Source: an uncultured Olsenella sp.
GTDB lineage: Bacteria; Actinomycetota; Coriobacteriia; Coriobacteriales; Atopobiaceae
Assembly (NCBI GenBank): GCA_900314495.1
Contig: OMVJ01000024.1
Coordinates: 1 to 32,834 of the forward strand
Direction of reading: 5' to 3'
DNA length: 32,834 nt
The notes under the pieces were generated by a model. That model saw nothing but the letters and a program-made list of their open reading frames with translations, was not told where the DNA came from and did no database searches. The position numbers and the translations under genes are program-made. This document shows positions 1 through 32,834 of the stretch, one piece after another. Every line of letters starts with the position of its first letter. The stretch's first letter is position 1.

Positions 1-51
1 CGCCGATGGTACTGCGGAGTCAGTCCGTGGGAGAGCAGGACGCCGCTGACC
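1..51 (+). rRNA. rrf: 5S ribosomal RNA, 3' end (partial)
   Basis: The first 51 bases match the 3' part of bacterial 5S rRNA: a CCGATGGTA block at 3-11, a GAGAGCAGGA block at 31-40, and the closing strand GCCGCTGACC at 42-51 that would pair with the missing 5' end. The order and spacing match the E. coli 5S 3' end (CCGATGGTAG, GAGAGTAGG, CTGCCAGGC). The 5' part lies outside the window, so the window begins at the tail of an rRNA operon transcribed rightward. The exact 3' end (51 or 52) is estimated from the terminal helix. Confidence 0.85.
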
Positions 52-85
52 AACCAGGGGCGTTCTCGCGTCCCGGGCCCCGGTT
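52..85 (+). terminator. Hairpin just after 5S rRNA, possible rRNA operon terminator
   Basis: AACC-A-GGGGC (52-61) can pair with GCCCC-GGTT (77-85), leaving a 15-base loop and one bulged A. It lies directly behind the 5S 3' end, where a terminator or processing hairpin is expected. There is no U-run after it (GTGG follows), so intrinsic termination is doubtful. Confidence 0.35.
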
Positions 86-260
86 GTGGAGGTCCCGTGT
101 GCTGAGAAGGGGTGTGACTGAGCGTAGGCAGTGTGGCGGCCCGGTAGGGTGTTGTTATGCGTTGCCTGTGTTTCGAAGTGGACCCCATCTAGTGGGCAAA
201 CAATTCCGCCAGGCGGCCAGCCCCTGTAGTTCCTGCGCAGAGGCGAAACTGGTTGTTATG

Positions 261-478
261 TTAGGGGATGTGGTCGGCGATCAGAGTGTCGGACTCCTCG
301 TACGTCAGCCCGTCCATTTTTCGGATTTCAGACCTCATCCTCCCGAAGAACGAGTACATGCGTGCGTTATCGTGGCAGTTGCCGACCAGGACAGAGACTG
401 TCCCAGCTCCATCTCCTTCCCCCTGTCGTGGTAAGCGTGGGGCGTGTAGTTGACGCCGGCGTCCGAGTGGTCGAGCGC
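261..478 (-). pseudogene. Decayed IS3-family transposase fragment (C-terminal DDE region)
   Basis: On the minus strand, the frame starting at 478 reads ALDHSDAGVNYTPHAYHDRG, followed by KEMELGQSLS, which is the HSDxG-type core of IS3-family OrfB integrase domains. Near 385-395 the match moves to another frame, VGNCHDNARMYSFFGR, then MRSEIRKMDGLTYEE and IADHIP, ended by TAA at 261-263. Intact relatives read roughly SRxGNCxDNAxMESFFG. The reading frame is therefore shifted once, the usual catalytic Glu of the ESFF block is Tyr here, and the N-terminal half is missing. The reading frames beyond the stop (about 180-260) show only weak resemblance to the usual C-terminus. It is a non-functional relic beside an rRNA operon; I see no inverted terminal repeats or target duplication. 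Confidence 0.7.
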
Positions 479-806
479 GTTGCCGTGTCGTGGTAATAGT
501 GGTTGGCTGAGTGAGGTACTGCGCGGTTGTGTTGCTGTCGCGGCGTAGCGACTGTTTCTGCACTATTCGCGAAGTTGCATAAGGGTCCCTCATGGCCAGC
601 GGGCAGGGGTGTGCGGAACATAGAATGTGCACAAATCAATGGATTCGTATCCCCTGGTGGCGCTTCTGCTGGGCCATTTTCATGTCATGATGGACCGGCG
701 TGCTTGTGTGGGCTAAGATTGAGTCAAACATACAGGGAAGAAGTTCACTGTAAAACTGCAGGTCAATGCGTTGGGTGCTGGTGGTTCTGTCAGGTTGGAT
801 AGAATC
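479..806. other. Non-coding or eroded stretch, no recognisable gene
   Basis: Short open frames exist on both strands, but none has a recognisable product, a plausible ribosome binding site together with length, or the codon bias of the surrounding genes. No tRNA fold or other RNA family is evident. It is probably the eroded remainder of the insertion event plus the upstream region of the regulator gene at 960. Confidence 0.4.
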
Positions 807-812
807 TTGCAA

Positions 813-846
813 ATATGCACGTATATGCATAAATCCCAAATATGCA
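813..846 (+). promoter_or_regulatory. Three ATATGCA direct repeats upstream of the BTAD gene
   Basis: ATATGCA occurs at 813-819, 823-829 and 840-846 in an AT-rich stretch. Starts are 10 and 17 bases apart, so the first two copies lie on about the same helix face. The third copy overlaps the position where a -35 box would be for the -10 at 863-868, and no good TTGACA-like sequence is present there. Heptamer direct repeats at or upstream of the -35 position are the known binding layout of SARP/BTAD-family activators, but the sequence and spacing here are not a known SARP site. Regulatory function is inferred. Confidence 0.4.
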
Positions 847-859
847 ACTGAGTTTGTAT

Positions 860-868
860 TGATATCAT
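860..868 (+). promoter_or_regulatory. Candidate extended -10 promoter of the BTAD gene
   Basis: TGATATCAT has the TGn extension followed by TATCAT (5 of 6 to TATAAT). It would start transcription near 875, giving a leader of about 85 bases to the TTG start at 960. No convincing -35 box is seen, consistent with activator dependence or a purely extended -10 promoter. Confidence 0.4.
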
Positions 869-871
869 CTG

Positions 872-899
872 TTGCGATGTGAATGCGCGCACATCGCAA
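872..899. promoter_or_regulatory. Perfect 10-bp inverted repeat at the predicted start of transcription
   Basis: TTGCGATGTG (872-881) and CACATCGCAA (890-899) are exact reverse complements separated by 8 bases. The element spans the predicted transcription start and the first 25 or so transcribed bases, a classical repressor-operator position; it could also fold as a 5'-end RNA hairpin. An ATG at 879 lies within it, in frame with the downstream gene, but has no ribosome binding site, so the repeat is better read as non-coding. Confidence 0.55.
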
Positions 900-959
900 G
901 CGGGTGCATGCCTCGCCTTCGTTAGATGCCGTAAAGGTTGTGTCCTAGGAGGTACTCAG

Positions 960-3900
960 TTGTATAAGAACGTTCATGGATCATATAGCGACGAGTATTT
1001 AGATGCCCTTGCGGGTGTGGGCCGGGCCAAGGCGGATCGCCTGGCGAAGCGGAATGGCGCAGGCCGCGAGATTGTGGAGTCCATACTCACCGACGGGGCC
1101 AACGAGCGCCTGTTCGCGATGTGCGCGGAGCCCGAATGCGCTGCGGGCTACATTGCCGATTTTGTCGGCCGGTCATTGGGCCATGACGGGGTCTCCGTTG
1201 ATTGCCTGTGCTTGGCGGGCATGTCGAACTCCGAGGCGGTGGAGAGGGTCGTGAAGTTTGCGCATGGCGCCAACAGGGTCTCGAAGAAGTTGCTGCCGGG
1301 CAAGAAGGCCGTCTGCATAGTGGAGGACGTTCCGGCACTTGACGAATCCGAACTGCGGAAGATGACTCGAGCGCTGACTAGGATAGAGGAGTCGGGCCGT
1401 TACGTCATCCTGACAATGCTTCCCGAGTCGCAACAGATACTCGCAGATCTCCCCCCGACGCGAACGTTCCGCTCCAGGGACTTGCTTCTCGGGACGGAGG
1501 CCAAACGTGGCAGGAGAAGCTACAGGACTCGCGCGATACTCGAGGTCACGGGTGGCCTGCTGGGCCTGGCTCGCGCCGCGCTCGACGCAAACGCCGACGA
1601 ACCCGAGGATTTTTATCGTGACCCGGGGTTCATCCGCGCGCTCTCGACGACCGTCGTGTGGAGCCTCCGTGACGCCCTTTTGGATGAGGAGCGTGCGATG
1701 CGGTACAGTATGCTGATGCTGGGGCACGGAGACTTTGGCGAGGTCCGAGAGATTCTGGGAGGGCTGGACCAGGCACTTGTCGATGACCTATGCGCGGACG
1801 CGCCCCTGTACGGCGCGGACGCTGAGTCACAGACGTTCAAGTGCGTCGCAGTCGACACGGTAGACGGCCTCAAAGCCGTCATGAGCGCGCTGGATGACTT
1901 CTCCGACCAGTGGCGCGCCATTCCCGAGAAGGTCTGCAGGCGGCTTTGCGAGAGGCAGGAGTACGAGCGCGCGGCGGCACTGCTGGAGCTGATGGATGAC
2001 GACTCGACGATGGGGGTCTTCCAAGACTGGCCGGCAGAGCTGCTTGACGGAGGCGACTCCGAGCTGGCCCATGATGTGCTGACGATTTCGGACCCGCATA
2101 CGCCGCAGGGTCGGCTCTCCCGCGTGGTTCTGACGTCGGTGCTGGGGAATGCGGACGAGCAGGACGAGGCTCTGTCGAACGCGGCAGAGACGGGGTTGGG
2201 AGACCAGCTTGGCGGGACTGTGGGCGCCGTCGTGAGGGCGCGCATGGCCCTGAGGGGCATGCCACGGGAACCCGAAGGCGTGGCCGGGGGCGTGATCGAG
2301 GCACCAACTGGAGCTGTGAATCACATCGAGCGTCGATACGAGACCCATGCGAGGTTTCTGACCCTGCTCTCGATGGGCATGGTGCGGGAAGCCATGGAGC
2401 TCGTGTCCGGATCTCCGGATTCCGACGACTCTGGCCTGCACTCCGCCTGTCTCTTGAAGTTCGATGCGTTGCTCGCCGAAATGCTCTTGGGAGAAGGCGC
2501 GGGCGACGAGGGCGCGGACGGATTGCTGCGCGCGGAGGAGGTCTCGTTGGAGAGAGGCTTCGAATGCCTGTCCTTTGCGTTCGATTGCGTGCGTACCGTT
2601 CCGGGCATCCTGTTTGGGCCGAGCCGTCGCAGCAACCTCGTCGAGGAGGCGACCGCGATAGCCGGCGAGCGTGGTGACGAGCTGGCGCACATTGCCTGTC
2701 TGGCCTTGGCGTCCGTTGTCGACGCAAGGAACGGGAACGACCGCAGGGCAAGGTCGCGCCTTGCGGGCGCGCGCAATGTTGCGGAGCGGCTCGGCATGGA
2801 CTTTCTGGGCGAGTCGCTCTCCCTGTTGGTGCTTGCCATGCGTGCCGCCGGCGGCGAGCGCGTGACGTCCGGGGAGGTCATGCGTGCGTGCACGTGGGGA
2901 AGCTCGACCGAGCTGGTCGCAAGGGCCTTGGCCGTTGCGGTGGAGCCGAAGACGGTGACCAGGGACGATTTGATGGACGGGCTGGAGGACTCCGAGTGCC
3001 CGGAGGGGCTACTCTGGCTAGTAAGCGTGCTGACCACTGACTTTGGGGAGGTATCCTCGCGTCTCTGGCGGGTTCTGCCGCCGGCGTGGCAGGAGAGGCT
3101 CGGGCAGGCGAGAAGGGTCGCCCAGGGTTCCATCGGAGACGTCGTGGCGGATGCCGCAGACTTGGAGCCGGGGACGGACGACGGGACGGACGCTGACGGC
3201 GCGGTCGCCATTCGCATAACGCTCTTGGGTGGGTTTGGCCTGAGCGTCGGCGGCCGCTCGATTCCGAAGCCCAAGATCGAGCGGAGGAGGGCCAAACCGC
3301 TTCTGATGCTGCTTGCCTCGACGAGGGGGCACCAGCTGCCGCGCTTCACCATCATGGAGACGATTTGGCCCGAATACGATTACGGTGCCGGCAGGCAGCG
3401 GGTCTACGAGGCGACCAGCGTCTTGCGTGCGGAGTTCGACTCCTTGGGCTGCGCGCGTGACTCGAACCCCATCATCTCGAGCCGCCTCGAGAGGTCGATG
3501 GGACTCAACGGTACGGTGGTCTCGTGCGACGTGGACGAGTTCGAGGACGTTGCAAGGTCTGCCCTGCTGGCCCGGGGCGGTGCCAGGGAGATACTGATGC
3601 TAGCCTCGCGGGCCGAGGTCCTCTACCGTGGCGACCTCGCCGTGCCAGCCGTGGACGGAACCGGCCTCTTCGAGCAGCGCAGGCTGGAGCTGCGGTCACT
3701 CTTCGTCGATGTCATGGTGCTGGCGTCCGCCATGGCGCTGGAGGAGGGTCAGGACCTGCTGGCGGTGCACTATGCGCAAAGCGCTTGCAATGCGGATGAC
3801 CTTCGGGAGGATGCGGAGCTCTGCCTCGTCAAGGCTCTGGAGGCCGCTGGAAGGAGCGGCGATGTCCACAGAAGCTACGAGGAGTTCTCGGAGAGAATGC

Positions 3901-4085
3901 TCAGGGCGACCGGCTTCCCTCCCTCCAAGAGCCTGAGGGAGATAGTTGCCGAGGCCACGAAGGGCGGCCGACACGCCAAGAGGCGCAAGCTCGACCAGGG
4001 CGGAGGGAAACGAGACCAGAAGGACGATGACGCCTCCGATTTCGACGACAGCGAGGACGGATGGGGCGATATCGTGGACGAATAG
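960..4085 (+). CDS. Large BTAD/winged-helix transcriptional regulator with degenerate NTPase-like N-terminus
   Basis: The start is taken as TTG at 960 because AGGAGGT lies at 947-953 with a 6-base gap; an in-frame ATG at 879 has no such site and falls inside an inverted repeat. This gives 1041 residues. About residues 750-855 form an OmpR-type winged helix (ITLLGGFGLSVGG, KPLLMLLAS, QRVYEATSVLRAEF). About 860-1000 form a bacterial transcriptional activation domain of TPR-like helices (CDVDEFEDV, YRGDLAVP, the RSYEEFSERML block), as in SARP/AfsR-type regulators, but placed at the C-terminus. The front half has a Walker-B-like VCIVED (118-123) and a sensor-like YVILTMLPES, but no Walker A, so it resembles a STAND ATPase that has lost nucleotide binding. 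The middle is helical and repeat-like. The last 35 residues run from basic (KRRK) to strongly acidic. Codon use is richer in AGG, ATA and GGG than neighbouring genes. The target is unknown; autoregulation is possible given the upstream repeats. Confidence 0.8.
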   Translation: MYKNVHGSYSDEYLDALAGVGRAKADRLAKRNGAGREIVESILTDGANERLFAMCAEPECAAGYIADFVGRSLGHDGVSVDCLCLAGMSNSEAVERVVKFAHGANRVSKKLLPGKKAVCIVEDVPALDESELRKMTRALTRIEESGRYVILTMLPESQQILADLPPTRTFRSRDLLLGTEAKRGRRSYRTRAILEVTGGLLGLARAALDANADEPEDFYRDPGFIRALSTTVVWSLRDALLDEERAMRYSMLMLGHGDFGEVREILGGLDQALVDDLCADAPLYGADAESQTFKCVAVDTVDGLKAVMSALDDFSDQWRAIPEKVCRRLCERQEYERAAALLELMDDDSTMGVFQDWPAELLDGGDSELAHDVLTISDPHTPQGRLSRVVLTSVLGNADEQDEALSNAAETGLGDQLGGTVGAVVRARMALRGMPREPEGVAGGVIEAPTGAVNHIERRYETHARFLTLLSMGMVREAMELVSGSPDSDDSGLHSACLLKFDALLAEMLLGEGAGDEGADGLLRAEEVSLERGFECLSFAFDCVRTVPGILFGPSRRSNLVEEATAIAGERGDELAHIACLALASVVDARNGNDRRARSRLAGARNVAERLGMDFLGESLSLLVLAMRAAGGERVTSGEVMRACTWGSSTELVARALAVAVEPKTVTRDDLMDGLEDSECPEGLLWLVSVLTTDFGEVSSRLWRVLPPAWQERLGQARRVAQGSIGDVVADAADLEPGTDDGTDADGAVAIRITLLGGFGLSVGGRSIPKPKIERRRAKPLLMLLASTRGHQLPRFTIMETIWPEYDYGAGRQRVYEATSVLRAEFDSLGCARDSNPIISSRLERSMGLNGTVVSCDVDEFEDVARSALLARGGAREILMLASRAEVLYRGDLAVPAVDGTGLFEQRRLELRSLFVDVMVLASAMALEEGQDLLAVHYAQSACNADDLREDAELCLVKALEAAGRSGDVHRSYEEFSERMLRATGFPPSKSLREIVAEATKGGRHAKRRKLDQGGGKRDQKDDDASDFDDSEDGWGDIVDE

Positions 4086-4156
4086 CGTCTTGGCGGCTTC
4101 CGCGCGTCGAACTTTGGTGTATGCGTTCTGTGTCGTGGCTCGCGGTGGATTCCGAC

Positions 4157-4165
4157 TGGTAGAGT
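4157..4165 (+). promoter_or_regulatory. Candidate extended -10 promoter for secA-prfB
   Basis: TGGTAGAGT in the 142-base gap between the BTAD gene and secA has the TGn extension and TAGAGT (4 of 6). Transcription would begin near 4172, about 56 bases before the secA ATG. No clear -35 box is visible and no terminator is obvious after the BTAD gene. Confidence 0.3.
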
Positions 4166-4227
4166 TATGAGGCTAAGACTAAGTGGCGGGCATGGAGCCC
4201 GCCACGTGGATGCGTAAGAGGAACCGT

Positions 4228-7059
4228 ATGCCGAAGTTCTTTTCCAAGCTCCTCTCAATAGGCGCCGACAAGCCGCTCAAGGAGCTCAACCAAATAACGC
4301 AGCGGGTGAACGACCTGGGCCCGAAGTACGAGAAGATGGACGATGACGAGCTGAGGGGGCAGACGGCGGTCTTCAGGGAGCGCTATGGGAACGGCGAGAC
4401 CCTGGACGACCTCCTACCGGAGGCTTTTGCGACGGTGAGGGAGACTTCGGCGCGAACGCTTGGCATGCGCCACTTCGACGTCCAGGTCATCGGCGGCATC
4501 GCGCTGCACCGTGGCACCATCGCCGAGATGAAGACGGGCGAGGGCAAGACGCTCGTCTCCACCCTCGCCGGCTACCTCAACGCGATTCCAGGGGAGGGCG
4601 TGCACATCGTCACGGTCAACGACTACCTGGCAAAGCGCGACAGCGAGTGGATGGGCCAGATCTATCACTTCCTCGGAATGTCGGTCGGCCTTCTCCAGAA
4701 CGGCATGAAGCTCAACGCAAAGAAGCCGGCCTACCAGGCCGACGTGACCTACGGCACGAACTCGGAGTTCGGCTTCGACTATCTGCGGGACAACATGGTC
4801 ACGAGGCCGCAGATGCGCGTCCAGCGGGGCCACAACTACGCGATCGTGGACGAGGTCGACTCGATTCTCATCGACGAGGCCCGAACGCCCCTCATCATCT
4901 CCGGCGCTGGCACAAAGTCCGCCAGCACGTACCGCGACTTCGCGCGCGCGGTCCGTGGACTCGTGCAGGACGTCGATTTCGAGATGGACGAGGCAAAGCA
5001 CACCATTACCGCAACCGACCAGGGCCTGAAGAAGATCGAGCACGCCCTGGGCGTGGAGGACATCTACGCCGACATGTCGGGCCAGCTGGTCAACCACCTG
5101 CAGCAGGCGCTGAAGGCCGAGTACATGTTCCACCGCGACCAGCAGTACGTCGTCGTGGACGGCGAAGTGAAGATCGTCGACGAGTTCACGGGCCGCATCA
5201 TGGAGGGCAGGCGCTACTCCGAGGGCCTGCACCAGGCCATCGAGGCCAAGGAAGGCGTGTACGTTCGCGAGGAGAACCAGACGCTGGCAACCATCACTCT
5301 CCAGAACTACTTCCGCCTGTACGACAAGCTCTCCGGCATGACGGGCACCGCCATGACCGAGGATGCGGAGTTCCGCGAGATCTACAACCTCCCCGTCACG
5401 GTCATCCCCCCAAACAAGCCCGTTGCCCGCGTTGACCACGACGACCTTGTGTATCGCGACATCAAGAACAAGTTCTATGCGGTGGCGGACAACATCGAGG
5501 AGCGTCACGCCAAGGGCCAGCCAGTCCTGGTCGGCACCGTGTCCATCGAGAACTCCGAGAAGCTCTCGCGCCTGCTTGACAAGCGTGGCATCAAGCACAA
5601 CGTGCTGAACGCAAAGTACCACGAGCGCGAGGCGCAGATCGTGGCGCAGGCCGGCCGCGAGGGAGCGGTAACCATTGCGACCAACATGGCCGGCCGTGGT
5701 ACGGACATCCTTCTCGGCGGCAATCCGGAGCAGATGGCGCGTGATGCCCTGCGCGCCCAGGGCTTCTACGAGCCGCCGGCGAAGGGGGAGGAGCCCCTGG
5801 AGCCCACGCCCGCGCAGAAGCAGGCGGCGCTGGCGAAGGCAAAGGCGACGTGCGAGGTCGAGCGCGAGCACGTCCTGGCCGCAGGCGGCCTGTGCGTGAT
5901 CGGCACCGAGCGCCACGAGAGCCGTCGTATCGACAACCAGCTGCGCGGCCGCGCCGGCCGCCAGGGCGACCCCGGCGAGACGCAGTTCTACCTCTCCCTC
6001 GAGGACGACCTCATGAGGCTCTTCGGCGGCGACCGCATGGATCGCATCGCGCAGATGATGCAGAAGTACGACATGCCCGACGACATGCCCATTCAGGCGA
6101 AGATCGTGACCAAGGCGGTCGAGGGGGCTCAGCGCAAGGTCGAGGAAATCAACTTTGCCATGCGTAAGAACGTCCTGGACTACGACGACGTCATGAACAA
6201 GCAGCGCCAGGTCATCTACGAGGAGCGCAACAAGATCCTGGACGGAAAGGACCTGACCGCCCACGTCTCTGAGGTCACCTACGACACTGTCGGCCACAAG
6301 GTGGGGGAGTACTGCCCGGCGGACGCCAACCCGGAGGAATGGGACGTCAAGGGCCTGCTCAAGTGGCTGGGTGACCTGACTGGCCGGACGGAGGGGCTGC
6401 CCGAGGTCTCGCTGGACGATGACCCGGCGGAGCTTGCCGACAGGATGAGCGAGTTCGTCGAGTCCTGTTACAAGGAGAAGACCAAGCGTCTGGGCGACAG
6501 GGTGATGCACGAGCTCTCCACGCAGGTCATGCTGCGCGTCATCGACACGCGGTGGATGGCATACCTGCAGGAGATGGACTACCTGAAGACGGGCATCGGG
6601 CTGCGTGGCTTCGGCCAGCGAGACCCGCTGGTCGAGTACAAGTCCGAGGCCTACTCCGCGTTCACGGAGCTCGTGAACACCATGTACGAGGACTTCCTGA
6701 GGACGATCCTTCGCATCGAGATAGTGACGCGGTCGTCGGACCAGCGTCCGCGCCAGGCGGCGAACGAGATCTCCTCCGCAGATGTCGAGGAGCCCGAGGA
6801 GCTCAGGGGCGCAAGGTACTCCAACCCCTCGGAGGAGGTCGACGGTCCGCGTCATGCCAGGCCCGCTGTCTCCGTGAGCGCCCGTCGGAGCGCGGCGCAG
6901 GCGGCGGACTCCGTTGGCGCGGCGCCCGTGGCGGAGAAGCCGGTCACGTATCGCAAGGCCGACGACCCCGATCCCTATGTGGGGGTGGGCAGGAACGACC
7001 CATGCCCCTGCGGTAGCGGCAAGAAGTTCAAGAACTGCCACGGCAGGTATCGCGTCTGA
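4228..7059 (+). CDS. secA: Preprotein translocase ATPase SecA
   Basis: SecA is the ATP-driven motor that pushes unfolded preproteins through SecYEG at the inner face of the membrane. The 943-residue product shows Walker A MKTGEGKT (K107), the DEVD box at 208-211 followed by SILIDEARTPLI, the motif ATNMAGRGTDILLGG, and the helicase motif LRGRAGRQGDPG. The C-terminal zinc-binding SEC-C tail reads NDPCPCGSGKKFKNCHG. ATG 4228 is chosen because AAGAGGAA lies just upstream at 4216-4223 and the sequence then begins MPKFFSKLL as in other SecAs; upstream in-frame ATGs at 4183 and 4210 lack such a site. A Pro/Glu/Ala-rich insert (near FYEPPAKGEEPLEP) follows the MAGRGTD block. Its TGA stop overlaps the prfB start, implying translational coupling. 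Confidence 0.97.
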   Translation: MPKFFSKLLSIGADKPLKELNQITQRVNDLGPKYEKMDDDELRGQTAVFRERYGNGETLDDLLPEAFATVRETSARTLGMRHFDVQVIGGIALHRGTIAEMKTGEGKTLVSTLAGYLNAIPGEGVHIVTVNDYLAKRDSEWMGQIYHFLGMSVGLLQNGMKLNAKKPAYQADVTYGTNSEFGFDYLRDNMVTRPQMRVQRGHNYAIVDEVDSILIDEARTPLIISGAGTKSASTYRDFARAVRGLVQDVDFEMDEAKHTITATDQGLKKIEHALGVEDIYADMSGQLVNHLQQALKAEYMFHRDQQYVVVDGEVKIVDEFTGRIMEGRRYSEGLHQAIEAKEGVYVREENQTLATITLQNYFRLYDKLSGMTGTAMTEDAEFREIYNLPVTVIPPNKPVARVDHDDLVYRDIKNKFYAVADNIEERHAKGQPVLVGTVSIENSEKLSRLLDKRGIKHNVLNAKYHEREAQIVAQAGREGAVTIATNMAGRGTDILLGGNPEQMARDALRAQGFYEPPAKGEEPLEPTPAQKQAALAKAKATCEVEREHVLAAGGLCVIGTERHESRRIDNQLRGRAGRQGDPGETQFYLSLEDDLMRLFGGDRMDRIAQMMQKYDMPDDMPIQAKIVTKAVEGAQRKVEEINFAMRKNVLDYDDVMNKQRQVIYEERNKILDGKDLTAHVSEVTYDTVGHKVGEYCPADANPEEWDVKGLLKWLGDLTGRTEGLPEVSLDDDPAELADRMSEFVESCYKEKTKRLGDRVMHELSTQVMLRVIDTRWMAYLQEMDYLKTGIGLRGFGQRDPLVEYKSEAYSAFTELVNTMYEDFLRTILRIEIVTRSSDQRPRQAANEISSADVEEPEELRGARYSNPSEEVDGPRHARPAVSVSARRSAAQAADSVGAAPVAEKPVTYRKADDPDPYVGVGRNDPCPCGSGKKFKNCHGRYRV

Positions 7060-8174
7060 TGGCCGAGGTAACCGCAGACGCCCTGGACGCCTTGGCCAAG
7101 CGCCTGACCGAGGTGGAGGGCTACCTGCACGTCGAAGACAAGCGATCGGAGGCAGAGGTCCTGGAGCAGCAGAGCGCCGTCTCGGGGTTCTGGGATGACG
7201 CGACTGCCGCGAAGCGCGTCATGGAGCGGCTTGCTCGCGACAAGGAGGACATTGCCGGCATCGAGTCCGCTCGCGGGAAGCTGGATGACGCCCGCGCCGC
7301 CTTCGAGCTGGGGCAGGAGACCGGTGACGAGGAGCTTCTCTCTGAGGCGCAGGACCTCGCGGACGCACTGACCCACGACCTGACCGAGCTGGAGCTCTCC
7401 AGCTGGTTCGCGGACGACTTCGATCACGGTGACGCCATCGTGACGATCACGCCTGGCCAAGGGGGCCTCGAGGCGCAGGACTGGTGCGAGATGCTCCTCC
7501 ACATGTACCTGCGCTACTGCGAGCGTCGCGGGTGGGGGGTGACGGTCAACGACGCCCCCCAGGCGGAGATCATCGGCATCGACCGGGCCACGTTCACCGT
7601 CTCTGGCAAGAACGCGTACGGCATGCTCCGCGCCGAGCAGGGCGTGCACAGGCTGGTGCGCATCTCCCCCACCGACCTGAAGAAGCGCCGTCAGACGACC
7701 TTCGCCGGCGTCGAGGTGCTGCCCGTACTGCCCGAGGACGTGGAGGTGGAGATCAACCCCGACGATTTGAGGATCGACGTGTACCACGCGTCCGGGCACG
7801 GCGGGCAGGGCGTTAACACGACGGACTCCGCCGTGCGTATCACCCACATCCCGACGGGCACCGTCGTCACGTGCCAGAACGAGCGGAGCCAGCTGCAGAA
7901 CAAGGAGATCGCCATGCAGATCCTCCGCAGCCGGCTCTACGAGCTCGAGAAGGCAAAGCGCGAGGCTGCCCTCGACGAGCTGCGCGGGCCCAAGCACGAC
8001 ATCTCGTTCGGCAACCAGATTCGCAACTACGTGCTCTACCCCTTCCAGCTCGTGAAGGACACCAGGACCGGGGTCGAGACGGGCAACGTGAGCGCGGTTC
8101 TGGAGGACGGGGACCTTGACCAGTTCATAGTGGCGTATCACCGCTGGACCGTCGGCAAGGACGAAGAGGCCTAG
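7059..8174 (+). CDS. prfB: Peptide chain release factor 2
   Basis: RF2 reads UGA and UAA stop codons and triggers peptide release. The 371-residue product has the class I release factor fold, with the catalytic GGQ at 248-250 in SGHGGQGVNTT and the RF2-type AQDWCEML block. Its ATG overlaps the secA stop (TGATG). Two features are odd. First, the usual +1 programmed frameshift with an in-frame TGA is absent: the frame runs straight through EGYLHVE where E. coli has RGYL(D)YD, although a Shine-Dalgarno-like GGAGGG (7115-7120) still precedes it. Second, the stop-codon recognition tripeptide, normally SPF, is S203-P204-T205 (RISPTDLKKRRQTTF). RF2 identity is secure from the rest of the sequence. 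It precedes ftsE-ftsX, a common actinobacterial gene order. Confidence 0.96.
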   Translation: MAEVTADALDALAKRLTEVEGYLHVEDKRSEAEVLEQQSAVSGFWDDATAAKRVMERLARDKEDIAGIESARGKLDDARAAFELGQETGDEELLSEAQDLADALTHDLTELELSSWFADDFDHGDAIVTITPGQGGLEAQDWCEMLLHMYLRYCERRGWGVTVNDAPQAEIIGIDRATFTVSGKNAYGMLRAEQGVHRLVRISPTDLKKRRQTTFAGVEVLPVLPEDVEVEINPDDLRIDVYHASGHGGQGVNTTDSAVRITHIPTGTVVTCQNERSQLQNKEIAMQILRSRLYELEKAKREAALDELRGPKHDISFGNQIRNYVLYPFQLVKDTRTGVETGNVSAVLEDGDLDQFIVAYHRWTVGKDEEA

Positions 8175-8225
8175 CCTCGGCGTGGCGCCCAGCGGCAAGA
8201 CCTGCCTGAAAATTGTGTGGGGAGG

Positions 8226-8286
8226 TTTTGCTATCTCAACGTGGGCTTTTGCCCACACGTATCGCCAACTGCGATTTTGCTATCCT
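8226..8286 (+). promoter_or_regulatory. ftsE upstream region: repeated TTTTGCTATC and a hairpin
   Basis: TTTTGCTATC occurs twice, at 8226-8235 and 8275-8284. The second is part of TGCTATCCT (8278-8286), an extended -10-like element 44 bases before the GTG start of ftsE. Between them GTGGGC-TTTT-GCCCAC (8241-8256) forms a 6-bp GC hairpin. It has no U-run, so termination after prfB is uncertain. Confidence 0.35.
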
Positions 8287-8329
8287 AACTTCAACTGTCC
8301 CGCGTTTGCAAAAGAAAAAAGGAGCTCTT

Positions 8330-9298
8330 GTGGCCAACCACTTTCGCAGCAACGAGCGGCAGGGGGCAGACGTGGCCGAGAACACCTCGGCAAGTCTGCA
8401 GGCATCGGAGGCGTCGGCTGACAGGCAGCTCGGCCAGCAGCTTCCCGATCCGGCACCCGTGCAGGCGGTGACCGCAAAGACGGACATCGTGAGCGCGGAC
8501 GACGGGACCGACGGTGCCTTGGACCAGCCTGGGTTCACGAGCGTGTTCGCCCCCCTGAGGGATGACGACGCGCCCATCGTTCCCCACACTGGCACCCCTA
8601 CGATTTCGCTCAAAAACGTAACAATGATCTACCCGGCCCAACCCAACAAGCCCGCGCTGGACGACGTGTCCCTGGAGATCTATCCGGGGGAGTTCGTCTT
8701 CATAGTCGGGCACTCCGGCTCGGGAAAGTCAACCTTCCTGCGCCTGCTCACGCGCGAGCTGCGCGCGACGAAGGGCCAGGTGCTGGTAGCCGGCCAGGAC
8801 CTGACGAAGATGCGCAACTGGAAGGTGCCCTACCTGCGTCGCCAGATCGGCACCGTGTACCAGGACTTCAAGCTCCTGCCCGACAAGACCGTCTACGGCA
8901 ACGTGGCCTTCGCCCTGGAGTGCATCGGCAAGCCCCGCTCCGTCATCAAGGCCCAGGTGCCCGAGGTGCTGAGGCTCGTCGGCCTGGCGGAGAAGATGGA
9001 CAACTACCCCGACCAGCTCTCTGGCGGCGAGCAGCAGCGCGTCTCGGTTGCCCGAGCCATGGTCAACCGGCCGCCGCTCCTGGTCTGCGACGAGCCGACG
9101 GGCAACCTCGACCCCGCAATCTCGCTGGGCATCATGAAGCTTCTAGACAGGATCAACCGCGCAGGCACGACGGTGGTCATGGCAACGCACGACCGCGAGA
9201 TGGTCGACTCCATGCGCAAGCGCGTCATCGCGCTGGAGGCCGGGCACGTCGTGCGCGACCAGGAGAGGGGAGGGTACGGTTTCTATGGCTCCCTCTAA
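8330..9298 (+). CDS. ftsE: Cell division ATP-binding protein FtsE with N-terminal extension
   Basis: FtsE is the ATPase of the FtsEX complex, which couples the divisome to peptidoglycan hydrolase activation. Walker A is GHSGSGKST (G127-K133), the signature is LSGGEQQRVSVARAM, and Walker B is LLVCDEPTGNLDP, typical of FtsE. The chosen start is GTG 8330, preceded by AAAAAAGGAG with suitable spacing, giving 322 residues. FtsE is normally about 225-230 residues. Here some 95 residues rich in Asp, Ala, Gln and Ser precede the TISLKNVTMIYP start of the ABC domain and look disordered. A shorter translation from the internal Met near residue 100 cannot be excluded but would cut into the first strand. 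The gene overlaps ftsX by 14 bases. Confidence 0.95.
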   Translation: MANHFRSNERQGADVAENTSASLQASEASADRQLGQQLPDPAPVQAVTAKTDIVSADDGTDGALDQPGFTSVFAPLRDDDAPIVPHTGTPTISLKNVTMIYPAQPNKPALDDVSLEIYPGEFVFIVGHSGSGKSTFLRLLTRELRATKGQVLVAGQDLTKMRNWKVPYLRRQIGTVYQDFKLLPDKTVYGNVAFALECIGKPRSVIKAQVPEVLRLVGLAEKMDNYPDQLSGGEQQRVSVARAMVNRPPLLVCDEPTGNLDPAISLGIMKLLDRINRAGTTVVMATHDREMVDSMRKRVIALEAGHVVRDQERGGYGFYGSL

Positions 9299-10211
9299 CT
9301 TTGGCTACTCCATGCGCGAGGCAGGCCGCCACTTCCGCAGGAACTGGTCGACCTCGCTGGGCGCCGTCGTCACCATCTTCCTCTCGCTCTTCGTCATCGG
9401 CGTCTTCGTGCTCGGTTCCGCGCTGGTCAACAACGTCGTCGGCAGCGTGGAGGACAGGGTCACCATCCAGGCCTTCCTGTCCGACGGGGCCGACCAGGCG
9501 GCGGTGGACGCCCTCCAGCAGAAGGTGCAGGGCTGGGACAACGTGGAGTCCGTCACCTACAAGAGCAAGGACGAGGCGCTGGAGGAATACCGCCAGACCA
9601 TGTCCAACCGCAACGCGGAGGACGCGGTGGAGGCCCTCGACGGGGAGAACCCCGTTCCCGCCTCGCTGGTCATCAAGCTCAACGACCCCCAGCAGGTGGA
9701 GGCCGTTGCCAACGAGCTCATAGGGGACGCGGACTTCGCCGCCGTCGCGGACGACCCCGACGACGTCTCTGCCTCCGTGCAGTACGGTCGCGAGACGGTC
9801 GAGCGCCTGTTCAGCGTCACGTACTACATCCGCATCGCGGCCATCATCCTGGTCGTGCTGCTGACCTTCGTCGCCTTCGTGTTCATCAACAACACCATTC
9901 GCCTGGCAATCTCCGCCCGCAGGCGTGAGATTGCCATCGAAAGGCTGGTAGGCGCGTCGAACAGCTTCATCCGCGGCCCCTTCGTTGCGGAGGGCGCCAT
10001 CGAGGCGCTGCTGGGGTCCCTGCTCGCCATCATCGCGCTGCATGTGGGCATGAACTACCTCGTGCCGCAGCTGTCCAACAGCCTGCAGTTCCTCTCGTTC
10101 AACCTGCCCATGGACGTCATGTTGAAGACGGACGCGGCGCTGCTGGTCATCGGCCTCGTAATCGGCCTCTTCGGGTCGGCCATCGCAATGAGGCGCTACC
10201 TCAAGGTCTAG
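9285..10211 (+). CDS. ftsX: Cell division membrane protein FtsX
   Basis: FtsX is the membrane subunit of FtsEX, and its extracellular loop regulates peptidoglycan hydrolases. The 308 residues show a short cytoplasmic N-terminus (SMREAGRHFRRN), a first membrane segment (TIFLSLFVIGVFVLGSALV), and a large external domain of about 125 residues containing VESVTYKSKDEALEEYR. Three more membrane segments follow, with the cytoplasmic RRREIAIERLVGAS block between the second and third, as in the family. The start codon lies within the end of ftsE, so the two are translationally coupled. A strong terminator follows at 10253. Confidence 0.95.
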   Translation: MAPSNFGYSMREAGRHFRRNWSTSLGAVVTIFLSLFVIGVFVLGSALVNNVVGSVEDRVTIQAFLSDGADQAAVDALQQKVQGWDNVESVTYKSKDEALEEYRQTMSNRNAEDAVEALDGENPVPASLVIKLNDPQQVEAVANELIGDADFAAVADDPDDVSASVQYGRETVERLFSVTYYIRIAAIILVVLLTFVAFVFINNTIRLAISARRREIAIERLVGASNSFIRGPFVAEGAIEALLGSLLAIIALHVGMNYLVPQLSNSLQFLSFNLPMDVMLKTDAALLVIGLVIGLFGSAIAMRRYLKV

Positions 10212-10252
10212 GCGCTTTGGCGTTTTGCCGCGGGCGTGATTAGTGAGAACAT

Positions 10253-10284
10253 GGGGCGACGGGCTTCGGTCCGCCGCCCCTTTT
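10253..10284 (+). terminator. Intrinsic terminator after ftsX (UUCG tetraloop)
   Basis: GGGGCG (10253-10258) pairs with CGCCCC (10275-10280). An internal A-C mismatch and CGGGC/GTCCG pairing close on a C(UUCG)G tetraloop, and TTTT follows at 10281-10284. It ends the secA/prfB/ftsEX region before rnr. Confidence 0.75.
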
Positions 10285-10301
10285 GTCCACCCGCACATCC
10301 A

Positions 10302-10320
10302 GCCTCCTCTTCGGGGAGGC
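10302..10320 (+). other. Leader hairpin just before rnr
   Basis: GCCTCC (10302-10307) pairs with GGAGGC (10315-10320) over a 7-base loop. It ends 3 bases before the ribosome binding stretch AAGGGGGAG (10324-10332) and has no U-run. Folding could affect rnr translation; it may also be incidental in such GC-rich DNA. Confidence 0.3.
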
Positions 10321-10337
10321 GCGAAGGGGGAGAGCCC

Positions 10338-12380
10338 ATGTCTCGCAAGAGGGCACACCATGGCAGCAAGCGGCACGGTAACCACCCGGTCGCGCAGAAG
10401 CCCAGGACCTTCGTCACGGGAACGCTTCGCGTCACGCGCCCGGACTACGCGACCGTGGAGACGCCGGAAGGCGTCTTCAGGGTCGGCCCGCGCGGCGTCC
10501 GCGAGGGAATGAACGGTGACGAGGTGCAGGTGACGCTGGCGGTCCCTCACGGCCGTGGCGGCGAGAAGCTGGCGTACGTGCAGGGCGTTCTGCAGCGGGC
10601 CACCCACACGTTCCTGGGCACGTTCGGGGTGGCGGACCCCTTGGGGGTGGTCGTGCCCCTGGACGCGCGCATCAGGCGCGACTTCTTCGTCCTTCCAGAG
10701 GACGACTGCGCGCGGCGCCTGGGCGTCTGCGAGGGGGACGTCGTCGCCGCGCGCATCCTGCAGTACCCGACGCGCCAAAGCGCGGGCGTCGCCACCATAG
10801 ACAGGCGGGTCGGCTCGGCGGCAGACCTCGACCTGGACGTGGAGGCGGTCATCGCCTCGTACGACCTGCCCATGGACTTCCCGGAGCCCGTGCTGGAGGA
10901 GGCGCGCTCCGTCACCGTGGACGTGGGCGCCGCGCTGAGGGAGGACCCCGCCCGCGTGGACCTGCGGGGCGAGTGCTGCGTGACGGTTGACCCGGTGGAC
11001 GCGCGCGACTTCGACGACGCCGTGTCCGCGCGCCGCCTGGCTGGCGGCGGCTACGAGGTGGGCGTCCACATCGCCGACGTGACGCACTACCTGCCGTGGG
11101 ACGGGCCCATCGACGCCGAGGCACGCCGCCGCACGTGCTCCACCTACCTCGTCGACAGGGTCCTGCCCATGCTTCCAGAGGAGCTCTGCAACGAGGCCTG
11201 CTCGCTCAAGCCCGACGAGGACCGCCTGTGCATGAGCGTGAGGATGACGCTGGACGCACGCGGGCGCGTTCTGGCGGCGGAGGCTGCCAAGACCGCGATC
11301 CGTTCCAGAGCCAGGCTCGACTACGGCACCGTGGACCGGCTCTTGCGGGGCGAGGTGGCGGATGCAGACCTGCCCGCGGCGGAGGGGACCCATCGCGTGG
11401 TGGCCGAGACCCTGCGCATCCTGGACGAGGTCGCCGCCAAGCGAGCGCGCGTCAGGCAGGAGCGGGGCGCCATAGACTTCGAGACCAGCGAGGCCAAGGT
11501 GGTCTTGGACGGGGACGGCCGCCCCACGGGGGTCAGCGTGCGGAGGAAGACGCGCGCCATGTCGCTCATCGAGGAGGCCATGCTCATGGCCAATGAGTGC
11601 GTCGCCAGGATGCTGGCCGACGCGGACGCGCCGGCAGCGTACCGCGTGCACGAGAGGCCGGCGCCGGAGGACCTGCGGGCCTGCGTTCCCGCCCTGGGCG
11701 AACTTGGCCTGGTGCGCGGCGCGGAGGTGGACCTGCTCGTCGCGGGGGAGCCGGACATGATCCAGGCCGTGCTTGAGCGCGCGAGGGGCACGAGTGCGGA
11801 GTACCTGGCCAACGCCCTCTTGCTGCGGGCTCAGAAGCGCGCCGTGTACCTGCCCCAGAACCTGGGCCACTACGCCCTGGGCGCAAAGGCTTACTGCCAC
11901 TTCACGAGTCCCATCCGGCGCTACCCGGACGACATCGTGCACCGGGCCCTCAAGGCCTACCTTGCGCACGACGCCGCCTCGTCGGAGCAGCGCAAGGTTG
12001 CCAGGCAGCTCCCCCAGCTCTGCCGGACGTGCTCGGACCGCGAGAGGATTTCCGACGCGGCGGCGCGTGCCTCGCAGAAGGTGAAGATGGCCGAGCTCTA
12101 CGCGGAGCGCGTGGGAGAGAGCTTCTCGGGCATCGTGGTCGGGGTCGAGAGGTTCGGCCTCTTCGTGATGCTGGACGACACTTGTGCGGAGGGGCTTCTC
12201 CCCACGAAGCGGCTGGGGACGGAGTGGTTCTCCTACGACGAGGACCGCATGAGGCTTACGGGCGAGTCCACCGGCAGGGAGTGGTCGCTTGGCAAGAGGA
12301 TCGCTGTGACGGTCGTGGGGACGAACGTGGCGCGCGGGCAGATTGACTTCGCTTTGGCAGGGGGCACCGCATCAAAGTGA
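10338..12380 (+). CDS. rnr: Ribonuclease R
   Basis: RNase R is a processive 3'-5' exoribonuclease of the RNB family that degrades structured RNA, including nonstop mRNA delivered by tmRNA-SmpB. The 680 residues contain an N-terminal basic stretch (MSRKRAHHGSKRHG) and OB/cold-shock domains. The RNB catalytic block with clustered aspartates (DPVDARDFDDA) is followed by VGVHIADVTHYL, CSLKPDEDRL, the ARVRQERGAIDF block and HFTSPIRRYPD. A C-terminal S1 domain (FSGIVVGVERFGLFV) completes it. ATG 10338 is chosen over upstream in-frame codons because AAGGGGGAG sits 5 bases before it; the upstream frame runs through the ftsX terminator. It is shorter than the E. coli enzyme (813). It heads a probable operon with the TPR gene and smpB. 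Confidence 0.95.
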   Translation: MSRKRAHHGSKRHGNHPVAQKPRTFVTGTLRVTRPDYATVETPEGVFRVGPRGVREGMNGDEVQVTLAVPHGRGGEKLAYVQGVLQRATHTFLGTFGVADPLGVVVPLDARIRRDFFVLPEDDCARRLGVCEGDVVAARILQYPTRQSAGVATIDRRVGSAADLDLDVEAVIASYDLPMDFPEPVLEEARSVTVDVGAALREDPARVDLRGECCVTVDPVDARDFDDAVSARRLAGGGYEVGVHIADVTHYLPWDGPIDAEARRRTCSTYLVDRVLPMLPEELCNEACSLKPDEDRLCMSVRMTLDARGRVLAAEAAKTAIRSRARLDYGTVDRLLRGEVADADLPAAEGTHRVVAETLRILDEVAAKRARVRQERGAIDFETSEAKVVLDGDGRPTGVSVRRKTRAMSLIEEAMLMANECVARMLADADAPAAYRVHERPAPEDLRACVPALGELGLVRGAEVDLLVAGEPDMIQAVLERARGTSAEYLANALLLRAQKRAVYLPQNLGHYALGAKAYCHFTSPIRRYPDDIVHRALKAYLAHDAASSEQRKVARQLPQLCRTCSDRERISDAAARASQKVKMAELYAERVGESFSGIVVGVERFGLFVMLDDTCAEGLLPTKRLGTEWFSYDEDRMRLTGESTGREWSLGKRIAVTVVGTNVARGQIDFALAGGTASK

Positions 12381-12471
12381 CCCCGTTTGGGTAACCTAAG
12401 TACCACATGTTTGCTGAGTTGGCCGGCGGCCTGCAACGACGGGCCGCATTGGCTGTGAGAGGGAGTGCAAG

Positions 12472-13332
12472 GTGGAAGAGACCACTCTGACGGAAGAGCT
12501 TCAGCGTGCCGAGGGGCTTCTCATCCAGAACGAGGACGAAGGCGCCAGAGAGCTGCTGCGGCACCTGGCGGACGACGCGGAAGGCTACGTGGACGCCAAC
12601 TGCCCCACCACGGAGGAGGTGCAGTGGTTCAGCTTCCCCACCATCTTCGAGAGGCTGGCGTACCGCAGGGTCGAGGACGACCCTCGCGAGCTGCGTGATG
12701 TGGGCGAACCGCTGGACAGGCTCTATGCGGACCTTGCCCTGGCGTGCGCCCGCCTGGGGGACTTCGACGAGGCGCGCGAGGCCCTGAAGGCGGCAGTGCG
12801 CTGGAATCCCATGGGCTGCGAGTACCGGCTTGACCTGGCGGAGCTCTACCGCGCCGCGGGCGACATGGACGAGTACCTGGCCCTCACCTACAGCGTCTTC
12901 GAGCGCGCGAGCGAGGCAAGCCACCTGTCGCGGGCCTTCCTGGTCTTCTCCAACTACTTCCAAAGGGTGGGGAAGACGGAGGCCGCTGCGGGAGCGCTAC
13001 GGGTGGCGCGCAGGCTGGACGGGCGGGACCCGGCCGTCAGGGCGGCGCTGGACCAGGCCACCGGCACGGATGCCGACCCGGATTCCATCTCTGACCAACA
13101 GGCCACCGACGCGCTTGCCGCCGAGGGCCTGCCCGACGGTGCGAACGCGGAGATTGCCATCTGCCTGCTCATGTGCGCCACGGATTCCGCCGCCGCGGGT
13201 GACCGGCAGACGGCCACAACGCTGACGCTGCGTGCCCGCGACCTCGTGGGCGACGCCGCGGCAATGACGCTCCTCAAGCTGATTCGCGAGACGGACGACG
13301 AGCTTGCCGGAGGGGAGCCCAGCGATGCCTAA
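12472..13332 (+). CDS. TPR-repeat protein of unknown function between rnr and smpB
   Basis: The 286-residue product starts at GTG 12472, preceded by GAGAGGGAG (12457-12465). One textbook TPR starts near residue 84 (LYADLALACARLGDFDEA, ending WNP), and further helix pairs of TPR type follow (YRLDLAELYRAAGDMDEYL; SRAFLVFSNYFQRVGKTEAA). The first 80 residues contain a Trp/Phe-rich segment (VQWFSFPTIFERLAYRR), and the C-terminal third is Ala/Asp-rich with helices (AEIAICLLMCATDSAAAGD). No catalytic motif, signal peptide or membrane segment is seen, so it is probably a cytosolic protein-binding scaffold. Its last 8 bases overlap smpB. Position between rnr and smpB suggests, but does not prove, a link to ribosome rescue or RNA decay. 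Confidence 0.85.
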   Translation: MEETTLTEELQRAEGLLIQNEDEGARELLRHLADDAEGYVDANCPTTEEVQWFSFPTIFERLAYRRVEDDPRELRDVGEPLDRLYADLALACARLGDFDEAREALKAAVRWNPMGCEYRLDLAELYRAAGDMDEYLALTYSVFERASEASHLSRAFLVFSNYFQRVGKTEAAAGALRVARRLDGRDPAVRAALDQATGTDADPDSISDQQATDALAAEGLPDGANAEIAICLLMCATDSAAAGDRQTATTLTLRARDLVGDAAAMTLLKLIRETDDELAGGEPSDA

Positions 13333-13795
13333 CAGGGAGAAGAAGAGCATCGCCAGGAACCGGTCCGCCAACCATGCTTACTTCATCGACGAGACCTGGG
13401 AGGCCGGCCTTGTCCTCACGGGCACCGAGGTCAGGAGCCTGCGCGAGCGCGGCTGCCAGATCACAGACTCCTATTGCAGCATCCGCGACGGCGAGTGCTG
13501 GCTCATGGGCGTGCACATGCACCCCTACTCGCACGGCAACGTCTGGAACGTGGACCCGGACCGCAAGCGCAAGCTGCTTCTCCACAAGCGGCAGATCCAC
13601 TACCTTGACCAGAAGCTGCGCACCAAGGGCGTGGCGCTTGTGCCGCTGGAGCTGTTCTTCGACGAACACAACCGGGTAAAGCTCATAATTGGACTAGGGA
13701 GGGGCAAGAAGCTGTACGACAAGCGGCAGGACATGGCCGACCGCCAGGTCGACCGCGACATTGCCCGCGCGCTGAAGGAGCGTGCGCGCAGCTAG
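13325..13795 (+). CDS. smpB: SsrA-binding protein SmpB
   Basis: SmpB binds the tRNA-like part of tmRNA and takes it to stalled ribosomes for trans-translation. The 156 residues carry the family landmarks NREKKSIARNRSANHAYFI, AGLVLTGTEVRSLR, the conserved MHPYSHGN block, RKRKLLLHKRQI and GRGKKLYDKRQ. The C-terminal tail (RQVDRDIARALKERARS) is the part that acts in the mRNA channel. ATG 13325 is preferred to an in-frame TTG at 13304; GGAGGGGA lies about 9 bases upstream within the end of the TPR gene, which it overlaps by 8 bases. Its RNA partner ssrA is encoded only 850 bases downstream on the other strand. Confidence 0.96.
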   Translation: MPNREKKSIARNRSANHAYFIDETWEAGLVLTGTEVRSLRERGCQITDSYCSIRDGECWLMGVHMHPYSHGNVWNVDPDRKRKLLLHKRQIHYLDQKLRTKGVALVPLELFFDEHNRVKLIIGLGRGKKLYDKRQDMADRQVDRDIARALKERARS

Positions 13796-13813
13796 GAGAG
13801 GGGGAGTTCGCAC

Positions 13814-14317
13814 ATGGACAAGACGGCGTTGTTCAAGTTCCAGTCCGGTCTGTACGTGGTGTCGGCAAAGGCGGGGGAGGACGTCGGTGCCTGCATAGTC
13901 AACACGGGCCTGCAGCTGACGAGCGAACCCATTCAGGTCGCCGTCGTCGTGAACAAGCAGAACCACACCGAGGAGGTCATCGAGCGGGCGGGCCACTTCG
14001 CGCTCACGCTGGTGACGGAGGAGGCCGACATGCTCTACATTGGCCGCTTCGGCTTCAGGACGTCCGCCAACTTCGACAAGTTCGACGGCATCGAGAGCGC
14101 TGAGACGACGCTGGGGGACCCGTACACCCCGGTCAACTCCGCCTGCGTGATTGCCTGCGACGTGGTGCAGACGCTCGACGTGGGCACGCACGTGCTCTTC
14201 GTCGGCGAGGTCAAGGACGCCCGGAACCTCTCGGACGCGCACCCCATGACCTACGAGTACTATCATACGGTGCTTAAGGGGAAGACGCCTCCCAAGGCGT
14301 CGTCCTTCGTGGCATAG
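13814..14317 (+). CDS. Flavin reductase domain (FMN-binding split-barrel) protein
   Basis: The 167 residues match the flavin reductase-like family: [10 protein letters not shown] at the start, the [21 protein letters not shown] block, [12 protein letters not shown] and a FVGEVKDAR strand. The family binds FMN and reduces flavin or partner metals. The next gene encodes a rubredoxin; in several anaerobes the same two domains are fused as a high-molecular-weight rubredoxin, so the pair probably works together in electron transfer, perhaps in oxygen or nitric oxide detoxification. It starts 18 bases after smpB with GAGAGGGGGAG upstream and is likely in the same transcript. The electron donor and acceptor are not evident. 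Confidence 0.85.
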
Positions 14318-14408
14318 GCATGCTGCGCCAGCCACGCTGGCAGCCATGCCGTGGCTTTGCCCTGCCCGCGGGCAGGTCTGTTGGAGAGGGACCAGAAAGG
14401 AAATCACC

Positions 14409-14552
14409 ATGGCCGACGAGAAGAAGACCTACACGTTCCGTTGCACCGTCTGCGGCTACGAGGTAACCGTTGACACCCCCGAGCTGCCCGAGGACTACAT
14501 CTGCCCCGTGTGCGGCGTTGGCCCCGACATGTTCGAGCTGGTCGAGGAGTAA
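14409..14552 (+). CDS. Rubredoxin
   Basis: This 47-residue protein has the two rubredoxin knuckles C12-T-V-C15-G and C32-P-V-C35-G that hold a single iron, together with the acidic surface and the EDYICPVCG block typical of the family. ATG 14409 has AAAGGAAA about 6 bases upstream; a longer frame from 14346 has no such site and adds non-rubredoxin sequence. It transfers single electrons, most likely from or to the adjacent flavin reductase. It is the last gene before the terminator at 14608 and converges on ssrA. Confidence 0.92.
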
Positions 14553-14607
14553 GCGACCCAGCAAGAGGACCAAGCTCGCTGTTCCGTGCATGCGCTGGCA
14601 ACAAGAG

Positions 14608-14638
14608 GGCCCGCCGGGATGCGTCCCGGCGGGCCTTT
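14608..14638. terminator. Strong shared terminator between rubredoxin and ssrA
   Basis: A perfect 12-bp GC-rich stem (14608-14619 with 14624-14635) closes on a TGCG loop and is followed on the + strand by TTT. On the minus strand the same hairpin lies 10 bases after the tmRNA 3' end and is followed by CTCTTGTT, so it can serve both converging transcripts. Confidence 0.85.
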
Positions 14639-14645
14639 GCATGCA

Positions 14646-15013
14646 TGGTGGAGGCGCGGAGAATCGAACTCCGGTCCAAAATAGCTCCCTGACAGGTTTC
14701 TCCAAGCTCAGTCGCCAATTGAGGTTCGGACGCGTCGCGCCTGGCGACCCGCGTTCGGCGTCCTAGCCGGTTCGATCTTTGCGACGGGCATACCGACTAC
14801 GTCCCGTCGTGCATCCCCCTAGGATGACGCCGCACCACCGGCGGAGGAAACCGGAGGATTGACGTGCTGGTTAGATTAACTAAGCAGCAAGAGCCAGAGG
14901 CTCATAAGAATCAGTGTTGTCAATTAAATTTGACGGTACCCCTGTTTTACGTGGCGAGGAGACCACGGCTTGCTTCCCATCTCAGACCTACCCTGTCGAA
15001 ACCAGTCGCCCCC
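14646..15013 (-). ncRNA. ssrA: Transfer-messenger RNA (tmRNA)
   Basis: tmRNA frees ribosomes stalled on broken mRNA and tags the product for proteolysis. On the minus strand the 5' end GGGGGCG (15013-15007) pairs with CGCCTCC near the 3' end to form a 7-bp acceptor stem containing the characteristic G-U pair. It is followed by ACTGGTTTCGACAGGG, the conserved 5' tRNA-like region. The 3' end has a T-arm with GTTCGATTC and an encoded CCA ending at 14646. The length of 368 is normal. The tag frame is near 14900 and ends in LALAA. The partner gene smpB is nearby, and no split or permuted form is seen. Confidence 0.95.
14880..14921 (-). other. ssrA: tmRNA proteolysis tag reading frame
   Basis: Within tmRNA, GAC at 14921-14919 opens a frame encoding DNTDSYEPLALAA with a TAG stop at 14882-14880; the alanine carried by tmRNA itself precedes it, giving ADNTDSYEPLALAA. 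The ALAA ending is the usual ClpXP/ClpAP degron. The resume codon is GAC (Asp) rather than the commoner GCA. A second in-frame TAA follows two codons after the TAG. Confidence 0.85.
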
Positions 15014-15078
15014 AGATGAGAAACGGGGCCAACGGCCACCATGCGGTTGTCAAGGTTGCGCGCAATCACGCACATGAA

Positions 15079-15084
15079 AGTATA
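15079..15084 (-). promoter_or_regulatory. Candidate -10 of ssrA
   Basis: On the minus strand TATACT (5 of 6) lies 66 bases upstream of the mature tmRNA 5' end, allowing a short precursor leader that RNase P would remove. No matching -35 is obvious. A perfect TTGACA occurs closer (15053-15048), but no -10 is found at a suitable distance from it. Confidence 0.3.
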
Positions 15085-15096
15085 CCCGGAAGTAGG

Positions 15097-15126
15097 TTGG
15101 ATAAATCACTCACAGTGCGCAATAAT
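15097..15126 (+). promoter_or_regulatory. Candidate promoter of the patatin-like gene
   Basis: TTGGAT (15097-15102) and AATAAT (15121-15126) are spaced 18 bases apart in the AT-rich gap between the divergent ssrA gene and the phospholipase gene. The predicted start is near 15133, about 30 bases before the ATG. Confidence 0.35.
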
Positions 15127-15161
15127 TCCGCGTGTTACCTCTTCGGACGTGAATTGATGGG

Positions 15162-16103
15162 ATGGTGCTTCGCATGCCTGGGTCAACTGGTCACTCTTGC
15201 GACGAATTCGCCGTTGGGTCCAAGAACGCGCTGGTCCTTGAGGGTGGTGGCTACCGCGGCGTGTACACCGCGGGCGTGCTGGACGTGCTCATGGAGAACG
15301 GCATCTGGGACTTCGCGAGCGTCTGGGGCACGTCTGCTGGCGCCCTGAACGCCGCCAGCTACAAGTCTCGTCAGGTGGGACGCACCATCCGCATCATGCT
15401 GGCCTTCCGCGACGACAAACGCATGATGTCCCTGCGGTCGCTCGCCCGTACGGGCAGCCTGGCGGGCGGGGACTTCCTGTACGGCATGGTGCAGCAGGAG
15501 CTGGACCCCTCCGACGACCGTACCTTCAACGCGAACCCCCTGCGCATGTTCGCGTGCGCGTCCGACGTCGTGTTCGGAGCATCCGCCTACCTGGAGTGCA
15601 GGACGTTTCCCCAGGACGTTGAGAAGGTGAAGGCCTCCGCGTCCATGCCCATGGTTTCGCCCATGGTCGAAATCGAGGGTCACCGCTACCTTGATGGTGG
15701 GACGACGGATTCCGTCCCAGTTGAGGCCGCGCTGGGCATGGACGGTGCCAACCCGCCCCAGGACTATGTGCCTGCGAGGCGGGCCCTGGTCGTTCTCACG
15801 CGGGACCGCTCCTACCAGAAGGGCAACGCCAACGAGATGCTCGCCGTCAGGAGTCATAGGTACGACGAATACCCCTACTACGTCCAAGCGCTGGAGACGC
15901 GGTCCGAGCGCTATATGGCGCAGAGGGAGACCATCTGGTCGCTGGAGCGGGAGGGCAGGGCGCTCGTCATCGCACCCGAGAGGCCCGTGGAGGTCGCGGT
16001 AGCCGAGCACCAGGGTGCCCCCTTGCTGGATCTGTACCAGCAGGGGCGTCAGCAGACGGCGGCCCGTCTGGATGAGATACGCTCCTTCCTGGCAGGTGAC
16101 TAG
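15162..16103 (+). CDS. Patatin-like phospholipase family protein
   Basis: The product (313 residues from ATG 15162) has the full patatin lipase set: oxyanion loop GGGYRG (28-33), nucleophile GTSAG with S58, and the Asp of the DGGTTD dyad. These enzymes hydrolyse acyl esters of phospholipids or lysophospholipids. There is no signal peptide, so it is probably a cytoplasmic or membrane-associated esterase of the YjjU/RssA-like group. The start is uncertain: ATG 15174 in the same frame is an alternative and neither has a strong ribosome binding site; the conserved domain begins at about residue 22. It is transcribed divergently from ssrA and followed by the hairpin at 16203, so it is likely monocistronic. 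Confidence 0.85.
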   Translation: MVLRMPGSTGHSCDEFAVGSKNALVLEGGGYRGVYTAGVLDVLMENGIWDFASVWGTSAGALNAASYKSRQVGRTIRIMLAFRDDKRMMSLRSLARTGSLAGGDFLYGMVQQELDPSDDRTFNANPLRMFACASDVVFGASAYLECRTFPQDVEKVKASASMPMVSPMVEIEGHRYLDGGTTDSVPVEAALGMDGANPPQDYVPARRALVVLTRDRSYQKGNANEMLAVRSHRYDEYPYYVQALETRSERYMAQRETIWSLEREGRALVIAPERPVEVAVAEHQGAPLLDLYQQGRQQTAARLDEIRSFLAGD

Positions 16104-16185
16104 ACGGGCGGCGTGGGCTTGGGCTCTGCGAGTGTCCCAGGTATGTGGGGGCTCTGTGGACCGCCGCGAGAATTGCCCAAATTCC

Positions 16186-16216
16186 TTGTGTCACCCGCGA
16201 GAAAAAGCCTTACAAT
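16186..16216 (+). promoter_or_regulatory. Candidate promoter of rplM-rpsI
   Basis: TTGTGT (16186-16191) and TACAAT (16211-16216; 5 of 6) are 19 bases apart. The -10 overlaps the left arm and loop of the inverted repeat at 16203-16228. Transcription would begin near 16223, giving a leader of about 95 bases before rplM. Confidence 0.5.
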
Positions 16217-16228
16217 CTTAAGGCTTTT
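16203..16228. terminator. 9-bp inverted repeat: terminator after the patatin gene, overlapping the rplM -10
   Basis: AAAAGCCTT (16203-16211) and AAGGCTTTT (16220-16228) are exact reverse complements around an 8-base loop. The A-rich left arm and T-rich right arm are typical of bidirectional intrinsic terminators. The TACAAT of the likely rplM promoter lies at the loop, so the element may also act as an operator. Confidence 0.6.
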
Positions 16229-16265
16229 CCATAGAGCCCCGTAATCTCTAACAAGAATAAGCAAC

Positions 16266-16291
16266 CTGGCGGCTTGTCCAGAAGCCACCAG
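16266..16291 (+). other. Hairpin in the rplM leader
   Basis: CTGG-C-GGCTT (16266-16275) pairs with AAGCC-A-CCAG (16282-16291), 9 pairs with one C-A mismatch and a 6-base loop. It lies between the predicted transcription start and the ribosome binding site of rplM. L13 operons in other bacteria are autoregulated through their leaders, so this is a candidate control structure; no similarity to a named leader family is claimed. Confidence 0.4.
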
Positions 16292-16317
16292 CCCGAACAT
16301 GCAAGTGGAGGAGTCAA

Positions 16318-16758
16318 GTGAACAAGTCGACTCATTACGCCAAGAAGGGCGAGGTCGAGCGCAATTGGGTGCTCATCGACGCCGATGGCGCTACGCTGGG
16401 CCGCCTCGCCACCAAGGCAGCGATGATCCTGCGCGGCAAGAACAAGCCCCAGTACACCCCCAACACCGACACCGGTGACTTCGTCGTCATCATCAACGCC
16501 GACAAGGTCAAGCTCACTGGCAACAAGGCCGAGCACAAGTCCTACTGGCGTTACTCTGGCTATCTGGGCGGTCTCAAGACCGAGTCCTTCAAGGACGCCA
16601 TGGCCAAGCACCCCGAGCGCGTGGTCGAGCACGCCGTCAAGGGCATGCTGCCGCACACCACCCTTGGTCGCAAGCAGGGCATGAAGCTCAAGGTCTATGC
16701 TGGCCCCGAGCACCCGCATGCCGCGCAGAACCCCGTCAAGATCGATCTGGAGGCATAA
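16318..16758 (+). CDS. rplM: Large subunit ribosomal protein uL13
   Basis: This 146-residue protein is 50S ribosomal protein L13, an early assembly protein. Family landmarks are [43 protein letters not shown], the [10 protein letters not shown] block, [12 protein letters not shown] and the [16 protein letters not shown]-terminus. The GTG start at 16318 has GTGGAGGAG upstream. It forms the usual two-gene operon with rpsI, three bases downstream. Confidence 0.97.
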
Positions 16759-16761
16759 CCG

Positions 16762-17157
16762 ATGGCTGACAACACCGCTGTTTACACCGGCACCGGCCGT
16801 CGCAAGGAGGCCACTGCGCGTGTGCGCCTGGTCCCTGGCACCGGCAAGGTTACCGTCAATGGTCGCGACGCTGCGGAGTACTTTGGCCGTCAGCAGCTCG
16901 TTGACAACGCTCTGGCTCCCTTCCGCGTGACCGATACCGAGGGTCACTTCGACGTCTTCGCCAACTGCGATGGCGGCGGCATCAACGGCCAGTCCGGCGC
17001 CCTGCGCCTCGGCATCGCCCGCGCCCTTCTGGAGGCCGGTGAGTACCGTGCCGAGCTCAAGAAGGCCGGCTACCTCACCCGTGACGCCCGCGCCGTCGAG
17101 CGCAAGAAGCCCGGCCTCAAAAAGGCCCGCAAGCGTCCGCAGTTCTCCAAGCGCTAG
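16762..17157 (+). CDS. rpsI: Small subunit ribosomal protein uS9
   Basis: This 131-residue protein is 30S ribosomal protein S9. It has [19 protein letters not shown] at the start, the [26 protein letters not shown] core and the C-terminal tail [17 protein letters not shown], whose terminal Lys-Arg reaches the P-site tRNA. The start follows the rplM stop by three bases, and a terminator follows at 17181. Length is normal. Confidence 0.97.
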
Positions 17158-17180
17158 GCATTTTGCATACTTGCACTTCC

Positions 17181-17210
17181 GCCCCGTCGAGCCTTCTCGG
17201 CGGGGCTTTC
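17181..17210 (+). terminator. Intrinsic terminator of rplM-rpsI
   Basis: An 11-bp stem with one G-U pair (17181-17191 with 17196-17206) closes on a CCTT loop and is followed by TTTCTTGT. It lies 24 bases after the rpsI stop. Confidence 0.85.
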
Positions 17211-17275
17211 TTGTGCCGCTCGAAACGCATTTTGTATGCCAGCTGGCCTAGGTTGGCAGGTCACGGTACGTTGGC

Positions 17276-17284
17276 TGCTAGTAT
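17276..17284 (+). promoter_or_regulatory. Candidate extended -10 promoter of glmM
   Basis: TGCTAGTAT has the TGn extension; TTGGCA at 17253-17258 is a possible but distant (20-base) -35. Transcription would begin near 17291, about 65 bases before glmM and just after the rpsI terminator. Confidence 0.4.
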
Positions 17285-17355
17285 TCTGCGATAGGCGTCT
17301 TTGCGTGGCGCCCCAAGAGATGGCTGGCTGAACCCCGGCAGAGAGGGGAACAAGA

Positions 17356-18693
17356 ATGAAGTACTTCGGCACGGATGGCTTCCGCGGCCGCGCGAACGAG
17401 AAGCTGACCGTCGTGCACGCCTTCAGGATCGGGCGCTTCGTGGGCTGGTACTACGGGGCGCGCCAGGGTCGCAAGGCGCGCATCGTGCTGGGCAAGGACA
17501 CCCGTCGCTCCAGCTACATGTTCGAGAGCGCTCTTGTCTCGGGCCTCGTTGCATCCGGTGCCGACGCGTACATGCTGCACGTCATCCCCACGCCGGGCCT
17601 CTCGTACGAGACGGTGGACGGCGCCTTCGATTGCGGCATCATGGTGACGGCCTCGCATAACCCCTACGGTGACAACGGCATCAAGCTGGTTAATCGCGAG
17701 GGTTACAAGATGGACGAGCCCGTGCTGGAGCAGATCGAGGACTACATTGACGGCAAGATGGAGATTCCCCTTGCCACGGGTGACGCCATTGGCTGCACGG
17801 TGGACTACATGCAGGGCCGCAACCGCTACATCGCCAGCCTCATTGCCAGCGCCAACTTCTCCCTGCAGGGCGTGAAGGTGGGCCTGGACTGCGCCAACGG
17901 CGCCGCGTCCAGCGTGGCCAAGCCCGTGTTCGACGCGCTGGGTGCCGACGTGCGCGTCATCAGCAACGCTCCGGACGGCTTCAACATCAACGTGGACTGC
18001 GGCTCCACGCACATAGAGCGCCTGCAGCGTCACGTGGTGGAGAACGCCCTGGACCTGGGCTTCGCATTCGACGGCGACGCCGACCGCTGCATAGCCGTGG
18101 ACGAGCGCGGCCACGTCGTGGACGGCGACCTCATCCTGTACGTGTGCGGCAAGTACCTCAACAAGCACGGCCGGCTTGCCAAGGGCACCGTCGTTCCCAC
18201 CGTCATGTCCAACTTCGGCCTCTTCCGCGCGCTCGACGAGGCCAAGCTCTCCTACGAGACCACTGCCGTGGGCGACAAGAACGTCTACGCCTGCATGCGC
18301 GAGAACGGCTATTCGCTGGGTGGCGAGCAGTCCGGCCACATCATCTTCGGTGACATCGAGAAGACCGGTGACGGCATCATGACGGCCCTGCGCGTCTGCG
18401 AGGTCGTGCGCGCGGAGCGCGAGCAGCTCTCTGTCCTGACGCGCCCGGTCAAGCTGTACCCGCAGCTGCTGATCAACGTGCGCGTGGCCGACAAGGAGGC
18501 CACCATGAAGGCGCCGGACGTGCTTGCCGCCGTCGCGCAGGCCGAGAAGTTCCTGGAGGGCAACGGCCGCGTGCTGGTGCGCGCCTCGGGCACGGAGCCC
18601 CTGGTGCGCGTCCTGGCGGAGGCCCCGACTGACGATTTGTGCAGGCAGGCGGACGACATCGTTCTAAAGGCGTTGGAGCCCTACAAGGAGTAG
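17356..18693 (+). CDS. glmM: Phosphoglucosamine mutase
   Basis: GlmM converts glucosamine-6-phosphate to glucosamine-1-phosphate for UDP-GlcNAc, peptidoglycan and surface polymers. The 445 residues begin MKYFGTDGFRGRANE. The phosphoserine loop is TASHNPYGDNGIK with S100, the metal-binding loop is FDGDADR, the sugar-binding loop is GGEQSGH, and the phosphate-binding loop near the end is RASGTEPLVRV. ATG 17356 has AGAGGGGAA upstream. The next gene, glmS, makes its substrate. A new promoter-like element lies 8 bases after the glmM stop, so glmS can probably also be expressed alone. Confidence 0.97.
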   Translation: MKYFGTDGFRGRANEKLTVVHAFRIGRFVGWYYGARQGRKARIVLGKDTRRSSYMFESALVSGLVASGADAYMLHVIPTPGLSYETVDGAFDCGIMVTASHNPYGDNGIKLVNREGYKMDEPVLEQIEDYIDGKMEIPLATGDAIGCTVDYMQGRNRYIASLIASANFSLQGVKVGLDCANGAASSVAKPVFDALGADVRVISNAPDGFNINVDCGSTHIERLQRHVVENALDLGFAFDGDADRCIAVDERGHVVDGDLILYVCGKYLNKHGRLAKGTVVPTVMSNFGLFRALDEAKLSYETTAVGDKNVYACMRENGYSLGGEQSGHIIFGDIEKTGDGIMTALRVCEVVRAEREQLSVLTRPVKLYPQLLINVRVADKEATMKAPDVLAAVAQAEKFLEGNGRVLVRASGTEPLVRVLAEAPTDDLCRQADDIVLKALEPYKE

Positions 18694-18700
18694 GCTCGGT

Positions 18701-18709
18701 TGCTAGAAT
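18701..18709 (+). promoter_or_regulatory. Candidate extended -10 promoter of glmS
   Basis: TGCTAGAAT carries the TGn extension and TAGAAT (5 of 6). It lies 8-16 bases after the glmM stop. Transcription would begin near 18716 and the leader would include the hairpin at 18728. Confidence 0.45.
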
Positions 18710-18727
18710 CGTTCCATCGGAAGCTTC

Positions 18728-18749
18728 GGGCGCTCCTGGCGGGGCGCCC
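18728..18749 (+). other. GC-rich hairpin in the glmS leader
   Basis: GGGCGCTCC (18728-18736) pairs with GGGGCGCCC (18741-18749) over a TGGC loop, 9 pairs including one G-U. No U-run follows (CTGCATTGG), so it is not a standard terminator. It ends 7 bases before the GGAGG ribosome binding site at 18757. It is too short to be a glmS ribozyme. Confidence 0.5.
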
Positions 18750-18767
18750 CTGCATTGGAGGCGTGCC

Positions 18768-20615
18768 ATGTGCGGCGTAGTTGGATACACCGGTAAGAAC
18801 CAGGCAGTGAAGTACCTGCTCGACGGGCTTTCCACCCTTGAGTACCGCGGCTACGACTCCGCGGGCGTCGAGGTCCTGTCGCCCTCGGGCAACCTGCACG
18901 GCGTGAAGTGCGTGGGCCGCGTGGCAACGCTGGTGGAGCGGTGCAAGACGGCCAACCTGGTGGGCACCGCGGGCATTGGCCACACGCGCTGGGCCACTCA
19001 CGGCGCCCCCACGGACCGCAACGCCCACCCCCATACGGACTGCTCCGGCCGCATCGCCATAGTGCACAACGGCATCATCGAGAACTTCCAGGAGCTGCGG
19101 CGCGACCTCGCTGCGGCCGGCCACGAGCTCAGGAGCGACACGGACTCCGAGGTCATCGCCCATCTCGTCGAGGACGCCTGGAACGGCCCGGCCAAGGGCG
19201 ACCTTGCGGCGGCCGTGCGCAACGCCTGCGACCGGCTGGAGGGCTCGTGGGCCATCGCCGCCATCTGTGCGGACGCCCCCGGGCAGATCGTGTGTACGCG
19301 CAAGGGCTCGCCGCTCGTGGTTGCCTCCACGCCCGACGGTGCCTACGCGGCTTCCGACGTGATGCCCCTGGCCAAGGTCACCTCCCACGTCATCCAGCTG
19401 GACGACGGCGACATCGCCACCTTGCGGCAGGACGGCTCCGTTGCCATCACCGACCGCGACGGCATTGCGGTGGAGCACCCCTCAACCATGGACATAGACT
19501 GGGACGCCTCCGCGGCAACGCTGGGCGGCTACTCCGACTTCATGGCCAAGGAGATTTCCGAGCAGCCCGCCGCCATCGAGCGCCTTCTCCAGGGCAGGCT
19601 GGGCAAGCATGGCGTGGAGCTCGACGAGCTCAGCATGAGCGACGAGGAGCTCGCCGCCATCGATCGCGTGTACGTGATCGCCTGCGGCACCTCCTACCAC
19701 GTGGGCCTCATCACCAAGGCCATCATTCAGAAGTGGGCCAAGATTCCCGTCTTCTGCGAATATGCCTCGGAGTTCAACTATTCCGACGTGCTCGTCACCG
19801 AGCACACGCTCTGCGTCATTATCACCCAGTCCGGCGAGACGGCGGACACCCTTACGGCCGCCCGCCGCATGAAGGGCATGGGCTGTCGCGTCTTCGCCAT
19901 CACCAACGTGCTCGGCTCGTCCGCCGCGCGCGAGTCGGACGGTACCATGTACATCCAGGCCGGCCCCGAGGTCTGCGTGTGCTCCACCAAGGCCTATACC
20001 GCGCAGATGGTGGCGGCGGTGCTTCTCGCCCTGCGTCTGGCCCTTGTCAACGGCCAGATGGACCAGGCGGAGGTGGAGCGCCACTTCCACGACTTGGAGC
20101 AGCTGCCGGGCCTCATCAGCGAGGTTCTCAAGCGCAGGTGGCAGGACAAGCAGGCCGCGCGCCTCTTCCGCAACGCCCACTCCTCGCTCTTCCTTGGTCG
20201 TGGCGTGAACTCGACCACCGCCTACGAGGGCGCCCTCAAGCTCAAGGAGGTCAGCTACCTGCACGCCGAGGCCTACCCCGCGGGCGAGATGAAGCATGGC
20301 CCCATTGCCCTGCTGGAGCCTGGCTTCCCTGTGGTCGCCGTCGTGCCTGCGGACCACGTGCACGACAAGACCGTCTCGAACATCCAGGAGTGCATCGCGC
20401 GCGGCGCCGTGGTGGTTGCCGTGGCAACGGATGGCGACGAGGCCGTGGCCAAGCTCTGCCAGGACGTCCTGTGGGTGCCGCCCGTGCCAGACGAGGACCT
20501 GTTCCCCATCGTGGGCGTCGTCCACCTGCAGCTGCTTGCCCGCTACGTGGCCCGCGCGCGTGGGTGCGACGTGGACAAGCCGCGCAACCTGGCCAAGTCG
20601 GTCACGGTGGAGTAG
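18768..20615 (+). CDS. glmS: Glutamine--fructose-6-phosphate aminotransferase (isomerizing)
   Basis: GlmS makes glucosamine-6-phosphate from fructose-6-phosphate and glutamine, the first committed step to amino sugars. The 615 residues start MCGVVGYTG, so that Cys becomes the N-terminal glutaminase nucleophile after Met removal. The glutaminase domain has GIGHTRWATHG and HNGIIEN. Two SIS sugar-isomerase domains follow (IACGTSYHVG, ITQSGETADT, CSTKAYTAQ), then the GRGVNSTTAYEGALKLKE block, YPAGEMKHGP and the KPRNLAKSVTVE end. ATG 18768 has GGAGG at 18757-18761; upstream in-frame codons would misplace the catalytic Cys. It follows glmM as expected for the pathway. Confidence 0.97.
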   Translation: MCGVVGYTGKNQAVKYLLDGLSTLEYRGYDSAGVEVLSPSGNLHGVKCVGRVATLVERCKTANLVGTAGIGHTRWATHGAPTDRNAHPHTDCSGRIAIVHNGIIENFQELRRDLAAAGHELRSDTDSEVIAHLVEDAWNGPAKGDLAAAVRNACDRLEGSWAIAAICADAPGQIVCTRKGSPLVVASTPDGAYAASDVMPLAKVTSHVIQLDDGDIATLRQDGSVAITDRDGIAVEHPSTMDIDWDASAATLGGYSDFMAKEISEQPAAIERLLQGRLGKHGVELDELSMSDEELAAIDRVYVIACGTSYHVGLITKAIIQKWAKIPVFCEYASEFNYSDVLVTEHTLCVIITQSGETADTLTAARRMKGMGCRVFAITNVLGSSAARESDGTMYIQAGPEVCVCSTKAYTAQMVAAVLLALRLALVNGQMDQAEVERHFHDLEQLPGLISEVLKRRWQDKQAARLFRNAHSSLFLGRGVNSTTAYEGALKLKEVSYLHAEAYPAGEMKHGPIALLEPGFPVVAVVPADHVHDKTVSNIQECIARGAVVVAVATDGDEAVAKLCQDVLWVPPVPDEDLFPIVGVVHLQLLARYVARARGCDVDKPRNLAKSVTVE

Positions 20616-20619
20616 CGCC

Positions 20620-21180
20620 GTGGCACTGGCGGGCATCGGCGTCGACATGCTGGAGATCTCTCGCATGCAGAGGGCAATCGAGAGGCGCCCGTCCTTCGTG
20701 AGGCGCGTGTTCACGGAGGAGGAGCGGGCCTATTGCGAGCGGCTCGCGCGCCCGGCGCAGCACTACGCCGCCCGCTTCGCCGCGCGCGAGGCGGTGCTCA
20801 AGGCGTTGGGGACGGGGTTCTCGCAGGGCGTCGGCCTGCACGACGTCTGGGTGAGCAACAACGCGGCGGGGCGGCCTGAGGCCGTCCTGACGGGCCGCGC
20901 GGCCCAGATTGCCCGGCAGCAGGGCGTAAGAGAGGTCGCGCTCTCAATCTCGTACACGCACGAGCTTGCGGTGGCCAATGCCGTGGCGGTGACGGACGAC
21001 GTCCGCCCCCAACGGGAGGAGAAGCCCGATCCCAAGGCGGAGCTGCGCGCCTCCTTCCGTGCGGCGCGCTCGGTCATAGACGAGCTCGAGCTCATGCAGC
21101 AGAATCCAGCGGCCGGCGCCGGGGAAGACGGCGAACCCGCTTCAGAGGGGCTCGCGGGCGCGAGCCAGAGGGAAGAGTGA
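20620..21180 (+). CDS. acpS: Holo-[acyl-carrier-protein] synthase with C-terminal extension
   Basis: AcpS transfers phosphopantetheine from CoA to acyl carrier protein, activating fatty acid synthesis. It has the start motif GIGVDMLEISRM with the metal-binding Asp, RVFTEEERAYCE, the second metal-ligand block FAAREAVLKALGTGF, and SISYTHELAVANAVA near the normal end. GTG 20620 is preceded by GGAG 7 bases away and lies 4 bases after the glmS stop. The core is about 120-125 residues, the usual length. Here about 60 residues follow (VRPQREEKPDPKAELRAS to the end), a charged, Ala/Glu-rich tail with one likely helix (RAARSVIDELELMQQ) and no recognised domain. Confidence 0.9.
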   Translation: MALAGIGVDMLEISRMQRAIERRPSFVRRVFTEEERAYCERLARPAQHYAARFAAREAVLKALGTGFSQGVGLHDVWVSNNAAGRPEAVLTGRAAQIARQQGVREVALSISYTHELAVANAVAVTDDVRPQREEKPDPKAELRASFRAARSVIDELELMQQNPAAGAGEDGEPASEGLAGASQREE

Positions 21181-21187
21181 AGTCGCT

Positions 21188-22813
21188 ATGCAGCCAGTTT
21201 TGAACGTGGAGGACGTCCGCGACGTCGAACAGCAGCTATCGGAGGCGGGCGTCAGCCTGTCCGAGCTCATGCACAGGGCCGGTGCCGCCGCTGCCCAGGA
21301 GGTCATGAACCTGGGTGACGTGGAGTCCGTGGTGGTGCTTGCGGGCTTTGGCAACAACGGTGGCGACGGCTGGGTGGCCGCGGAGGTGCTGCGCGGCAAC
21401 GACGTCTCCGTCACGGTGGTCACCCCCATCGAGCCCCAGGACATCAAGTCAGACCTGGCGCGCACCGTGGCAACGAGCGCCCGCCGCGCGGGCGTGCCCG
21501 TCGTGGTCTCCCCGCCCCGTGACGATCTTGAGAAGCTCATTGCTGGTGCGGACGTGGTGCTGGACGCCATGCTGGGCACGGGCTTCCGCGGCGAGCCGCG
21601 CGCCCCGTTCGACATCTGGATCGACTGCCTCAACGCCTCCGGCGTGCGTGTTGTGGCTGCCGACGTGCCTTCGGGTCTCTCGGCCCAGACGGGACTCGCC
21701 GCCGGCGCCTGCGTCATTGCGGACGTGACCGTGACCATGCTCTCGCTCAAGCCAGGCCTTCTGGCGGACGAGGGCCGCGACGCCTGCGGCTCCATCGTGG
21801 TTGCCCCGCTGGCGGAGCAGACGGAGGGCATCGTCCTGCAGGAGGAGCCCGTTGCCTGGCGGGCGGAGACCTCGGACTACCTGGACGTGATGCTGCCCTC
21901 CAGCTCTCAGGTTGACAAGTACACCCGCGGCTCGGTGCTGGTTGTGGGCGGTTCCGTGCGCTACCCGGGTGCCGCCATCATGGCCGCGCGCTCCGCGGCG
22001 CGTGCCGGGGCTGGTTACGTCACCCTGGCCGTGCCCGAGCCCCTGGTCCCCATAGTGCAGCCCCAGCTCATAGAGATACCCGTCGTTGGCCTGCCCGCCA
22101 ACCCCGAGACGGGCACCTTCGCGCCAGACGCGCGCGACGCCATAGTGGAGCTTGCCAACAAGAACACCGCCGTGGTGGCGGGGCCGGGAATGACCGTCAG
22201 CGCATCCACCGTGGCGGTGGTCACGGGGCTTCTGCAGTGCTCCCGCCCGCTGGTGCTCGACGCCGACGCAATCAACTGCATCTCCCGGCTCACGGAGGGC
22301 CGGCTGGACAGCTTCCCGGAGCTCATTCGGCGTGACGCGCCGCTGGTGCTGACCCCGCACCGCCGCGAACTCGGCCGCCTGGTGGGAATGGCCGAGAACC
22401 CTCCCGCGTCGCTGGTGGACGCCATGGACGCCGCCCGCCGCGTGGTGTGGGCGGACGGTGGCAGCGAGCTCTGCGTGGTTGCCAAGGGCAACGCGACGGC
22501 CTGCGTGGGGGTTGAGATGTCCCTGCTCCCCAAGCCGGGTCCCGCCGCGCTTGCCACGGCTGGCTCCGGCGACGTGCTCTCGGGCATCGTGGGTGCCAAC
22601 CTGGCGCGGGTTGCCGGCCAGCTTGACAACGAGAGCCTGCCGCTGCTGTGCGCCTATGCGTGCGAGATTCACGCCTATGCGGGCTCCATTGCGGCAGACC
22701 GCTACGGGTCGCGCGGGGTCATGGCAACCGACATCATAGACGCGGTGGGGCTTGCGACCGACGCCCTAGAGGAGCGTGCGGCCTACCCAGACGGCGCGCC
22801 CGACAAGCAGTAG
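21188..22813 (+). CDS. nnr: Bifunctional NAD(P)H-hydrate repair enzyme
   Basis: Nnr repairs damaged NADHX and NADPHX: an N-terminal epimerase interconverts the R and S hydrates and a C-terminal ADP-dependent dehydratase restores NAD(P)H. In 541 residues, the epimerase half carries GFGNNGGDGW, DAMLGTGFRG and VAADVPSGLSAQTG. The dehydratase (ribokinase-like) half carries YTRGSVLVVGGS, GAAIMAARSAARAGAGYV, AGPGM, VLDADAIN, LTPHRRELGRL and the catalytic ATAGSGDVLSGIVG. The start follows acpS by 7 bases. The order acpS-nnr-alr-tsaE is common in bacteria. Confidence 0.94.
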   Translation: MQPVLNVEDVRDVEQQLSEAGVSLSELMHRAGAAAAQEVMNLGDVESVVVLAGFGNNGGDGWVAAEVLRGNDVSVTVVTPIEPQDIKSDLARTVATSARRAGVPVVVSPPRDDLEKLIAGADVVLDAMLGTGFRGEPRAPFDIWIDCLNASGVRVVAADVPSGLSAQTGLAAGACVIADVTVTMLSLKPGLLADEGRDACGSIVVAPLAEQTEGIVLQEEPVAWRAETSDYLDVMLPSSSQVDKYTRGSVLVVGGSVRYPGAAIMAARSAARAGAGYVTLAVPEPLVPIVQPQLIEIPVVGLPANPETGTFAPDARDAIVELANKNTAVVAGPGMTVSASTVAVVTGLLQCSRPLVLDADAINCISRLTEGRLDSFPELIRRDAPLVLTPHRRELGRLVGMAENPPASLVDAMDAARRVVWADGGSELCVVAKGNATACVGVEMSLLPKPGPAALATAGSGDVLSGIVGANLARVAGQLDNESLPLLCAYACEIHAYAGSIAADRYGSRGVMATDIIDAVGLATDALEERAAYPDGAPDKQ

Positions 22814-22824
22814 GAGGCAGGAAG

Positions 22825-23985
22825 ATGCCAGAGGTTCAGAGTCCGGAGACTCGCTGGTCCTGGGTTGAGATTGACCTGGACGCCGTGAGGCGCAACACGG
22901 CGGCCTTCAAGCGCTGCCTGGAGCGGGGCGTCCAGATGATGTGCGTGGTCAAGGCGGACGCCTACGGCCACGGCGCGGTGCGCTGCGCCCACCAGATGCT
23001 GCGGGCTGGCGCGGACCAGTTTGCCGTGGCGGACGTGGAAGAGGGCATCGCCCTGCGTCAGGCGGGAATCAGCGAGCCCATCTTGGTCCTCTCGGAGCCG
23101 CCGCTGGAAAGCGTTGGCAAGCTCGTTGAGTTCGACGTCATGCCGTCCGTGTACACGCAGGAGTTCGCCCTCGCGCTGGGCGAGTGCGCGGCTGCGCACA
23201 ACAAGGTTGCCAAGTACCACCTTGCCGTGGACACGGGCATGACGCGCATCGGCGTGCTGCCGGAGGACGTTGTGGAGTTCCGCCGGGCAATAGACTTCCA
23301 CCGCGGCATCGAGTGCGCCGGCACGTTCACGCACTTCGCCACGGCGGACGTTCCGGGCGACTGGGACTTCGAGATGCAGCGCAAGCGCTTCGACCAAGCG
23401 GTTGGGGCCCTGCGTGACGCCGGGTTGGAGACGGGCCTGGTGCACTGCGACAACACGCCGGGCACCGTCCTGCACCCAGAGATCCACTACGACATGAGCC
23501 GAGTGGGCATTGGACTGTACGGCCTGCACCCCGCGGACTCCACGCGCGGCAGGATCGACCTGGCGCCCGTCATGAGCGTGCGCGGCCGCATAACGCGCGT
23601 CGTGAAGCCGGAGGTCGGCACCCCCGTGGGCTACGGCGCCACCTACCGCGTGCCCAAGCCCAGCATCCAGATCGCGACGGTGCCCATTGGCTACGCCGAC
23701 GGCCTGGCCCGCGTGCTCTCCAACAAGATGAGCGTGCTCGTGAACGGCGAGCGCTGCCGCCAGGTGGGCAGAATCTGCATGGACCAGTTCATGTTCGCGG
23801 TGGACGTCAACGGCGCCCGCGCCTACAAGCCAACGAAGCCGGTCTCCTACGGTGACGTGGTGACCATCGTCGGCCGCGACGGAGACGAGGAGATTACCAT
23901 GGACCAGATGGCCGCCCAGCGCGACACCATCAACTACGAGGTCGCATGCGACTTTGGCCTGCGGCTGCAGAAGATCTATGTCTAG
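22825..23985 (+). CDS. alr: Alanine racemase
   Basis: Alr is a PLP enzyme that makes D-alanine for peptidoglycan. The 386 residues have the PLP lysine K43 in VVKADAYGHGA, the catalytic tyrosine Y274 in GYGATYR, the DTGMTRIG and CDNTPG blocks, and CMDQFM near the C-terminus. ATG 22825 is supported by AGGAGG at 22812-22817, which overlaps the nnr stop codon. With glmM and glmS it makes this segment a cell-wall precursor cluster. Confidence 0.96.
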   Translation: MPEVQSPETRWSWVEIDLDAVRRNTAAFKRCLERGVQMMCVVKADAYGHGAVRCAHQMLRAGADQFAVADVEEGIALRQAGISEPILVLSEPPLESVGKLVEFDVMPSVYTQEFALALGECAAAHNKVAKYHLAVDTGMTRIGVLPEDVVEFRRAIDFHRGIECAGTFTHFATADVPGDWDFEMQRKRFDQAVGALRDAGLETGLVHCDNTPGTVLHPEIHYDMSRVGIGLYGLHPADSTRGRIDLAPVMSVRGRITRVVKPEVGTPVGYGATYRVPKPSIQIATVPIGYADGLARVLSNKMSVLVNGERCRQVGRICMDQFMFAVDVNGARAYKPTKPVSYGDVVTIVGRDGDEEITMDQMAAQRDTINYEVACDFGLRLQKIYV

Positions 23986-24028
23986 ACGCGCCAAGCGACG
24001 CACCTACCTGAGCGACGAGGAGGGCGAA

Positions 24029-24646
24029 ATGGGAGTGATGCACATCCCGGGGCACGACCACCAGAAGCCCCAGGAGGTCACGCTCGAGGAGATCCAGGCG
24101 GTGCTGGGCGACTGCCACCTCTGCCCGCTGGGCCAGACGCGCAACAAGATCGTCTTCGGCGTGGGCAACCCCAACGCACGCGTCATGTTCATCGGCGAGG
24201 GCCCGGGCAAGAACGAGGACCTGCAGGGCGAGCCCTTCGTGGGTGCGGCCGGCCACAACCTGGACGCGCTTCTCTCCAAGGCGGGCCTCAGGCGAGAGGA
24301 CATATACATCGCCAACGTGGTCAAGTGCCGCCCGCCTGGCAACCGCAACCCTCGGCCGGAGGAGATAGAGATGTGCGCGCCCTTCCTGCGCGAGCAGATT
24401 CGCTCCATATGGCCGGATGTGATCGTCTGCCTGGGCAACTTTGCCGCTCACTTCGTGCTGCGGACGGAGACAGGCATCACGGGCCTGCGCGGCCGCATGC
24501 ACCAGACGGGCCACTTCGTGGTCATGCCCACCTTCCACCCCGCGGCGGCCCTCTACCACCGCGAGTGGCAGCAGTACCTGGACGAGGACTTCGAGATGCT
24601 GGGCCGGTGGTTGGCGGACCACCCTGCCTCGCCCAACAAGCAGTAA
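24029..24646 (+). CDS. Uracil-DNA glycosylase, family 4 (iron-sulfur type)
   Basis: Family 4 uracil-DNA glycosylases remove uracil from DNA and carry a 4Fe-4S cluster. This protein shows C29-H-L-C32 as the first cluster ligand pair, motif GEGPGKNEDLQGEPFVGAAG, VVKCRPPGNRNPRPEE with the next Cys, a fourth Cys in EMCAPFL, and the C-terminal FHPAAAL motif. ATG 24029 gives 205 residues and has AGGAGGG at 24018-24024. An alternative ATG at 23978 overlaps the alr stop by 8 bases (17 more residues, MSRRAKRRTYLSDEEGE) but has a weak ribosome binding site. It is not specifically related to its cell-wall neighbours. Confidence 0.9.
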   Translation: MGVMHIPGHDHQKPQEVTLEEIQAVLGDCHLCPLGQTRNKIVFGVGNPNARVMFIGEGPGKNEDLQGEPFVGAAGHNLDALLSKAGLRREDIYIANVVKCRPPGNRNPRPEEIEMCAPFLREQIRSIWPDVIVCLGNFAAHFVLRTETGITGLRGRMHQTGHFVVMPTFHPAAALYHREWQQYLDEDFEMLGRWLADHPASPNKQ

Positions 24647-24678
24647 GGCGCGTACTTTCGCGCGCAGAGGGGGCAAAC

Positions 24679-25209
24679 ATGAACCAAGACAACCTGCCCG
24701 CACACGCAGGCGTGGGTAAGTACGTATCGGATTCGCAGGAGTCCACCATCGCGCTGGGCACGGTGCTGGGCCGCCTGCTGCGCGAGGGAGACGTGCTGGT
24801 GCTGACGGGCGACCTTGGCGCCGGCAAGACCCAGCTCACCAAGGGCATCGCGGCTGGCATGGGGGTGGAGGACGACGTCACCAGCCCCACCTTCACCATC
24901 GAGATGGTGTACGAGGGGGAGGGGCTGCCCCTGTACCACTTTGACCTCTACCGCCTGGACGACCCGGACCAACTGGACGACACGGGCCTCTTCGACGTGC
25001 TGGGTGGTGACGGCCCCTGTGTCATCGAGTGGGGCGAGCAGTTCAGTGACGAGATTGGCCCCGAGCGCGTGGACGTGTTCCTGACCAGATTGGACAGCGA
25101 GGTCCCCGTGGGGGAGGAGCCGCCGCGCGAGATTCGCCTTGTTGCGCACGACGCCCGCGGCAGGGAGCTGGTGGCCGCGCTGGACGACGCCGTGGCGGGG
25201 GAGTTGTAG
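24679..25209 (+). CDS. tsaE: tRNA t6A biosynthesis ATPase TsaE
   Basis: TsaE is the ATPase that cycles the TsaB-TsaD complex in threonylcarbamoyl-adenosine (t6A37) synthesis on ANN-decoding tRNAs. The 176 residues have Walker A GDLGAGKTQL (K50), SPTFTIEMVYEG, YHFDLYRLDD and CVIEWGEQ, the family signature. ATG 24679 has AGAGGGGGC upstream. It is separated from the TsaB-RimI-TsaD gene by a terminator at 25258, so the t6A genes are adjacent but probably on separate transcripts. Confidence 0.95.
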   Translation: MNQDNLPAHAGVGKYVSDSQESTIALGTVLGRLLREGDVLVLTGDLGAGKTQLTKGIAAGMGVEDDVTSPTFTIEMVYEGEGLPLYHFDLYRLDDPDQLDDTGLFDVLGGDGPCVIEWGEQFSDEIGPERVDVFLTRLDSEVPVGEEPPREIRLVAHDARGRELVAALDDAVAGEL

Positions 25210-25257
25210 CGGGCTTGCCCGCGGCTGCCGCGCAACGGCACGCAGTATGTGTGATAG

Positions 25258-25292
25258 GACCACGCCGGTGCTAGACTGGCGTGGTCTTTTGT
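25258..25292 (+). terminator. Intrinsic terminator after tsaE
   Basis: An 11-bp stem with one G-U pair (25258-25268 with 25276-25286) closes on a 7-base loop TGCTAGA and is followed by TTTTGTT. The loop carries part of a promoter-like element for the next gene. Confidence 0.85.
25269..25277 (+). promoter_or_regulatory. Candidate extended -10 promoter of the tsaB-rimI-tsaD gene, inside the terminator loop
   Basis: TGCTAGACT fits the TGCTAnnnT pattern seen before ftsE, glmM and glmS. It lies in the loop and first two bases of the right arm of the tsaE terminator. A transcript starting near 25284 would contain too little of the stem to fold it, leaving a leader of about 60 bases. Confidence 0.35.
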
Positions 25293-25343
25293 TCTTGATG
25301 CCGACCGCGGCGTGCGCGGCCGACGGAATGCGTGGTGATACCC

Positions 25344-27836
25344 ATGGCGGAGTCCTCTACCTCCCGGCTCGTGCTTGCACTCGATACGTCCACCGACCAG
25401 CTGGCCTGCGCGGTTGCGCGCCTGGCACCGGAAGCGGACGGTGTGCATGGAATGGAGGTGCTCGCCGCCCGCGACCACCTGTGCCGCAGGCACGCCAACG
25501 AGGAGCTGGCCGATTGCGCCCGTGCCGCGCTGGCCGAGGCCGGCCTCTGCATGGAGGACGTGGACCAGGTGCTGGTTGGGCGCGGCCCCGGCTCCTTCAC
25601 GGGCGTGCGCATTGCCGTTGCCACGGCCAAGGGCCTGGCGTGCGGACTGGGCAAGCCCCTGTGCGGTGGCTCCACGCTGGACGCCGTTGCCTGGACGTCC
25701 TGGCAGGCGGGCGTGCGCGGCAAGCTGGCCGTGGCCAACGACGCCATGCGCGGCGAGGTCTACCCCGGAATTTACGAGTTGGACGAGACGGGCGCCCACC
25801 GCACCTTCTTGGGTGAGACGGTGGTCAAGGCCGACGCCTGCGTGGCCGAGTGGGCTGCCCTGGCAGAGAAGGACGACCTGCAGCTTACGGGCAACGGCCT
25901 CTTCAAGTACCGTGTCCGCTTCGAGGCGGCCGGCTTCGGTCGCTTCGTGGACGAGTCCCTGTGGCTGCCCACGGCGGAGGGCCTGGTTCGCTCCGTGTGT
26001 GCCCCGGACTTCCGCCCCGCCGCCGGAGACGGAGACCCGGCGCTGGTGCTGCCCGTGTACACGCGCCTCTCCGACGCGGAGGAGAACGAGCGCAAGCGGC
26101 TGGGGCTCAAGCAGCCAGCCAGCGTGGAGGTCACGGGCGTGGACGACGCCCTGGCAGACGCCCACCTGCAGCTGCGCCCCATGTCCGTGAACGACCTTGA
26201 CCAGGTTGCCGCACTTGAGGAGCGGGTCTTTGCCGACGCGGCCCACAACGCGTGGACGCGCAACATGTTCTACGAGGAGCTGTCCCAGCCGGCGCGCAGC
26301 TGGTGGGTGGCGCACGACCAGGGCACCGTCATCGGCTATGCCGGCGGCCAGATGGCCGGCGACGACTTCGAGGTGACCGACGTGGTGGTGACGCCCGAAC
26401 GCAGGCGCCAGGGCATTGCGGCCAGGCTCGTCTCGCGCGTGGCATACGACGCGCAGATGCTGAATGCGGCCACCGTCTCGCTGGAGGTGGAGCAGAACAA
26501 CGAGCCTGCCAAGGCCCTCTACGCCCGCCTTGGATTCAAGGAGGTGGGCCGCCGACCCCGCTACTACGCCCCCGACGTTGCGGCCATCATCATGCGGGCG
26601 GACCTGCCGCTTCAGGTGGACGCGAACATGGTGGGCGCCCGGCCGGAGCCCCACGCCTCCATCCGCCCCTGGCCCATCGTGCCCGGTCAGCGCACGGAGC
26701 AGGCCAAGGCCGCCCTGGCGCAGGCGGGAGACCTGATCCTTGCCATCGAGTCCTCCTGCGACGAAACAGCAATGGCCATCATCGATTCCAACGGCCAGAT
26801 CTGCGCCAACGTGGTGGCCACGTCCATAGACTTCCACGCACGCTTCGGCGGTGTGGTGCCGGAGATTGCCTCCCGCAAGCACGTGGAGGCCATCGTGGGC
26901 GTGTACGAGGAGGTCATGGCCCAGGCCGGTGCCCACTTCGGGTGCGACACGCTGGCCCCTGCCGACCTTGCCGCCGTTGGCGTTACCGCAGGTCCCGGTC
27001 TTGTGGGCGCCCTGGTGGTGGGCGTGGCCTTCGCAAAGGGCCTGTGCGCGGCAACGGGGCTTGCCCTTATTCCGGTCCATCACCTGGAGGGCCACCTCTT
27101 TGCCAACCTGTTCCAGACACCGGACCTGCAGCCGCCCTTCGTGGCCAGTCTGGTCTCCGGCGGTAACACCATGCTGGTGCACGTGCGCGCCTGGGGCGAC
27201 TACCAGATTCTTGGCCAGACCATAGACGACGCGGTGGGCGAGGCCTTCGACAAGGTGGCCAAGGCCCTGGGCCTGGGCTACCCCGGCGGTCCCGTCATCT
27301 CCAAGTACGCCGCGCAAGGCAACAAGAAGGCCATCCACTTCCCCCGTGCCATGATGCACTCCGGGGACTATCGCTTCTCGCTGTCTGGCCTTAAGACCGC
27401 CGTCATCACCTACATAGAGGGGGAGAACAAGGCCGGCCGTCCCATCAACCTGCCGGACTTGGCCGCCTCCTTCGAAGCCGCGGTCATAGACGTGCAGGTG
27501 GCCAAAGCCATAACGGCCGTGGACGAGACGGGCTCGTCCGACTTCTGTGTGGGCGGCGGCGTGGCGGCCAACCCTCAGCTGCGCGAGGCCTACCGCAGGA
27601 AGTTCGGCCGCCGCGGCGTGCGCGTTACGGTGCCGCCCATGAAGGCGTGCGGAGACAACGGTGCCATGATCGCCCTGGTTGCCCTGCGCAGCTGGCAGGC
27701 GGGGGCCGACTTCATCCAACGGCCCGAGGCCGGCCTGGCGCTGGATGCCAGTCCCAACGCCAAGCTGGGCACCTGGTCCTGCCCTGACGCGCCCACGGTT
27801 TGGCCCGGCGAGCAGGGCTGGCTGCAGAAGCGCTAG
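25344..27836 (+). CDS. tsaD: TsaB-RimI-TsaD fusion: tRNA t6A synthesis protein with N-acetyltransferase
   Basis: One 830-residue frame holds three proteins usually encoded separately. About residues 10-265 are TsaB (LVLALDTSTDQLACAV, GRGPGSFTGVRIAVATAKGL, NDAMRGEVYPG). About 275-425 are a RimI-type GNAT acetyltransferase (QLRPMSVNDL, VVVTPERRRQGIAARL, LEVEQNNEPAKALYARLGF). From D463 onward is TsaD (ILAIESSCDETAMAI, GVTAGPGLVGAL, the metal-binding HHLEGHLFANL, SGGNTMLV, GGGVAANPQLR). TsaB and TsaD form the catalytic core that transfers the threonylcarbamoyl group to A37; RimI acetylates ribosomal protein S18. I see no frameshift or internal stop. The start could also be GTG 25332; no strong ribosome binding site is seen for either. 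Linkers near 265 and 430-460 are short and Pro/Ala-rich. Confidence 0.95.
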   Translation: MAESSTSRLVLALDTSTDQLACAVARLAPEADGVHGMEVLAARDHLCRRHANEELADCARAALAEAGLCMEDVDQVLVGRGPGSFTGVRIAVATAKGLACGLGKPLCGGSTLDAVAWTSWQAGVRGKLAVANDAMRGEVYPGIYELDETGAHRTFLGETVVKADACVAEWAALAEKDDLQLTGNGLFKYRVRFEAAGFGRFVDESLWLPTAEGLVRSVCAPDFRPAAGDGDPALVLPVYTRLSDAEENERKRLGLKQPASVEVTGVDDALADAHLQLRPMSVNDLDQVAALEERVFADAAHNAWTRNMFYEELSQPARSWWVAHDQGTVIGYAGGQMAGDDFEVTDVVVTPERRRQGIAARLVSRVAYDAQMLNAATVSLEVEQNNEPAKALYARLGFKEVGRRPRYYAPDVAAIIMRADLPLQVDANMVGARPEPHASIRPWPIVPGQRTEQAKAALAQAGDLILAIESSCDETAMAIIDSNGQICANVVATSIDFHARFGGVVPEIASRKHVEAIVGVYEEVMAQAGAHFGCDTLAPADLAAVGVTAGPGLVGALVVGVAFAKGLCAATGLALIPVHHLEGHLFANLFQTPDLQPPFVASLVSGGNTMLVHVRAWGDYQILGQTIDDAVGEAFDKVAKALGLGYPGGPVISKYAAQGNKKAIHFPRAMMHSGDYRFSLSGLKTAVITYIEGENKAGRPINLPDLAASFEAAVIDVQVAKAITAVDETGSSDFCVGGGVAANPQLREAYRRKFGRRGVRVTVPPMKACGDNGAMIALVALRSWQAGADFIQRPEAGLALDASPNAKLGTWSCPDAPTVWPGEQGWLQKR

Positions 27837-27944
27837 GAGCCACCATAGTTCCGCTCGCTGCTTCCTGCACGCCTGCGAGCATCAAGAGTGTTAAGGTGCC
27901 GTTTCCGTGCGCGGGGTGCGCGGAGGCGGTGCGGCGGTGGAGGC

Positions 27945-27988
27945 TATCCTAGGCAGCAATCGTCTTATATCCCCCGCCTTGGGGCGGG
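27945..27988 (+). promoter_or_regulatory. Candidate promoter and leader hairpin before the amino acid transporter operon
   Basis: GGCTATCCT ends at 27950 and resembles the TATCCT -10 before ftsE; TTATAT at 27965-27970 is an alternative. CCCGCC (27973-27978) pairs with GGCGGG (27983-27988) over TTGG, giving a 6-bp GC hairpin in the leader, 10 bases before the GGAAGGA ribosome binding site. No terminator is obvious after the preceding gene. Confidence 0.35.
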
Positions 27989-28013
27989 AATGCATCGGGG
28001 AAGGACATCAAAC

Positions 28014-28931
28014 ATGACCAACGAGATCAATCTCTCCCGTCGCGGTTTCCTGCGTGCTTCCGGCATGGCTGCCATGGGTGCCGGCGCCGTTGCCCTCGTG
28101 GGCTGCGGCCCCTCCTCCGCGTCCACCGGTGACGCCGGCAGCTCCGCTGAGGCCGGCAGCTCCGCGGCCGCTTCCTCCACCTTTGGCGAGAGCGGCAAGC
28201 TCCGCGTGGGCATGGAGGTCGCCTACCCGCCCTACAACTGGCAGGTCTCCGAGGAGTCCGAGTACACCATGCCAGTGGACGGCCAGTCTGGTGCCTATGC
28301 CGACGGCTACGACGTTGTGGTTGCCAAGAAGGTCGCCGAGGCCTTCGACCTTGAGCCCGTTGCCGTCAAGCTGGCTTGGTCCGGCCTCATCGAGGCCCTG
28401 ACCTCCGGCCAGATCGACTGCATCATCGCCGGCATGACCGCCACGGACGAGCGCAAGGAGTCCATCGACTTCTCCGATCCCTACTTCGTTGGCCACTACG
28501 GTCTGCTGGTCCAGTCCGGCTCCCCGTACGAGAACGCCACCTCGCTTGAGGACTTCTCCGGCGCTTCCGTCCTGGGCCAGAAGGACACCCTGCTGGACAC
28601 CGTCATCGACGAGATCCCGGGCGTCAACCACCGCACCCCGGTGGACTCCGTGCCGTCCCAGCTGTCCCAGCTGAACCAGGGCGCCGTGGATGCCATCACC
28701 TACAACACGGAGAACGTCAAGGGCCTGCTGGCGGCCAACCCCAACCTGGTTGCTGTCCAGTTCAATGGCGACTACACGCTCTTCCCAGATGAGGTGCCTG
28801 TGAACGTGGGCATCGCCAAGGGTCAGGACGACGTGCTTGCCAAGATCAACGACGTCGTCAACGCCATTCCCGAGGACGAGATGCAGTCGGAGTGGGACGC
28901 TGTCATTGAGCGTCAGCCTGCGTCCGCCTAA
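28014..28931 (+). CDS. Amino acid ABC transporter substrate-binding lipoprotein (family 3)
   Basis: The 305-residue protein begins with SRRGFLRA, a twin-arginine signal, then a hydrophobic stretch and the lipobox LVGC with C31, so it is probably exported folded by Tat and lipid-anchored outside the membrane. An Ser/Ala-rich linker (32-55) leads to a solute-binding domain of the polar amino acid family: KLRVGMEVAYPPYNW, GYDVVVAKKVAEAF, WSGLIEALTSGQIDCIIAGMTAT, RKESIDFSDPYF and the QLNQGAVDAI block. ATG 28014 has GGAAGGA upstream. The ligand is probably a polar amino acid or glutamine-like compound; specificity cannot be read from the sequence. Permease, ATPase and peptidase genes follow. Confidence 0.93.
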   Translation: MTNEINLSRRGFLRASGMAAMGAGAVALVGCGPSSASTGDAGSSAEAGSSAAASSTFGESGKLRVGMEVAYPPYNWQVSEESEYTMPVDGQSGAYADGYDVVVAKKVAEAFDLEPVAVKLAWSGLIEALTSGQIDCIIAGMTATDERKESIDFSDPYFVGHYGLLVQSGSPYENATSLEDFSGASVLGQKDTLLDTVIDEIPGVNHRTPVDSVPSQLSQLNQGAVDAITYNTENVKGLLAANPNLVAVQFNGDYTLFPDEVPVNVGIAKGQDDVLAKINDVVNAIPEDEMQSEWDAVIERQPASA

Positions 28932-28950
28932 AGATTCCACAGTCTTTGTG

Positions 28951-29003
28951 GCGGGGTGCGAGCTGTCGGGGCAGTAATTGCCGCCGGCGGTATCGCACCC
29001 CGC
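28951..29003 (+). other. Long-stem hairpin between substrate-binding protein and permease genes
   Basis: GCGGGGTGCGA (28951-28961) and TCGCACCCCGC (28993-29003) are perfect 11-base inverted repeats 31 bases apart. The enclosed segment can itself fold (GGCA 28970-28973 with TGCC 28979-28982). It fills nearly the whole 94-base gap, ends 10 bases before the permease ribosome binding site, and has no U-run. Such structures often protect the upstream message and lower downstream expression; this role is inferred. Confidence 0.65.
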
Positions 29004-29025
29004 TTGCCGTCTCTTGGAGGCTTGC

Positions 29026-30255
29026 ATGTCGTCTACAGATTCAAGTGGCCCCACCACGAACACCCGCCCGCCCGAGCCCGCGCAGGGCCAGGAGAGTGCG
29101 GCTCCCAAGAAGAAGAGCCTTGCCGCCTTCTTCAGGGAGGATCACCGCTACGTCTTCTTGGGCACCAGCGTCATAGCCCTCATCGGCATTTGGTTCGGGC
29201 GCCAGCCGCACTCGGAGTGGAGCTTCCTCGCGCACTCCTACGCCGCCGAGTTCGTGCTGTACTACCTCATGGTGGCATGGATTGCGGTGTCGCTCGTGGC
29301 GCTTGTCAACAAGCTCCTCAAGTGGAAGGGTGACGCGTATGCGGAGACCTCTCCCTTCAAGAAGCCCGGTGCGGTGAAGATCGAGCGCTACTGCTCGTAC
29401 GTTGTTTGGGCCATCGCCCTGCTCTTCTTCATTGACCGTGCGGTCATGGGCACGTGTGACCTCATCACCACGAGCATCGCGCAGTCCAAGAACCCACAGG
29501 ACTTCCTCTCCAGCTCCGTGTTCATGATCTACAACTCCCGCGCCGTCTTCCTGCAGGGCATTGGGACCACGGTCGCCCTGGCGCTCTTCGGCACCATCAT
29601 CGCCTTCTTCCTGGCGCTGCTACTGGTGTTCCTGCGCATTCAGGTCATCGACCGCACGGACAACGACTTCATCCGCTTCCTCAAGGTCGTCGGCTCCAGC
29701 TTCGCCAAGATCTATTCGGCCGTCATCCGCGGCACGCCCATGATGATTCAGGGCCTCATCATCTACTTCTTCGGCTTCTCCGTCCTGCGCGGTACGGGCA
29801 TGAGCGTCTCGCAGATCTCCGGCATCTGGTCCACATTCACCGCCGGCCTGGTCACCATCTCGCTCAACTCCACCGCCTACATGATGGAGGTTCTGCGCGG
29901 CGGCATCGGCGCCGTGGACAAGGGCCAGACGGAGGCGGCGCGTTCGCTGGGCCTTTCCCAGTGGCAGGCCATGAGCAAGGTCGTCTTCCCACAGGGCATC
30001 AAGAACTCCATCCCCGCCCTCTCCAACGAGCTGGTCATCAACATCAAGGATTCGTCGGTGCTTTCGGTCATTGGCGTGGTTGACCTCATGTTTGCCACCA
30101 CCACCATCTCCGGCAAGTACTACAAGCAGATGGAGGTGTACGTGGTGGCGGCGCTGGTTTACCTGTGCCTCACCATGATCGCGTCCAAGCTGCTGACCAT
30201 GCTTTCCAAGCGGCTCGAGGTCCAGGCCCCGGGTACCGTCCCCAGCTCCAACTAG
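29026..30255 (+). CDS. Amino acid ABC transporter permease with extended N-terminus
   Basis: The 409 residues end in a standard polar amino acid permease of the HisM/GlnP type. Membrane segments are [20 protein letters not shown], the [17 protein letters not shown] segment, [18 protein letters not shown] and a last one near [15 protein letters not shown], with the EAA loop [22 protein letters not shown] that docks the ATPase. The family is usually about 220-300 residues. Here about 180 residues precede the core: a Pro/Ser-rich start and three extra probable membrane segments ([51 protein letters not shown]). ATG 29026 has TTGGAGG upstream; a longer frame to 28978 runs through the intercistronic hairpin. 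The ATPase gene follows 10 bases later. Confidence 0.93.
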
Positions 30256-30265
30256 GAGGCTCAGA

Positions 30266-31045
30266 ATGGCGAATAGCACCGCGGCCACCGAGCCGCTCAT
30301 CAGGGTCGAGGGCCTGCGCAAGTCGTTTGGCTCGCTGGAGGTCCTGAAGAACATCAACTTCGAGGTCATGCCGGGCGAGGTCGTCACCATCATCGGCGCC
30401 TCCGGCTCGGGCAAGTCCACGCTCCTGCGCTGCATCAACCTGCTGGAGACGCCGGACGCTGGCCACGTCTGGTTCCACGGTGAGGATCTGGCCAGCGCCA
30501 AGACCAATGTCAACGCCCTGCGCGAGCGCATTGGCATGGTCTTCCAGACCTTCAACCTCTTCAACAACAAGAACGTGCTGGAGAACTGCACGCTTGCCCC
30601 CATCACGCTGAAGAAGTGCTCCAAGCAGGAAGCCGAGCAACGCGCCAAGGAGAACCTCGCCGCCGTCGGCCTTTCCGACTTCGTGGATGCGGCCTCGACC
30701 TCGCTTTCCGGCGGCCAGAAGCAGCGCGTGGCCATTGCCCGCGCCCTTTGCATGCAGCCGGAAATCATGCTCTTCGACGAGCCCACCTCCGCCCTTGACC
30801 CAGAGATCGTGGGCGAGGTCCTCAACGTCATGCGCGACCTTGCCGCCAACGGTATGACCATGGTCGTGGTCACGCACGAGATGGAGTTCGCCAAGAACGT
30901 CTCCGACCGCGTGGTCTTCATGGACAAGGGCGTCATTGCCGAGCAGGGCTCGCCCAAGGACATCTTCACCCACCCCAAGCTGGACCGCACGCGCGAGTTC
31001 CTGAAGCGCTACCTGGACGACACGGAAAGCGGAGAACAGCAATAG
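30266..31045 (+). CDS. Amino acid ABC transporter ATP-binding protein
   Basis: The 259-residue ATPase powers the preceding permease. Motifs are Walker [10 protein letters not shown] (G44-K50), Q-loop [10 protein letters not shown], signature [15 protein letters not shown], Walker [14 protein letters not shown] and switch histidine VVVTHEM, all typical of polar amino acid importers. ATG 30266 has AGGAGGC upstream. Its stop shares one base with the GTG of the peptidase gene (TAGTG), so the two are translationally coupled. Confidence 0.95.
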
Positions 31046-32523
31046 TGCAAGACGGGAGCGACCAGCCGAGTGCGGAAGAGGGGGCGGCCGTTTGGCGCTT
31101 CCTCTCGCACGAGGATGACCTTTCAGACGCAAAGAGGGGCCTCGACGAGGAGCTGCTGATGCGGAACCTGGCCGAGGCCCTTACCTACAAGAGCATTGCC
31201 CCCAAGGACGCGGCCGGCGGCGACTGGTCTGGCCACGCGCGCTTTCAGGAGTTCCTGAAGCGCGCCTTCCCGTACCTGTGGCGTTCGGCGCAGGTGGAGC
31301 ACGTTGGCCTCTCCCTCATGATTACGCTGGAGGGGAGCTACCGGTCCCTGCAACCCCTGCTGCTCATTTCCCACCAGGACGTCGTGCCCGTGCAGCCCGG
31401 AACGGAGGGCGACTGGACCCACGGCGCCTTCGAAGGTTTTTCGGACGACTGCTACGTGTGGGGACGCGGTGCCATAGACATGAAGTCCCACCTCATGGGC
31501 GTGCTCGAGGCCACCGAATACCTGCTCAAACGCGGTTTTACACCCAGACGCACGCTCATCATTTGCCTGGGCCACGACGAGGAGAACTACGGCACGGGCG
31601 CGCGGCGCATGGCGGAGGTCCTGCGTCAGCGCCGCATCCGCCCCTTCATGCTGGTGGACGAGGGCGACTACACCGTGTCAGACCTGACCGCGCTGGGCGC
31701 ACCCGGTCGCTGCTGCATTCGCGTGGGCATGGTGGAGAAGGGCTATGCGGACCTGCTGCTTACCGTACAGAGCGCGGGTGGCCACTCGTCCAACCCCTTT
31801 GGCGGCACGTCGCTGGGCATCATGTCCCAGGCAATTTCGCGGCTGGTTGAGCACCGTTGGCCGCTTGAGCTCATTGGGACTGAGCGCGAGCTGCTGGAAA
31901 CCGTGGGGCCCCTGGTGACGGAGGGCGCGCTCGCGTCCCTGCTGGCGGGCGGACGGGAAGGCATTCAAGCCAATGCGCCGCAGATAGCGGAGCTGCTTGC
32001 GGGCCAGCGCGCCTTCTATCCCAACGTGCAGACCACCGTGGCGCCTACCATGATTTCCGGCGGCTCCTCGGCCGCCAACGTCATGCCTCAGTCCATGCGC
32101 GCGACCATTAATTACCGTCTGCTTGCGGGAACTACCGTGGCCGACGTGCTGGAACGCGCGCGGGAGGACCTGCGGGACCTGCCCGTTCAGGTGGCGGTGG
32201 ACCAGGAGACAAGCAACGATCCCTCCTGCGCCTCTTCGGCAGCAAGCGAGGGATTCCGCCTGCTCAAGAGCGTGGCGGCGCGCTACTTTGTGGAGCCCGC
32301 CACGGGCCAGCCGCTTCCGCTGGTTCCCAGCATCGCCAAGGGCGCCTCGGACGCCCGCCTGTACGAGGGCGTTTGTGACGCCTGCCTGCGCTTCTCTCCC
32401 TTCCTGGTGGACCCGGAGGAGTCCGCGCGCGGCGTGCACGGCACCAACGAGCGCATAACCCGGAGGTCGTACGTGCATGGCATTCGCTTCTTCGTGCGCC
32501 TCATTCAAGAGGCCTGCCTCTGA
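31045..32523 (+). CDS. M20 family zinc metallopeptidase
   Basis: The 492 residues belong to the M20 peptidases, dinuclear zinc enzymes that cleave dipeptides or N-acyl amino acids. The sequence shows SHQDVVPV with H110 and the adjacent D112, GRGAIDMK with D145, GHDEENYG with E179/E180 as base and metal ligand, and VHGTNERI near the end with the last His. Between them is a dimerisation domain (GYADLLLTVQSAGGHSSNPFGGTS). Length is like carboxypeptidase S/PM20D1-type members. There is no signal peptide, so it acts in the cytoplasm. Coupling to the amino acid transporter suggests it processes a peptide or acylated amino acid brought in by it; this is inference. Confidence 0.9.
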   Translation: MQDGSDQPSAEEGAAVWRFLSHEDDLSDAKRGLDEELLMRNLAEALTYKSIAPKDAAGGDWSGHARFQEFLKRAFPYLWRSAQVEHVGLSLMITLEGSYRSLQPLLLISHQDVVPVQPGTEGDWTHGAFEGFSDDCYVWGRGAIDMKSHLMGVLEATEYLLKRGFTPRRTLIICLGHDEENYGTGARRMAEVLRQRRIRPFMLVDEGDYTVSDLTALGAPGRCCIRVGMVEKGYADLLLTVQSAGGHSSNPFGGTSLGIMSQAISRLVEHRWPLELIGTERELLETVGPLVTEGALASLLAGGREGIQANAPQIAELLAGQRAFYPNVQTTVAPTMISGGSSAANVMPQSMRATINYRLLAGTTVADVLERAREDLRDLPVQVAVDQETSNDPSCASSAASEGFRLLKSVAARYFVEPATGQPLPLVPSIAKGASDARLYEGVCDACLRFSPFLVDPEESARGVHGTNERITRRSYVHGIRFFVRLIQEACL

Positions 32524-32534
32524 TTCATGGCGTT

Positions 32535-32577
32535 GGGGCGCTGGGGGCTGCGGCATCGGGGCATTGGGGCGCCGGGG
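32535..32577 (+). repeat. Five G-runs with two copies of a CGGGGCATTG repeat
   Basis: Runs of four or five G occur at 32535-32538, 32543-32547, 32558-32561, 32566-32569 and 32574-32577, with 4-base loops except one of 10. CGGGGCATTG recurs at 32557-32566 and 32573-32582, and TTGGGGCGC at 32533-32541 and 32564-32572. The stretch could form a four-layer G-quadruplex in the coding strand between the peptidase gene and nadE. Confidence 0.55.
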
Positions 32578-32628
32578 CATTGAGCTAGCCGCACGGCGGT
32601 GTGTAACCGACCTGCACACTTGGCGCGA

Positions 32629-32634
32629 TATCAT
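32629..32634 (+). promoter_or_regulatory. Candidate -10 of nadE
   Basis: TATCAT (5 of 6), within the same GATATCAT octamer as before the BTAD gene, lies 61 bases before the nadE ATG. No clear -35 is seen. Confidence 0.25.
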
Positions 32635-32694
32635 GGGAAGAAATTTCGAGCCGAGCCGCCGCGCCGACGCGTGGCTGCACTCTGGGAGGTTCTC

Positions 32695-32834
32695 ATGCGG
32701 GACGGTTTTGTCTCTGTTGCGGCGCGCACCCCGCGCATCCGCGTGGCGGACGTGGACTACAACGTTCAGACCTGCATCGACTGCATAGAGGAGGCCTACA
32801 ACGCGGGGGCCAAGGTCATCGTGCTGCCGGAGCT
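32695..32834 (+). CDS. nadE: Glutamine-dependent NAD(+) synthetase, N-terminal part (runs off the window)
   Basis: The frame reads MRDGFVSVAARTPRIRVADV, then DYNVQTCIDCIEEAYNAG and AKVIVLPEL at the window end. This matches the nitrilase-type glutaminase domain at the start of long NAD synthetases; the Glu of LPEL is the expected first catalytic residue. ATG 32695 has GGGAGGT at 32684-32690. Only 46 codons are present, so the synthetase domain is not seen and another nitrilase-family enzyme remains possible. Confidence 0.75.
   Translation, partial: MRDGFVSVAARTPRIRVADVDYNVQTCIDCIEEAYNAGAKVIVLPE

Follow-up and report, generated by a model that had tools for sequence, protein, structure and literature searches.

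Clusters of rnr and smpB have long been described in bacteria, with prfB, the gene of RF-2, as a frequent neighbor of smpB (PMC4131195, PMC3534368, PMC10644348). In S. pneumoniae, rnr overlaps smpB (PMC3534368), while the Bacillales cluster holds another, unrelated gene (PMC10644348). A known rnr-smpB cluster that also includes a further conserved gene, its role uncertain, resembles the locus described here; its extra gene, however, encodes an esterase and lies upstream of rnr, whereas ours encodes a TPR protein and lies between rnr and smpB. Since clustering of rnr, smpB and prfB is already known, the grouping of rescue genes in our locus is ordinary, and the TPR gene alone is unstudied. We found no paper in which a TPR protein is treated alongside smpB and rnr.

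The rnr-smpB locus and its TPR gene

The window, that is, the whole stretch of 32,834 nucleotides of an uncultured Olsenella sp. that was analyzed, carries secA, prfB, ftsE, ftsX, rnr, the TPR gene, smpB, a flavin reductase gene, a rubredoxin-like gene, tmRNA and a patatin gene. The gene prfB, for release factor 2, occupies 7059-8174 on the plus strand (TIGR00020), and ftsX, an upstream neighbor kept across relatives, occupies 9285-10211 on the same strand. RNase R is encoded by rnr at 10338-12380 (plus strand), identified by its RNB domain and by a match to TIGR02063 of 593 bits, slightly under the cut-off of 597.85. The TPR gene (12472-13332, plus strand) is an intact ORF with a GTG start preceded by a GA-rich stretch, and encodes 286 amino acids with a pI of 4.3. 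It is followed by smpB, the gene of the SsrA-binding protein (13325-13795, plus strand; NF003843, TIGR00086), whose start overlaps the TPR stop by 8 bp (13325-13332); in relatives, a short overlap or tiny gap is conserved. The tmRNA gene ssrA, found by both ARAGORN and Rfam, lies at 14646-15013 on the minus strand and specifies the tag DNTDSYEPLALAA. The first-pass annotation had reported a 286-residue TPR protein between rnr and smpB with an 8-base overlap, genes for RNase R, SmpB and tmRNA within 4.7 kb, and prfB nearby. The coordinates, the Pfam TPR matches, the 4.7 kb from rnr to tmRNA and the upstream prfB all bear this out, though tmRNA is on the minus strand. Because of that orientation, tmRNA falls outside the transcript of smpB, and the possible operon comprises rnr, the TPR gene and smpB without it. 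A promoter scan of the locus gave nothing for or against co-transcription.

Two further features of the window are recorded here. The minus orientation of tmRNA relative to smpB is shared with a genome of the same genus (G244, locus L062), while in other loci with the TPR gene tmRNA is on the plus strand where found; the orientation in this genus is a local inversion. An ORF of 1068 amino acids at 879-4085 matches no NCBIfam model, and its sole domain is a BTAD close to the end.

Distribution of the TPR gene and its junction with smpB

We searched 246 genomes of the class and counted full-length homologues of the TPR protein. These were present in 109 genomes: all 61 of the window's family, which is Atopobiaceae by its named relatives, 47 of 48 in a second family, Coriobacteriaceae by its Collinsella record, and one genome of a third family. 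Conservation on this scale means that the gene is not a chance ORF. In all 109 genomes the match coordinates place the TPR gene immediately 5' of smpB, on the same contig and strand, and 68 distinct loci among these cases were inspected directly. Loss of the gene was considered for the 48th genome of the second family, a public one (G094, locus L049), and rejected: low-complexity filler there joins a truncated rnr to the last 48 TPR codons, and the exception looks like an assembly artefact. The filler, at about 6100-6400 of that locus, is purine-rich. The gene is absent from the smpB locus of a sister family (f2, probably Eggerthellaceae) and of other orders, and a search of 296 genomes sampled across Actinomycetota found the TPR family confined to the window's order. 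One Collinsella record with a TPR homologue was found in a plasmid search; the RefSeq name of the Collinsella homologue is 'hypothetical protein'. Similar TPR proteins may occur in Clostridia, which is a lead only.

The junction with smpB is tight. The TPR stop lies within 30 bp of the smpB start in 73 of 74 loci and overlaps it in 51, start codons having been picked by script for spacing, such that single values may be a few codons off. The RefSeq-annotated record of C. aerofaciens provides independent evidence, with an overlap of 11 bp. The ftsE-ftsX junction is comparably tight (overlapping in 42/45), while rnr-TPR (within 30 bp in 7/63) and smpB-flavin reductase (5/57) are looser, and ftsX-rnr is also unlike TPR-smpB. 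As for retention, smpB stays adjacent to the TPR gene in 40 of 40 cases and rnr in 33, and the flavin reductase gene follows smpB in 26 of 40. Homologues of the TPR protein have about 275 to 383 amino acids, the difference lying in the C-terminal tail, and yet without exception the ORF runs up to smpB, a hint that the junction is under selection. Gene overlaps couple translation, and subunits of complexes are overrepresented among overlapping pairs (PMC10666635); interaction is predicted only imperfectly by a conserved neighborhood (PMC6941341). We infer that the TPR gene and smpB are probably co-transcribed and translationally coupled.

Outgroup loci offer a comparison for the same position. 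In 15 of 19 such loci there is an M42-type peptidase gene, mostly directly upstream of smpB, where 'M42' is a reading of the peptidase sequence and not the result of a family scan. In eight loci of family f2 this gene ends 1 to 20 bp before the smpB start; M42-type loci directly before smpB at 1-20 bp are L080, L083, L089, L090, L092 and L096-L098. The peptidase shares slot and tight spacing with the TPR gene, but is an unrelated protein, of which the window's genome lacks an ortholog. Thus, smpB tends to sit tight against any preceding gene, and tightness is not specific to the TPR gene. What sets the TPR gene apart is the overlap itself, since none of the M42-type or rnr genes preceding smpB in the outgroup loci has a negative spacing. 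The unrelated peptidase gene shows that the slot before smpB is not reserved for a single function. With it, and with another unrelated gene in the Bacillales cluster, position by itself says little for a rescue role.

Predicted fold and wider family of the TPR protein

Three TPR motifs in the protein exceed their Pfam cut-offs (in brackets): TPR_8 with 26.5 bits (25.7), TPR_14 with 25.8 (23.5) and TPR_19 with 25.5 (25). No NCBIfam equivalog fits the protein, the best reaching 19.5 bits where the cut-off is 312.2. AlphaFold2, given 55 homologues, predicted an all-helical solenoid of 14 helices in antiparallel pairs (pLDDT 95.5, pTM 0.90), into which two short strands, residues 50-53 and 73-76, are inserted. 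The insert lies within the hallmark block of the family in the alignment, residues 44-80 (CPTTEEVQWFSFPTIFERLAYRRVEDDPRELRDVGEP; 12601-12711, plus strand), and residues 44-90 are among the best-conserved stretches (QWFSFPTxFERLAYRRVExDPREL). A fold search of the PDB returned only generic TPR proteins, both designed and natural, with Z up to 14.9 and an rmsd of 2.6 over 154 aligned residues; residues 200-286 were barely covered. NlpI, PilF and MamA have the TPR solenoid in common with the window's protein, but the likeness is one of generic fold, at 12-19% identity, and their genomic context is not shared. NlpI and PilF are lipoproteins; inspection by eye revealed no evident signal peptide or membrane segment in our protein. 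All homologues are acidic, with a pI of 4.2-4.8 and a median net charge of -29, while the median pI of SmpB is 10.0. This pairing of charges is compatible with binding and no proof of it, an acidic pI not being specific. From the predicted fold, the TPR protein is a candidate soluble protein-binding scaffold.

Three relatives in the order are not linked to smpB: L040 of G012, L041 of G188, and L042, a second copy in G042, a genome that also has the smpB-linked copy. They align over their full length, in 266 columns that take in the conserved block preceding the TPRs, with an hhalign probability of 99.5, at 18-23% identity and with a best single-sequence E of 4e-14. Their architecture is that of the smpB-linked group, but they stand away from smpB and rnr and lack most of the hallmark residues. 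The smpB-linked group is therefore a single branch within a wider TPR family. Neighbors of the unlinked relatives include a Mrp-like ATPase gene in L040 and rlmH in L042. In the latter locus (3604-5105) the TPR paralogue is immediately upstream of rlmH, whose product is a methyltransferase acting on the ribosome; this may be chance.

RNase R, SmpB and other possible clients

The first-pass annotation had put forward the TPR protein as a candidate adaptor for ribosome rescue or for recruiting RNase R. By the second reading, it would bring RNase R to rescued ribosomes in place of the K-rich tail on which E. coli RNase R relies for recruitment (PMC3949413). The position of its gene between rnr and smpB fits the idea, as does the RNase R of the window, which is without both the K-rich C-terminal tail and the N-terminal HTH region. 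However, the tail is missing equally from genomes with the TPR gene and from outgroups without it, and we rejected the TPR protein as its substitute. Moreover, five genomes (G092, G098, G190, G240 and G170) keep TPR-smpB while an rnr match and the RNB domain (Pfam PF00773) are absent genome-wide, by a search that was positive in 11 of 14 control genomes. These five are 95-99% complete, and one is a single contig with 99% completeness. In their loci (L044-L048) ftsX is followed directly by the TPR gene, and rnr was apparently lost by clean excision between the two. The rnr-TPR junction also tolerates insertions, with 3-8 kb separating the genes in several Collinsella-like genomes and in two genomes of the window's family. 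Finally, the distance correlation of TPR with RNase R (0.79) is below that of FtsX with RNase R (0.83). Linkage of homologues to rnr and smpB in relatives, which had been proposed as a test of the adaptor, therefore stands for smpB and breaks down for rnr. For a factor of trans-translation or nonstop decay, linkage to smpB would be required but would not suffice. Because the TPR gene is kept without any RNB protein, 3-8 kb insertions occur and the tail is absent in outgroups too, we reject the RNase R adaptor as a conserved role; that it describes the protein at all is very improbable. In one case of separation, C. aerofaciens L112 (4444-10382), rnr is parted from the TPR gene by a recombinase, VanZ, murQ, PTS EIIC and mupG, apparently an inserted set of genes for the use of muropeptides.

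A link to SmpB itself has more in its favor than one to RNase R, though we hold it to be rather unlikely. The acidic TPR protein would bind basic SmpB, either co-translationally, acting as a chaperone that holds it, or at the stalled ribosome, modulating trans-translation in this clade. Linkage in every genome with the gene, the overlap, the opposed isoelectric points and the enrichment of complex subunits among overlapping pairs (PMC10666635) argue for such a partner. Against it, distance correlations over 32 loci, a weak test, gave 0.55 for TPR-SmpB, which is not above the controls (FtsX-SmpB 0.56, FtsE-SmpB 0.55; RNase R-SmpB 0.57), and we rejected this measure as a sign of co-evolution. 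A further weak test found just one SmpB column that separates genomes with the TPR gene from those without. The acidic pI is unspecific, the unrelated peptidase gene of sister lineages is also 1-20 bp from smpB, and relatives of the same architecture exist unlinked. These last two points instead fit a gene that merely travels in the operon, with a housekeeping function outside translation and a spacing set by a slot that favors compact packing, as would the other genes seen in rnr-smpB clusters elsewhere (PMC10644348). We give this explanation an even chance, but it has difficulty with the overlaps, which are found in 51 TPR loci and in no outgroup peptidase or rnr gene before smpB, and with the retention of smpB beside the TPR gene in every case, above that of rnr or of the flavin reductase gene.

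What we consider the best explanation is somewhat more probable than not: the product is an acidic TPR scaffold, conserved in this clade, whose synthesis keeps pace with that of SmpB. In an ancestor shared by the window's family, the Collinsella family and a third one, the TPR gene would have settled immediately before smpB. It would then have stayed there with a short overlap, tying its synthesis to that of SmpB, and the groove of the protein, by analogy with TPR proteins, may bind a protein or peptide client. That client could be SmpB or the rescued ribosome, for example if the acidic protein holds basic SmpB just after its synthesis, which is a possibility on the unlikely side. There is about an even chance that the client has nothing to do with ribosome rescue, the operon setting expression only. 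RNase R as the client is highly improbable, and what probability remains belongs to something not considered. A partner in the operon that serves some other client is thus at least as likely as an SmpB link. Reading the locus as co-synthesis only may nevertheless undersell the pair, since universal overlapping linkage over family-level divergence often marks heteromeric partners (PMC10666635, PMC6941341). A narrower proposal, a clade-specific rescue accessory of Atopobiaceae and Coriobacteriaceae that captures nascent SmpB or holds it on the stalled ribosome independently of RNase R, is doubtful, more so than an SmpB link in general.

In conclusion, a real, conserved and unstudied TPR gene lies directly before smpB in a gut-type actinobacterial group, and a role in ribosome rescue is only a candidate. 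The gene persists where RNase R is gone, so its product is not mainly an RNase R adaptor. If the protein does not bind SmpB, the locus would be a caution that adjacency to rnr and smpB is no sign of a rescue function, unrelated genes occupying that place by lineage. If it does, it would be a lineage-specific SmpB partner marked by a universal overlapping gene pair, and accessory control of trans-translation would become testable in Collinsella and Olsenella.
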